Shown here one piece after another: positions 1-51,695 of a stretch of DNA of 51,695 bases. Numbering within the stretch: position 1 is the first letter of the stretch; every line of letters starts with the position of its first letter. This DNA is from Acidobacteriota bacterium (GTDB taxonomy: Bacteria > Acidobacteriota > Aminicenantia > JBFLYD01), in NCBI GenBank assembly GCA_040756905.1, contig JBFLYD010000015.1, forward strand, positions 1 to 51,695, written 5' to 3'. Under the pieces are notes generated by a model. That model searched no databases, was not told the DNA's origin, and saw only the letters and a program-made list of their open reading frames with translations. Position numbers and translations under genes: made by a program.

Positions 1-161
1 GAAGTTACAGAGTGAAAGATAAGTTGAAAAAATCATTAAAAAGGGAAACAAAAGATGTTAGAGAAAGTTTATAAGGTGGGTCAAAATTCAATGCAAAAGC
101 TGGGTCAATTTTCCTTGACAATCTACATTTGTTCTTCTATTGATGAGATTCATCTTTGTAT
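1..161. other. Leader-distal flank of the CRISPR array; possible IS21-like end
   Basis: No gene is visible here. Two copies of a GGGTCAA-type word sit about 25 bases apart (around 78-84 and 103-109), followed by TTGACA near 115-120. This spaced GGGTCAA / TTGACA pattern resembles the multiple terminal repeats of IS21-family elements, but no transposase is present in the window, so this is only a weak suggestion. The flank abuts an undegenerated repeat at 162. Confidence 0.3.
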
Positions 162-3100
162 GTTTCAATCCTTGTTTTAATGGAATCTCTTCGCTAACTG
201 TTTCGCATTGACACAGCCCTCATTGGCTCAATCAGTTTCAATCCTTGTTTTAATGGAATCTCTTCGCTAACTATTTTTTTGATTAAAAAAAGTCAAGAAA
301 AATTAAGTTTCAATCCTTGTTTTAATGGAATCTCTTCGCTAACTAATCATTAGGTAATGTTCGAAAATAAATATAAATGTTTCAATCCTTGTTTTAATGG
401 AATCTCTTCGCTAACGAGAATAGCCAGAAATCCTCAGAATTGATGAAGGAGAGTTTCAATCCTTGTTTTAATGGAATCTCTTCGCTAACTATTTTCACTT
501 ACCAGGGAAAAAGATTCAAAGAATTGTTTCAATCCTTGTTTTAATGGAATCTCTTCGCTAACTCAAAATGAAATTAGGATCTTTTTCTAAAGATTTTAGT
601 TTCAATCCTTGTTTTAATGGAATCTCTTCGCTAACATAGTTGATAACAATATTTCTTTAATTTTAAACATGTTTCAATCCTTGTTTTAATGGAATCTCTT
701 CGCTAACTTTCCAATTTGATTTTAGGTCTTTTATATTTTGGATGTTTCAATCCTTGTTTTAATGGAATCTCTTCGCTAACTTCAATAAGAAAAAATTTTT
801 GATATTTTAATTTTTTGTTTCAATCCTTGTTTTAATGGAATCTCTTCGCTAACCCTCTTCCTCTGAAACATCTGGGTTATAAATTCTAGTTTCAATCCTT
901 GTTTTAATGGAATCTCTTCGCTAACCTCATTTAGAGGGGCGTTCAATGATAGTCGTTCCCTGTTTCAATCCTTGTTTTAATGGAATCTCTTCGCTAACAA
1001 AGAAATTCAAGTCCAATCTCAGTGGGATATTGATGTTTCAATCCTTGTTTTAATGGAATCTCTTCGCTAACTAGGCTCAACTGTTTTCATCTGAGAATAA
1101 TATTTAGTTTCAATCCTTGTTTTAATGGAATCTCTTCGCTAACTATTTGAAGGAGACTCAATATAGACAAGAATCTGAAATGTTTCAATCCTTGTTTTAA
1201 TGGAATCTCTTCGCTAACTTTGGAACAGCCTTATATAGAAATCTCATTGCAATCAGTTTCAATCCTTGTTTTAATGGAATCTCTTCGCTAACTGGATGAC
1301 TACATGAATTTAAAACATTCTTTTCCTAGTTTCAATCCTTGTTTTAATGGAATCTCTTCGCTAACACCAGAACATAGAGAAGAGGATGAATCCTAAATCC
1401 AGTTTCAATCCTTGTTTTAATGGAATCTCTTCGCTAACCGTTGGGTTCTGATTCTGGACTTTTCTGGGATAATGGTTTCAATCCTTGTTTTAATGGAATC
1501 TCTTCGCTAACTAAAAAAGGCTTTAAAGGAGTAAAAAAAATGGAAAGTTTCAATCCTTGTTTTAATGGAATCTCTTCGCTAACTTCCTTTTTATGACAGA
1601 CCTCAAACCATGAAAGAAGGTTTCAATCCTTGTTTTAATGGAATCTCTTCGCTAACAGGAAGAGAGACTTGGCAAGAAGAAGTTAAGTATTGTTTCAATC
1701 CTTGTTTTAATGGAATCTCTTCGCTAACAATTATCCTGAGGGAATAGATAAATTAATATTAGGTTTCAATCCTTGTTTTAATGGAATCTCTTCGCTAACT
1801 AATATCTGCTTTAGCTTCAAAAGCTAATTTTTCAATGTTTCAATCCTTGTTTTAATGGAATCTCTTCGCTAACTGCCTGGATAATAGCGTCAATACTTAT
1901 TGAAATATGGTTTCAATCCTTGTTTTAATGGAATCTCTTCGCTAACCAACACGTATTAGAATATGTAAACATATACTACCAGTTTCAATCCTTGTTTTAA
2001 TGGAATCTCTTCGCTAACCTCCCATGAGCTCGATATTTCTATTATCTTCTCTGGTTTCAATCCTTGTTTTAATGGAATCTCTTCGCTAACTTCTTGCCGG
2101 AGCTCCATTAATGCTCTATTTCTGAGTTTCAATCCTTGTTTTAATGGAATCTCTTCGCTAACACCAGCTCCCCCACACGCTATTTTCCATTTGGCGCAGT
2201 TTCAATCCTTGTTTTAATGGAATCTCTTCGCTAACAGATCCTGAGTGTTTTTCCCTGAACTAATGATTGTAGTTTCAATCCTTGTTTTAATGGAATCTCT
2301 TCGCTAACACCGAGAAAGATAAGAGTCCAATTTTTCATCTTCTGTGTTTCAATCCTTGTTTTAATGGAATCTCTTCGCTAACTGGAGATTATTTCGTAGG
2401 AAAAACTCTTAAATGGGAGTTTCAATCCTTGTTTTAATGGAATCTCTTCGCTAACTAAGATTAAAGACGCATTAATCAACAATGAGAAGCTGTTTCAATC
2501 CTTGTTTTAATGGAATCTCTTCGCTAACTCAGATGGGAAATGCTACAAGAACTATGGAATAAAGGTTTCAATCCTTGTTTTAATGGAATCTCTTCGCTAA
2601 CCTCAGATGGAAGTATATGGGAATATATAGGAAATAAGTTTCAATCCTTGTTTTAATGGAATCTCTTCGCTAACATGATGTTTCCCCATCTTTACAATCA
2701 CAGTTAGTTTTGTTTCAATCCTTGTTTTAATGGAATCTCTTCGCTAACTATTTTTTGTTTTTCATATCCTCAATCCTTATCAGGTTTCAATCCTTGTTTT
2801 AATGGAATCTCTTCGCTAACCTTACCCAGTGGATTATTAAGGCTTTTTTCTACAGGGTTTCAATCCTTGTTTTAATGGAATCTCTTCGCTAACTTGCATA
2901 TAAGCTCAATGACACTCTATCGATGGAAAGGTTTCAATCCTTGTTTTAATGGAATCTCTTCGCTAACCTTTGAGCCACATCAGAGGCAACCTCAACATCT
3001 CTAAGTTTCAATCCTTGTTTTAATGGAATCTCTTCGCTAACCTCCCACTATATTGACCTCTGGTATCTCTTCGTTAGGTTTCAATCCTTGTTTTAATGGA

Positions 3101-6100
3101 ATCTCTTCGCTAACGATTCTCAGGTCTTTTCTTAAATGGGATTTGATGAGTTTCAATCCTTGTTTTAATGGAATCTCTTCGCTAACGATGCGACTAATTT
3201 TCTAAATTCTCTATCTGAATCAGTTTCAATCCTTGTTTTAATGGAATCTCTTCGCTAACTGTGGAAGGGAATTTAGTCTCGAAGCACTATGATATGTTTC
3301 AATCCTTGTTTTAATGGAATCTCTTCGCTAACACATGCCTGCTGATTTCATTGCGAGATATTGCTGAGTTTCAATCCTTGTTTTAATGGAATCTCTTCGC
3401 TAACTACATCGCCTTTCATTGCTTTCGTTTTCAACGAGCTGTTTCAATCCTTGTTTTAATGGAATCTCTTCGCTAACTTTCTATATTTAGGATTATTCTT
3501 TAGATAAGTTTCAGTTTCAATCCTTGTTTTAATGGAATCTCTTCGCTAACTATAACACATGTTATGTGGTTTGTCAAGCTTTTCTTGTTTCAATCCTTGT
3601 TTTAATGGAATCTCTTCGCTAACTGGAAGGGAATTTAGTCTCGAAGCACTATAATATGTTTCAATCCTTGTTTTAATGGAATCTCTTCGCTAACAGATAA
3701 AGATATGAGAGAAATCTTAGAGGAAGCTTAGTTTCAATCCTTGTTTTAATGGAATCTCTTCGCTAACTTTCTTTTTTAGTAGTCATTTAACTCAAATATT
3801 ATGTTTCAATCCTTGTTTTAATGGAATCTCTTCGCTAACCATCATCCATGCGAGACTCTTCCCCAAGAAGGAGGAGTTTCAATCCTTGTTTTAATGGAAT
3901 CTCTTCGCTAACCCAACTTTAACAATATTAAATGATACAATAAGTTTTGGTTTCAATCCTTGTTTTAATGGAATCTCTTCGCTAACTGCGGAAGGAAATT
4001 TGGTCTCGAAGCATTATAATATGTTTCAATCCTTGTTTTAATGGAATCTCTTCGCTAACAGGAGGAAGACGATGAGCCACCGTTCTAAATATTTTTTGTT
4101 TCAATCCTTGTTTTAATGGAATCTCTTCGCTAACTTATATCTATGAAACAGTAGATTATTGGCTCAATGGTTTCAATCCTTGTTTTAATGGAATCTCTTC
4201 GCTAACCTTTGCATCATGTGGAGGAGGAATGAAGAAAATGATGTTTCAATCCTTGTTTTAATGGAATCTCTTCGCTAACCAGAATAATATTTGAGAAATA
4301 GCTTTATTATTTTTTGCGGTTTCAATCCTTGTTTTAATGGAATCTCTTCGCTAACCAACTACATCTGCAAACATAAAATACTTTTCTTCCATGTTTCAAT
4401 CCTTGTTTTAATGGAATCTCTTCGCTAACCTCTGAATCATTATTCTGTCCCATTGAGCTCCCAGATGTTTCAATCCTTGTTTTAATGGAATCTCTTCGCT
4501 AACGTGGTTAGCAGAAAAAGGATACGGTTTGACTGTTTTGTTTCAATCCTTGTTTTAATGGAATCTCTTCGCTAACTGCGGAAGGAAATTTGGTCTCGAA
4601 GCACTATGATATGTTTCAATCCTTGTTTTAATGGAATCTCTTCGCTAACCCAGAGCTTACAAAACTTAGTTAAATCCTCTTTGGTGTTTCAATCCTTGTT
4701 TTAATGGAATCTCTTCGCTAACTGAACAAGAAGAAATACTAAGCGAAACGGAGGTTGCAGTTTCAATCCTTGTTTTAATGGAATCTCTTCGCTAACCCTG
4801 AGAAAAAAGATGAAAGCTGAAGAAATTACAAGTTTCAATCCTTGTTTTAATGGAATCTCTTCGCTAACTCCAAGGAAGAAGTATTAAATGCAAATTATGT
4901 AAAGTTTCAATCCTTGTTTTAATGGAATCTCTTCGCTAACCAGGCTTATTACCATCTACCACTTATTACTATAGAGGTTTCAATCCTTGTTTTAATGGAA
5001 TCTCTTCGCTAACCAAAAATAATTGAAAAGCAAGCCTTCCTTGAGTGGAGTTTCAATCCTTGTTTTAATGGAATCTCTTCGCTAACTTGGTTTTCTGATT
5101 GCTTTTGCTTTTGTTAATGGCTCAGTTTCAATCCTTGTTTTAATGGAATCTCTTCGCTAACTCGATTATTGTTGAATCATTAGGTTTTGTATCACTAGTT
5201 TCAATCCTTGTTTTAATGGAATCTCTTCGCTAACAACAAAGAAACCTCAACCTCGAACTATATATAAAATGTTTCAATCCTTGTTTTAATGGAATCTCTT
5301 CGCTAACCTGCAAGCTACCAGAGATTTGAATGTAGTGAAAGATTGTTTCAATCCTTGTTTTAATGGAATCTCTTCGCTAACTCTTTACAAACTTGATTAT
5401 CCTCTACTGTCTGCCAAGTTTCAATCCTTGTTTTAATGGAATCTCTTCGCTAACTATAATACATAAAAATATATTTGTCAAGTTTTTTTGTTTCAATCCT
5501 TGTTTTAATGGAATCTCTTCGCTAACCCATTGAAGTTATAGATATATTCGCAAAATTTGATGGTTTCAATCCTTGTTTTAATGGAATCTCTTCGCTAACT
5601 TGCCGGAGCTCCATTAATGCTCTATTTCTGATCTTGTTTCAATCCTTGTTTTAATGGAATCTCTTCGCTAACCACAACAGCAATATTAAATTGACTGTAT
5701 TGACTTGAGTTTCAATCCTTGTTTTAATGGAATCTCTTCGCTAACAGTTGTGCCCTTTTCTGTGCAATCTCTCTGGGAGGTTTCAATCCTTGTTTTAATG
5801 GAATCTCTTCGCTAACCTTTCAAAGCTCCATGTAAGAATCCATTGTAAGCCAAGTTTCAATCCTTGTTTTAATGGAATCTCTTCGCTAACCTGGTCTAAT
5901 TGAAATAATGCCATCTCGTCCTCCTAAGTTTCAATCCTTGTTTTAATGGAATCTCTTCGCTAACAAATGAGTCTCTGGACAGATGTGGTAGAAGGAAAAG
6001 GTTTCAATCCTTGTTTTAATGGAATCTCTTCGCTAACCTCGAAAACCCAATATGAGGCGAATAACCAGAACGAGTTTCAATCCTTGTTTTAATGGAATCT

Positions 6101-7198
6101 CTTCGCTAACTATAATACATAAAAATATATTTGTCAAGTTTTTTTGTTTCAATCCTTGTTTTAATGGAATCTCTTCGCTAACTTTTAAGGAGAGCGAGAT
6201 TTTCCATAATCTCTTAAAGTTTCAATCCTTGTTTTAATGGAATCTCTTCGCTAACCAGAGTTCTCAAGGAAAAGCCATCTAATTTGCTTTAGTTTCAATC
6301 CTTGTTTTAATGGAATCTCTTCGCTAACCATCTAAAATCCGCCTTCTTTTTTATTTCATAAACAAGTTTCAATCCTTGTTTTAATGGAATCTCTTCGCTA
6401 ACCTTCCTGAATTTCGAACTGAGGAAAGAGAATGAAAGGTTTCAATCCTTGTTTTAATGGAATCTCTTCGCTAACCTGGTGGAGAAGATATGAAGTGATG
6501 AAAGAAAGGTAGTTTCAATCCTTGTTTTAATGGAATCTCTTCGCTAACGAAGGTTCTCTATTCAAACAAGAAATGTTGAAGAGTGTTTCAATCCTTGTTT
6601 TAATGGAATCTCTTCGCTAACAACTGTAAAAGGCCTAAGACAAATAGATAGCACCAGTTTCAATCCTTGTTTTAATGGAATCTCTTCGCTAACTCCCTGT
6701 TCCCTGACCGAATGGGATGTATCCCAGAAGTTTCAATCCTTGTTTTAATGGAATCTCTTCGCTAACTCCAGAGATTTGGCAAGATATTTTCATCTCCCAG
6801 AAGTTTCAATCCTTGTTTTAATGGAATCTCTTCGCTAAATAGCTCAATATCAGTGGAAAATACAGGAAATGCTGTTTCAATCCTTGTTTTAATGGAATCT
6901 CTTCGCTAATTTTTATGATGTCGGAAAGTTCTTTGCCCAGGACTTTGTTTCAATCCTTGTTTTAATGGAATCTCTTCGCTAAGAATGATCAACTGAAACC
7001 CCTGTTGTTGTTAGGGGGTTTCAATCCTTGTTTTAATGGAATCTCTTCGCTAATATATTAGAGCAAATTGGAAAAGCAATTATTGGAAAGGTTTCAATCC
7101 TTGTTTTAATGGAATCTCTTCGCTAACTTTGGTATTCAATGAATGGGCAGCAATATGGATTGTTTCAATCCTTGTTTTAATGGAATCTCTTCGCTAAG
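162..7198 (-). CRISPR. CRISPR array, type I-D, 97 repeats / 96 spacers
   Basis: The repeat is 37 bp; on the plus strand it starts GTTTCAATCC and ends CTTCGCTAAC. I count 97 copies by eye, with spacers mostly 35-37 bp. On the minus strand the repeat begins GTTAGCGAAG and ends GGATTGAAAC, giving the 8-base handle ATTGAAAC typical of type I crRNAs, so transcription and crRNA polarity are taken as minus, leader on the right. Repeats are essentially invariant except the leader-end base of the six rightmost units (6839 A, 6910 T, 6983 G, 7054 T, 7127 C, 7198 G, plus strand), which is always C elsewhere. The spacer at 5455-5489 is identical to that at 6111-6145. A four-member family of near-identical spacers lies at 3260-3295, 3624-3657, 3987-4022 and 4577-4612. 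Spacers at 2091-2125 and 5600-5635 overlap by 32 bases with a shift. Confidence 0.99.
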
Positions 7199-7514
7199 GC
7201 AAATTCTCCGTAAGCCCTTATTTTTTCTCAATTTCCTTATTTTTGAGAAAAGCATTTTTTATTAAATATCCTTTAAAATTTGCACAATTTTTTGTGCATT
7301 TTATTTAGCATTTACATATTTATTTTTTTGCTTTCTGCTTAATTTTCAATTCTTTACAATGTCAATGCTCTTTTTCTTTAATAATTTTCCTTCATTTATT
7401 GTCAGCGAAATAAATTTTTCAAATATCCAGAGATATCTTACACGAGATATCCATAAAATTCTAAATTCAACACTAAAAATTTGCAATAAAAAATTTCATT
7501 ATTTTTTACCCCAT
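7199..7514 (-). promoter_or_regulatory. CRISPR leader
   Basis: This is a very AT-rich, gene-free stretch between the newest repeat and the cas4 stop. Two inverted repeats are visible: an 8-bp arm pair TTTCTCAA / TTGAGAAA at 7224-7231 and 7243-7250, and TGCACAA / TTGTGCA at 7281-7298 with a 4-base loop. A minus-strand TTGACA at 7360-7365 could be the -35 of the array promoter, though no good -10 follows at 16-18 bases. Leader identity follows from repeat polarity, AT content and the base changes in the adjacent repeats. The 7359-7601 open frame on the plus strand is not credible as a gene. Confidence 0.8.
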
Positions 7515-9374
<1,860 letters not shown>

Positions 9375-9390
9375 TTTTCGATTACCTTCT

Positions 9391-9852
9391 CTATCGCATA
9401 TTGTAAAGGCAAAGTAATGCTGCCCAGCCAGATGGCAACATGTCTGGAGGTTCTTTTAGCTCCTTACCATATTTGACGACCATCTCCAAAAAGAATTTGG
9501 CATGGAAAAAAGCCTCAACAAAAACTCTGGTATGATACGCCCAGTTTTTATTATGGCTCGGTTCAAATTTCTTCCCACTGGCACCAGACTCAATGATTTG
9601 CTGAAATTCTTGACAAAAACTCTGTCCTCTGGGTGCTATGGCTTTTAAAGCCTCAATAATCTTCTTGGTTTTATTTTGAAGATCATAGACTTTAAAGGAT
9701 TGATAATAGAAACGGTAGATAGAGTCCTCATAGCACCAGTGAGAATTCATTTCTTCTAAAAGCTTTTCAAGTTCTGGGAGCCTTAATTTAATGTTGGCAA
9801 GTAACTGAGCATCCAACATCTTAGCCGATTTGAAGATTTCCCTTTTCTTCAT
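9391..9852 (-). CDS. Unrecognised 153-aa protein in the adaptation module
   Basis: I do not recognise a named function. The protein is soluble and helical, with no signal peptide or membrane segment. Its C-terminal half looks strongly conserved in style: a HNKNW motif around residue 101, then HTRVFVEAFFHAKFFLEM, then KYGKEL and a LPSGWAALLCLYNMR end rich in Trp, Gly and aromatic residues. From memory I associate this ending with scattered uncharacterised bacterial proteins, not with a Cas family. It lies between the cas6 remnant and cas1, 16 bases upstream of cas1, on the same strand, so it is probably co-transcribed with the adaptation genes. Whether it works in CRISPR immunity or is a passenger cannot be decided here. 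Confidence 0.75.
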   Translation of the reverse strand: MKKREIFKSAKMLDAQLLANIKLRLPELEKLLEEMNSHWCYEDSIYRFYYQSFKVYDLQNKTKKIIEALKAIAPRGQSFCQEFQQIIESGASGKKFEPSHNKNWAYHTRVFVEAFFHAKFFLEMVVKYGKELKEPPDMLPSGWAALLCLYNMR

Positions 9853-9855
9853 TCT

Positions 9856-9962
9856 TTATTTTATCTTTATAACTGTCCCAAACCCTCTCGAAACCGACTT
9901 TCCGAGACCTAATAATCTAAAATTGAAAAGTTGACAGAGAAATGCGAGATAATCGAGCATGG
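9856..9962 (-). pseudogene. cas6: Decayed 3' end of a second cas6
   Basis: On the minus strand this segment ends in a frame reading GLGKSVSRGFGTVIKIK then TAA (9856-9858). It matches almost exactly the C-terminal glycine-rich loop of the intact Cas6 encoded at 10924-11583 (GLGKSVSRGFGTVIKIG). DNA similarity continues upstream to ATGCTCG (9954-9960), where the intact gene also has ATGCTCG, but small indels put the upstream part out of frame. No 5' part remains; the similarity stops just before the hepT stop codon. It is a truncated, frameshifted paralogue lying 3 bases upstream of the 153-aa gene. Confidence 0.8.
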
Positions 9963-9967
9963 AAGTA

Positions 9968-10408
9968 TTAAGCGAGATTATCAATATAAATGTATATTAC
10001 ATATTTAAATCTTTTTAGCGTTTCTTCAAGCTCATCTATGAGTGGTTTCAATTCTTCCCACCTAAGTGTAAAACTATAAGCATGGACAAAAAAGTGCCTG
10101 AAGGATAGATAGTTTGATAAAGTATTGTACAATTCGTTGCTGATGATTCCTGCATCAGAAGCTGCCTTTAGTAAATCTTTATGCCAACTGGGGGAGTCTT
10201 TTATCTCTAATTGTTTGAAAGAGACAACCCTTTTTAAAATATTTTCAATACCGTTATAAAAGTTATGGATAAAAGTAGCAATGGCTGCTAAATCCGGAAT
10301 AGAATATTCAGATTTTCCAGTGCTTAGGAAGGAAAACAGTTCAGATACAACAGCATCTATATTTTCAAATTCTGCTTCACAGTATTCTTTAAGCAGCTGT
10401 TTTGTCAT
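9968..10408 (-). CDS. hepT: HEPN-domain toxin, HepT family
   Basis: 146 aa all-helical HEPN protein with the RNase-type RX4H motif (Arg104-HFFV-His109, followed by AY). In characterised MntA-HepT pairs, HepT is the toxin and is neutralised when MntA adds AMP near the RX4H motif. Here it overlaps the upstream nucleotidyltransferase gene by 20 bases, the usual arrangement of the pair. It is embedded in the cas operon between cas6 and the adaptation genes, same strand. It is far too short to be a Csm6/Csx1 effector and has no CARF domain. Confidence 0.88.
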   Translation of the reverse strand: MTKQLLKEYCEAEFENIDAVVSELFSFLSTGKSEYSIPDLAAIATFIHNFYNGIENILKRVVSFKQLEIKDSPSWHKDLLKAASDAGIISNELYNTLSNYLSFRHFFVHAYSFTLRWEELKPLIDELEETLKRFKYVIYIYIDNLA

Positions 10409-10676
10409 AAATAAGTTTACCTTCTCTTAGAATGATTTCCTTAAATTTTGTCATTTTCCCTGAAAGGTCTATTAAATCCACATTCTTTGACAACGACCTG
10501 AATAGTTCTCCATAAAATTTAAAGAAATTTCCTGTGGGCACATCTATGACAGCAAAGTCATAATCATTAATATCATTTGGATCTTTATATAGTGAAGACC
10601 CAATTAAGTACATTTTCCCAATACCATATTTTCTGGCAATTTCAATGGCTCTATCAAGCTCGTATTTTGGTATCAT
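10389..10676 (-). CDS. mntA: Minimal nucleotidyltransferase antitoxin, MntA family
   Basis: 95 aa minimal nucleotidyltransferase. The family signature GSX10DXD is exact: Gly26-Ser27, ten residues, then Asp38-Tyr-Asp40. In known pairs it AMPylates and inactivates the HEPN partner. The start is supported by GGAGGTGTT directly before the ATG. It overlaps hepT by 20 bases, so the two are coupled. A miniature inverted-repeat element lies immediately upstream (10691-10895) and separates the pair from cas6, so the pair may be read from the cas operon or from a promoter in that element. Confidence 0.9.
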   Translation of the reverse strand: MIPKYELDRAIEIARKYGIGKMYLIGSSLYKDPNDINDYDFAVIDVPTGNFFKFYGELFRSLSKNVDLIDLSGKMTKFKEIILREGKLIYDKTAA

Positions 10677-10690
10677 AACACCTCCATATG

Positions 10691-10895
10691 AATATTATAG
10701 GCTGTTCAATAACTCGCAAATCATTGAAAAGTAAAGATCTGCGAGCTGTCCCAGATTTTTCTTACTGCAACTTCCGAAAAAAGACTTGCTAAAAATTTTC
10801 CTTCTCTGTCTTTGCTCTTTACTATGCTTTAATGTTTTCATTTCTTAAAACAACCTCAAAAAAACCTTCCTTTATTGAACAGCCTCAATATTATA
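10691..10895. mobile_element. Miniature inverted-repeat element with target duplication
   Basis: A 14-bp perfect terminal inverted repeat, AGGCTGTTCAATAA at 10699-10712 and its complement at 10872-10885, is flanked by the direct repeat AATATTATA at 10691-10699 and 10887-10895. This is the architecture of a non-autonomous transposed element of about 187 bp. It contains no open frame. The ends resemble those of several DDE-transposase IS families, but I cannot name one. It is inserted between cas6 and mntA. Confidence 0.75.
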
Positions 10896-10923
10896 ATATT
10901 TTCTATTTCCCATTTCCTATCGC

Positions 10924-11583
10924 TTATTTTACACTTCCTATTTTTATTACCGTCCCAAACCCTCTTGATACAGATTTTCCAAGTCCCCAATAATCCGGGA
11001 TTTCAAAGTTTACTGAAAATGTGCCAACAAACCCGAGCATGGGCGTGCCTTTGAGAGAGGTGTGAACTTCATAAACATCTACCTTAGCAATAATCTTATC
11101 AGTTATTACATATTCAAGCCCTTTAGCCATAGAAATAATATTACCTATGAGAATGCTTTCTAACTGTTTCTTCCTTTCTCCGCTATTCCTTTTTTTATAA
11201 CGATTAAAACTCTCTTCATCAAGCGCAAGCCATGGAGTGAGGAATTTGTAAGAAAGCATTCCATTTATCACGCCAAAAGAATTATTTTCTCTCAATAGTT
11301 TTTTATCTATAACTGTATATTGTTTATTTTTCAAATTTAGATATTCGATAATTAATATTTCTTCAACAAATTCAGAAACTTCACCAATCCCTAGAATCAT
11401 AGGAATCTTATCTATTATTTTGTATTGAATTTTCGGATAGGTATAAATAAAACCTTTCTCTGAATGATTATGCAAGAAAGGATTATTGCGGAACTTTCCC
11501 GCGATAAAACCTCTCAGTGTAGTAGGTGAATCTACGACTGGACGGTCAGTTATCAGTGTTAAAATGCAATTATTAATTTGCAT
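10924..11583 (-). CDS. cas6: CRISPR pre-crRNA endonuclease Cas6
   Basis: 219 aa RAMP-fold endoribonuclease that cuts the repeat to leave the 8-base 5' handle. The C-terminal glycine-rich loop GLGKSVSRGFGTV (roughly residues 200-212) is the family hallmark; the N-terminal ferredoxin-like half is divergent. The start ATG overlaps the csc1 stop by one base (TGATG), so the reading is coupled. A second, decayed copy of its 3' end lies at 9856-9962. A catalytic His is not obvious at the usual N-terminal position, as in many I-D Cas6 proteins. Confidence 0.88.
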   Translation of the reverse strand: MQINNCILTLITDRPVVDSPTTLRGFIAGKFRNNPFLHNHSEKGFIYTYPKIQYKIIDKIPMILGIGEVSEFVEEILIIEYLNLKNKQYTVIDKKLLRENNSFGVINGMLSYKFLTPWLALDEESFNRYKKRNSGERKKQLESILIGNIISMAKGLEYVITDKIIAKVDVYEVHTSLKGTPMLGFVGTFSVNFEIPDYWGLGKSVSRGFGTVIKIGSVK

Positions 11584-12302
11584 CAGATAATTGCTATATG
11601 TGGTGTTCTCTTAATGTTATTTTCTAAAAAATCAAAACTATCTGGTAAGGCAATATATTTTGAAAACCCGTCAACCTTTATTTCGATGCACCTTTCACAT
11701 ACTGCATTTTCAATAATTGGATACGGAAACATCCCGATCATCATTCCTCTTATTGTCTTACTTACAAGTGGGTCAACAAGATGAGCAACTAAGGCTTTGT
11801 CTTTTTCTTTTAAAACTCTTATTTCTTCTAAATTAAGAAGTGCCTTACCACGAAAACTGCCAAGCCTGATAATTAACGGGAAAATCATCTCTTTCCTGAC
11901 AATTAAAAAACCTTCAAAAATACTTTCAGGAGGAATTGAGAAAAGTTGAGATGCCTTTAATACTTCTGCTTTTCCGGTAGAAGCACCATAACCAAGTTTC
12001 ACGAAATTATCATCTTCACCCTTTGCAATTTCTGAGATATATCTTATATTTCCGATTGGTCTGCCAGGTGTAAAATAAAAGGCTTCTGAAGCAAGAGAGT
12101 TTTCATATCGAGGCGTATTCCTTCCCCTGTTTTCTTCGGAAATTATATAGGGCTGAGCTTCTGGATTTATTCCTAAAGAATATGCCACTGCATAATTAAT
12201 AGCGGTAGCATGAAGATACTTAGGAGATATAGCTCCTGAAAGACCCTCCTTAGAATAAAACAAAGGGTCTATTAGCTCTATCTTATATTTAAAAACTTTC
12301 AT
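11583..12302 (-). CDS. csc1: Type I-D Cascade subunit Csc1 (Cas5d)
   Basis: 239 aa RAMP protein of the Cas5 group, expected to cap the crRNA 5' handle in the type I-D effector. The identification rests on size, N-terminal pattern (YKIELIDPLFYSKEGLSG) and position between csc2 and cas6. A paired-Cys motif lies near the C terminus (AVCERC). It is separated by one base from csc2 and overlaps cas6 by one base. The Cas5 group is divergent, so context carries much of the weight. Confidence 0.88.
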   Translation of the reverse strand: MKVFKYKIELIDPLFYSKEGLSGAISPKYLHATAINYAVAYSLGINPEAQPYIISEENRGRNTPRYENSLASEAFYFTPGRPIGNIRYISEIAKGEDDNFVKLGYGASTGKAEVLKASQLFSIPPESIFEGFLIVRKEMIFPLIIRLGSFRGKALLNLEEIRVLKEKDKALVAHLVDPLVSKTIRGMMIGMFPYPIIENAVCERCIEIKVDGFSKYIALPDSFDFLENNIKRTPHIAII

Positions 12303-12303
12303 G

Positions 12304-13095
12304 CTATTCTTTAGATTCCTCTGGTTTTTTCTTCAACAGAGGCTTTATCAGATTCTTCACCTGTTCATCTAATGTCTTATAAGCTTCCTCTACTACTGGT
12401 AACTTTAAATCATCAATTTTTCCAAAGCCGTCAATCTTCGAGTCAATTAGATTGTATGCCGTTAAAGCCTCTCTATCAGAGAGCTTAAATCCAAGTATAG
12501 TTGTCTCTACCCTGCCCCATTCTACACTTCTTGCTCCAATTCTCGTAAGTCTCTTCAAATTATCCACTATAATAGATGCAATCTCAGGTGTAGGGTCTTT
12601 TAAAGTTATTACTCCGATAAACTCTGTTTCTTTAGGAACAGGAGTGATGCTCATTAATGCCTGCCCTGTAGTAAGGTCTTCTTCATCAACTGCATTCTGC
12701 GTATATGGCTGGATTTCACCAACTTGACTTGTTGATATGAATGACTCCCCAAGTATTCTCGCAAGAATGTTATATGGTACATTAGCACTACTGGTCTCAC
12801 CAGTTCCACCAAATATAAAACAACTGGAACATTTCATACATAAATCGTCTTTTAAATGACAACCGGGTTCAATATTAAGGCTTCTTTGCTTCTCCATAAC
12901 AAGTCTTCTAAGCTTTGCTTTGATTTTACGCCAAGGGATAACAAAACGGTTACCAAGAGATTGATACTTAAATGTCAAAACCTCTTCTGGATCATTGCTC
13001 CTAATAATGGCTTCATCAAGAAATTTTATTTTGGTCACGAGCTGAAGATAAACCCCTTGTGAAAGAATAGATGGCTCTTTTAATAAAGGAGTCAT
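12304..13095 (-). CDS. csc2: Type I-D Cascade backbone subunit Csc2 (Cas7d)
   Basis: 263 aa Cas7-family backbone subunit that polymerises along the spacer part of the crRNA. Characteristic features are the zinc-type cysteine set (Cys79, Cys86, Cys89, Cys92) in a CMKCSSCFIFGG context and the later SVEWGRVETTI segment. The C terminus is Lys/Glu-rich. The start overlaps the cas10d stop by 4 bases. Length fits Csc2; type III Cas7 proteins lack this cysteine arrangement. Confidence 0.93.
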   Translation of the reverse strand: MTPLLKEPSILSQGVYLQLVTKIKFLDEAIIRSNDPEEVLTFKYQSLGNRFVIPWRKIKAKLRRLVMEKQRSLNIEPGCHLKDDLCMKCSSCFIFGGTGETSSANVPYNILARILGESFISTSQVGEIQPYTQNAVDEEDLTTGQALMSITPVPKETEFIGVITLKDPTPEIASIIVDNLKRLTRIGARSVEWGRVETTILGFKLSDREALTAYNLIDSKIDGFGKIDDLKLPVVEEAYKTLDEQVKNLIKPLLKKKPEESKE

Positions 13096-15680
13096 TTTAG
13101 CACCTCCTGAAGGTTTTCATATCGTTTAAAAACATAAATTGCACTAAGAAGGGAATTCTTTACTCTGATAAACTGAGTTATATTGTCTTTTTTTAAATCA
13201 TAATACCTTTGAAAAATGCCTTTTGCTTCTCTGACAAACTCCTCAAGTTCTTTAATATCGGTTTTAGCCTCACCAGATTTTTCCTTTGCAATATTTTCTC
13301 TGATATGAGAAAGAAACTTTGCAAAGGCTTCATCAAAACTTCTGCCAAGGAGCATTTCATTAAGGCTTTGGCTAACAGGTTTCCCAATAGAATGCTTTGA
13401 CATACTTTTGAACCATTTTTGCCACTCATCCTGAGTCCAACAGAATTTTGGTATGCCATTAGCAAAAAAGACGGCATCATTTAAAAGATTATCCATTTTG
13501 TATTCACCTCCCATCGTTTTATATATAACCAAGCCAGATTTATAAATAAACTCATAGAACCTCTCCATAAGTTCGGGCGAAAGTTTGAGCCTATTTGTTT
13601 TTCCTCGTGTTTCGGAAGTGTATGTAATTGCCACACTGGGACTTTTCTCAAGAAGATCTTTTGCCATAATATACTTCTTCTGTCCCTTCTCCAAAATGCT
13701 TGCCAATAAAATAACTGACAATGATTTATAGTATTCTTCCTCCGTACTTAGAATTGATTCCCCAAAAAGACCTACCTGCTCCTCTGTGCCGAGAGAAGTT
13801 TCAAAACCTAATAGGTTCAAGAAATGATAAAGAGGCTCATATCTAACTCTCATATCTTTAGGGCTAAAATTTTTTGTTTCTTTTGCTGAAAGAGTCTGAA
13901 TATCAAACAATATACCTTGTTCACTTGATAAGATTTCTTTTGTATCGCTCCTATATTTTTCTGGAGGAATTGGGATTTTGAGCCTTTTAACAAATGGGAT
14001 ATTCCTGAATTCTTTTCTCTCTTCAAGTTTAGATATCTGATAAGGTGCTGAAACCCCGCTTTTAACTTTTGCAACCAAATCATCAAGTTCAGGATAAAGG
14101 CTTATTAACTCCGGCACTTTCGAAGAGATTCTTGTATAAATCCGCAAGTTCCTGTCTCCGAGTCCTTCTCTTAACACCATGTTATCATAAGCACACATAG
14201 GGCACGTTGCCCTTGACCCTGCGGGTTTAGATATGATTTGAGAAAAACCGTAGCCGACCCCTCTTTTATATTTCAATGCAGGTTGTGCCTCCATAGATAC
14301 AGGGCATTGACACCGTTCACAAACACCCTTTAATGCATCCGTTGTCTTTTTATAAGTTTTATATCTTTCAAATATCTCAGAAGCTATCTTTCTAAAGTCT
14401 TTTTCTTCTTCCATTGAAAGAACGCTGTTTAAATAATCAAGCATTTCTTGTGAACCTGACATTTTCTTTTCGTAATCTTCTGCAATTTTATGCAAAAGTA
14501 TAAACAAATTATCTGGCTTCAAATTTGAAAGCTTGTCGTCTAAATATTTTTTATCTGCAATAAACTCATCTGGAATCACATCCTTTACAGTCAAGATGTT
14601 TAAAAGATGTGACAGAGTATTGGTATTAATAGATGCTGGCGGATTTTCACCAAAAGCTTTTTCCCATTGCCTTTTTGCCTTTGGATGTCCGCTGGTTCCA
14701 AGACAAGCACCGATAGTGTTCCATTTCGGAAGGTTCTTCTTTATCTTTGAAAACTCTGAAGAATCTAAAGAAAAGATATCGTATAAGATTCTTAAAAATT
14801 GCACACCCTTTCTTGATACATCGCCAAGATTTCCAATTATTTCATTCTTATGGTTAGCTGCAATCATAAACTGCGCTGGGAAAACTTTAGATAGTCCACC
14901 AAGAAGGGCTTTAGTAAATGCTTTTGGATAAGCCGATTGAATACCAAGTGATTTATCAAAGAAGGCTTTTGAAATACTTTCTATAATTTTTTCTTTTTCT
15001 GGATAAGAAAGTCCCTTTCCGATAAACAAAGCGGCATTGTCAAATGTTAAGAGAAGTTCCCATCCTAAAGATTGATATTCTTTAAAAATGTTTCTTAAAA
15101 AATGAAATGTCGTCGGCGAAGGGAATCTTGAGACCTCAAAATAAGTAAGATCAAACAATTCATCACAGTATTGTCTAACTTTATTAATAGTTTCCGGTGA
15201 AATACTCTCCATAGAAGCAAGCCAATCGGCATACCTTACTAATTCAGTAAATATTCCTGCTGAATCAGTACTTATTTCTTTTATGTCAGAGTCTGATAGG
15301 CTATGATGCGGCTTGATGGTATCGTATATAAATTTGATATCTGATTCGGTAAGTTCAAAGGGCAATATCCCTTTTAAGTCTTCTTTATTTAAATATTTTC
15401 TTACTTCTTCAATGGTAGATTTATGGTCTCTTGGATTCTCTCCTTCACCTCTGAAAAATTTCTGGCTTTCTTCTCTCAGTTTTCCGATGTCGTGAATTAA
15501 GCATGAGAGTTCCAACAGTTCTTTTTCTCTGTCGTCTAGCGACGGGATAAACCGACCCATCTTTCTGAAAACATTCCAAACTGCAAAATGATGAGCCCAC
15601 AACTGCTCACCGTTCGATTTGGCCAGATAACCAAATTGAGGCTCGAGGAATACTTTTACTTCTTTAATTTCCATGCTCAT
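13092..15680 (-). CDS. cas10d: Type I-D large subunit Cas10d (Csc3) with HD nuclease
   Basis: 862 aa Cas10-like large subunit of the I-D effector. The N-terminal HD nuclease domain is intact: His30/31, the His63-Asp64 pair in LIHDIGK, His86, paired His125/126 and Asp152. In type I-D this HD domain sits in Cas10d, not in Cas3, and supplies the DNA nuclease. A zinc finger follows (Cys454, Cys457, Cys493, Cys496). I see no GGDD palm motif, so cyclic-oligoadenylate synthesis is not expected. The start overlaps the cas3' stop by 4 bases; Met3 is an alternative start. Confidence 0.95.
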   Translation of the reverse strand: MSMEIKEVKVFLEPQFGYLAKSNGEQLWAHHFAVWNVFRKMGRFIPSLDDREKELLELSCLIHDIGKLREESQKFFRGEGENPRDHKSTIEEVRKYLNKEDLKGILPFELTESDIKFIYDTIKPHHSLSDSDIKEISTDSAGIFTELVRYADWLASMESISPETINKVRQYCDELFDLTYFEVSRFPSPTTFHFLRNIFKEYQSLGWELLLTFDNAALFIGKGLSYPEKEKIIESISKAFFDKSLGIQSAYPKAFTKALLGGLSKVFPAQFMIAANHKNEIIGNLGDVSRKGVQFLRILYDIFSLDSSEFSKIKKNLPKWNTIGACLGTSGHPKAKRQWEKAFGENPPASINTNTLSHLLNILTVKDVIPDEFIADKKYLDDKLSNLKPDNLFILLHKIAEDYEKKMSGSQEMLDYLNSVLSMEEEKDFRKIASEIFERYKTYKKTTDALKGVCERCQCPVSMEAQPALKYKRGVGYGFSQIISKPAGSRATCPMCAYDNMVLREGLGDRNLRIYTRISSKVPELISLYPELDDLVAKVKSGVSAPYQISKLEERKEFRNIPFVKRLKIPIPPEKYRSDTKEILSSEQGILFDIQTLSAKETKNFSPKDMRVRYEPLYHFLNLLGFETSLGTEEQVGLFGESILSTEEEYYKSLSVILLASILEKGQKKYIMAKDLLEKSPSVAITYTSETRGKTNRLKLSPELMERFYEFIYKSGLVIYKTMGGEYKMDNLLNDAVFFANGIPKFCWTQDEWQKWFKSMSKHSIGKPVSQSLNEMLLGRSFDEAFAKFLSHIRENIAKEKSGEAKTDIKELEEFVREAKGIFQRYYDLKKDNITQFIRVKNSLLSAIYVFKRYENLQEVLK

Positions 15681-17257
15681 GCACCATAAAATATGAAATG
15701 TTCATTTGCTATTATATGAAGTTCTCCATCTTCTTTAATATATTTTGTAGTTACATTAAAATATTCATCTCTTAATCTTCCACTTCCAACACCCCAAAAG
15801 GGGAAAATCTTGTCATGAATAATAATTTCTTTTATTTTTGTATCTGCTATGCCGTATCTCTTTAATATTTCCTGTTTTTTATGCCTATCTAAAGTCATCC
15901 AATCATCTACAATTTCTTCCGGCTCAAACATCGAAAAGATAGCCTCATTATAAGGAGTGATATTCTTAGTGTCAATGTCATAAAGCAGGAAGTTGTAACT
16001 ATCTCCCCTAAACATTTCGCCTGAAACCAATTTGCCAGAAGGGTCTCTAAGAACCTCCTGTAAAATACTTTTCTCAAATACATCTCTTTCAAAACAGGTT
16101 TGATCTTTAACTGCCCATCCAAAATCATTTTTAGTCAGAATCACAACTGTTCCATTGGATTTTCTGCCGACCCGACCTATTCTCTGAATGGCTGACGTCC
16201 AATAAGATGCTTCTGTTATTAAAGACTTAAAGTCCATATCAATACCTACTTCAATAGCTGAAGTTCCAATGACAACAGATTTATCATCTAGAGAAAATGA
16301 CTTGGCCTTTTCCAATCCACTCCACTCATAAAACTTGTATTGCTTGAACGTATTAATTAATTTTTTCTTGATATGTTGAAGTCTGAATACAGAGTCAAAT
16401 ATAATTGCAGCAGGCTTAGGAATAGATGGGATTAATTCTTTCAGGTTCTCATAGACTAAATCTAATTTTGTAAATTTAAAAGCACGGATTTCTATATCAA
16501 GAGGAAAATTGAATTCTGCATCTCTTTTGTTTCCCACCGAGTCTGTAAAGGAAATATTAAGTGACGGATAAATATTGTTTAGAGTAGAAAGTTCTTTGCT
16601 CATATATGGCGTAGCAGATAGCAATACTACCTTAGATGCTATTCCATCCAGAAGATTTTTTATCAATTCCAAAAAGTTGGAAAGATTAACATACAGATGA
16701 AATTCATCAAAAAATACTATTGCACCTTGTAAATAGTTCTGTAATCTTTTAGAACTTTTATAAGTCTCGCGATTTATGAGGAGATGCAAAACATCTGGAG
16801 ACGTTATAATAACTGACCTTTTAGAAAAAAGCCTACTTTGAATTACTGCCTGTTTTATTAACTCGCTTTTGTTAAGCTCTATATCAATACCTTTATTAAC
16901 TAGATATCTAAACAACGAATTAGAGGAATAATTAAAAATATTAATTCCATTGGGTATAAAATCATCATCTGGCCATATAGCGGTATCCTTTAATTCTTTT
17001 CGCATTGCGCCAACTTGGGCATCCATTAAAATCCTCGTTGGATATGTAAGAATAATTCGTTTTCCCGTATCCTGGAAATATCTATCTTGTATTAGGTTTC
17101 TTATGATATAACTTTTCCCTGAACCTACTGGTGCTTCCACAAAGATTAATATCGCATCTGAATTTTTGATTGCCTCTAAAGTCTGTCTTTGAAACGGCCT
17201 AAATCCATCCTTATTCTGCCTGACGTACCGAGGGCCTATTTTTAGATTAATATTCAT
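15677..17257 (-). CDS. cas3': Type I-D helicase Cas3'
   Basis: 526 aa superfamily 2 helicase that unwinds target DNA for the HD nuclease of Cas10d. Motifs in order: Walker A APVGSGKS (42-49), DEFH (184-187), SAT (214-216), and motif VI QRIGRVGR (358-365). There is no HD domain, as expected for the I-D Cas3' type. It is the first effector gene of the operon. AAGGAG lies just upstream of the ATG, supporting this start. Confidence 0.94.
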   Translation of the reverse strand: MNINLKIGPRYVRQNKDGFRPFQRQTLEAIKNSDAILIFVEAPVGSGKSYIIRNLIQDRYFQDTGKRIILTYPTRILMDAQVGAMRKELKDTAIWPDDDFIPNGINIFNYSSNSLFRYLVNKGIDIELNKSELIKQAVIQSRLFSKRSVIITSPDVLHLLINRETYKSSKRLQNYLQGAIVFFDEFHLYVNLSNFLELIKNLLDGIASKVVLLSATPYMSKELSTLNNIYPSLNISFTDSVGNKRDAEFNFPLDIEIRAFKFTKLDLVYENLKELIPSIPKPAAIIFDSVFRLQHIKKKLINTFKQYKFYEWSGLEKAKSFSLDDKSVVIGTSAIEVGIDMDFKSLITEASYWTSAIQRIGRVGRKSNGTVVILTKNDFGWAVKDQTCFERDVFEKSILQEVLRDPSGKLVSGEMFRGDSYNFLLYDIDTKNITPYNEAIFSMFEPEEIVDDWMTLDRHKKQEILKRYGIADTKIKEIIIHDKIFPFWGVGSGRLRDEYFNVTTKYIKEDGELHIIANEHFIFYGA

Positions 17258-17555
17258 TCATCTCCTTATGCCAATAAAACTCCAGCCTCTTTCTATACAT
17301 ATTGCCGAAAAATCTCCGCTCCATCCATTTCAACCGGCCTCTTACACATTCTCCATATCTCTCTTTTCTCAATCCTCATTTTTTACTCCGTCTTGTATCC
17401 TTTTCTTCACTTATCTTTTCCTTAAAATATTTTCTGCATATTCCACAAGCTGGTTATATAATTCCTCCTCATCTGATACGCACCTTTCTTTCTTCGTCCC
17501 AGAAATACACCTTTTCGTCATTCCAGCCGTGTAATTCCTTTATGTCTGCCCCTTC
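17258..17555 (-). other. Small or broken ORFs upstream of cas3'
   Basis: No full-length gene fits here. On the minus strand there is a 36-codon frame at 17411-17521 (MTKRCISG..., ending VEYAENILRKR), and a 28-codon frame at 17293-17379 (MRIEKREIWRMCKRP..., ending IFRQYV). A short frame in another phase (MYRKRLEFYWHKEM) then runs to the cas3' start. The last two read like one small protein split by a frameshift. None is recognised. They share strand and spacing with the cas genes and may be remnants. Confidence 0.4.
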
Positions 17556-17708
17556 TCAATTATATACCTTCAAAATCTCCTTTGCATATTCTAAAGCAAG
17601 CCTTGCCTCTTCTTCCGTGAGAAATTCTATATCATATTCTGATTTTATATACAACTCAAATAATTTCCTGAATATCTGAGCCATTAATAAATCAGAATAT
17701 TCAGCCAT
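17556..17708 (-). CDS. Hypothetical 50-aa protein
   Basis: 50 codons starting MAEYSDLLMAQ and ending EYAKEILKVYN. It is acidic and helical, with FLTEEEARLALEYAKEIL resembling the shape of small antitoxin-like or regulatory proteins, but I cannot assign a family. It begins 14 bases after the ERCC4-type nuclease gene on the same strand. The frame continues open for about 27 codons after its TGA (GADIKELHGWNDEKVYFW...), so it may be the front of a longer gene broken by a stop. Confidence 0.45.
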   Translation of the reverse strand: MAEYSDLLMAQIFRKLFELYIKSEYDIEFLTEEEARLALEYAKEILKVYN

Positions 17709-17722
17709 TTATAATCAGAATT

Positions 17723-18826
17723 TTAAGCGACCGTTTCATTGTTCTTTTTCCAGTAACTCTTCTTTCCTCTATTTTCACAGGAAATTTTCCCCTCTTTTTT
17801 CAGGTCTGAGAGTGCCTTTCTGATTGTAAACTCAGGTATATTCTGGCAAAAATCTTTTAGCATCCTGAAAGTAAATTTTTCTGGCATCTCGTCTATAATC
17901 TTTCTTACTTCATAATAGCTTCCTCCTGTGGAATAAGGCTCTACTCCATATTCTGTTAGTGCCTCAGACACCTTTGCATGGGGAATGTCCTCAGAATGAA
18001 AGGCTATAGCAGAGAAAAATCTCAATGTCCACTCATTGGCAAGTTTTCTGTTTCCAGTATACACAATGTTTAGCTTTGGATGGAATGCATGAATCTCAGC
18101 AATTGCTCTGGCTGCAAAAGTGGGTGAGTAAAATTTCATCTTCTTAGGGTTTAAAAAATCAGAATAGGATGCCTCAATGACAAGGGCACTGTGTTTATAT
18201 GTCTCAAGCTCACCGAGGATCTGATGAAAGGCGCCCAGTTTGCCAAAGTATGCAGTAAGGTTTTCAAAGGTTTTTCTTTCAACAATTGCAAGAAGACTAT
18301 TATCGCCTTTTAATGCATAGTCTCCAACAGGTAGTTGTCCTTTCTCAATTAAACATCCATGAAATCTCCATGGATATCTCTCACTTTTATCGATAATGAC
18401 ATGGAGAGAATCTTTGCCCTTTGCTGTGAGCTTTACTTTAGGTCTTCTTTCCTGAAGGGCTTTTTGTGTTCGCCAGAATATCTGTTCATACTCTCCTTCC
18501 TTCGTTTTATATTTCTTTTTAAGAAATAAAAAATCGCAACGTTTATTCTTTGCTCTATCCAGGATTACAGCCAATCTCTTGCCATATCTTTTAAGGGATA
18601 ACACAGGAACTCTCTCTATCTCTTCAACAGGTGTTGACCATTGTCTCCCTTCTTCCCTCATGCAGAAGATCTGTCCCTTTGTCCCAGGCCATATATCCTG
18701 CACTCTCAGGGAGAGAAGAATCAAATCATCCTTTTTTATACTCAGACGATAAGGAAATCTTTTTTCTCCTGTACTTTCAATAACCCACAATGTTTGCATA
18801 TTGTTTTTCCATAAAATTTGCTTCAT
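17723..18826 (-). CDS. ERCC4-domain nuclease protein
   Basis: 367 aa. The central region carries an XPF/ERCC4-type nuclease signature: Asp146 and Glu149-Arg150 (IIDKSER), Gly168-Asp169-Tyr, then the Glu183-Arg-Lys185-Thr motif. The segment 1-130 is of unknown fold. The C terminus (about 300-360) looks like a winged helix (FTIRKALSDLKKEGKI). Such nucleases cut branched or single-strand/double-strand junction DNA. No known Cas family corresponds, yet the gene is directly upstream of and co-directional with the cas genes. It may belong to the locus as a defence or repair accessory, or be a chance neighbour. Confidence 0.85.
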   Translation of the reverse strand: MKQILWKNNMQTLWVIESTGEKRFPYRLSIKKDDLILLSLRVQDIWPGTKGQIFCMREEGRQWSTPVEEIERVPVLSLKRYGKRLAVILDRAKNKRCDFLFLKKKYKTKEGEYEQIFWRTQKALQERRPKVKLTAKGKDSLHVIIDKSERYPWRFHGCLIEKGQLPVGDYALKGDNSLLAIVERKTFENLTAYFGKLGAFHQILGELETYKHSALVIEASYSDFLNPKKMKFYSPTFAARAIAEIHAFHPKLNIVYTGNRKLANEWTLRFFSAIAFHSEDIPHAKVSEALTEYGVEPYSTGGSYYEVRKIIDEMPEKFTFRMLKDFCQNIPEFTIRKALSDLKKEGKISCENRGKKSYWKKNNETVA

Positions 18827-18914
18827 TATTTAACATGTTTAAGTGTAAAAATCAAGGAAATGTTTGATTTATTTAAGTTATGTTTATAGAATTAAAAATT
18901 GCTGGAGGAGGAGA

Positions 18915-19073
18915 ATGGAAGAGGCAAAGGTAAAAATTAAAGTAAACGGGAAGGGATTATTTTTAAAGCCATTCATTCAGGACATGGTGAAGAATGTAGT
19001 AATTGGGATGCTTCAATCTTTAAAGATTGAAGATAAAGAAATTAGAGAGATTGAAATAAGGATAACTTTATGA
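18915..19073 (+). CDS. Conserved-looking 52-aa protein
   Basis: The start is fixed by GGAGGAGGAG just before the ATG at 18915; an earlier in-frame start at 18864 has no ribosome site. The product is small and basic (KVNGKGLFLKPFIQDMVKNVVIGMLQSLKI, with EIEIRITL at the end), suggesting two terminal beta strands around one helix. I do not recognise a function. It is divergent from the nuclease gene and lies 85 bases upstream of the molybdate transporter-MoaA fusion. Confidence 0.6.
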   Translation: MEEAKVKIKVNGKGLFLKPFIQDMVKNVVIGMLQSLKIEDKEIREIEIRITL

Positions 19074-19151
19074 TTTTTTTTAAATCTATTGAATCGATAA
19101 AACATTTTTAATTAAAATGAATAGTTTAGATTATTGAGATATATTTATAAT

Positions 19152-19158
19152 ATTAATA
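19152..19158 (+). promoter_or_regulatory. Promoter of the molybdenum island, leaderless geometry
   Basis: A perfect -10 box TATAAT at 19146-19151 is followed by exactly 7 bases and then the ATG at 19159, so transcription would begin at or next to the start codon. No ribosome binding site lies in this gap. The -35 is weak (AGTTTA at 17-base spacing). The interval given is the box-to-ATG gap. Confidence 0.5.
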
Positions 19159-21261
19159 ATGAGATATTTTAAAAAAGATTTTCTAAGAGATTTTTCAGGA
19201 GCATTTGGTGATACAGGTACATTCATCCCTTTAGCTCTGGGAATGATCATTATATGTGGTCTTTCACCCACCTCAGTTTTTTTGCCTGCTGGTGTTTTAT
19301 ATGTAATTGCAGGGTTGTATTATAAAATACCGATGCCGGTTCAGCCCCTGAAAGCTGTTGCAGCCATATCCATTGTTAATGGAATTAAGCCTGAAATAAT
19401 TTCAACGAGTGCCTATATAATGGCGGCATTGATGGCAATATTTCTTATTTTTGATTTTTCAAAATATTTAGAAAAAATTTTTTCGAAGCCCTTGGTAAGA
19501 GGAATTCAGTTCGGGCTTGGCATATTACTTATAAAAAGTGGCATTGAGTTAGTCTTCAAAAAGGAAATTATCACAGGAGTTTTACTTCCTGATGTTAAAT
19601 TCAGTGGTTTCTCCCTTGGCCCTAATCCTTTATCATTCTTTTTTCCAGCATTTGATAATTTATTAACCGCTTTTGTTATCTTAATTATACCTCAAATTCC
19701 TCTTACTCTTGGGAATTCAATAGTTGCAACTTCTGACCTTGCAAAAGACTATTTTGGAGATAGAGCTAAAAAAGTTAACCACAATAGCCTCGCAAAAACT
19801 ATTGGTTTTGGAAATTTTTTTGCAGGGATGCTTTCAGGAATGCCGTTATGCCATGGATGCGGAGGACTTACCGCCCATTATAGGTTTGGTGCAAGAACAG
19901 GAAGGGCAAATTTAATAATCGGTTTTACTTTTATAATTGTTGCCCTTTTTTTTGCGAGAATGAGTTCTTATTTCTTAAGAGGAATTCCTCTTTATGTTTT
20001 TGGCATAGCCCTTGTTTTTATTGGAATCTTTCATTCGCTTTTAGCCCGAGATTTGAATAAAGGGAAAGATATTTTTATTGTGATGATAATGGGTCTTATT
20101 ACACTTTTTTATAAAAATTTTACTCTGGCGTTGTTTTCAGGATTAGCTCTTAGAGAAGCTTTGAATTACAAAGTGTATTGGGAGAAGTTAAATAATTTTA
20201 AAGTTTCAATTTTTAATAGAAAGAATAAGTCAGAAGCTTTTAAGTATAATGGGTCTCACAAAGAAGAAAGAGTTGAAACAACGCGACATCTTTTTGACAG
20301 ATATAACAGGGCTATTACATATTTAAGGATTTCTCTTACAGAGAACTGTAATCTGAAGTGCCTTTATTGTATGCCAAAACAGGATTCAGTAAAAGCATTA
20401 AAAAAAGATTTTCTTACAAATTCTGAAATTTATAGAATGGCAAAGATTGCAGTTTCACTTGGAATAGAGAAGATAAGATTAACAGGAGGAGAGCCTCTTT
20501 TAAGAGAAGGAATAATAGAATTGATTGAAAAGATTTCTTCTATAGATAACCTGAAAGACCTTTCTCTTTCGACAAACGGAACTCTGCTGGAGAAATACGC
20601 TGATTCCTTGAGAAAAGCTGGATTAAAAAGGATAAATATAAGTCTTGACACCCTTGATGAGAAAAAATTTGAAATTATAACCAGGGGAAAAAAATTAGGT
20701 TCAGTCCTTAATGGAATAAGAAAAGCAAAACTTGCAGGGCTCAAGCCAATTAAGATAAATGTTGTTGTTCTTAAAGGAATAAATGACGATGAACTGGAGA
20801 ATTTTATAAAATTTGGTAAAGAGTATGATCTGATTGTAAGGTTCATCGAATATATGCCGATTGTTTTGAATGAAAAATGGAAGAAATATTTTATCTCGAG
20901 AGAAGAGATTATTCAAAGAATATCTTCCTTTTTAGATTTTAGAGCATATCCGTATGAAAATTCAGGTGATCCCTCAAGATATTTTTATCTTGAAAGTGGA
21001 GGAGAAGCTGGAATCATAAGCCCTGTAAGCCATGGGTTCTGCCATAATTGTAATAGATTGAGGCTTACTGCTGATGGTTTTCTTAGAAGCTGCCTTACCC
21101 ATGATATTGAAATTGATGTAAAAACACCCTTGAGAGAAAATGCTGGCGATGAGACAATTTCAGAGTTATTCAAAAAAGCTGTTTTACTTAAACCAGAAAA
21201 AGGAATTTATAACCTGAGGGAAGAGACCATAAGGAGAAACATGTCCCAGATTGGAGGTTGA
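19159..21261 (+). CDS. moaA: MOT1-type molybdate transporter fused to MoaA
   Basis: 700 aa in one uninterrupted frame. Residues 1 to about 345 form a multispanning SulP-related MOT1-like transporter (FSGAFGDTGTFIPLALGM at the start, MPVQPLKA near residue 55, a MPLCHGCGG loop). Residues about 370-700 are a full radical-SAM GTP 3',8-cyclase: the Cys397-x3-Cys401-x2-Cys404 cluster motif, TGGEPL, the second cluster CHNCNRLR with a further Cys in RSCL, and the C-terminal Gly-Gly required in MoaA. The linker contains no Met, so no internal ATG start separates the two halves. The protein would couple molybdate import to the first step of pterin synthesis at the membrane. mobA follows after 4 bases. 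Confidence 0.92.
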   Translation: MRYFKKDFLRDFSGAFGDTGTFIPLALGMIIICGLSPTSVFLPAGVLYVIAGLYYKIPMPVQPLKAVAAISIVNGIKPEIISTSAYIMAALMAIFLIFDFSKYLEKIFSKPLVRGIQFGLGILLIKSGIELVFKKEIITGVLLPDVKFSGFSLGPNPLSFFFPAFDNLLTAFVILIIPQIPLTLGNSIVATSDLAKDYFGDRAKKVNHNSLAKTIGFGNFFAGMLSGMPLCHGCGGLTAHYRFGARTGRANLIIGFTFIIVALFFARMSSYFLRGIPLYVFGIALVFIGIFHSLLARDLNKGKDIFIVMIMGLITLFYKNFTLALFSGLALREALNYKVYWEKLNNFKVSIFNRKNKSEAFKYNGSHKEERVETTRHLFDRYNRAITYLRISLTENCNLKCLYCMPKQDSVKALKKDFLTNSEIYRMAKIAVSLGIEKIRLTGGEPLLREGIIELIEKISSIDNLKDLSLSTNGTLLEKYADSLRKAGLKRINISLDTLDEKKFEIITRGKKLGSVLNGIRKAKLAGLKPIKINVVVLKGINDDELENFIKFGKEYDLIVRFIEYMPIVLNEKWKKYFISREEIIQRISSFLDFRAYPYENSGDPSRYFYLESGGEAGIISPVSHGFCHNCNRLRLTADGFLRSCLTHDIEIDVKTPLRENAGDETISELFKKAVLLKPEKGIYNLREETIRRNMSQIGG

Positions 21262-21265
21262 TTGA

Positions 21266-21898
21266 TTGACCGGGATAATTTTGGCAGGAGGAGAAGGGAA
21301 GAGGTTTAGAAAGGATAAAGCTGAAATTAAGCTGAATGGAGAATTATTAATAGAAAGGATTGTATCAAAATTAAGAAAATCCTTTAAAGAGGTTTTAATA
21401 ATAACATCCGAGAAGAAACTAAAAGGTTATGAAAGAAATTTTTCAGGATCGGATGTAAAGATTTATCCTGATATATATTCTGAGAAAGGCGCGATTGGAG
21501 GAATTTACAGTGGATTAAATTTTTCATCCAGCTATCATTCTTTCTTTGCTGGATGCGACATGCCTTTTTTGAATTTATCTCTTATTGAGTATTTTAAAAA
21601 TATATCTGAAGGAAATGATGTAGTTGTTGCAAAATTTAAATCAGGATTTGAGCCCCTTCACGCTGTTTATTCCAAAAGGTGCATAAATTATATCGAAGAC
21701 CTAATTAAAAAAGATAATTTAAGAATTTTTGATTTTTTTAATGAGGTGAAACTGAGAATCGTTAAGGAGGATGAAATTAGAAGATATGACCCTGAAAAAT
21801 TAAGTTTTTTTAATATTAATACTGAAGAAGATCTGAACAAAGCAATTAAGATTCAAAAACTCTTGAATAAAAAGAAGAGCAAGAGGTGTAAGGCATGA
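21266..21898 (+). CDS. mobA: Molybdenum cofactor guanylyltransferase MobA
   Basis: 210 aa nucleotidyltransferase that attaches GMP to molybdopterin to make MGD. The N-terminal motif is LAGGEGKRFRKDKAEI and the later GCDMPF segment is typical of MobA. The start codon is TTG at 21266, with GGAGG at 21252-21257 overlapping the end of the preceding gene. It lies 4 bases after moaA and 1 base before mobB. MGD would serve the DMSO-reductase-family subunit at 35150-37615 if that protein carries cofactor. Confidence 0.93.
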   Translation: MTGIILAGGEGKRFRKDKAEIKLNGELLIERIVSKLRKSFKEVLIITSEKKLKGYERNFSGSDVKIYPDIYSEKGAIGGIYSGLNFSSSYHSFFAGCDMPFLNLSLIEYFKNISEGNDVVVAKFKSGFEPLHAVYSKRCINYIEDLIKKDNLRIFDFFNEVKLRIVKEDEIRRYDPEKLSFFNINTEEDLNKAIKIQKLLNKKKSKRCKA

Positions 21899-21899
21899 A

Positions 21900-22400
21900 A
21901 TGCGAAGCTCGATGATACCTATCATCTGCATCGTTGGGAAATCTGATTCAGGTAAAACAACTCTTATTGAGAAATTAATCCCTGAGCTAAAAAAGAGAGG
22001 ATTCAAAATAGGAACAATTAAACATGATATCCATGGATTTGATGTGGACAGGGAGGGGAAGGATTCATACAGACATAAAAAAGCAGGGGCTTCTTTTGTT
22101 TTGATTACTTCTCCGAAGAAGATTGCTTTAATAAAAGATATAGAGAAAGAATACAATCTTGATGAGCTAAGAAAAAAGTTCATCGAAGGGGTTGATTTAG
22201 TACTTGCTGAAGGATTTAAAAGGAGCTCCTGCCCTAAAATTGAGGTATTCAGAAAAGATTTGCATGGAGAACTTTTGTGCACTGAGAAGGATAATCTCAT
22301 TGCCATTGTCTCAGATAAAAAATTTGATTTAAATGTTCCTGTATTCAATTTAAATGAATTATCTGAATTAGCTGATTTTATCGTAAAAAAATTTTTATGA
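21900..22400 (+). CDS. mobB: Molybdopterin-guanine dinucleotide adapter MobB
   Basis: 166 aa P-loop protein. The Walker A GKSDSGKTT sits near the N terminus, followed by KIGTIKHDIHGFDVDREGKDSYRHKKAGA, the standard MobB pattern. MobB assists MobA in MGD handling. The first ATG is 1 base after the mobA stop; Met5 (21912) is a possible alternative start. It is the last gene of this short operon, followed by about 100 bases with no gene and a convergent porin gene. Confidence 0.93.
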   Translation: MRSSMIPIICIVGKSDSGKTTLIEKLIPELKKRGFKIGTIKHDIHGFDVDREGKDSYRHKKAGASFVLITSPKKIALIKDIEKEYNLDELRKKFIEGVDLVLAEGFKRSSCPKIEVFRKDLHGELLCTEKDNLIAIVSDKKFDLNVPVFNLNELSELADFIVKKFL

Positions 22401-22506
22401 ATGATTATTTTCATTATAGGGTAGATATAGCTTTTAAAAATTAAAAAAGAAAATACAATATAGAATTAAATTTGATTAAATTATCGAAAATAAACCCAGA
22501 AAAACA

Positions 22507-23649
22507 TTAAAAGTAAAATTGTAGTTGAGTTCTTAAGCGGGTTTCTTTTTCCTTTCTATTTCCAATTTCTTTAATTAAATAAGAATAATCCCCCTGTATC
22601 TTTAATTTATGTCTCTGAATAAAATAGTTTAAGCCAGCTGTGATTTCTTTCTGAATGTCATTTTCTTTTGAAATATTTGGATCTAAGGAAGAATACCTTA
22701 AAGCTATTTCCCATCTCTTTGATTCAAAAAGATAACCTCCCTGAATTCTGAAGCCATATGATTCTAATTTTTTAGCACTAAGTTCCTCAGGTGTGATATT
22801 TCTATAATGATAATCTCCCTCTAAAGAAAACCCTTTATATTTAAATGCAAAATCTAATACAAATTGTGAAACATCACTTGTTCCAGTTGATACAGTTTTT
22901 ACCGCATTTGAGAGGGTTTTTCTATCTTCGGAGTTTTCTTTTAAAGGCTCATATCCAGGAAAATATGCAAAAGCAGCTCCTAAGGCAAAAATAGGATTTT
23001 CTGGATATTCGAGAGAAGATTGAGAGTATTTTAATTCTCCAGCGGGTGTCCACATGACTCTTCCTGCATATAAAAGATCTTTATCAAGATTTTTATAATA
23101 CTTTCCAGATCCGTTAAATATTCCTATAAAATAATTAAATCTACTGTTAAAATTTCCTACTAAACTCATTCCTATGTCACGACCTACTTCAAATTCATTG
23201 TTGATAATAGAACGATCAACCAATTGGAGGTCAGCGGAAGAAGTAAGGAATTCTCTGTTAAAGGGGACTTTATATTGCCCAATTTTTGGAGAGATTTTTT
23301 TGTTTTTTTCAAAATCAAGGTAGAAGTCCCTTAAAGAAATTTTATCTCCTTCCATTGTTAGTTGAGTGTAATATTTTAGCCAGGGATAGAAACCATTTCC
23401 TTTAAAATATAATCTCGCCCTCCTTATGCTGAATCCTTTTTCAGAAGGGATTTTGTTTTCAAAAGAAGAATAATAACCTAAAAATTGAATTCTTGCGTTA
23501 ATTTTTAGTTCATATTTTCCATCCTTTGTTTTTACAAAAATCCCTTCTTTATATCCACTTTCAACCTCTGAAGCTCCTATAAATAAAGAAAAAATAAAAA
23601 TAGCTAACAATCCCACAATTAAGTTAACTTTTGATCTGATTGGATTCAT
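22507..23649 (-). CDS. OprP/OprO-like outer-membrane porin
   Basis: 380 aa with a signal peptide (NLIVGLLAIFIFSLFIGASE) and alternating beta-strand pattern through to an aromatic C-terminal strand ending QLQFYF. The FSIRRARLYFKG and KIGQYKVPFNREFLTSS segments match the phosphate-selective porin O/P family. Substrate cannot be inferred; many family members are not phosphate-specific. The start at 23649 is chosen because AGGAGAAAATTT precedes it; an in-frame extension upstream would hide the signal peptide. It is transcribed divergently from the xdhC-like gene. Confidence 0.85.
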   Translation of the reverse strand: MNPIRSKVNLIVGLLAIFIFSLFIGASEVESGYKEGIFVKTKDGKYELKINARIQFLGYYSSFENKIPSEKGFSIRRARLYFKGNGFYPWLKYYTQLTMEGDKISLRDFYLDFEKNKKISPKIGQYKVPFNREFLTSSADLQLVDRSIINNEFEVGRDIGMSLVGNFNSRFNYFIGIFNGSGKYYKNLDKDLLYAGRVMWTPAGELKYSQSSLEYPENPIFALGAAFAYFPGYEPLKENSEDRKTLSNAVKTVSTGTSDVSQFVLDFAFKYKGFSLEGDYHYRNITPEELSAKKLESYGFRIQGGYLFESKRWEIALRYSSLDPNISKENDIQKEITAGLNYFIQRHKLKIQGDYSYLIKEIGNRKEKETRLRTQLQFYF

Positions 23650-23728
23650 AAATTTTCTCCTTTTTAATTTTTTTTCTAATGCTGTTACAAATATTTGCCT
23701 CAAAAGTCCGATTTTAATTTTCATGGTA

Positions 23729-23766
23729 TATACAAAATTGTATAGCTTTAATCTCAGGAATATCAA
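23729..23766 (-). promoter_or_regulatory. Porin promoter overlapped by a palindromic operator
   Basis: On the minus strand, TTGATA (23761-23766) and TATACA (23739-23744) are separated by 16 bases. A perfect 7-2-7 palindrome TATACAAAATTGTATA occupies 23729-23744 and covers the -10 box, a classic position for a repressor site. It sits 80-118 bases upstream of the porin ATG. Confidence 0.5.
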
Positions 23767-23917
23767 GTTTTAGCTGCACTAAAATATAAAAAATTCACCT
23801 CGAATAAATCTTGTCAATAAGATTTTTTGAGGCTTTCCTAAATTGTTAACCGCCACAAAATTTTAATTGCTTTCTATTATACTTAAAATTTGACTTTTTA
23901 TTTTTAGATAATATTAA

Positions 23918-25003
23918 ATGATGAAAATGGATATTCTAAAAGAGCTGAAAGAAATTATTGAAAAAGATAAAGAGGTTGTAATCGCCACAGTTATAGATGC
24001 TAAAGGCTCCACTCCGAGAAGAATTGGAGCAAAGATGATAATAAAGAGAGATGGCACTATTGTCAGTTCTGTTGGAGGAGGGCTTGCTGAAGCCGAGGTC
24101 ATAAAAGCAGCAGAGGAAATTTTTGAAGGCGGAAATAATAGAGTTTTAGAACTCAAATTTTATGAAGGAAAGGAAGCAAAAGGAGTTGGAATTTGTGGCG
24201 GAAAAATGCAAGTGTTTTTAGAAAAAATTGATAGTCTTGAGTGGATAAATTTATTGATGGAGAATAGAGAAGAAGAATTAATCTCAGGCACTGTCATTAC
24301 CTGTGAAAACGTAGAAAATCTTTTTCCAGGAGAAAGAGTTCTGATAAAAAAGAATGGGAGTTTTGTAAAAGATAGCGGAAATAATTTTATAAATAATTTA
24401 ATCCAGAAAGAAATGTTAGAATCGAGTATTAAATCTTTCCCATACCTTTCAACTCTGAACTTTGAAGATAAAAGGGTGACAATATTTTTTGAAAGTTTTT
24501 TCGAAAAACCAGAAATTTTAATCATGGGAGCTGGACATGTGGGAATGGAATTGTATAAAATTGCAAAGAATTTTAATTTTAAAATTGTTATTCTGGACGA
24601 CAGAAAAGATTTTGCAAACAGAGAAAGATTCCCTGAGGCTGATGAAATAATCTGCGATAGCTGGGATGGAATGTTAAAGAATTTGAAAATTAATTCAAAT
24701 TCCTTCTGCGTTCTTGTAAATAGAGAACACAGTTTGGATCAGAAAATTCTTAAAAATATAGTTGAAAAAGAGGCTGCGTATATAGGGATGATTGGAAGTA
24801 GAAGAAAGATAAATACAATATTTGAGACTCTAAAGAAAGAAGGGATCTCAGAAATATATTTAAAAAAAGTTCGTTCTCCGATCGGAATCGATATTGGTGC
24901 AGAATCTCCTGAAGAGATTGCCTTGAGCATAATGGCAGAAATAATAAAAATTAAAAATAAAAGGGATAAAGAAATCACCTTTTTAAAGAGAAACTATATA
25001 TAA
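23918..25003 (+). CDS. xdhC: XdhC/CoxI-family molybdoenzyme maturation factor
   Basis: 361 aa. The N-terminal XdhC domain (ATVIDAKGSTPRRIGAKMII, then VGGGLAEAEVI) is followed by a C-terminal Rossmann domain (LIMGAGHVGMELYKIA, then IVILDDRK). Members bind MCD/MPT cofactor, promote its sulfuration and insert it into xanthine oxidase-family enzymes. It is upstream of, and co-directional with, the three enzyme subunits. A palindromic repeat lies between it and the first subunit. Confidence 0.92.
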   Translation: MMKMDILKELKEIIEKDKEVVIATVIDAKGSTPRRIGAKMIIKRDGTIVSSVGGGLAEAEVIKAAEEIFEGGNNRVLELKFYEGKEAKGVGICGGKMQVFLEKIDSLEWINLLMENREEELISGTVITCENVENLFPGERVLIKKNGSFVKDSGNNFINNLIQKEMLESSIKSFPYLSTLNFEDKRVTIFFESFFEKPEILIMGAGHVGMELYKIAKNFNFKIVILDDRKDFANRERFPEADEIICDSWDGMLKNLKINSNSFCVLVNREHSLDQKILKNIVEKEAAYIGMIGSRRKINTIFETLKKEGISEIYLKKVRSPIGIDIGAESPEEIALSIMAEIIKIKNKRDKEITFLKRNYI

Positions 25004-25019
25004 GCAAAAAAGATTTTTA

Positions 25020-25112
25020 CATTGTAATTGCGGGTCCAAAGGGCGTGACAATCTAATTCTTTTGAGATTGCTTCAGCTGACTTTGTCAGCCTTGTAATGA
25101 CATGCTTTCTTT
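25020..25112. repeat. Palindromic intergenic repeat
   Basis: Between the xdhC-like gene and the Fe-S subunit lies a structured block: CAATCT / AGATTG arms (25049-25054, 25065-25070) and a perfect GCTGAC-TTT-GTCAGC hairpin (25076-25090). Its ends (ATTGCGGG on the left, AATGACA on the right) resemble a widespread bacterial interspersed repeat of the form ATTGCGAG...GATTGC...GCAATGACA. It is intergenic and noncoding. Confidence 0.5.
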
Positions 25113-25145
25113 AATGTGTTTATATTAAGTTTATAGGAGATAAAA

Positions 25146-25757
25146 ATGGACAAGGAAAAAATTAAGAAAACAAAGGGAATTTCAAGAAGAAATTTTTTGA
25201 AAGGTCTTGGAGCTGGAATTGCTACAGGAATTGTTTATCCAAAAGGTGCTGAAAGCCAGGTTATATATGAATCCTTAGGTGAAACTCAAAAAAGAGCAAA
25301 AATAAATATATGGGTTAATGGAATTTTGTATGATATGGAGGTTGAAAATAGAGCAACTTTGCTCGAATTATTGAGAGATTATTTAGAATTGGCCGGAACA
25401 AAAATGGGCTGCAACTCCTCAGAATGTGGAGCATGTACTGTTCTTATAGATGGAAAAGCCTTTTATTCCTGTAGCATTTTAGCTGTTGATTGTGATGGTA
25501 AAAAAATTGAGACAATTGAGGGTCTTTCAAAAAATGGCGAGCTCCATCCAGTTCAAAAAGCATTTATTGAACATAATGCTTTTCAATGTGGATTCTGTAC
25601 TCCAGGGGAGATAATGTCCTTAAAGGGATTGTATGATGTTAACCCAGCACCTTCTAAGGAAGATATAATAATTGCACTGTCCGGAAACTTGTGCAGATGT
25701 GGAGTTTATAAAGATATTATGGAAGCTGCAATTTCTCTAAGCAGAAGTGGAAAATAA
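25146..25757 (+). CDS. paoA: Tat-exported 2Fe-2S subunit, PaoA-like
   Basis: 203 aa. The N terminus has a twin-arginine signal (SRRNFLKGLGAG). Two [2Fe-2S] sites are complete: Cys-x4-Cys-x2-Cys with a distal Cys (GCNSSECGACTVLIDGKAFYSC), and CGFCTPGE with GNLCRCGVY. This is the small electron-transfer subunit of a xanthine oxidase-family enzyme. The exported small subunit and the 4Fe-4S loop in the FAD subunit both match periplasmic PaoABC aldehyde oxidoreductase. AGGAGA precedes the ATG. Confidence 0.93.
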   Translation: MDKEKIKKTKGISRRNFLKGLGAGIATGIVYPKGAESQVIYESLGETQKRAKINIWVNGILYDMEVENRATLLELLRDYLELAGTKMGCNSSECGACTVLIDGKAFYSCSILAVDCDGKKIETIEGLSKNGELHPVQKAFIEHNAFQCGFCTPGEIMSLKGLYDVNPAPSKEDIIIALSGNLCRCGVYKDIMEAAISLSRSGK

Positions 25758-25768
25758 GGAGGCGAGAA

Positions 25769-28108
25769 ATGGAGAAGCAAAAGAAATATGAATATGTTGT
25801 TACAGAAGTAGAAATTGAAGGAAGAGTAATAAAAACGATAGCAGCAAAAGTTCCAGAGCTTCCTGTGTGGGGAAAAACAGAAGTTGTTGGAAAAGAAATT
25901 CACAGGGTGGATGGAAATGAGATTGTAACAGGAAAGGCAAAATACACATTTGATGTTTCTCTTCCTTCTATGTTGTATGGAGCTATTCTGAGGTCCCCTT
26001 ATCCCCATGCAAAAATTAACAATATTAACATTGATAAAGCATTGAAGATTCCAGGAGTAAAAGCAGTGATAACTGCAAATGATACTGGAGAAATGAAGCT
26101 GGCAGGAGGATTACCAATCTTTGTAAAGGAAGAAACTAAATATTCAGGGGAAGAGATTGCAGCTGTTGCTGCAATTACAAGGAATATAGCAGAAGAAGCT
26201 GTTAGAGCAATTGAGGTTGATTTTACACCTCTTCCGTTTGTGATTGACCCTGAGGAAGCAATGAAGCCAGGAGCTCTTGAGGTGGTTCCAGGAGGGAACA
26301 TTGGAAATCAGTTCAGGAGGGGAAGGGTAGAATCCCTGGAGCCATCGGTTTACCAGAGGGGAGACGTTGAAAAGGGTTTCAGTGAGGCAGATTTTATAAT
26401 AGAAGAGAATTTTTCTACTGAAGTTTCCCAGCATGCCACGATGGAACTGCATGGAACTGTAGCATACTGGAAAGGAGATAAACTAACAGTGTGGGAATCA
26501 ACCCAGGGAGTTTTTGGAGTGCAGGAAGCTATTGCTAACACTTTAAATCATCCATTTGACAAGATAAGGGTGATTGGAACATACATGGGAGGAGGATTTG
26601 GCTCAAAGAATTCAGCTGGAAAATATACAATAATTGCTGCTTTGTTATCTAAGAAAACAGGGAAACCTGTAAAAGTCATTCTATCAAGGAAGGAAGACTT
26701 TGAAGCTCCTAACTACAGGCCTCCATCAAAGCAGTATTTAAAGATTGGTGTAAAAAAAGATGGAACCATAACTTCCCTCTCCATGAGATCGATAAATCAA
26801 ATAGGAGCCTATCCTGTAGGAATCGGACTCGGAAGCTGCGAAGGCCCTGTTCAGACTCTTTATAATATTCCAAATTTAAAAACAGAAAGTTATGCTGTGT
26901 TTACTCATACTCCAACGCCTCTTCCCATGAGAGCTCCGGGTTATGTTCAGGGAACCTGGGCTCTTGAGCAGATAATGGATATTGCTGCAGAAAAAATAGG
27001 AATGGATCCTGTTGAATTCAGATTGAAAAATATTCCTGAGGTCGACCCGCAGTCCGGAAAACCTTATGCAAGTCACGGACTGAAAGAATGTCTCATATTA
27101 GGACGGGAAAAATTTGAATGGGAAAAGAAGAAAAAAATTAAAAAAGAAATTGGTGATAAAAATTATGGAATTGGCCTTGCATGTCAGATATGGTTTGGAG
27201 GAGGTGGACCACCTGCGAATGCAATAATTAAAGTAAATCAGGATGGAAGTATTAATCTTATTACCGGCGCAGCAGACCTCGGAACAGGAACGAGAACAGT
27301 TCTTTCTCAGATTGTAGCTGAAGAATTAAAAATTCCAGTAAAATCTATTACAGTAACAAATGCAGATACAGAGACAACTCCTTACACATTACCGAGTTAT
27401 GGAAGCATAACAGTTGCCTCAAGCGGTCCTGCTGTTAGACAGGCTGCTTACGATGTTAAACTTCAGATTCTATCGATGGCATCTATATATCTGGAAGAAG
27501 ATATGGAAAAACTTGATATAAAAGATGGAATAGTTTTTGTTAAAGATAAACCTGAAAAAAATATCACCTTTGCTTTAATTGCGAGAAGAAGCCCAGGCAG
27601 AATGCTAATTGGAAAAGGAGAAAGAGGGCCTAATCCTGATAAGTCGTTAAAAAGCGTTGGGGCTCATTTTGCTGAAGTTGAAATAGACAGAAAAACAGGT
27701 GAAGTAAAAATATTAAAATATTTAGCTGCCCATGATTCAGGAAGAGTAATAAATCCAAAAACATGGAAGAGTCAGATTTACGGTGGAATTGCGATGGGCA
27801 TAGGATATGGTCTTTTAGAAAACAGGATAATGGATAGGAGAACTGGAAAGCATTTAAACCCAAATTTCGGAGATTACAAAATTCCTACTTTTTTAGATTA
27901 TCCAATAGATGTTGAGATAATAGATTCCAATGTTTTTTATCCAGCTAATGAAATTAATGCAAAAGGTATAGGCGAACCTCCAACAATCCCCGTGGCTCCA
28001 GCAATTGCAAACGCAATCTATAATGCTACAGGTATTAGATTTACTTCAGCGCCTGTCACAAAAGAAAGGATAATTAAAGGAATGAAGAAACAAGGAGAAA
28101 AATTATGA
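25769..28108 (+). CDS. paoC: Molybdopterin-binding catalytic subunit, PaoC-like
   Basis: 779 aa large subunit of the xanthine oxidase family. Family landmarks are the GKAKYTFDV entry, the GGGFGSKN motif around residue 275, the RAPGYVQGTWALEQ segment, the GAADLGTGTRTVLSQIVAEEL cofactor loop, and the C-terminal GIGEPPTIPVAPAIANAI carrying the catalytic Glu position. It binds MCD and would oxidise aldehydes or N-heterocycles; substrate is not predictable. AAGGAGG precedes the ATG. The stop overlaps the FAD subunit start by 4 bases. Confidence 0.93.
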   Translation: MEKQKKYEYVVTEVEIEGRVIKTIAAKVPELPVWGKTEVVGKEIHRVDGNEIVTGKAKYTFDVSLPSMLYGAILRSPYPHAKINNINIDKALKIPGVKAVITANDTGEMKLAGGLPIFVKEETKYSGEEIAAVAAITRNIAEEAVRAIEVDFTPLPFVIDPEEAMKPGALEVVPGGNIGNQFRRGRVESLEPSVYQRGDVEKGFSEADFIIEENFSTEVSQHATMELHGTVAYWKGDKLTVWESTQGVFGVQEAIANTLNHPFDKIRVIGTYMGGGFGSKNSAGKYTIIAALLSKKTGKPVKVILSRKEDFEAPNYRPPSKQYLKIGVKKDGTITSLSMRSINQIGAYPVGIGLGSCEGPVQTLYNIPNLKTESYAVFTHTPTPLPMRAPGYVQGTWALEQIMDIAAEKIGMDPVEFRLKNIPEVDPQSGKPYASHGLKECLILGREKFEWEKKKKIKKEIGDKNYGIGLACQIWFGGGGPPANAIIKVNQDGSINLITGAADLGTGTRTVLSQIVAEELKIPVKSITVTNADTETTPYTLPSYGSITVASSGPAVRQAAYDVKLQILSMASIYLEEDMEKLDIKDGIVFVKDKPEKNITFALIARRSPGRMLIGKGERGPNPDKSLKSVGAHFAEVEIDRKTGEVKILKYLAAHDSGRVINPKTWKSQIYGGIAMGIGYGLLENRIMDRRTGKHLNPNFGDYKIPTFLDYPIDVEIIDSNVFYPANEINAKGIGEPPTIPVAPAIANAIYNATGIRFTSAPVTKERIIKGMKKQGEKL

Positions 28109-29082
28109 AAAATTTTGAATATTTAACCCCGAAAACTATAGGAGAAGCGCTTAATTATCTTGAAATGCATGGAGATAAAGCAAAAATAATCGCAGGGGGC
28201 GTTGATCTGATAAGTCTATTGAAAGAATGGATTGAAGATCCTGAGATTCTAATCAACATCAAAGGAATCAAAGAGCTTAAATTTGTAAGAGAAGATGAAA
28301 ATTTCCTAAGAATTGGATCTCTGGTTACACTTTCTGAGATTACTCAAAATGAAATTATTAAGAAAAATTATGGGATTCTGGTTGAATCTTGTTTAAAAGC
28401 TGCTTCTCCTCAGGTAAGAAATCAAGGAACCATTGGTGGAAATCTGTGTCAGAGACCAAGATGTTGGTACTTCAGAGGCAATTTTAATTGCCTGAGAAAA
28501 GATGGAACCATCTGTTATGCAGTTCAAGGAGATAATAGATACCATGCAATATTTTCTCCAGGGGGATGTTACTATGTTCATCCATCAGATCCTGCTGTAG
28601 CTTTAATTGCCTTAGATGCAAAAGTGAAGATAATGAATAAAAAAGAAGAAAAAATCATTGACCTTGAAAGGTTTTTTGTTAACACTGATAAAGATGTAAA
28701 GAAAGAAACAATCCTTGATAGAAATGATATACTTTCAGAGATATTGATTCCCAAAAAGAAGAAGAAAATAGAAGAAAGATTTTTTAAAGTATCAGACCGC
28801 GCAGTATGGTCTTTTGCTATTGTTAACCTTGCAGGAATCTTTGAAGTACAGAAAGGAGTATGTAATTTTTCAAGGATTGCAATTGGTGGTGTAGCACCTG
28901 TTCCATTGAGAGCGTCAAGGGTGGAAGAATCAATTAAAGACAAAAAATTAAATGAAAAAATTATTAAAATTGCCTCTGATGTGGCTGTTCAGGGAGCAAC
29001 TTCAATGGAAATGAATGATTATAAACTGGATTTAGTAAAAAATTTAATCGACAAGACTTTAAGTTCATTGACCGGGAATTGA
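28105..29082 (+). CDS. paoB: FAD-binding subunit with 4Fe-4S loop, PaoB-like
   Basis: 325 aa. The FAD signatures are AGGVDLI near residue 31 and the TIGGNLCQR segment. This is followed by a cysteine-containing insertion (PRCWYFRGNFNCLRKDGTICYA ... GGCYYVHPSD) like the [4Fe-4S] loop of E. coli PaoB and 4-hydroxybenzoyl-CoA reductase. The C-terminal domain (KVSDRAVWSFAIVNLA, AIGGVAPVPLRA) is typical of CO-dehydrogenase flavoproteins. It overlaps the large subunit and the cytidylyltransferase by 4 bases each. Confidence 0.93.
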   Translation: MKNFEYLTPKTIGEALNYLEMHGDKAKIIAGGVDLISLLKEWIEDPEILINIKGIKELKFVREDENFLRIGSLVTLSEITQNEIIKKNYGILVESCLKAASPQVRNQGTIGGNLCQRPRCWYFRGNFNCLRKDGTICYAVQGDNRYHAIFSPGGCYYVHPSDPAVALIALDAKVKIMNKKEEKIIDLERFFVNTDKDVKKETILDRNDILSEILIPKKKKKIEERFFKVSDRAVWSFAIVNLAGIFEVQKGVCNFSRIAIGGVAPVPLRASRVEESIKDKKLNEKIIKIASDVAVQGATSMEMNDYKLDLVKNLIDKTLSSLTGN

Positions 29083-29669
29083 ATAAAGTTTCTGCAATTC
29101 TTCTTGCTGCTGGAAAATCTGAAAGAATAGGAAACTCAAAACAGCTCCTTCCTTTTAAAGATTCCACAATTATTGAAACAATTCTCGGAGCTTTTTTAAA
29201 TTCATATATTGTAGAAACCATTATTGTTATCAGGAAAGATGATTTACAATTAAAAAAGATCGTTAAAAATTATCGGGTAAAATTATGTCTTAATCCTTAT
29301 AAAGAAAGTGAAATGAAGGATTCGGTATCTTTAGGACTTAAAATGGTAAATAAAAATTCGAGGGGAATAATGGTATCCCCCTCAGACCTTCCTCTTATTA
29401 CCACATCCCTTATAAATCGATTGGTAGAAAACTTTAACAAAAACCCTCAGAAAATTATTATCCCGGTTTATGAAGAAAGAAGAGGACATCCAACAATTTT
29501 TCCCATAAAATATTTAAAAAATTTAGCGGGTCTTAAAGAAAATATTGGACTTAGAGAAATAATTAGAAAGAATTCCAGGAATATAGAAGAAGTAGAGATT
29601 TATGATGAAGCATTTTTAATAGATGTGGATATATATGAAGATTACCTGACTATATTGGGTAGGAAATAA
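29079..29669 (+). CDS. mocA: MocA-like molybdenum cofactor cytidylyltransferase
   Basis: 196 aa nucleotidyltransferase with LLAAGKSERIGNSKQLLPF at the N terminus, PSDLPLIT at about residue 106, and RGHPTIFP later, the pattern of MocA/MobA-like proteins paired with xanthine oxidase-family enzymes. It would make MCD for the enzyme just upstream. It starts at TTG (29079), overlapping the paoB stop by 4 bases, so the operon is tightly coupled. Having both MobA and MocA fits the two molybdoenzyme families in this window. Confidence 0.88.
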   Translation: MNKVSAILLAAGKSERIGNSKQLLPFKDSTIIETILGAFLNSYIVETIIVIRKDDLQLKKIVKNYRVKLCLNPYKESEMKDSVSLGLKMVNKNSRGIMVSPSDLPLITTSLINRLVENFNKNPQKIIIPVYEERRGHPTIFPIKYLKNLAGLKENIGLREIIRKNSRNIEEVEIYDEAFLIDVDIYEDYLTILGRK

Positions 29670-29696
29670 ATAGAATTAGGAAAACATCCGAATCTT

Positions 29697-29940
29697 TTTA
29701 AAGAGGCCAACCATCCCCTTCGCTCAGATCTCCTCGCATAAAAATCTATGCTCGTTCCCTCAAATAATCTCCTATCTCTCAAGGTCATATCTTCTCTCAT
29801 CTTCTAAATCCTCTCTCGCTCCCGTTCGCTTTATCTTTTCTCTTTCGGAAATCTTAAATATAGGAGATTATTCTCCCTCCCTTCACAGATTTTTCAGATG
29901 CTCGTCGATATGTCGCTCAGAAGATGGTTGACCTCTTTTA
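29697..29940. repeat. Hairpin-rich interspersed element with terminal inverted repeats
   Basis: The 374-base gap between mocA and the sensor kinase holds no gene. Its core is bounded by AAAGAGGCCAACCATC (29700-29715) and the complement of AAAGAGGTCAACCATC (29923-29938), one mismatch in 16. A second, perfect 13-bp inverted pair is nested inside: AATAATCTCCTAT (29763-29775) and ATAGGAGATTATT (29860-29872). A copy of the left end recurs at 44228-44254, so this is a dispersed element of about 240 bp. Confidence 0.65.
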
Positions 29941-30043
29941 ATATAAAAGGGGCATAATTCCTTTTTATGTATGGTTTTATAAAATGAAATTTGATTTTTT
30001 TTCCTATTAATTTTTATAATTATTAAGAAATTAATGGAAAAAC

Positions 30044-31897
30044 ATGTTTAAATGGTATAAGAGTTTAAAATTTAAGATAATTTTTTTTGTAACGTTGACC
30101 CTTGCAGTTTTATTGTTTTTATTCGGAATTAATCTATATTTTCATCATAGAAACCAGTTATTGTCAGGTCTTATTGAATCCACCACTCAGATGAGCAAAC
30201 TTGTTCAGAAGGGATTAGAAGAAGCAATGATGGTGGGAAAATTGACGGTAGTAGCTTCAATAGTCCAGGAAATCGCCAAAGAAGAAGGGGTTAAATCTGT
30301 AATCGTTCTTGATAAGAAAGGTCAGATAAAAATCTCATCTCAAGAACGCATGATAAATAAAGTTCTTAATGAAAAGGATGAGACATGTCTTCTGTGCCAT
30401 AAATATGAGCCAAGATTTAGAGGAAAGACTGTTATCTTTAAATTTTCTAAAGGAGAAGAGGTGCTAAGAAATGTTACCCCAATTTTTAACAGCCCTAAAT
30501 GTTTTGGATGTCACTCAAAAGAAAATAAAATCAATGGTGTTCTTATAATTGATTTTTCTACTGATCCGATAAAGAAGCAACTTATTCTCAGTTTGAAGAG
30601 AATTGTATTATGGACATTTTTAACTACGATCGTAATAATTTTAATTTTATATTTTATCCTGAGTAAGTCAATCCTTGAAAAACTAAAAAAAATGCTGAAG
30701 AGTATAGAAAAAATTGGAAAGGGTGCTCTTGATGAAAAGGTTTCTATTTACTCAAGAGATGAGATTGGTGAGCTTGCAGAAAAGTTTAACTGGATGACTG
30801 AACGTGTTAGAGAATCTTATAAAGAGCTACAGAAGAATAAAGAATACATTGAAAACATGTTAAACTCTATAAATGAGGGCGTAGTAGTTGTTGATAGGAA
30901 TTTTAATATAGTTCTTACTAACAGTTCCTTTAAAAATCTGATCAAAAAAAAGGAAAAAATAGAAGGCGAGGTCTGTTATTCCTCAGGCAGGAGATTTTCT
31001 TATCAATGCAAGGGATATAATGAAGATTGTGCTGCAGAAATAACATTTCGCACCGGAAAACCAGCTCTTGTTTTTAGAACAATAAAAGACAGGAAAGGAA
31101 ATAAACATTTCTATGAAATATATTCCTCTGGGCTTTTTAGAAAAGATGGAGAAGTGTTTCAGGTTGTTGAAGTCTGGAGAGATGTAACAGAAAGAAAGAA
31201 ACTTGAAATGGATCTAAACCATAAGGAAAGGCTTGCTTCTCTTGGATTTCTTGTTTCAGGAATTTCCCATGAGATAAATAATCCTCTTGGTTCAATTTCT
31301 ACTTGTGTTCAAGGATTGAAAAGGAGAACCGTGGAAAACGATGCCCTTGAGTACTTAGAATTAATTGAAAATGAAATTTTAAAAATAAAAAATTTAACAG
31401 AAAGATTACTTCATCTTTCAAAGAAAGCATCTTTTTTATTCCAACCTCTTGATTTAATCCGATGCCTTGAAAATGTTATTTCACTGAATAAGTTCCAGCT
31501 CGAGAGATTAAATATTTCTCTTGTAAAAGAATTTGGAGAAGAGAAGTTTTATATTCGTGGAGATGAAACACAGATTCAGCAGGTTTTTTTAAACGTAATC
31601 TTGAATTCAATAGATGCAATGCATAATGGTGGAATATTGAAAATTTCGATTCAAAAAGATAATTCATATGGAAGAGTTATTATTGAAGATACAGGAGCAG
31701 GAATTGCTAAAAAGGAAATTGATAAAATCTTTGAGCCTTTTTACAGTGGTAAGTCAAATAATAAACGAACAGGGCTGGGTCTTTTTATTGCTTACAATAT
31801 TATAAAAAACCATAAAGGAGAAATATCGGTAGAGAGTGAGGTCGGAAAAGGAACGAAAGTTGAAATAAAATTTCCATTGGCAAAGGAATTGTCATGA
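30044..31897 (+). CDS. Sensor histidine kinase with two haem-c motifs
   Basis: 617 aa. Order: membrane helix (about 10-30), extracytoplasmic domain with two CXXCH motifs (CLLCH 115-119, CFGCH 153-157), second membrane helix (about 188-205), HAMP (about 205-258), PAS-like domain (about 270-385), HisKA with phospho-acceptor His409 in SGISHEINNP, and HATPase (DTGAGIAKKEIDKIFEPF, TGLGLFIAYNII). Covalent haem in the sensor suggests sensing of redox state or a small ligand. It overlaps the response regulator gene by 4 bases and lies upstream of a cytochrome operon with a sigma-54 promoter, the likely target. Confidence 0.92.
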   Translation: MFKWYKSLKFKIIFFVTLTLAVLLFLFGINLYFHHRNQLLSGLIESTTQMSKLVQKGLEEAMMVGKLTVVASIVQEIAKEEGVKSVIVLDKKGQIKISSQERMINKVLNEKDETCLLCHKYEPRFRGKTVIFKFSKGEEVLRNVTPIFNSPKCFGCHSKENKINGVLIIDFSTDPIKKQLILSLKRIVLWTFLTTIVIILILYFILSKSILEKLKKMLKSIEKIGKGALDEKVSIYSRDEIGELAEKFNWMTERVRESYKELQKNKEYIENMLNSINEGVVVVDRNFNIVLTNSSFKNLIKKKEKIEGEVCYSSGRRFSYQCKGYNEDCAAEITFRTGKPALVFRTIKDRKGNKHFYEIYSSGLFRKDGEVFQVVEVWRDVTERKKLEMDLNHKERLASLGFLVSGISHEINNPLGSISTCVQGLKRRTVENDALEYLELIENEILKIKNLTERLLHLSKKASFLFQPLDLIRCLENVISLNKFQLERLNISLVKEFGEEKFYIRGDETQIQQVFLNVILNSIDAMHNGGILKISIQKDNSYGRVIIEDTGAGIAKKEIDKIFEPFYSGKSNNKRTGLGLFIAYNIIKNHKGEISVESEVGKGTKVEIKFPLAKELS

Positions 31898-33246
31898 CTG
31901 AAAGAAAAATAAATGTGTTGTTAGTCGATGACGATGATGTTTTTAGAAAAGTTATCTCAAAAGAACTTTCCATTTTAGGATTTAACGTAAATGCTATCAG
32001 AAGTGGAAAAGAAGTTATTCAGAGAAGACTCTACAATGAATTTGATGTAATCATTCTCGACATGAGGATGCCCGATTTAAACGGAGAAGAACTTTTAAAA
32101 ATTATTAAAGATAGCTCTTCGAGTACTGAAGTAATTATACTCACCGCATACGGAAATATTGGCGGAGCAGTAAATTGTATTAAGGCAGGGGCGTACAATT
32201 ATCTTGTAAAGCCATGTTCATTGGAAGAGCTTGAATCTACTATAAAAAAAGCTTATGAAAAGAAAAAACTTGAAGAAGAAAATGTCAGATTAAAATTGCA
32301 AATAGCCAGGAAGGAATATTATCCGGATGTTATTGGGAAGAGCAAAGAAATTAAGAAAGTATTGGATTTAGTTTCTCAGGTAGCCCCTACAAATTCTACA
32401 GTTTTGATTGAAGGGGAAAGTGGAGTTGGAAAAGAAGTTATTGCAAGATTGATACACAAAAAAAGCAATCGTCAGAACAAGCCTTTTGTAACTTTAGATT
32501 GTGGAGCTTACCAAGAGTCATTACTCCAGAGTGAACTTTTTGGACATGAAAAGGGGTCTTTTACCGGTGCTACTCAACTAAAATACGGTCTTTTTGAAAT
32601 CGCTGATGGTGGAACAATTTTTCTTGATGAGGTCGGAGTAATTCCTACTTCTTTTCAGATAAAACTTTTAGGTATAATCGAGAAGGGAACTTTTATGAGA
32701 GTTGGAGGAGTAAAGGAGATAAAAGTTGATGTAAGAGTTATAGTAGCAACAAACACCTCCCTGAAAGAGCTTGTGAAAGAGGGAAAATTTAGAGAAGATC
32801 TATTTTATCGTTTAAATGTATTCAACATATGGATTCCCCCTCTCAGAATGAGAAAAGAGGATATTCCTCTTTTGGCAGAATATTTTATTGAAAAATTAGT
32901 ACCACCAGGAGGAGAAAAGAAAAAATTGTCAGATGAAGTATTGAAAATATTTAATAATTATTCATGGCCCGGAAATGTAAGAGAATTGAGAAATATAATA
33001 GAGAGGCTTTTAATTATATCAAAGAATGAAGTCATTTCAGCTTCTGATCTTCCCTCAGACCTGATTGAGGAAAACAGGGAAAGCTTTTTATTTTTGAAAG
33101 AGGATGTTTCTTTAAAAGAGATGGAAAAAAAGTATATCAGTTATCTTCTGAATAGATTTGGGGGAAATAGACGACAAGTTGCAGATGTCCTGGGAATAAG
33201 CGAAAGAAATTTATATAGAAAGATTAAAAAATATAATTTTGATTAA
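31894..33246 (+). CDS. NtrC-family sigma-54 response regulator
   Basis: 450 aa. It has a receiver domain with phospho-acceptor Asp56 (ILDMRMPD), an AAA+ domain with Walker A GESGVGKE, and the sigma-54 contact loop written GSFTGA (221-226) in place of GAFTGA. Further AAA+ segments are DGGTIFLDEVG and FREDLFYRLNVF. A Fis-type helix-turn-helix closes the protein (NRRQVADVLGISERNLYRKIKK). It overlaps the kinase gene by 4 bases. The -24/-12 promoter at 33439-33456 is its probable target. Confidence 0.95.
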   Translation: MTERKINVLLVDDDDVFRKVISKELSILGFNVNAIRSGKEVIQRRLYNEFDVIILDMRMPDLNGEELLKIIKDSSSSTEVIILTAYGNIGGAVNCIKAGAYNYLVKPCSLEELESTIKKAYEKKKLEEENVRLKLQIARKEYYPDVIGKSKEIKKVLDLVSQVAPTNSTVLIEGESGVGKEVIARLIHKKSNRQNKPFVTLDCGAYQESLLQSELFGHEKGSFTGATQLKYGLFEIADGGTIFLDEVGVIPTSFQIKLLGIIEKGTFMRVGGVKEIKVDVRVIVATNTSLKELVKEGKFREDLFYRLNVFNIWIPPLRMRKEDIPLLAEYFIEKLVPPGGEKKKLSDEVLKIFNNYSWPGNVRELRNIIERLLIISKNEVISASDLPSDLIEENRESFLFLKEDVSLKEMEKKYISYLLNRFGGNRRQVADVLGISERNLYRKIKKYNFD

Positions 33247-33270
33247 AATGTCTTTATTTTATGCAAATTT

Positions 33271-33297
33271 TGTCAGTTGAGAGTACTGATTTGTCAT
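33271..33297. promoter_or_regulatory. Possible activator site upstream of the sigma-54 promoter
   Basis: An inverted repeat TCAGT (33273-33277) and ACTGA (33285-33289) lies within paired TGTCA words, about 150 bases upstream of the -24/-12 promoter. That is a normal distance for an NtrC-type enhancer. Assignment rests on position only. Confidence 0.3.
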
Positions 33298-33438
33298 ATT
33301 GAATTTTTACAATAAAATCATAATATTTCCTGATTCCAATTATACATTTTGAAAAAAATTTCATACTTTTTTAAAAAAATTTATAAATCAAATTTTACGT
33401 TAAAATAAAAATACATTAATTATCAATTACTTAGATAT

Positions 33439-33456
33439 TTGGCATGAACTTTGCTT
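33439..33456 (+). promoter_or_regulatory. Sigma-54 (-24/-12) promoter
   Basis: TTGGCATGAACTTTGCTT matches the sigma-54 consensus TGGCAC-N5-TTGCW, with GG (33441-33442) and GC (33453-33454) separated by the required 10 bases. The predicted start site is about 33465, only 4 bases before the ATG at 33469, so the transcript would be nearly leaderless. It follows the sigma-54 activator gene directly and faces the cytochrome operon. Confidence 0.85.
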
Positions 33457-33468
33457 CATTTTTTATGG

Positions 33469-34623
33469 ATGAAAAAGATAATTATTATATTTCTTTTGAT
33501 TATTTTTACCTTATTAATTTCGTTTAGAATCACTGCAGAAACAAAAAAATCGCAGTTAAAAAAGGTTAATTTCGAGAACAGCAAAAAATGTGGAGAATGC
33601 CATAAAGATATATATAATTATTGGAAAAATTCCCTCCATTCAATGTCAATTACTGACCCGATTTTTGAAGCTTCCTATTTGGAAGCTTACAAAGAGACGG
33701 AGGGTAAAGCAAAATATCTATGTGTTGTATGCCATGCTCCGATTGCCGCAATTAGCGAAGATTATGAAATAAAGAAGGATATTTCGAAAGAGGGTATAAA
33801 TTGTGATTTTTGTCATTCTATAAAAGATATAAATTTGAACCAGAATATCCCATTTATAATTGAGACCGGGAAAATAAAATATGGCCCTCTTTATAATGTT
33901 GAATCCCCAGAACATCCAGCCTCATTCTCATCCGTTCATACCACTTCTCTTATCTGTGCTTCATGTCATGAATATAAAAATAATAATGGAGTTCTTATTC
34001 TTGGAACATACAGTGAATGGAAAAATGGACCCTACAATAAAGAAGGAGTAATATGTCAAAACTGTCATATGCCAGCAGCTCCCGGATACGCGGTGAAGGA
34101 GAGTATAAAGAGACCAACGAAGAAATGGATAAATCTTCATGATATATCTGGCAGTCATTCGATAATTCAATTAAAAAAAGCTGTTTCAATCAGAATCTTG
34201 AAGACTGAAAGAGTAAATAATATGGTCTATGTTGAGGTTGTGATGGAGAATGTTGGATCAGGGCATATGATTCCAACAGGAATTCCATCCAGAAAACTAA
34301 TTTTATACGTCAGTGTTAAAACAAAAAGTATGGAATATCCAAAAATAATTAGAAAAGAGTACTTTAAACTTCTTGTTGATGAAAAGGGAAAAGAAATTCA
34401 AAAGGATTATGATTTTTTTTACAGTGCAACAAAAGTTTTGATGGATAACAGGTTAGGTCCAAAGGAAAAAAGAATAGAAAAATTTGAATTTTATAGTATT
34501 CCTGAAAATGAAAAAGTAGATGTAAGGGCATGGGTTTCCTATCTTTATTTGCCGAGTATATTTAAAAGTGAAAAAATCGAATTTGAAATGTCATCCGATG
34601 AAAAAAAATTAATAAAAAAATAA
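33469..34623 (+). CDS. Secreted pentahaem cytochrome c, c554-like
   Basis: 384 aa with a signal peptide (MKKIIIIFLLIIFTLLISF). Five CXXCH motifs are visible: CGECH, CVVCH, CDFCH, CASCH and CQNCH. The spacing and the SSVHTTSLICASCHEY / NKEGVICQNCHMP segments resemble cytochrome c554-type multihaem proteins. A beta-rich C-terminal part with GSGHMIPTGIPSRKL follows. It would act in the periplasm as an electron carrier or reductase. The start at ATG 33469 is forced, since no other ATG precedes the signal peptide after the promoter. It is the first gene of the sigma-54-driven operon. Confidence 0.9.
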   Translation: MKKIIIIFLLIIFTLLISFRITAETKKSQLKKVNFENSKKCGECHKDIYNYWKNSLHSMSITDPIFEASYLEAYKETEGKAKYLCVVCHAPIAAISEDYEIKKDISKEGINCDFCHSIKDINLNQNIPFIIETGKIKYGPLYNVESPEHPASFSSVHTTSLICASCHEYKNNNGVLILGTYSEWKNGPYNKEGVICQNCHMPAAPGYAVKESIKRPTKKWINLHDISGSHSIIQLKKAVSIRILKTERVNNMVYVEVVMENVGSGHMIPTGIPSRKLILYVSVKTKSMEYPKIIRKEYFKLLVDEKGKEIQKDYDFFYSATKVLMDNRLGPKEKRIEKFEFYSIPENEKVDVRAWVSYLYLPSIFKSEKIEFEMSSDEKKLIKK

Positions 34624-34627
34624 ATGA

Positions 34628-35140
34628 ATGGATATAATAAAGTCATTATTTAAATTAACATTATTGGCTCTATTTTTATTTATAGTGAGTAAGTTCTTTA
34701 TTTTTAAAAAAGAGGAAGTCTTATTTGAACAGCCGATAAATTTCAATCATTCTATTCATATAAGTCAGGGGATGGGTTGTGAGGATTGCCATCAATATGT
34801 GAAAAAAGAGGAATTTGCTGGGATTCCAAATATTGAGACATGTGAATCCTGTCATTCAGACTCGCTTTCAGAAAGCTCAGAAGAAAAAAAACTTATTGAT
34901 TCTATTAAAGGAAGAAATCCAATTAAATGGGTAAAGGTTAATAATCTTCCAGACCATACATATTTTTCCCATAGAATCCATGTGGTGACTGGAAAAATAA
35001 ATTGTAGTGAATGCCATGGAAATATGGAAGAAAGAAAAAATGCAGTAAATAAGCCCTACAGGGAGTTTTCAATGAAATGGTGCATTTCATGTCATGTAAA
35101 GAAAACGGCAGATGTGGATTGTATTGTCTGTCATAGGTAA
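34628..35140 (+). CDS. Membrane-anchored pentahaem cytochrome c (c3/c7 type)
   Basis: 170 aa with an uncleaved-looking N-terminal membrane helix (TLLALFLFIVSKFFIF). Five CXXCH motifs: CEDCH, CESCH, CSECH, CISCH, CIVCH. Additional His residues (FNHSIHIS, YFSHRIHV) look like distal ligands. In Qrc and ACIII complexes an anchored multihaem cytochrome of this kind accompanies the molybdopterin-like and NrfD subunits. It begins 4 bases after the preceding cytochrome gene. Confidence 0.88.
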   Translation: MDIIKSLFKLTLLALFLFIVSKFFIFKKEEVLFEQPINFNHSIHISQGMGCEDCHQYVKKEEFAGIPNIETCESCHSDSLSESSEEKKLIDSIKGRNPIKWVKVNNLPDHTYFSHRIHVVTGKINCSECHGNMEERKNAVNKPYREFSMKWCISCHVKKTADVDCIVCHR

Positions 35141-35149
35141 AGAAAAAAA

Positions 35150-37615
35150 ATGATGAAGAGGAGAAATTTTATTAAACTTACTGGTAGCACTTTAGCCGGA
35201 TTAGCCCTTTCAAATTGCGGTAAAAAAGATATTCTAATTAATTTTGTAGAAAGAGAGGATATGTCTTCAAAATGGATTCCTTCAATATGTGACCAGTGTT
35301 TTGGTGGATGTGGAGTTTTGGTTAAAGTAAAAAAAGGAAGAGTTATAAATTTAAAAGGAAACCCGTACCACCCAGTCAACAGGGGCGGATTATGTCCTAA
35401 AGGTCTGGCGTCTCTTCAATTAATTTACAATCCTGACAGGATTAAGACCCCAATCAAGAAAGTTGGTAATAGATTTTCGAAGGAATGGAAACCAATATCA
35501 TGGGAGGAGGCAATTGAAATAATTTCAACTAAGTTGAAGGAATTGAGAGAAAGAAAAGAGCCTGAAAAATTTGTAATCCTGGGAAACAGGAATAGAAGCG
35601 TGGGAGAGATGTTAATTTCAAGGTTTGCAGAAGCTTATGGAACTCCAAATTATGTTAAAGTCTATCCTCTTTATTTTAATCCTGTTATGAAGGCTAATTA
35701 TTTAACCCATGGAATAGATGACATTTTTGCTTATGATTTTGAAGAAACAAATTTTATTCTTTCCTTTAGTTCGCACATCCTGGAGGACTGGATATCTCCG
35801 GTAAGGGCTATGAATGCTTTTGGATTCATCAGGCAGGGTCGAGAAAAAAGAGCTAAAATTATTCATGTAGAACCGAGATTATCATATACAGGGAATAAAG
35901 CTGATGAATGGATCAGGATAAACCCTGGAACCGAAGGTCTTTTTGCATTAGGAATAGCAAATGTTTTAATCAAAGAAGAACTTTATGACAAAGAGTTTAT
36001 CGAAAATTTCACTTTTGGTTTTTTTGATTGGACAGACGAGAGTGGTGTTGTGCATAAGGGATTTAAAGATTTTGTTACAAAAGAATATTATCTTGATGAT
36101 ATATCTGTAAAGACTGGCGTTTCTGTTGCTGATATAGTAAGGATTGCCAAAGAGTTTGCTGAAACAAAACCTGCTATAGCCATCGTAGATTTGGGAGTTG
36201 GAAATTATACAAATAGCCTCTATTCTAATTTCATCATTCATTCATTAAATGCCCTTGTTGGTTCAATAGATAAAAAAGGTGGGGTTGTCGTCCCGAGTGA
36301 AATACCCCTTGAGTCATTTCCTTCAGTAACCCATGATAGAACTTCAGAGGAGGGAATTAAAAAACCGAGAATCGATAAAGCGGGAACCGACTTGTTTCCT
36401 TTAGCGACAGATGTGGTTAACCAGGTTGCCATTTCAGGGATTAAAGGGGATCCATATGATGTAGAAATTCTGCTCCTTGATAATTTCAACCCCATTTTCT
36501 TTGAAAATTTGGATAGTAATTTTAAAAATCTGTTTGAAAAGATTTCATTTATCATCAGCCATTCCACATTTTTAGACGAAAGTTCTGTTTATGCGGATTT
36601 AGTGCTCCCCAAGTCTACTTTTTTTGAGAGCTGGCAAGATTGTATAGCATTTCCTTTAGGGAGATATACTGTTTTTAGTGTTGGGCAGCCTGCAGTTGAA
36701 TCATTTGGAAACATGATGAATTTCTATGACTTGATTATTCATGTTGCAAAGAAGATTGGGGGAAGTGTTGGAGAATCCTTTCTCTGGAGAAATTACAGAG
36801 AAGTTCTCGATTTCAGTATCGATGGTATTTTTAAATCTAATTCCGGAACGATAATATCTTATCAGGATGAGGAGAAAGAAATGGCAGAATTAGAGGAAAG
36901 GGGCTTCTGGACTTCAAAGTATGAAAATTTAGAGAGGTTTAGAGAGTCATTGTTTAATGAAGGAGCATGGTGTGATTTTGCTTATTATTTCTCAGAATGG
37001 TCGAGAGTTTTCAGGACCCCTTCAAAAAAATATGAGTTTTATTCTTTGATTTTAAAAAACAAACTTGAGGAAATATGTAAAAAAAGAGCAGTAAAAAATA
37101 AAACTTCAATAAAGTATGAATTGGAAAAACTGTCAGATGAATTAAAAATAAGTCAAAGAGGAGATTTTATTTATCTTCCTCATTTTGAGCCTCCTCGATA
37201 TGGGGAAAATGAGGTAGATTATCCTTTTCAGTTGAATTTAATAAGGATTTATTCAAATCGTATGACAGGAGATGGAAATCTCCCTTTTCTCCAGGAGATT
37301 TCTGGTAATTATATTAACGAAAAATGGGAATCGTGGGCAGAAATTCATCCTGAAATAGCTAAGGAAATGCATATCTCAGACGGAGATTATATATGGGTGG
37401 AATCATCAAAGGGCAGAATTAAAGTAAAGGCAAGGTTTTTTGAAGGGACTTTAAAGGAAGTTATAAGTATTCCGGTAGAATTTGGACATAAAAATTATGG
37501 AAGATGGGCTGATGGGATAGGGAGTAATGTTTTTAAAATAATTAACTATGATTACGACTATGTATCAGGTTCAATGGTGTTTTTAACAACAAGAGTAAAA
37601 GTTTATAAATCGTGA
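35150..37615 (+). CDS. Molybdopterin oxidoreductase-family subunit (Psr/Qrc-like)
   Basis: 821 aa of the DMSO-reductase family. The N terminus has a twin-arginine motif (MKRRNFIKLTGSTLAG), so it should be periplasmic. A [4Fe-4S] site is intact (CDQCFGGCGVLV ... GGLCPKG). The C-terminal cofactor-binding barrel is recognisable (MTGDGNLPFLQE ... EIHPEIAKEM). In the region where the Mo ligand usually lies I see YLTHGIDDIFAYDFEE with no Cys or SeCys, so the metal-bearing status is uncertain, as in QrcB and ActB. It precedes the ferredoxin and NrfD subunits in the same operon. Confidence 0.88.
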   Translation: MMKRRNFIKLTGSTLAGLALSNCGKKDILINFVEREDMSSKWIPSICDQCFGGCGVLVKVKKGRVINLKGNPYHPVNRGGLCPKGLASLQLIYNPDRIKTPIKKVGNRFSKEWKPISWEEAIEIISTKLKELRERKEPEKFVILGNRNRSVGEMLISRFAEAYGTPNYVKVYPLYFNPVMKANYLTHGIDDIFAYDFEETNFILSFSSHILEDWISPVRAMNAFGFIRQGREKRAKIIHVEPRLSYTGNKADEWIRINPGTEGLFALGIANVLIKEELYDKEFIENFTFGFFDWTDESGVVHKGFKDFVTKEYYLDDISVKTGVSVADIVRIAKEFAETKPAIAIVDLGVGNYTNSLYSNFIIHSLNALVGSIDKKGGVVVPSEIPLESFPSVTHDRTSEEGIKKPRIDKAGTDLFPLATDVVNQVAISGIKGDPYDVEILLLDNFNPIFFENLDSNFKNLFEKISFIISHSTFLDESSVYADLVLPKSTFFESWQDCIAFPLGRYTVFSVGQPAVESFGNMMNFYDLIIHVAKKIGGSVGESFLWRNYREVLDFSIDGIFKSNSGTIISYQDEEKEMAELEERGFWTSKYENLERFRESLFNEGAWCDFAYYFSEWSRVFRTPSKKYEFYSLILKNKLEEICKKRAVKNKTSIKYELEKLSDELKISQRGDFIYLPHFEPPRYGENEVDYPFQLNLIRIYSNRMTGDGNLPFLQEISGNYINEKWESWAEIHPEIAKEMHISDGDYIWVESSKGRIKVKARFFEGTLKEVISIPVEFGHKNYGRWADGIGSNVFKIINYDYDYVSGSMVFLTTRVKVYKS

Positions 37616-37622
37616 AGGTAAA

Positions 37623-38315
37623 ATGACAAGATGGGGAATGGTAATTGACCTTGATAGATGTACTGCCTGCGGTGCATGCGTTGTTGCATGTAAAATTGAA
37701 AATAATGTGCCATTTTCATCACCTGATGAAGCTTCAAAGGGAAGAGCAATTTCCTGGATGGAGATTATCTCGGTAAAAGAGAAAGAATCAAACGGGTTTA
37801 AAATCAGTTTTTTGCCGAGACTTTGCTTTCACTGTGAAAACCCGCCATGTATTAGAGTATGTCCAGTAGGAGCCACTTACAAGAATAAAGAAGGACTTGT
37901 AACCCAAATCTATCCAAGGTGCATTGGTTGCAGATATTGTGCTAACGCGTGTCCATATACTGCTAAATATTTTAATTGGTATGAGCCTGAATGGCCAGAA
38001 GATATGAAAAAATCTCTTAATCCTGATGTCTCCATAAGGACAAAGGGAGTGATAGAAAAATGTACCTTTTGTTATCACAGATTGGTAAAAGCAAAAGAAA
38101 AAGCAAGGGTTGAAAACAAAGATTTAAATAATATCGAATATGTTCCGGCATGCGTCGAGATATGCCCTTCCAATGCCATGTATTTCGGTGATTTAGACGA
38201 TCCCCTTTCTGAAGTTGCAATACTTTCAAGAAGTGAAAGGGCATTCAGATTACTGGAAGAATTGGGAACCGAACCCAAGGTAATATACTTAAAGGAGATA
38301 AAGAATGAAAGATAG
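37623..38315 (+). CDS. Four-cluster ferredoxin subunit (PsrB/QrcC-like)
   Basis: 230 aa with the cysteine sets for four [4Fe-4S] clusters: CTACGACVVACK, CFHCENPPCIRVCPVGA, CIGCRYCANACPY and CTFCYHRL ... CVEICPSNA. This is the electron-transfer subunit that passes electrons between the molybdopterin-type and membrane subunits. It has no signal of its own and would be co-exported with the Tat-bearing partner. It starts 7 bases after the large subunit and overlaps the NrfD gene by 11 bases. Confidence 0.94.
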   Translation: MTRWGMVIDLDRCTACGACVVACKIENNVPFSSPDEASKGRAISWMEIISVKEKESNGFKISFLPRLCFHCENPPCIRVCPVGATYKNKEGLVTQIYPRCIGCRYCANACPYTAKYFNWYEPEWPEDMKKSLNPDVSIRTKGVIEKCTFCYHRLVKAKEKARVENKDLNNIEYVPACVEICPSNAMYFGDLDDPLSEVAILSRSERAFRLLEELGTEPKVIYLKEIKNER

Positions 38316-39666
38316 AGATGAGGAAATTTTACTTTCTCCAATTGTTCGTACAGGGAAGAAATTTTATTTATTCATCTTTTTCCTCGCCGTGTTAGTGTTT
38401 ATTGGGTATTTTGGATGGGCTTATCAATTAAAATATGGACTTGGTGTTACTGGACTGAATAGGCCTGTATTCTGGGGACTTTATATCACAAACTTTGTTT
38501 TCTTCATAGGAATAAGCCATTCGGGAACTCTCATTTCTGCAATTTTAAGAATTTCAAAATCCGAATGGAGAAGGGCAATCACAAGGTCTGCAGAAGTTAT
38601 AACAGTAATTGTTCTTTATATCGGCACTTTCAACATAATTTTAGATTTGGGAAGACCTGATAGAGCATGGAATGTTATAAAAAATGGAGTATTTGAAGGA
38701 AGGATCTATTCGCCATTATTGTGGGATGTTTTTGCAATTGCCACTTATATAATTGCAAGTACAGTTTATCTCTATCTGCCATTAATTCCAGACATTGCCA
38801 TAATGAGAGATCGAATCTCAAAAAGAAAATGGTTTTACAGGATTCTCTCTTTAGGATGGAATGGAAACGATAAGCAAAAAAGAAGACTTGAGGTGGCCAT
38901 TTCAATAATGGCTGTCCTTGTAATTCCTATCGCTGTTTCTGTTCATACAGTTGTTTCATGGGTATTTGCGATGACAATCCAGCCGATGTGGCATAGTACA
39001 ATTTTCGGACCTTATTTTGTGGTTGGTGCCATATTTTCAGGAATTGCAGCCATAATTATTGCAATGGCAATATTAAGGAAAGTATACCATCTTGAGGAAT
39101 ATATCAAAGCAATACATTTTAACAATCTTGGAATACTTCTTCTGGTTATGGTTCTTCTCTGGTTTTATTTCACATTTGCTGAGTACCTTACCACTTTCTA
39201 TGGGAATGAGCCAATGGAAATGGCTGTTTTTTATTCAAGATTAATCGGAAAGTATGCCCCTTATTTCTGGATTATGGTAATTTCAAATTTCATAGTCCCG
39301 TTTATAATTTTAAGCAATAAAAAAACAAGGACAATTTCAGGAACAGTAATAGCATCGATTTCAGTTGTTTTAGGAATGTGGCTTGAGAGATTTACGATTG
39401 TTGTACCCACTCTTGTGAACCCGAGGCTTCCTTACGAACAGGGTATATACATACCAACCTGGGTGGAGTTATTTCTAATGATAGGTTGCTTTGCGTGGTT
39501 TATTCTATTCTATGTTATATTTTCAAAGCTTTTTCCGATTGTTTCCATATGGGAGGTTAAGGAAGGAAGGGAAAAAATGCTAGAGGAGGCTGGGGAGAGA
39601 ATGAAAGATTATCTTCCTGGACCTTCAGGAGGTGTTAAATCCAAAAAAGATTTAATGCAAAAATGA
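38305..39666 (+). CDS. nrfD: NrfD/PsrC/ActC-type quinone-reactive membrane subunit
   Basis: 453 aa with about ten membrane helices. The SVHTVVSWVFAMTIQPMWHSTIFGPYF region matches the quinone-proximal core of NrfD/ActC proteins. It would exchange electrons with menaquinone. The 10-helix form is closer to PsrC, QrcD and ActC than to 8-helix NrfD. The 11-base overlap with the ferredoxin gene implies coupled translation. The cytoplasmic tail is charged (EVKEGREKMLEEAGERMKDY). Confidence 0.92.
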   Translation: MKDRDEEILLSPIVRTGKKFYLFIFFLAVLVFIGYFGWAYQLKYGLGVTGLNRPVFWGLYITNFVFFIGISHSGTLISAILRISKSEWRRAITRSAEVITVIVLYIGTFNIILDLGRPDRAWNVIKNGVFEGRIYSPLLWDVFAIATYIIASTVYLYLPLIPDIAIMRDRISKRKWFYRILSLGWNGNDKQKRRLEVAISIMAVLVIPIAVSVHTVVSWVFAMTIQPMWHSTIFGPYFVVGAIFSGIAAIIIAMAILRKVYHLEEYIKAIHFNNLGILLLVMVLLWFYFTFAEYLTTFYGNEPMEMAVFYSRLIGKYAPYFWIMVISNFIVPFIILSNKKTRTISGTVIASISVVLGMWLERFTIVVPTLVNPRLPYEQGIYIPTWVELFLMIGCFAWFILFYVIFSKLFPIVSIWEVKEGREKMLEEAGERMKDYLPGPSGGVKSKKDLMQK

Positions 39667-39682
39667 ATTAAATAAAATGACA

Positions 39683-39783
39683 TGTAGGGCAAGGCTTTAG
39701 CCTTGCATTAAGCAACGCCCGAATCAACCCATGAAACAAGCTCAGGGCATGGTTCGGGGCAGGCCCTGAAGGGCTGCCCTACA
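39683..39783. repeat. GC-rich palindromic interspersed repeat
   Basis: 101 bases bounded by the perfect 9-bp inverted repeat TGTAGGGCA (39683-39691) and TGCCCTACA (39775-39783). Inside are a GCAAGGCT-TT-AGCCTTGC hairpin at the left and a GGCCCTGAAGGGC-type hairpin at the right. Base composition is visibly richer in G+C than all surrounding DNA, suggesting a foreign or REP/MITE-type unit. It sits between the NrfD gene and the next cytochrome and could also end transcription. Confidence 0.6.
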
Positions 39784-39854
39784 AATTATTTATTGTTTTT
39801 ATATTAGATTATTTTTTGGAAGATGATTTTTTGAATTAATTTTGAGGAGATAAA

Positions 39855-41042
39855 ATGAAAAGAATAGAAATAATATTATTACTGAATTTAATTTTATTCT
39901 ATTATATTTCAGGATCAGGAAACGAGGAATTATTGATTGAAAATCCTCTGGAAGGCAGGAAAATATTTTTGAATAAGGGATGCTCAAAATGTCATTCGAC
40001 CTGGGGAATTGGAGGTAAATTGGGACCTGATTTGAGCAAAATGGAAGAAAAGAAAAACATCCTCAAATTGGCTGGGGCTTTATGGAATCATTCTCCTCAG
40101 ATGATAGAAAAGATGAAAGAAATGGGAGTTGAAAGACCTTTAATTTCAGGGGAGGAAATGTCCAAGCTCGGTTCTTATTTATACTTTCTTGATTATTTTG
40201 GAAAGTATGGAGAATATTTTAAGGGAAAAGAAACATTTTATAGTAAAGGATGTGCTAATTGCCATTCTGCAGGGGGAAAAGGAGGAAGAGTTGGCAAAAA
40301 TCTTGATGATTATAGTAAGATTGGCTCACCAATAATTTTCATTCAAAACATGTGGAATAACGCATTGAAGATGAATGAGAAGTTAAGAAAGTATGGGATA
40401 GAGAGACATAAGATTCATAAAGATGACATATATAGTATTTTAGCCTATATAAGGGGGGTTTCCCTTAACAAAAGTAATTTCAAAATTTATGAAAAGCCGG
40501 GAAATCCTGTTAAAGGAAAGAATTTATTGAAGGAAAAAAGATGCCTTGAATGTCATTCTGTCAAAGGAAATGGGAGTCTGTCAGCCTCAGACTTTTCTAA
40601 ATTAAATCTGAATAAAAATGCCGTTGAGGTAGCTTCATCAATGTGGAATACATGGCCTGATTTTATAAAAATGCTTAGAGAAAAAAGCCTTCCTTACATT
40701 TATTTTAAAGAGAATGAGTTAGCAGATATAACAGCTTATCTATATTTTGTAAAATATATCAATTTTGAAGGGAACCCAAGAAAAGGGGAGATAATTTTTG
40801 AGCAGAAAAAATGCAATGTGTGTCATTCGTTAAAAAAAGAAGATAATGAATTTCCAGGTCCTAATCTTACAGAGACAAATTTTATTTCATCTCCTTCTGA
40901 ATGGGCATCTGCAATGTGGAATCATGCTCCAGCTATGGAGGAAAGTGTAAAGAGAATCCATGTCCCATGGCCTAAATTTGAGGGAAATGAAATGATAGAC
41001 CTATGGGAGTTCATCCGCTCCAATACAGTAAAACGTAAATAG
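39855..41042 (+). CDS. Secreted cytochrome with four tandem monohaem domains
   Basis: 395 aa with a signal peptide (IIILLLNLILFYYISGSG-like). It consists of four repeats of about 90-100 residues, each with one CXXCH: CSKCH, CANCH, CLECH, CNVCH. Each repeat has a conserved Met-Trp-Asn or Trp-Asn motif about 40 residues later (WNHSPQM, MWNNALKM, MWNTWPDF, MWNHAPAM), whose Met probably supplies the distal haem ligand in three of the four. GAGGAG precedes the ATG. It lies downstream of the NrfD gene across the palindromic repeat and may be the soluble partner of the complex. Confidence 0.88.
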   Translation: MKRIEIILLLNLILFYYISGSGNEELLIENPLEGRKIFLNKGCSKCHSTWGIGGKLGPDLSKMEEKKNILKLAGALWNHSPQMIEKMKEMGVERPLISGEEMSKLGSYLYFLDYFGKYGEYFKGKETFYSKGCANCHSAGGKGGRVGKNLDDYSKIGSPIIFIQNMWNNALKMNEKLRKYGIERHKIHKDDIYSILAYIRGVSLNKSNFKIYEKPGNPVKGKNLLKEKRCLECHSVKGNGSLSASDFSKLNLNKNAVEVASSMWNTWPDFIKMLREKSLPYIYFKENELADITAYLYFVKYINFEGNPRKGEIIFEQKKCNVCHSLKKEDNEFPGPNLTETNFISSPSEWASAMWNHAPAMEESVKRIHVPWPKFEGNEMIDLWEFIRSNTVKRK

Positions 41043-41271
41043 ACACCAATAAAGCATTATTTATCCAGACAACCCTACCCTGAGATTCTGTGTCAAAGCT
41101 TTGGCTAATGAGGCTTTCTTGTCTTTTAAGGATTTTTCTTTTATTTTTACAAATGATTAGTAAACTTTTTGGAATTTTATGATATTTTGGAAGCAAGTAA
41201 AGTTTTGTTAATGAGAATTTAATTTTACTTGCTTGTCGCTTAATTATAACAATTGGATTAATAATGTATAG
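41043..41271. other. Intergenic stretch without a recognised gene
   Basis: About 230 bases between the tetrahaem cytochrome and the lpt gene. I see no gene or RNA here. A short minus-strand open frame (41011-41196) is unconvincing. Confidence 0.5.
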
Positions 41272-41277
41272 TTGTTG

Positions 41278-41289
41278 TATACTTTTTAC
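41278..41289 (+). promoter_or_regulatory. -10 box of the lptFG gene, leaderless geometry
   Basis: TATACT at 41278-41283 is followed by 6 bases and then the ATG at 41290. A TTGGAT word at 41253-41258 is a loose -35 with 19-base spacing. No ribosome site is visible, so the message is probably leaderless. Confidence 0.45.
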
Positions 41290-43608
41290 ATGATTTTTAG
41301 AATTTTTGATAAATATATTCTAAAAGAAATAATCCCGCCTTTTTTAATTGGATTAATTGTTTATTCATTTACGATGCTCATGAATAACATTCTTGAGTTA
41401 ACAGAACTTCTTATAAGTAAAGGAGCTTCTATCTCTCTTGTTTTAAAATTAATGGGTCTTTTTATACCGGGAATAATTGCATTTACTCTCCCCATGTCCA
41501 CATTAATGGGTATTCTTGCTGGATTAAGTAGACTTTCAACTGATTGGGAGGTAATGGCTTTTAAATCACTCGGAATAAGTCTTATAAGATTTTTAAGACC
41601 GATACTTGCATTTTCAGTGGTTATATGGCTTTTAACCTTTTATATTGCGTCGATTGTTGCACCAAAGTCGAATTATAAATTAGTAGAAGTTCTCTATAAC
41701 ACAATAATTTCTCAAACTAAAGCGGAGATTGCTCCAGGAGAATTTAATGAAAAGATTTCAAATTGGGTAATATATATCCAGAATGAATCAAACGATATCT
41801 GGAAAAATATTTTTATAACAGTAGAAGATGAACCAGAAGAATCAAAATTAGTAATTTCAAAAGGAGGAACCATAAACATTAATAAAAAAGAGAAAAAGGC
41901 TTCCTTTGAATTTTTTAATGGGATTGTTCATACATATTCTTTAAAGGAGCCTGAAAAATATAGCACCACAAAATTTTATAGGTCTTCAGAGCCTTTAGAC
42001 CCTGATACATTGTTTCCTCCACTGAGAATTCAGAAAAGAGTTAGAGAAAAGGACATATTTGAACTTCTATTTGATGTGAAAAAATTTATTCCTCATTCAA
42101 ATCAATGGAATTCCCATCAGGTTGAAATACATAAAAAGATTGCCCTTCCTTTTGCCTGCATAATATTTTCTATTTTAGGACTACCCCTTGGTATTTCCAC
42201 AAAAAAAGGAGGTAGAACGAGTGGATTTGCTATAAGCCTTGGTTTTATTATCGTATACTACATTATTATAACAGCGGGAGAAAATTTAGCGATGGATGGA
42301 AAGGTCTCTCCATTTTTGGGGATGTGGGGGGCTAATATTATATTTGGATTTATAGGTTCTTATTTGTTTTTAAGAAGCTATTTGGAAAAACCAGGAATTC
42401 CATATGAATTATTTTCAAGAAAAAAAGTTAAGCTCGGGATGAGGGAGGAAAAAAAAGAATTTAGAAAGAGAGAAGGCATAGTTACAATAAGATTGCTTCT
42501 TCCAAGATTTATAGTTAGATTCCCAAATATTATCGATAGATACATAATAAAAAAACATGTAAAAATATTTTTATTAAGTTTTTTGAGTCTTAGCTTTATT
42601 TTTGTCCTGATAACATTTTTTGAACTTCTTGACGATATTTTTGAACATAAAAGATCCATTTCATTTCTTTTTCAATATGTATGGTTCTATTTTCCTCAAA
42701 TTACTTATTGGGTATTGCCGATAAGTATTCTCATGAGTACTCTTCTCACATTTGGAATATTATCTAAAACTAATGAAATAACTGCGATAAAAGCGAGTGG
42801 AATAAGCCTTTACAGAATCTCTGTTCCGGTTTTATTAATTTCTGTATTTTTTAGTATATTTTTGTTTTTTTTGCAGGAGAATCTCCTTCCACACTCAAAT
42901 AAAAGAGCTGATGAATTAAAACAGTATATAAGAGGAGTTGATGTTCCTCAAACGTACATGAGAATCGATAGAAGATGGATGATGAGTAGAGACAGAAATC
43001 GAATATTTCATTATAAATATTTTGACCCTCACAAGAAAGTGTTCAGCGAAATTTCAATTTTTAATTTAGATAAAAACGATTTTTCATTAAAAAGCAGGTA
43101 TTTTGGAGTAAAAGGATATTTAGGAAATGGATATATTGAACTTGAAAATGCCTGGATTAGAGAATTTGATGAAGAGAAGTTAATTTCATTTGACAAAAAA
43201 AATACTGTAAAAGTAAGGGTAGAGGAAGATAGTTCATATTTTATAAAGGAATGGAAAGAGCCTGATCAGATGAATCACAAGGAATTAAAGAATTATATTA
43301 AAGATTTGAGAGAAGCAGGATTTGATACCATAAAATTTCAAATTGACTTAAACTTTAAAATAGCATTTCCTTTTGTTCCCTTTATAATGAGTTTGATTGC
43401 GGTTCCGTTCTCATTTTCAATGGGAAAAAGAGGGGCTCTTTATGGAATAGGAATAAGTATATTTATTGGAATTATTTACTGGGGCTTTTTAGGAATTTTT
43501 AAAAACCTTGGTTACATTGCTCTTCTTTCACCATTTATATCTGCCTGGGGAGCTAACTTATTATTTGGATTTTTAGGGTTATATTTATTCTTTTACATAA
43601 AAACTTAA
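41290..43608 (+). CDS. lptFG: Fused LptF-LptG LPS-export permease
   Basis: 772 aa made of two complete YjgP/YjgQ permeases in one frame. Each half opens with a helix after a conserved start (FRIFDKYILKEIIPPFLIG at residue 3, and NIIDRYIIKKHVKIFLLSF near residue 410), has three N-terminal helices, a periplasmic beta-jellyroll, and three C-terminal helices (SILGLPLGISTKKGGRTSG in the first half; ALIAVPFSFSMGKRGALYG-like in the second). In most bacteria LptF and LptG are separate and form a heterodimer with LptB. The start is ATG 41290. The gene is monocistronic and convergent with the next gene. Confidence 0.92.
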   Translation: MIFRIFDKYILKEIIPPFLIGLIVYSFTMLMNNILELTELLISKGASISLVLKLMGLFIPGIIAFTLPMSTLMGILAGLSRLSTDWEVMAFKSLGISLIRFLRPILAFSVVIWLLTFYIASIVAPKSNYKLVEVLYNTIISQTKAEIAPGEFNEKISNWVIYIQNESNDIWKNIFITVEDEPEESKLVISKGGTININKKEKKASFEFFNGIVHTYSLKEPEKYSTTKFYRSSEPLDPDTLFPPLRIQKRVREKDIFELLFDVKKFIPHSNQWNSHQVEIHKKIALPFACIIFSILGLPLGISTKKGGRTSGFAISLGFIIVYYIIITAGENLAMDGKVSPFLGMWGANIIFGFIGSYLFLRSYLEKPGIPYELFSRKKVKLGMREEKKEFRKREGIVTIRLLLPRFIVRFPNIIDRYIIKKHVKIFLLSFLSLSFIFVLITFFELLDDIFEHKRSISFLFQYVWFYFPQITYWVLPISILMSTLLTFGILSKTNEITAIKASGISLYRISVPVLLISVFFSIFLFFLQENLLPHSNKRADELKQYIRGVDVPQTYMRIDRRWMMSRDRNRIFHYKYFDPHKKVFSEISIFNLDKNDFSLKSRYFGVKGYLGNGYIELENAWIREFDEEKLISFDKKNTVKVRVEEDSSYFIKEWKEPDQMNHKELKNYIKDLREAGFDTIKFQIDLNFKIAFPFVPFIMSLIAVPFSFSMGKRGALYGIGISIFIGIIYWGFLGIFKNLGYIALLSPFISAWGANLLFGFLGLYLFFYIKT

Positions 43609-43640
43609 TGTGCTGTCCCATAAATATCTTCAATTACAAA

Positions 43641-43661
43641 TAGCTTCTTATGAAGCACATT
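43641..43661. terminator. Possible bidirectional terminator
   Basis: Between two convergent genes there is a GCTTC-TTAT-GAAGC hairpin (about 43643-43656) followed by ACATTTTAC. An outer AATGTGCT / AGCACATT pair lies at 43607-43614 and 43654-43661. The stem is short and the T tract poor, so this is tentative. Confidence 0.35.
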
Positions 43662-44147
43662 TTACATCTTATATTTTCCAAGATCTTCAGGCCTCAATTT
43701 TTCCAACCACTTTTGTAATTTTTCTAAATCTCCAAGGCCTCCTTCTAATTCAGTGGTATGGGCTCTCATTAAAACTTCTTCTTTTACAAATATGGGTGCA
43801 TTAACTCTGAGAGCAATGGCTATTGCATCAGAAGGCCTTGAATCTATTTTAAATATTTCATTATCTTTTTGTATATATATATTGGCGAAAAAAGTATTAT
43901 CTCTAATATCACTAACTACTATTTTCTTTATTTTGGCATTCAGTTCCTGGAGAAAGTTTTTTATTAAATCATGGGTCATCGGCCGGGGGGTTTCAACTCT
44001 CTCTAATTTTAGAGCGATAGCATTTGCTTCGAAAACCCCAATCCATATTGGAAGAAGCTTTGTTCCCTCAATGTTTTTTAAAATAATAACAGGCATATTG
44101 TTAATAGGATCTACTATTAAACCTTTAACTTCCATCAGGATTTCCAT
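43662..44147 (-). CDS. Bifunctional nuclease family protein (DUF151)
   Basis: 161 aa with the family hallmarks ILKNIEGTKLLPIWIGVFEANAIALKLE and SRPSDAIAIALRVNAPIFVKEEVL. Members have DNase/RNase activity in some plants and bacteria, and their bacterial role is unclear. It ends in a charged helical tail. Its promoter region holds a solo end copy of the interspersed element seen at 29697-29940. It is convergent with lptFG. Confidence 0.92.
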   Translation of the reverse strand: MEILMEVKGLIVDPINNMPVIILKNIEGTKLLPIWIGVFEANAIALKLERVETPRPMTHDLIKNFLQELNAKIKKIVVSDIRDNTFFANIYIQKDNEIFKIDSRPSDAIAIALRVNAPIFVKEEVLMRAHTTELEGGLGDLEKLQKWLEKLRPEDLGKYKM

Positions 44148-44227
44148 TCTTCCCTCCTATTTCACTTAGAATATAGATATAATTTTTTATTTTGTCAAGG
44201 CAACCACCATTTTATATTTATTAATTT

Positions 44228-44254
44228 TTTAAAGAGGCCAACCATCCTCTTCGC
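44228..44254. repeat. Solo end of the 29.7-kb interspersed element
   Basis: TTTAAAGAGGCCAACCATCC followed by TCTTCGC repeats, with one base difference over the shared 27 bases, the left end of the element at 29697-29723. No matching right end is present nearby, so it is a truncated copy. It lies between the PHP-type endonuclease and the DUF151 gene. Confidence 0.65.
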
Positions 44255-44272
44255 AAAATTTTATTTGTTTCC

Positions 44273-45565
44273 TTAAAAAAGCTTTAGCTGGGCTTCTTCA
44301 GCTTTCTGTTCTTCTTTTCTCTCAAAAAGAGAGATCTTTCCATATACTCCGTCAAATCCTGGAAATATGCTGACTTTCCCCTCTCTCATATTCGAGATTC
44401 CTTGAGAGATTCTTTCCGATGTTGATTTTTCAAGAGAAGATATAGGGACATTGTTTAATACATTAAATTCATTTCCATAAATATTTATTAATCTGAAGTA
44501 TTCTTCATAAACTGCTGGAGATTCGCTTGATTTTTCCATTGCTTCTCCTATTATTTCATTCAGGGGAATTAAATTTTTATAAGGTATTACTCCCTCGGGT
44601 AAATAATTTTCTTCTCTATCTGCAAGAGCTTCAACTCGATGCATTACTCCTATGGTTAATTTCCTGCTACAAACAGGGCACAAAAGATTTTTTTTGATAC
44701 TTTCTTTAGGAGAAAGACAAACTTTACAATTTTTATGTCCATCGTAATGATACTTTCCCTCCTCTGGGAAAAATTCTATCGTGTAAAGAAATTTTTTTGG
44801 ATTTTTCAATTTTATTGCTTCCCTTACTCCCTGATATGAGAATTCTGTATCAAAAAGGTTCATCTCCCTTCCAATTTTCGAAGGAGAATGAGCATCTGAG
44901 TTTGAAGTGAGAGTAAATCTATCGAGGGATGAAAGTCTCCAGTTCATGGAAGGGTCTGAAGAAAGCCCTGTCTCTAAGACAAATATTTCATCGCTAATGT
45001 CTTCAAAACATTCCTCAATCGAATCAAATCCTGAATTGGCTCCAAAAAGAGAGAACCATGGAGTCCATATATGGGCTGGAATTACAATGCTTCTGGGAGA
45101 AATTGATAGGATTATACTGAGAAAGTTTTTAGCATCCATGCCGAGCATAGGTCTTCCATCTGAGCTCAGTTTCCCATAGTTTTCTATTTTTTTATTTATT
45201 AATTCAGCAGTCAGTAAATCCGGGACTAACACAATAATATGAATCCTTCTTACCTGGCCGTTTTTTGAATAGATGAAACTCAATTCTCCTGAGATAATAA
45301 AGTTTACATCATCCACTGAAAAAGAAATCTGTCTTAAAAAGGGGTTATCTATTTTACCTGGGTCTTTCAATTTTAAAAACCCATTTTCTAAGGGTTCAAG
45401 TTTTTCTTTTATTAGATAAGACCATTCAGGATGGGTAAAGTCTCCTGTGGCAATTAAAGATATTCCTTTTATTTTGGCCCAACGGGCTATGATTTCCAGC
45501 TCCATCTCTTTGGAGGTGGCCCTTGAAAATTTTGAATGGATGTGAAGGTCAGCTAAAAATTTCAT
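44273..45565 (-). CDS. Endonuclease Q-family PHP protein
   Basis: 430 aa. The N-terminal PHP metal site is clear (DLHIHSKFS, then ATGDFTHPEW), with later His/Asp ligands in VIPAHIWTPWFS and SNSDAHSP. A four-Cys zinc site follows (CKVCLSPKE ... LLCPVCSRKL), then HRVEALADREE. This layout matches EndoQ-family proteins, which cleave 5' of deaminated bases and abasic sites. The C terminus (EEAQLKLF) is short. It stands alone on the minus strand. Confidence 0.88.
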   Translation of the reverse strand: MKFLADLHIHSKFSRATSKEMELEIIARWAKIKGISLIATGDFTHPEWSYLIKEKLEPLENGFLKLKDPGKIDNPFLRQISFSVDDVNFIISGELSFIYSKNGQVRRIHIIVLVPDLLTAELINKKIENYGKLSSDGRPMLGMDAKNFLSIILSISPRSIVIPAHIWTPWFSLFGANSGFDSIEECFEDISDEIFVLETGLSSDPSMNWRLSSLDRFTLTSNSDAHSPSKIGREMNLFDTEFSYQGVREAIKLKNPKKFLYTIEFFPEEGKYHYDGHKNCKVCLSPKESIKKNLLCPVCSRKLTIGVMHRVEALADREENYLPEGVIPYKNLIPLNEIIGEAMEKSSESPAVYEEYFRLINIYGNEFNVLNNVPISSLEKSTSERISQGISNMREGKVSIFPGFDGVYGKISLFERKEEQKAEEAQLKLF

Positions 45566-45639
45566 CAGGTCTCAAAACGAAATTTATTTAAAAACTAATT
45601 TTATAAACTTAAAATTTTTTATTCAACATAATTTTATTT

Positions 45640-46818
45640 TTAATTTAAAGCTTCTAAAAAAAAGCTTTTTAAATAAAGAGTTTCTGGAATCTGAAGTATC
45701 CATGGATGGTCTTCGGGTTGATACGTTTGGGTGATAATCCTTATTCTTCTGCCTGAATCAGAGGATGCCAGTCTTATCATTTCAAGCAGTATAGAGGGAG
45801 ATACATGGTATGAGCATGAAGAGATAAGACATTTACCACCTTTCTTTAACGAAAGAAATGAATTATAGGCTAATTTCCAGTAAGCCCATTTGCCTTTTTC
45901 AACTTCTCCTTTGGATTTTATAATTCCCGGCGGATCTATTACGATGAAATCAAATTTTTTTCCGCTTCTTGAAACATCCTCTAAAAAGTCATAGGCATTT
46001 TTGGTTACAAATTCTATTTTATTTTCGACTTTATTTATTCTTGCATTTTCTTTTGCAATTTCTACGTATTCCGGTTCAATTTCAACCATGGTAACAGTGG
46101 CACCTTTTTTCGCGCTGAAAACGGAAAAAGCTCCTGTATAGCTGAAAAGATCGAGTACAGTATTACCTTCCTCAATTAAATTTTCAAAAAAAAATCTATT
46201 ATCTCTCTGATCCATGTAAAATCCTGTTTTTGCTCCCTTTTTAACATCAACGATAAAACTTGAATTTCTTTCCGTTATTAAAACTCTATCAGGTGTTTTT
46301 AAATACAATTCACCATCAATGGGCTCTAATTTTTCTTCTTTTCTAAAATCTCCTTCAGATCTCTCATAAATACTCAATGGTGAAAATACATCATTTATTA
46401 CATCGATTAAAACAGATTTTATTAAATCAATTGTTTTAATTCGACTCTGGATTACAAAATGACTTCCATATCGGTCAAGAATCAGACCTGGAAATGCATC
46501 ACTTTCAGAATTAATTATTCTAATCGAATTAGTATTTTTAATGGATTTTCTAATAGTAAGAGCATCATTTATTTTTCTTTTAATTGTGGCTTTATCAAGT
46601 TGTTCATCCTGATCGTAGAAAAATATTCTGACAGGGATATGGCTATTGCCGTTGAATGAACCTTTAGCCAAGAAATTATTATTATGATCATATACAGAAA
46701 TTATTTCTCCATCTTTTGGATTTCCGGAAATTTTTCTTATTTCATCCCTGTAAATCCACAGGTAATAATTTTTTATCTTTTTTTCCACTCCTTTTTTAAC
46801 AATTACCTTCTTTTCCAT
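45640..46818 (-). CDS. rlmI: RlmI-like 23S rRNA methyltransferase
   Basis: 392 aa: an N-terminal PUA domain (KGVEKKIKNYYLWIYRDEI), a middle domain, then a Rossmann methyltransferase with VLDLFSYTGAFSVFSAKKGA (SAM site) and the catalytic-loop context VIDPPGIIKSKG. Family members methylate a cytosine at C5 in 23S rRNA; the exact site is inferred. I start at ATG 46818 because its -10 box TATATT lies exactly 7 bases upstream; a longer in-frame start at 46854 would overlap the divergent promoter. It is divergent from waaF. Confidence 0.88.
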   Translation of the reverse strand: MEKKVIVKKGVEKKIKNYYLWIYRDEIRKISGNPKDGEIISVYDHNNNFLAKGSFNGNSHIPVRIFFYDQDEQLDKATIKRKINDALTIRKSIKNTNSIRIINSESDAFPGLILDRYGSHFVIQSRIKTIDLIKSVLIDVINDVFSPLSIYERSEGDFRKEEKLEPIDGELYLKTPDRVLITERNSSFIVDVKKGAKTGFYMDQRDNRFFFENLIEEGNTVLDLFSYTGAFSVFSAKKGATVTMVEIEPEYVEIAKENARINKVENKIEFVTKNAYDFLEDVSRSGKKFDFIVIDPPGIIKSKGEVEKGKWAYWKLAYNSFLSLKKGGKCLISSCSYHVSPSILLEMIRLASSDSGRRIRIITQTYQPEDHPWILQIPETLYLKSFFLEALN

Positions 46819-46883
46819 CACAAAAAATATATAAGCATTTGATTTTTTTGACAATACATCTTCATGAAATTAAAATTAAAACT
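46819..46883. promoter_or_regulatory. Overlapping divergent promoters, both leaderless
   Basis: Plus strand: TTGACA (46848-46853), 17 bases, TAAAAT (46871-46876), 7 bases, ATG of waaF at 46884. Minus strand: TTGTCA (46854-46849), 17 bases, TATATT (46831-46826), 7 bases, ATG of rlmI at 46818. The two -35 hexamers share five base pairs, so only one polymerase could bind at a time. Neither side has a ribosome binding site. Confidence 0.7.
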
Positions 46884-47906
46884 ATGAAAATTGTGGTAAG
46901 AGCTCCTAACTGGATTGGAGATGCAGTAATGAGCATTCCTTCGATTAAAAGTCTAAAAAAAAATTTCTCGAATGATAAAATTTACATTGCAGCTGATAAA
47001 TGGGTTGCAGGCATATTTGAAGGAGTTCCATATATAGAAGGAATTTTAGAATTTGAGAGGGGAGGAAGAATAAAAAATATTTTTTCTAATGCAAAATACC
47101 TCAAAAAATTTAAGTTTGACCTTGGTTTATTATTTACAAATTCTTTCAGGACTTCTTTGGAGTTTTTTATTGCTGGAATATCAGAGATATGGGGATACAG
47201 ATCTGACGGAAGAAGTTTATTGCTGACTAAAGGAATTAAGAAACCAAAAGCCCCCTTCTCAAAGCATCATGTTTATTATTACATGGATTTATTAACCAAG
47301 CTCAATCTTGAGGTAGATGAACCAAAACTTGAAATGTATTTGAGTGAAGAGGATTTAAGAAGAACTGAAGAAATTTTTAAATTAAAAGGAGCAGAAGAGA
47401 ACACTCTTAAAATTGGCATAAACCCTGGTGCTTATTATGGAAAAGCAAAGAGATGGGTTACGGAAAATTATGGAATTCTTGCAAATTTATTACAAAAAAA
47501 ATTCGACTCGATGATTTTCATCTTTGGGTCTAAAGAAGAAGTTCCATTGTCAGAGGAAATTGCAAAATCAATGGACATAAAACCAGTAATTTTGGCTGGT
47601 GAGACTTCTCTAAGGGAACTCATTTCGTTGATTTCCCGGATGGATTTGTTTATTACAAACGATTCAGGTCCAATGCATATTGCAAACGCTTTCAGGATAC
47701 CAATCATTGCTATATTTGGCCCTACAAATCCTGCCTCAACCGCTCCTTTACATCAGCCTTATAAAGTTATCAGGAAAGAGCTTTCATGTTCTCCATGCAA
47801 ATACAGAGAGTGCCCTGTAGACCATCTATGTATGAAAGAAATAAGCGTGTGGGAAGTTTTTAAAGCTGCAGAAGAGCTTCTTTCTCAGGAAAAAGGAATT
47901 AATTAG
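46884..47906 (+). CDS. waaF: LPS heptosyltransferase II
   Basis: 341 aa GT-B glycosyltransferase of family 9. It opens with KIVVRAPNWIGDAVMSIPS, and carries GINPGAYYGKAKRW, the FITNDSGPMHIANAF donor site and IAIFGPTNPASTAP. A C-terminal Cys cluster (CSPCKYRECPVDHLC) is common in this subgroup. It adds the second heptose to LPS core. It starts at the ATG just after the divergent promoter and is followed 2 bases later by gmhB, giving an ADP-heptose/LPS operon. Confidence 0.92.
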   Translation: MKIVVRAPNWIGDAVMSIPSIKSLKKNFSNDKIYIAADKWVAGIFEGVPYIEGILEFERGGRIKNIFSNAKYLKKFKFDLGLLFTNSFRTSLEFFIAGISEIWGYRSDGRSLLLTKGIKKPKAPFSKHHVYYYMDLLTKLNLEVDEPKLEMYLSEEDLRRTEEIFKLKGAEENTLKIGINPGAYYGKAKRWVTENYGILANLLQKKFDSMIFIFGSKEEVPLSEEIAKSMDIKPVILAGETSLRELISLISRMDLFITNDSGPMHIANAFRIPIIAIFGPTNPASTAPLHQPYKVIRKELSCSPCKYRECPVDHLCMKEISVWEVFKAAEELLSQEKGIN

Positions 47907-47908
47907 CT

Positions 47909-48505
47909 ATGAAAAAAATAGCTGTTTTTTTGGATAGAGATGGAACAATAAATGAGGATGTTGGATATCCTAATTCCTTCGATAAGATCAAAATTTTCCC
48001 TGAAAGCTTTCAGGCAATAAAATTAATCAACAATGCAGGGTTCCTATCGATTGTTGTTTCAAACCAGGCAGGTGTGGCAATGGGCATCATAAAGGAAGAA
48101 GATTTGATTGAAATTCATAAGAAGATGGGAGAGATTTTTTTGAATAATAGGGTAAGAATCGATGCTTTCTATTACTGTCCATTCCATCCAGATTATCCAT
48201 ACACCAAAGATGGAAAAAAGGATCTGGAGTGTAGAAAACCAAATACTGGGATGGCATTGCAGGCTCAAAAAGATTTTGGAATTGATTTGAAGGAATCCTT
48301 TATGGTAGGAGATAAGGTTGAAGATATATTATTTGGTAAGAATATAGGAGCAAAATGTATTCTTGTCCTTACTGGTTATGGGATGGAAAGTCTGAATAGA
48401 TTGAAGGAATCAGGAATAGAGCCGGATTTTGTGGCTGAAAATGTCCTTGATGGTGTAAAATGGATTTTGAATAATTTTAATAAAAAAAATAGGAGGAAAA
48501 GATGA
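47909..48505 (+). CDS. gmhB: Heptose-1,7-bisphosphate 7-phosphatase
   Basis: 198 aa HAD phosphatase: nucleophile motif FLDRDGTIN, VSNQAGVAMG, the YYCPFHPDYP zinc loop with a later Cys (LECRKP), and MVGDKVEDILFGK. It makes heptose-1-phosphate for ADP-heptose, the donor used by WaaF. The C terminus is Lys/Arg/Asn-rich. Its stop overlaps the next small gene by 4 bases (ATGA). Confidence 0.93.
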   Translation: MKKIAVFLDRDGTINEDVGYPNSFDKIKIFPESFQAIKLINNAGFLSIVVSNQAGVAMGIIKEEDLIEIHKKMGEIFLNNRVRIDAFYYCPFHPDYPYTKDGKKDLECRKPNTGMALQAQKDFGIDLKESFMVGDKVEDILFGKNIGAKCILVLTGYGMESLNRLKESGIEPDFVAENVLDGVKWILNNFNKKNRRKR

Positions 48506-48648
48506 GTATTTGGAGCTGTTCTGCTTGCGGGCATCAAAAAGATGCCAGATGCAAGCCAAAAAAATGTCCTGAATGTGGAGCGATTAATTCGTTTTTGAAA
48601 AAAGAGGAGAAGAAACAGGGAGCAAAAAAATCAGGTAAAAAGTGTTAA
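48502..48648 (+). CDS. 48-aa zinc-ribbon / rubredoxin-like protein
   Basis: 48 codons starting MSIWSCSACGHQKDARC, then KCPECGAINSF and a lysine-rich tail. Two CXXC pairs (Cys6/Cys9 and Cys22/Cys25), with Trp4 and extra Cys17, suggest a single Fe or Zn centre like rubredoxin or the rubrerythrin C-terminal domain. AGGAGGAAAAG precedes the ATG. It overlaps gmhB by 4 bases and the following gene by 7, so it is part of that operon. Confidence 0.8.
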   Translation: MSIWSCSACGHQKDARCKPKKCPECGAINSFLKKEEKKQGAKKSGKKC

Positions 48649-49430
48649 TCGATGATAGAAGAATATTAAATCTAAGGAAAAAATTAGATAGGTTATACAA
48701 AGAATTTAACAAAAAAAAATATATTGAAACAGACCCTGTTAAATTCGTTCACAGGTATTCTGAGCCGGAAAATCAGGAAATTGTTGGTTTTATAGTTTCT
48801 TCCCTTTCATATGGCAATGTAAAGAATATATTTTCTTCCTGCGAGAGAGTTTTGAAAGTTATTAGCGTAAATCCTTATAATTTTTTCATGAAATCTAAAT
48901 CCTTTAACAACATTATTGATAGTTTTGTTCATCGTTTTACAAAGTTAAACGAGATTGAAAATTTTTTCATTTTATTAAGCATAGCACTGAAAAAATATGG
49001 GAGATTGAAAACTTTTTTCCTGGATTGCTATAGAGAAGGTCAACCATTTAGGGATTCTCTTGATTTATTTGCCAAGAAATTTTCTCAAGGAGATATTTCA
49101 AGAATTGGGAGTCTCCTCCCCGATCCTGTAAAAGGAAGCGCATGTAAAAGATTGAACATGTTTCTCAGATGGATGGTGAGAAAAGACGACATAGATGTTG
49201 GGATCTGGAACGAAATTCCTAAAAATAAATTAATTTATCCAATTGATGTTCATGTAGCAAAAATTTCAAGGATGTTGAAGTTCACGGAAAGAAAATCAAA
49301 TGATTGGAAGACCGCTCAGGAGATAACTGAAAATTTTAGAAGAATAAACCCTGATGACCCTTTGAAATATGATTTTACCCTCACAAGGATTGGAATTTTA
49401 AATAAAGAAATTTCAGAGTATTTTCTGTAA
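48642..49430 (+). CDS. TIGR02757-family protein
   Basis: 262 aa. The pattern KFVHRYSEPENQEIVGFIVSSLSYGNVKNI near residues 30-60 and the PLDVH-like YPIDVHVAKISRML site near residue 205 identify this widespread uncharacterised family, which resembles HhH-type DNA glycosylases in the second half. I infer a possible DNA-binding role only. The start is GTG at 48642, overlapping the preceding small gene. It ends the waaF operon and is convergent with thiD. Confidence 0.85.
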   Translation: MLIDDRRILNLRKKLDRLYKEFNKKKYIETDPVKFVHRYSEPENQEIVGFIVSSLSYGNVKNIFSSCERVLKVISVNPYNFFMKSKSFNNIIDSFVHRFTKLNEIENFFILLSIALKKYGRLKTFFLDCYREGQPFRDSLDLFAKKFSQGDISRIGSLLPDPVKGSACKRLNMFLRWMVRKDDIDVGIWNEIPKNKLIYPIDVHVAKISRMLKFTERKSNDWKTAQEITENFRRINPDDPLKYDFTLTRIGILNKEISEYFL

Positions 49431-49434
49431 AAAA

Positions 49435-50199
49435 TTATCTAAAAAATTCCTGGCCCTTTCCAATTCTTTCTGATTCTTTCATCTGCTCGGAAACATACTT
49501 TTTTGCTCTATCAATTGCATGATGCCAGGTATATCCTTTTGTCTTGAGGGCTAAGATAGAAGACGAAAGGATGCAGCCTGTTCCGTGTACTTCTTTTTTA
49601 ATCTTTTCTCCAGAGAATAGATAAAATTTATTACCATCAAAAAATATATCCCAATTTTCTTTCTTTAGATGACCACCCTTGACAAGAATTTTTGTAGAAT
49701 ATCTTTTATAGAATTGGAGTATTGAAGCTTTAAGCTCACTGAGGTTTAAATTTTTTATTTTCAATATTTTCATTGCCTCAAAAAGATTTGGGGTAACAAT
49801 GGAAACAAGAGGGAAAAGCTCATTCTTCATAATTTCTATTTGCTCATCGTCAAGAAATTTTATGCCATGGGAAGCTTTAATAATTGGGTCGAGAACTATA
49901 GTTTCAAACTTTCTCTTTTTTAAAAAATTTATAATCCATTGGAGGTTTTTCTTTGATCCGATGATTCCAATTTTAATTCCATGAATTTTTAAATCTTCTG
50001 CAAGGACTCTGATTTGTTTTTCAATCGTTAAAGGAGGAAGCGGATCCATTGATTTTGCAAATTTTGAATTCTGGGAAACTATAGAAGTCACCACACCGAC
50101 ACCATAGAATCCAAAAGCTTTAAAAGTTTTTATGTCTGCAATTACACCAGCTCCACTAGTTGGGTCATAACCAGCTATTGATAAAAGTACCTTTCTCAT
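49435..50199 (-). CDS. thiD: Hydroxymethylpyrimidine (phosphate) kinase
   Basis: 254 aa ribokinase-fold enzyme of thiamine synthesis. Landmarks are SIAGYDPTSGAGVIADIKTF at the N terminus, DPIIKASHG around residue 110, TPNLFEA, KGGHL, and the catalytic GTGCILSSSI anion hole. The start is ATG 50199; a longer frame would run into the preceding gene. It begins 1 base after the SGNH hydrolase stop, so the two may be co-transcribed, although their functions are unrelated. Confidence 0.92.
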   Translation of the reverse strand: MRKVLLSIAGYDPTSGAGVIADIKTFKAFGFYGVGVVTSIVSQNSKFAKSMDPLPPLTIEKQIRVLAEDLKIHGIKIGIIGSKKNLQWIINFLKKRKFETIVLDPIIKASHGIKFLDDEQIEIMKNELFPLVSIVTPNLFEAMKILKIKNLNLSELKASILQFYKRYSTKILVKGGHLKKENWDIFFDGNKFYLFSGEKIKKEVHGTGCILSSSILALKTKGYTWHHAIDRAKKYVSEQMKESERIGKGQEFFR

Positions 50200-50200
50200 A

Positions 50201-51628
50201 TTAATTATTGTTAGAATAATTCCAGAATGGGGGTTTGTAGGAGATTTCTTCTGAAAAATCACTTTCGTTATTTAATGTATCAACAGCTTTTAAAGAAAAG
50301 TAATATGTTTTCCCAGGAAGCAAAGATATATTATATGAAGTTGTTTTTCCAAGGAGTACTTTAATGATGTATTTTTTTGAAGAAAATCCTACGTACAATG
50401 AATATCCAAGCAAATCGCTATCATAGTTTGGATTCCATTTTAAGTTGATTGAAGTGGATTTTTTAGTGGAAGAGGAAATTCTCAATCCTGATGGAGGAAA
50501 TGGCCCTAATTTTTTTATAGATTCAAACCAGGTTTTTGCCATTAATTCATATCCTTTTTCATTGGGATGAGATCTATCTGAGTAAAGGGATCTCCAGCCT
50601 CCATATTCATCTGGATACGAATAAAACGCTGTAAACTGGTCTACAAATGGAATGGATAATTCATCTGAGAGTTTTTTTATTTTTTCCTTAAGTTGAATCA
50701 CTAAGAAATTCTGATATTCGTAATCAAAAGCTTTGGGGATGATTGAAGCGATTAGCGGTCTTGTTCCAAGATTCAAACATTTTTTAAGGATTTCTTTTAA
50801 ATTGAATGTGATATTATCTATGGAGTAGCCAAGAGTTACATCATTTGTCCCTTCCAGCAGAAGAAAATATCCTGATCTATCTTTGTTTAAAACAGCATCG
50901 ATTCTGCTCAATCCATGAATTGTATCTTCTCCTGGGATTCCTCTGTTCAATACGGTAGAGCTTCCTAAATTTTGAAGCAAGAAATTCTGTAGTCTTGGAA
51001 TATAACCTTTTTCCGGAAAAAATCCATCTCCGAATGTTCCATAAGTTATACTATCCCCAAATGCAATGTACTCATTCGGGTCAATAAAGAACTCAAAACT
51101 TTTTTTAGATTTATTTTCTTCAGTTTCATGGTCATATATTGAATCTTCTGATGTTGTTTTACTTAAATATCTTTCGTTTAAATTTTTTATGTATAATTTA
51201 TTATTTCTTCCTTTTGGGAAATATAGAATCTTTATGGTTCCATCAGAGGTAAATGCCTTAAAAAGAATTGTTTTTTCCTGAAATGGAATTATGTCCAGTT
51301 CACTTTGTTCTGAATTTAATTTTTTTATTGAAATTGATGTTTTTCCATTTGAAATTTTTTCCCAGATGACAAACATTTCTCCATTTACATTCAACAGTTG
51401 AGGATTCCTATCCTGAAATTCATTGGATGACATTTTTATGGAGTTTTCTTGATGCACCATGGAAGCATCAAGACATTTTGCGTATATTTCCCAGTCATTT
51501 CCATCATACTGAGTATATGAAACCCATATTTTAGAAGCGCCATCTTTTTCGCATGAGAAGTCAAGAATAGGGGAACATCCTATCGGAATTTTCAAATAAA
51601 GAAATTCTTTGATTGATTTTTTCTTCAA
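50201..51628 (-). CDS. SGNH/GDSL hydrolase with C-terminal fibronectin-III domain
   Basis: 475 aa. The N-terminal 170 residues are beta-rich and look like part of a propeller (IWVSYTQYDGNDWEIYAK, DRNPQLLNVNGEMFVIWE). The esterase core has IAFGDSITYG (nucleophile Ser), NRGIPGEDT, LLLEGTNDV and the Asp/His block SDRSHPNEKGY. A fibronectin type III-like domain ends the protein. No signal peptide is present at the TTG start (51628). A better ribosome site (GGAGGT) feeds an ATG at 51638 in another frame, so the true N terminus may be frameshifted. Secretion is therefore unclear. Confidence 0.8.
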   Translation of the reverse strand: MKKKSIKEFLYLKIPIGCSPILDFSCEKDGASKIWVSYTQYDGNDWEIYAKCLDASMVHQENSIKMSSNEFQDRNPQLLNVNGEMFVIWEKISNGKTSISIKKLNSEQSELDIIPFQEKTILFKAFTSDGTIKILYFPKGRNNKLYIKNLNERYLSKTTSEDSIYDHETEENKSKKSFEFFIDPNEYIAFGDSITYGTFGDGFFPEKGYIPRLQNFLLQNLGSSTVLNRGIPGEDTIHGLSRIDAVLNKDRSGYFLLLEGTNDVTLGYSIDNITFNLKEILKKCLNLGTRPLIASIIPKAFDYEYQNFLVIQLKEKIKKLSDELSIPFVDQFTAFYSYPDEYGGWRSLYSDRSHPNEKGYELMAKTWFESIKKLGPFPPSGLRISSSTKKSTSINLKWNPNYDSDLLGYSLYVGFSSKKYIIKVLLGKTTSYNISLLPGKTYYFSLKAVDTLNNESDFSEEISYKPPFWNYSNNN

Positions 51629-51695
51629 GGTCCACCATTAAGCTACCTCCCGGCAATAAACGGACAAATCATTCTCTATCTTCCACAGTAATTTA
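51629..51695. other. Window edge upstream of the SGNH hydrolase
   Basis: This short segment holds the GGGAGGTAGCTTA ribosome-site-like sequence and ATG (minus strand, 51638) that would start a 25-codon frame overlapping the hydrolase gene out of phase. Nothing else is visible before the window ends. Confidence 0.4.

Follow-up and report, generated by a model that had tools for sequence, protein, structure and literature searches.

MoaA turns GTP into 3',8-cH2GTP, after which MoaC, MPT synthase and Mog act; molybdenum is inserted at the last, MoeA/Cnx1-type step, and MoaA does not use molybdate. On the transporter side, both termini of Arabidopsis MOT1 are cytosolic and Arabidopsis MOT1.2 interacts with the Mo-insertase Cnx1 (PMC9147641). 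Fusions of molybdoenzymes are reported in a survey of molybdenum utilisation (PMC6147048), and fusions of SulP transporters with carbonic anhydrase are the subject of Felce and Saier 2004, to go by the title cited in PMC11423575 and PMC3924187.

The gene described here lies in a window of 51,695 nucleotides (the whole stretch of DNA that was analysed), which is an entire contig of the draft genome of an uncultured bacterium (69 contigs, 2.56 Mb, 98% complete). Its frame runs without internal stop from the ATG at 19159 to the stop codon at 21259-21261 and encodes 700 aa. Above the Pfam cut-offs it matches MFS_MOT1 in two stretches, Radical_SAM and Mob_synth_C. The open frame and the Pfam and NCBIfam matches bear out the single 700-codon frame through both domains noted in the preliminary description, and at the sequence level a MOT1-family domain and a MoaA are joined in one chain; what did not hold is the completeness of the MOT1 half, from which two helices are absent. 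Judged from its sequence, this is a new domain architecture built from two known families, represented by one example in one draft genome. The predicted structure has a pLDDT below 50 over the membrane half, for which it is uninformative, and its MoaA core is partly confident.

Table 1. Features of the fused gene and its surroundings, in window positions
Feature	Position	Strand	Basis
Fused gene: MOT1-family domain, linker and MoaA	19159..21261	+	Open frame; Pfam and NCBIfam matches
TATAAT box, possible -10 box of a leaderless transcript	19146..19151	+	Read from sequence, 7 nt before the ATG; weak
MOT1-family membrane domain, aa 1-345, two PF16983 repeats	19159..20193	+	142.5 bits, alignment
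Approximate site of two absent transmembrane helices, aa ~133-150	19555..19610	+	Alignment and hydropathy; boundaries approximate
Linker, aa 346-376 (~30 residues), basic, no Met	20194..20286	+	Sequence, codon usage, MoaA alignment
MoaA domain, aa 377-700, cysteines 397/401/404 and 628/631/645, C-terminal GG	20287..21258	+	TIGR02666, S. aureus MoaA match, conserved positions
MobA-like NTP transferase gene	21266..21898	+	PF12804; TTG start 4 nt past the fusion stop, GGAGG before it
MobB gene	21900..22400	+	PF03205

The TATAAT box upstream of the gene was absent among the sites returned by a consensus scan, whose site count was not clearly above that of shuffled sequences. A small ORF of 52 aa, whose ATG is preceded by a GGAGGAGGAG stretch and which has no Pfam match, lies just upstream of the fusion (18915-19073). 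A search of the window for a Moco riboswitch with Rfam matched CRISPR repeats only. These belong to an array of 97 repeats at 162-7198 (Rfam CRISPR-DR7 match), which is followed on the minus strand (7515-17257) by genes that by eye are Cas4-, Cas1-, Cas6-, Csc1/Csc2-, Cas10d- and Cas3-like; the region 162-17257 thus suggests a type I-D system.

The C-terminal half matched the NCBIfam moaA equivalog TIGR02666 over the entire profile (1-336 of 336; aa 378-700) with 359 bits, against a cut-off of 284. The N-terminal CxxxCxxC motif corresponds to C397, C401 and C404, the C-terminal CxxCx13C motif to C628, C631 and C645, and the Gly-Gly to residues 699-700. A complete MoaA with both Fe-S cysteine sets and the terminal Gly-Gly, as first described, is therefore present. 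Nearly all strongly conserved MoaA positions are kept (52 of 53), and the nearest solved structure is that of S. aureus MoaA (4.2e-60). It is the one MoaA found in the genome, and we regard it as probably a catalytically intact GTP 3',8-cyclase, a judgement that belongs to the joint explanation given below.

The N-terminal half contains two PF16983 stretches scoring 142.5 bits, compared to a curated cut-off of 30, and is likewise the one MOT1 found in the genome. It has kept the motifs GDxGT, PMPVQPxK, PQIPLTLGN, CHGCGG and FGARTG and 38 of the 48 positions on which 21 or more of the 23 other MOT1 proteins of the phylum agree, to which it is 28-36% identical. A sequence search for a relative of this half with a solved structure returned none. 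The segment between the repeats is 28 residues long in the fusion and 55-78 residues long in the others, a shortfall of typically 35 and up to 50 residues. According to alignment and hydropathy, two hydrophobic helices occupy this segment in all 23 aligned MOT1 proteins of the phylum and are absent from the fusion, whose membrane half thus does not have the helix set of the family members and is not the complete MOT1-type transporter that had been proposed. If MOT1 has an SLC26/UraA-type fold, the missing pair would correspond to gate helices. As the loss is even-numbered, the C terminus should stay on the same side of the membrane.

Beyond mobB, a porin gene on the opposite strand is followed by an XdhC-like gene and a three-subunit molybdenum hydroxylase, and a second MobA-like NTP transferase and a DMSO-reductase-family enzyme are also encoded downstream. 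The 2Fe-2S subunit of the hydroxylase (25146-25757) carries a TAT signal, and the enzyme is therefore probably exported. MoaC, MoeA, MoeB-like and MoaB/Mog-like proteins are encoded elsewhere in the genome, as is a TupABC-like cluster, which was named by eye and from its similarity to E. coli ModB. A search for MoaE in this 98% complete genome, which has MoaA, MoaC, MoeA and a number of molybdoenzymes, returned none.

In the class, moaA usually lies in an operon of the tupABC-moeA-moaA-moaC-mog type. In three other members of the phylum, MOT1 shares a Moco operon with moaA. Two of these, moaA-(MOSC-like)-MOT1-mobB (L106:411-3051) and moeA-moaA-MOT1-moaC-mog (L118:3811-8612), support a molybdenum role of bacterial PF16983 proteins; in the third the order is moaA-MOT1-mobB (L108). 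The closest MOT1 (L117), however, has no recognised Moco genes within ~5 kb, so that molybdate is not assured as the substrate. The Moco genes next to the fusion and next to MOT1 in these operons lend molybdate transport indirect support. In quick trees, the MoaA half was placed beside the MoaA of its own class with weak support, whereas the MOT1 half grouped with a MOT1 from another class (support 0.99), and the two halves therefore probably have different histories. A complete MOT1-family gene (392 aa) was also observed on the IMG/VR contig IMGVR_UViG_3300011266_000070 (L155:2929-4107), where its neighbours are phage-like genes for a primase and a DNA methylase. The helix pair appears by eye to be present in its product, which is possibly a virus-borne oxyanion transporter.

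The explanation that we favour, with somewhat more than even confidence, is that of one real polypeptide, in which an intact MoaA is held on the cytoplasmic side by a shortened MOT1-family domain and which arose by fusion of operon neighbours. We infer each of its parts, namely the single polypeptide in the cell, the topology, the activity and the loss of transport. Most likely, adjacent co-directional MOT1 and moaA genes would have been joined by the loss of the intervening stop and start, leaving both domains in one frame with the mobA- and mobB-like genes directly after it. The MOT1 C terminus would face the cytosol, and 3',8-cH2GTP would be made there as in other bacteria. As this is the sole MoaA found in the genome, the fusion would supply its product to the whole cell. 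The two lost inter-repeat helices favour an anchor or a molybdate-binding scaffold over a full-rate transporter as the role of the MOT1 half, even though the conserved motifs are kept, and uptake of molybdenum or tungsten could run through the TupABC-like importer encoded elsewhere in the genome. The MoaA enzyme is thus probably membrane-anchored, and molybdate transport by the fusion protein is doubtful.

Alternatively, the protein may be bifunctional, the shortened MOT1 still importing molybdate and the MoaA tying pterin supply to uptake, either through expression of the two at a fixed 1:1 ratio or through closeness to the later Moco enzymes. The intact signature motifs of the MOT1 half and a helix number that is still even after the loss of two are compatible with transport, and the pairing of MOT1 with a Moco enzyme makes sense, since MOT1 genes lie within Moco operons of related bacteria and plant MOT1.2 binds Cnx1 (PMC9147641). 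However, every relative compared has the missing pair, which in an SLC26/UraA-type fold would be part of the gate, and molybdate is not a substrate of MoaA; we consider this alternative rather unlikely. There is no direct metabolic logic in the proposal that the fusion brings GTP cyclisation to the place where molybdate enters, since the substrate of MoaA is GTP and molybdenum is inserted last. Substrate channelling at a molybdate importer was rejected on the same pathway grounds, as MoaA does not use molybdate. The fusion might conceivably serve as a supply sensor, as was also proposed. In an improbable reading of this kind, the MOT1 half would have changed from a transporter into a receptor, with its conserved core motifs kept and part of the transport machinery lost; molybdate bound to it would alter how active the fused MoaA is, and the cell would begin to make pterin only with molybdate present.

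A second fusion was sought in several collections. None was found in the 142 genomes of the class, nor in an even draw of 396 genomes of the phylum, nor in further class-level searches of 41, 13, 93, 2 and 162 genomes (overlapping sets); other MOT1 genes were seen in these searches. The architecture was thus not encountered in any independent genome of these sets, which include none of the same family or genus, and this lowers confidence in a genuine gene fusion rather than disproving it. Among plasmid sequences, no match covered 80% of the fusion protein. In 84,980 genome species, a scan for the MOT1 motif CHGxGG followed ~440-500 nt further on by the MoaA motif CNxxCxYCMP did not reveal a second fusion either, but its sensitivity was low, the first motif being present in 26 of 26 MOT1 genes of the phylum and the second in 0 of 18 of its MoaA genes. 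Its two matches were attributed to chance. A protein-level scan of these species returned no relative whatever, although MoaA is common, and was therefore insensitive. Two long MOT1 frames of 660 and 528 aa were rejected as fusions, their length being due to high-GC read-through upstream. Among open-licence papers, none on MOT1 joined to MoaA was found. With neither a second example in the genomes and plasmids searched nor such a paper, these results agree with the earlier remark that no protein of this architecture is known to be described.

The joint between the two halves was analysed as well. The observation that the linker contains no Met was confirmed, and there is no in-frame ATG, GTG or TTG between GTG 20173 and the MoaA core. 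Its codon usage amounts to ~0.23 bit per codon in frame 0, compared to 0.24 for the MOT1 and 0.29 for the MoaA domain. The openness of the linker alone is weak support, since stretches of 36 stop-free codons arise in 17% of wrong-frame samples; the joint is nevertheless more than chance, because homologous domains lie in frame on both of its sides. In alignments, the start Met of most MoaA homologues falls within a few residues of fusion residue 378, the MOT1 domain ending at about residue 345. An in-frame ACG at 20281, preceded by a purine-rich stretch, lies near this start position and is possibly what remains of a MoaA start codon that was lost.

The linker also contains an off-frame ATG at 20249. 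If one base were missing from the assembly at ~20252-20274, there would be two overlapping genes, moaA starting at this ATG and MOT1 ending at TGA 20274. The fusion, and perhaps the missing helices, would then be artefacts of a draft assembly of 69 contigs, and MOT1 and moaA would be two adjacent genes in the organism; the coincidence of two anomalies in one gene and the failure of the searches to find a second example fit such an error. Nevertheless, the joint contains no long homopolymer, the codon usage of the linker is coding-like, neither the two domains nor the motifs of the shortened half show other damage, and ATG 20249 has no clear Shine-Dalgarno sequence, which makes an error of this type improbable. 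It is still less probable that a separate MoaA is made in addition, by proteolysis in the linker or by internal initiation at GTG 20173, TTG 20161 or the non-standard ACG 20281, for although the MOT1 domain has GTG and TTG in frame near its end and the ACG follows a purine-rich stretch, the former two lack a well-placed Shine-Dalgarno sequence and ACG is a very poor start codon.

If the fusion is real, it is to our knowledge the first case in which a MOT1-type membrane protein is covalently linked to the enzyme that opens Moco synthesis, and it would support a place for bacterial PF16983 proteins in molybdenum metabolism. Whether the membrane half is a carrier, an anchor or a sensor is the question posed by the missing helix pair.

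Compared to known MoaA proteins (S. aureus 1tv7/1tv8; TIGR02666), the fusion shares the full-length match, the Fe-S cysteine triads, the terminal GG and the conserved positions, but MoaA is normally a separate protein, whereas in the fusion a membrane protein carries it as its C-terminal half. With the MOT1 family (PF16983, MFS_MOT1) it has in common the two repeats above cut-off and the conserved motifs, whereas it lacks the two inter-repeat helices, is only 28-36% identical to the phylum members and carries a C-terminal enzyme. In the Arabidopsis MOT1.2-Cnx1 pair, too, a MOT1 protein has a Moco enzyme physically attached to it at the cytosolic face of the membrane (PMC9147641); the plant link, however, is non-covalent and involves the last enzyme, the Mo insertase, whereas that of the fusion is covalent and involves the first. 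The SulP - carbonic anhydrase fusions, as far as the cited title describes them, likewise join an anion transporter to a cytoplasmic enzyme of related metabolism, but there the fused enzyme acts on the transported ion, whereas MoaA does not act on molybdate.
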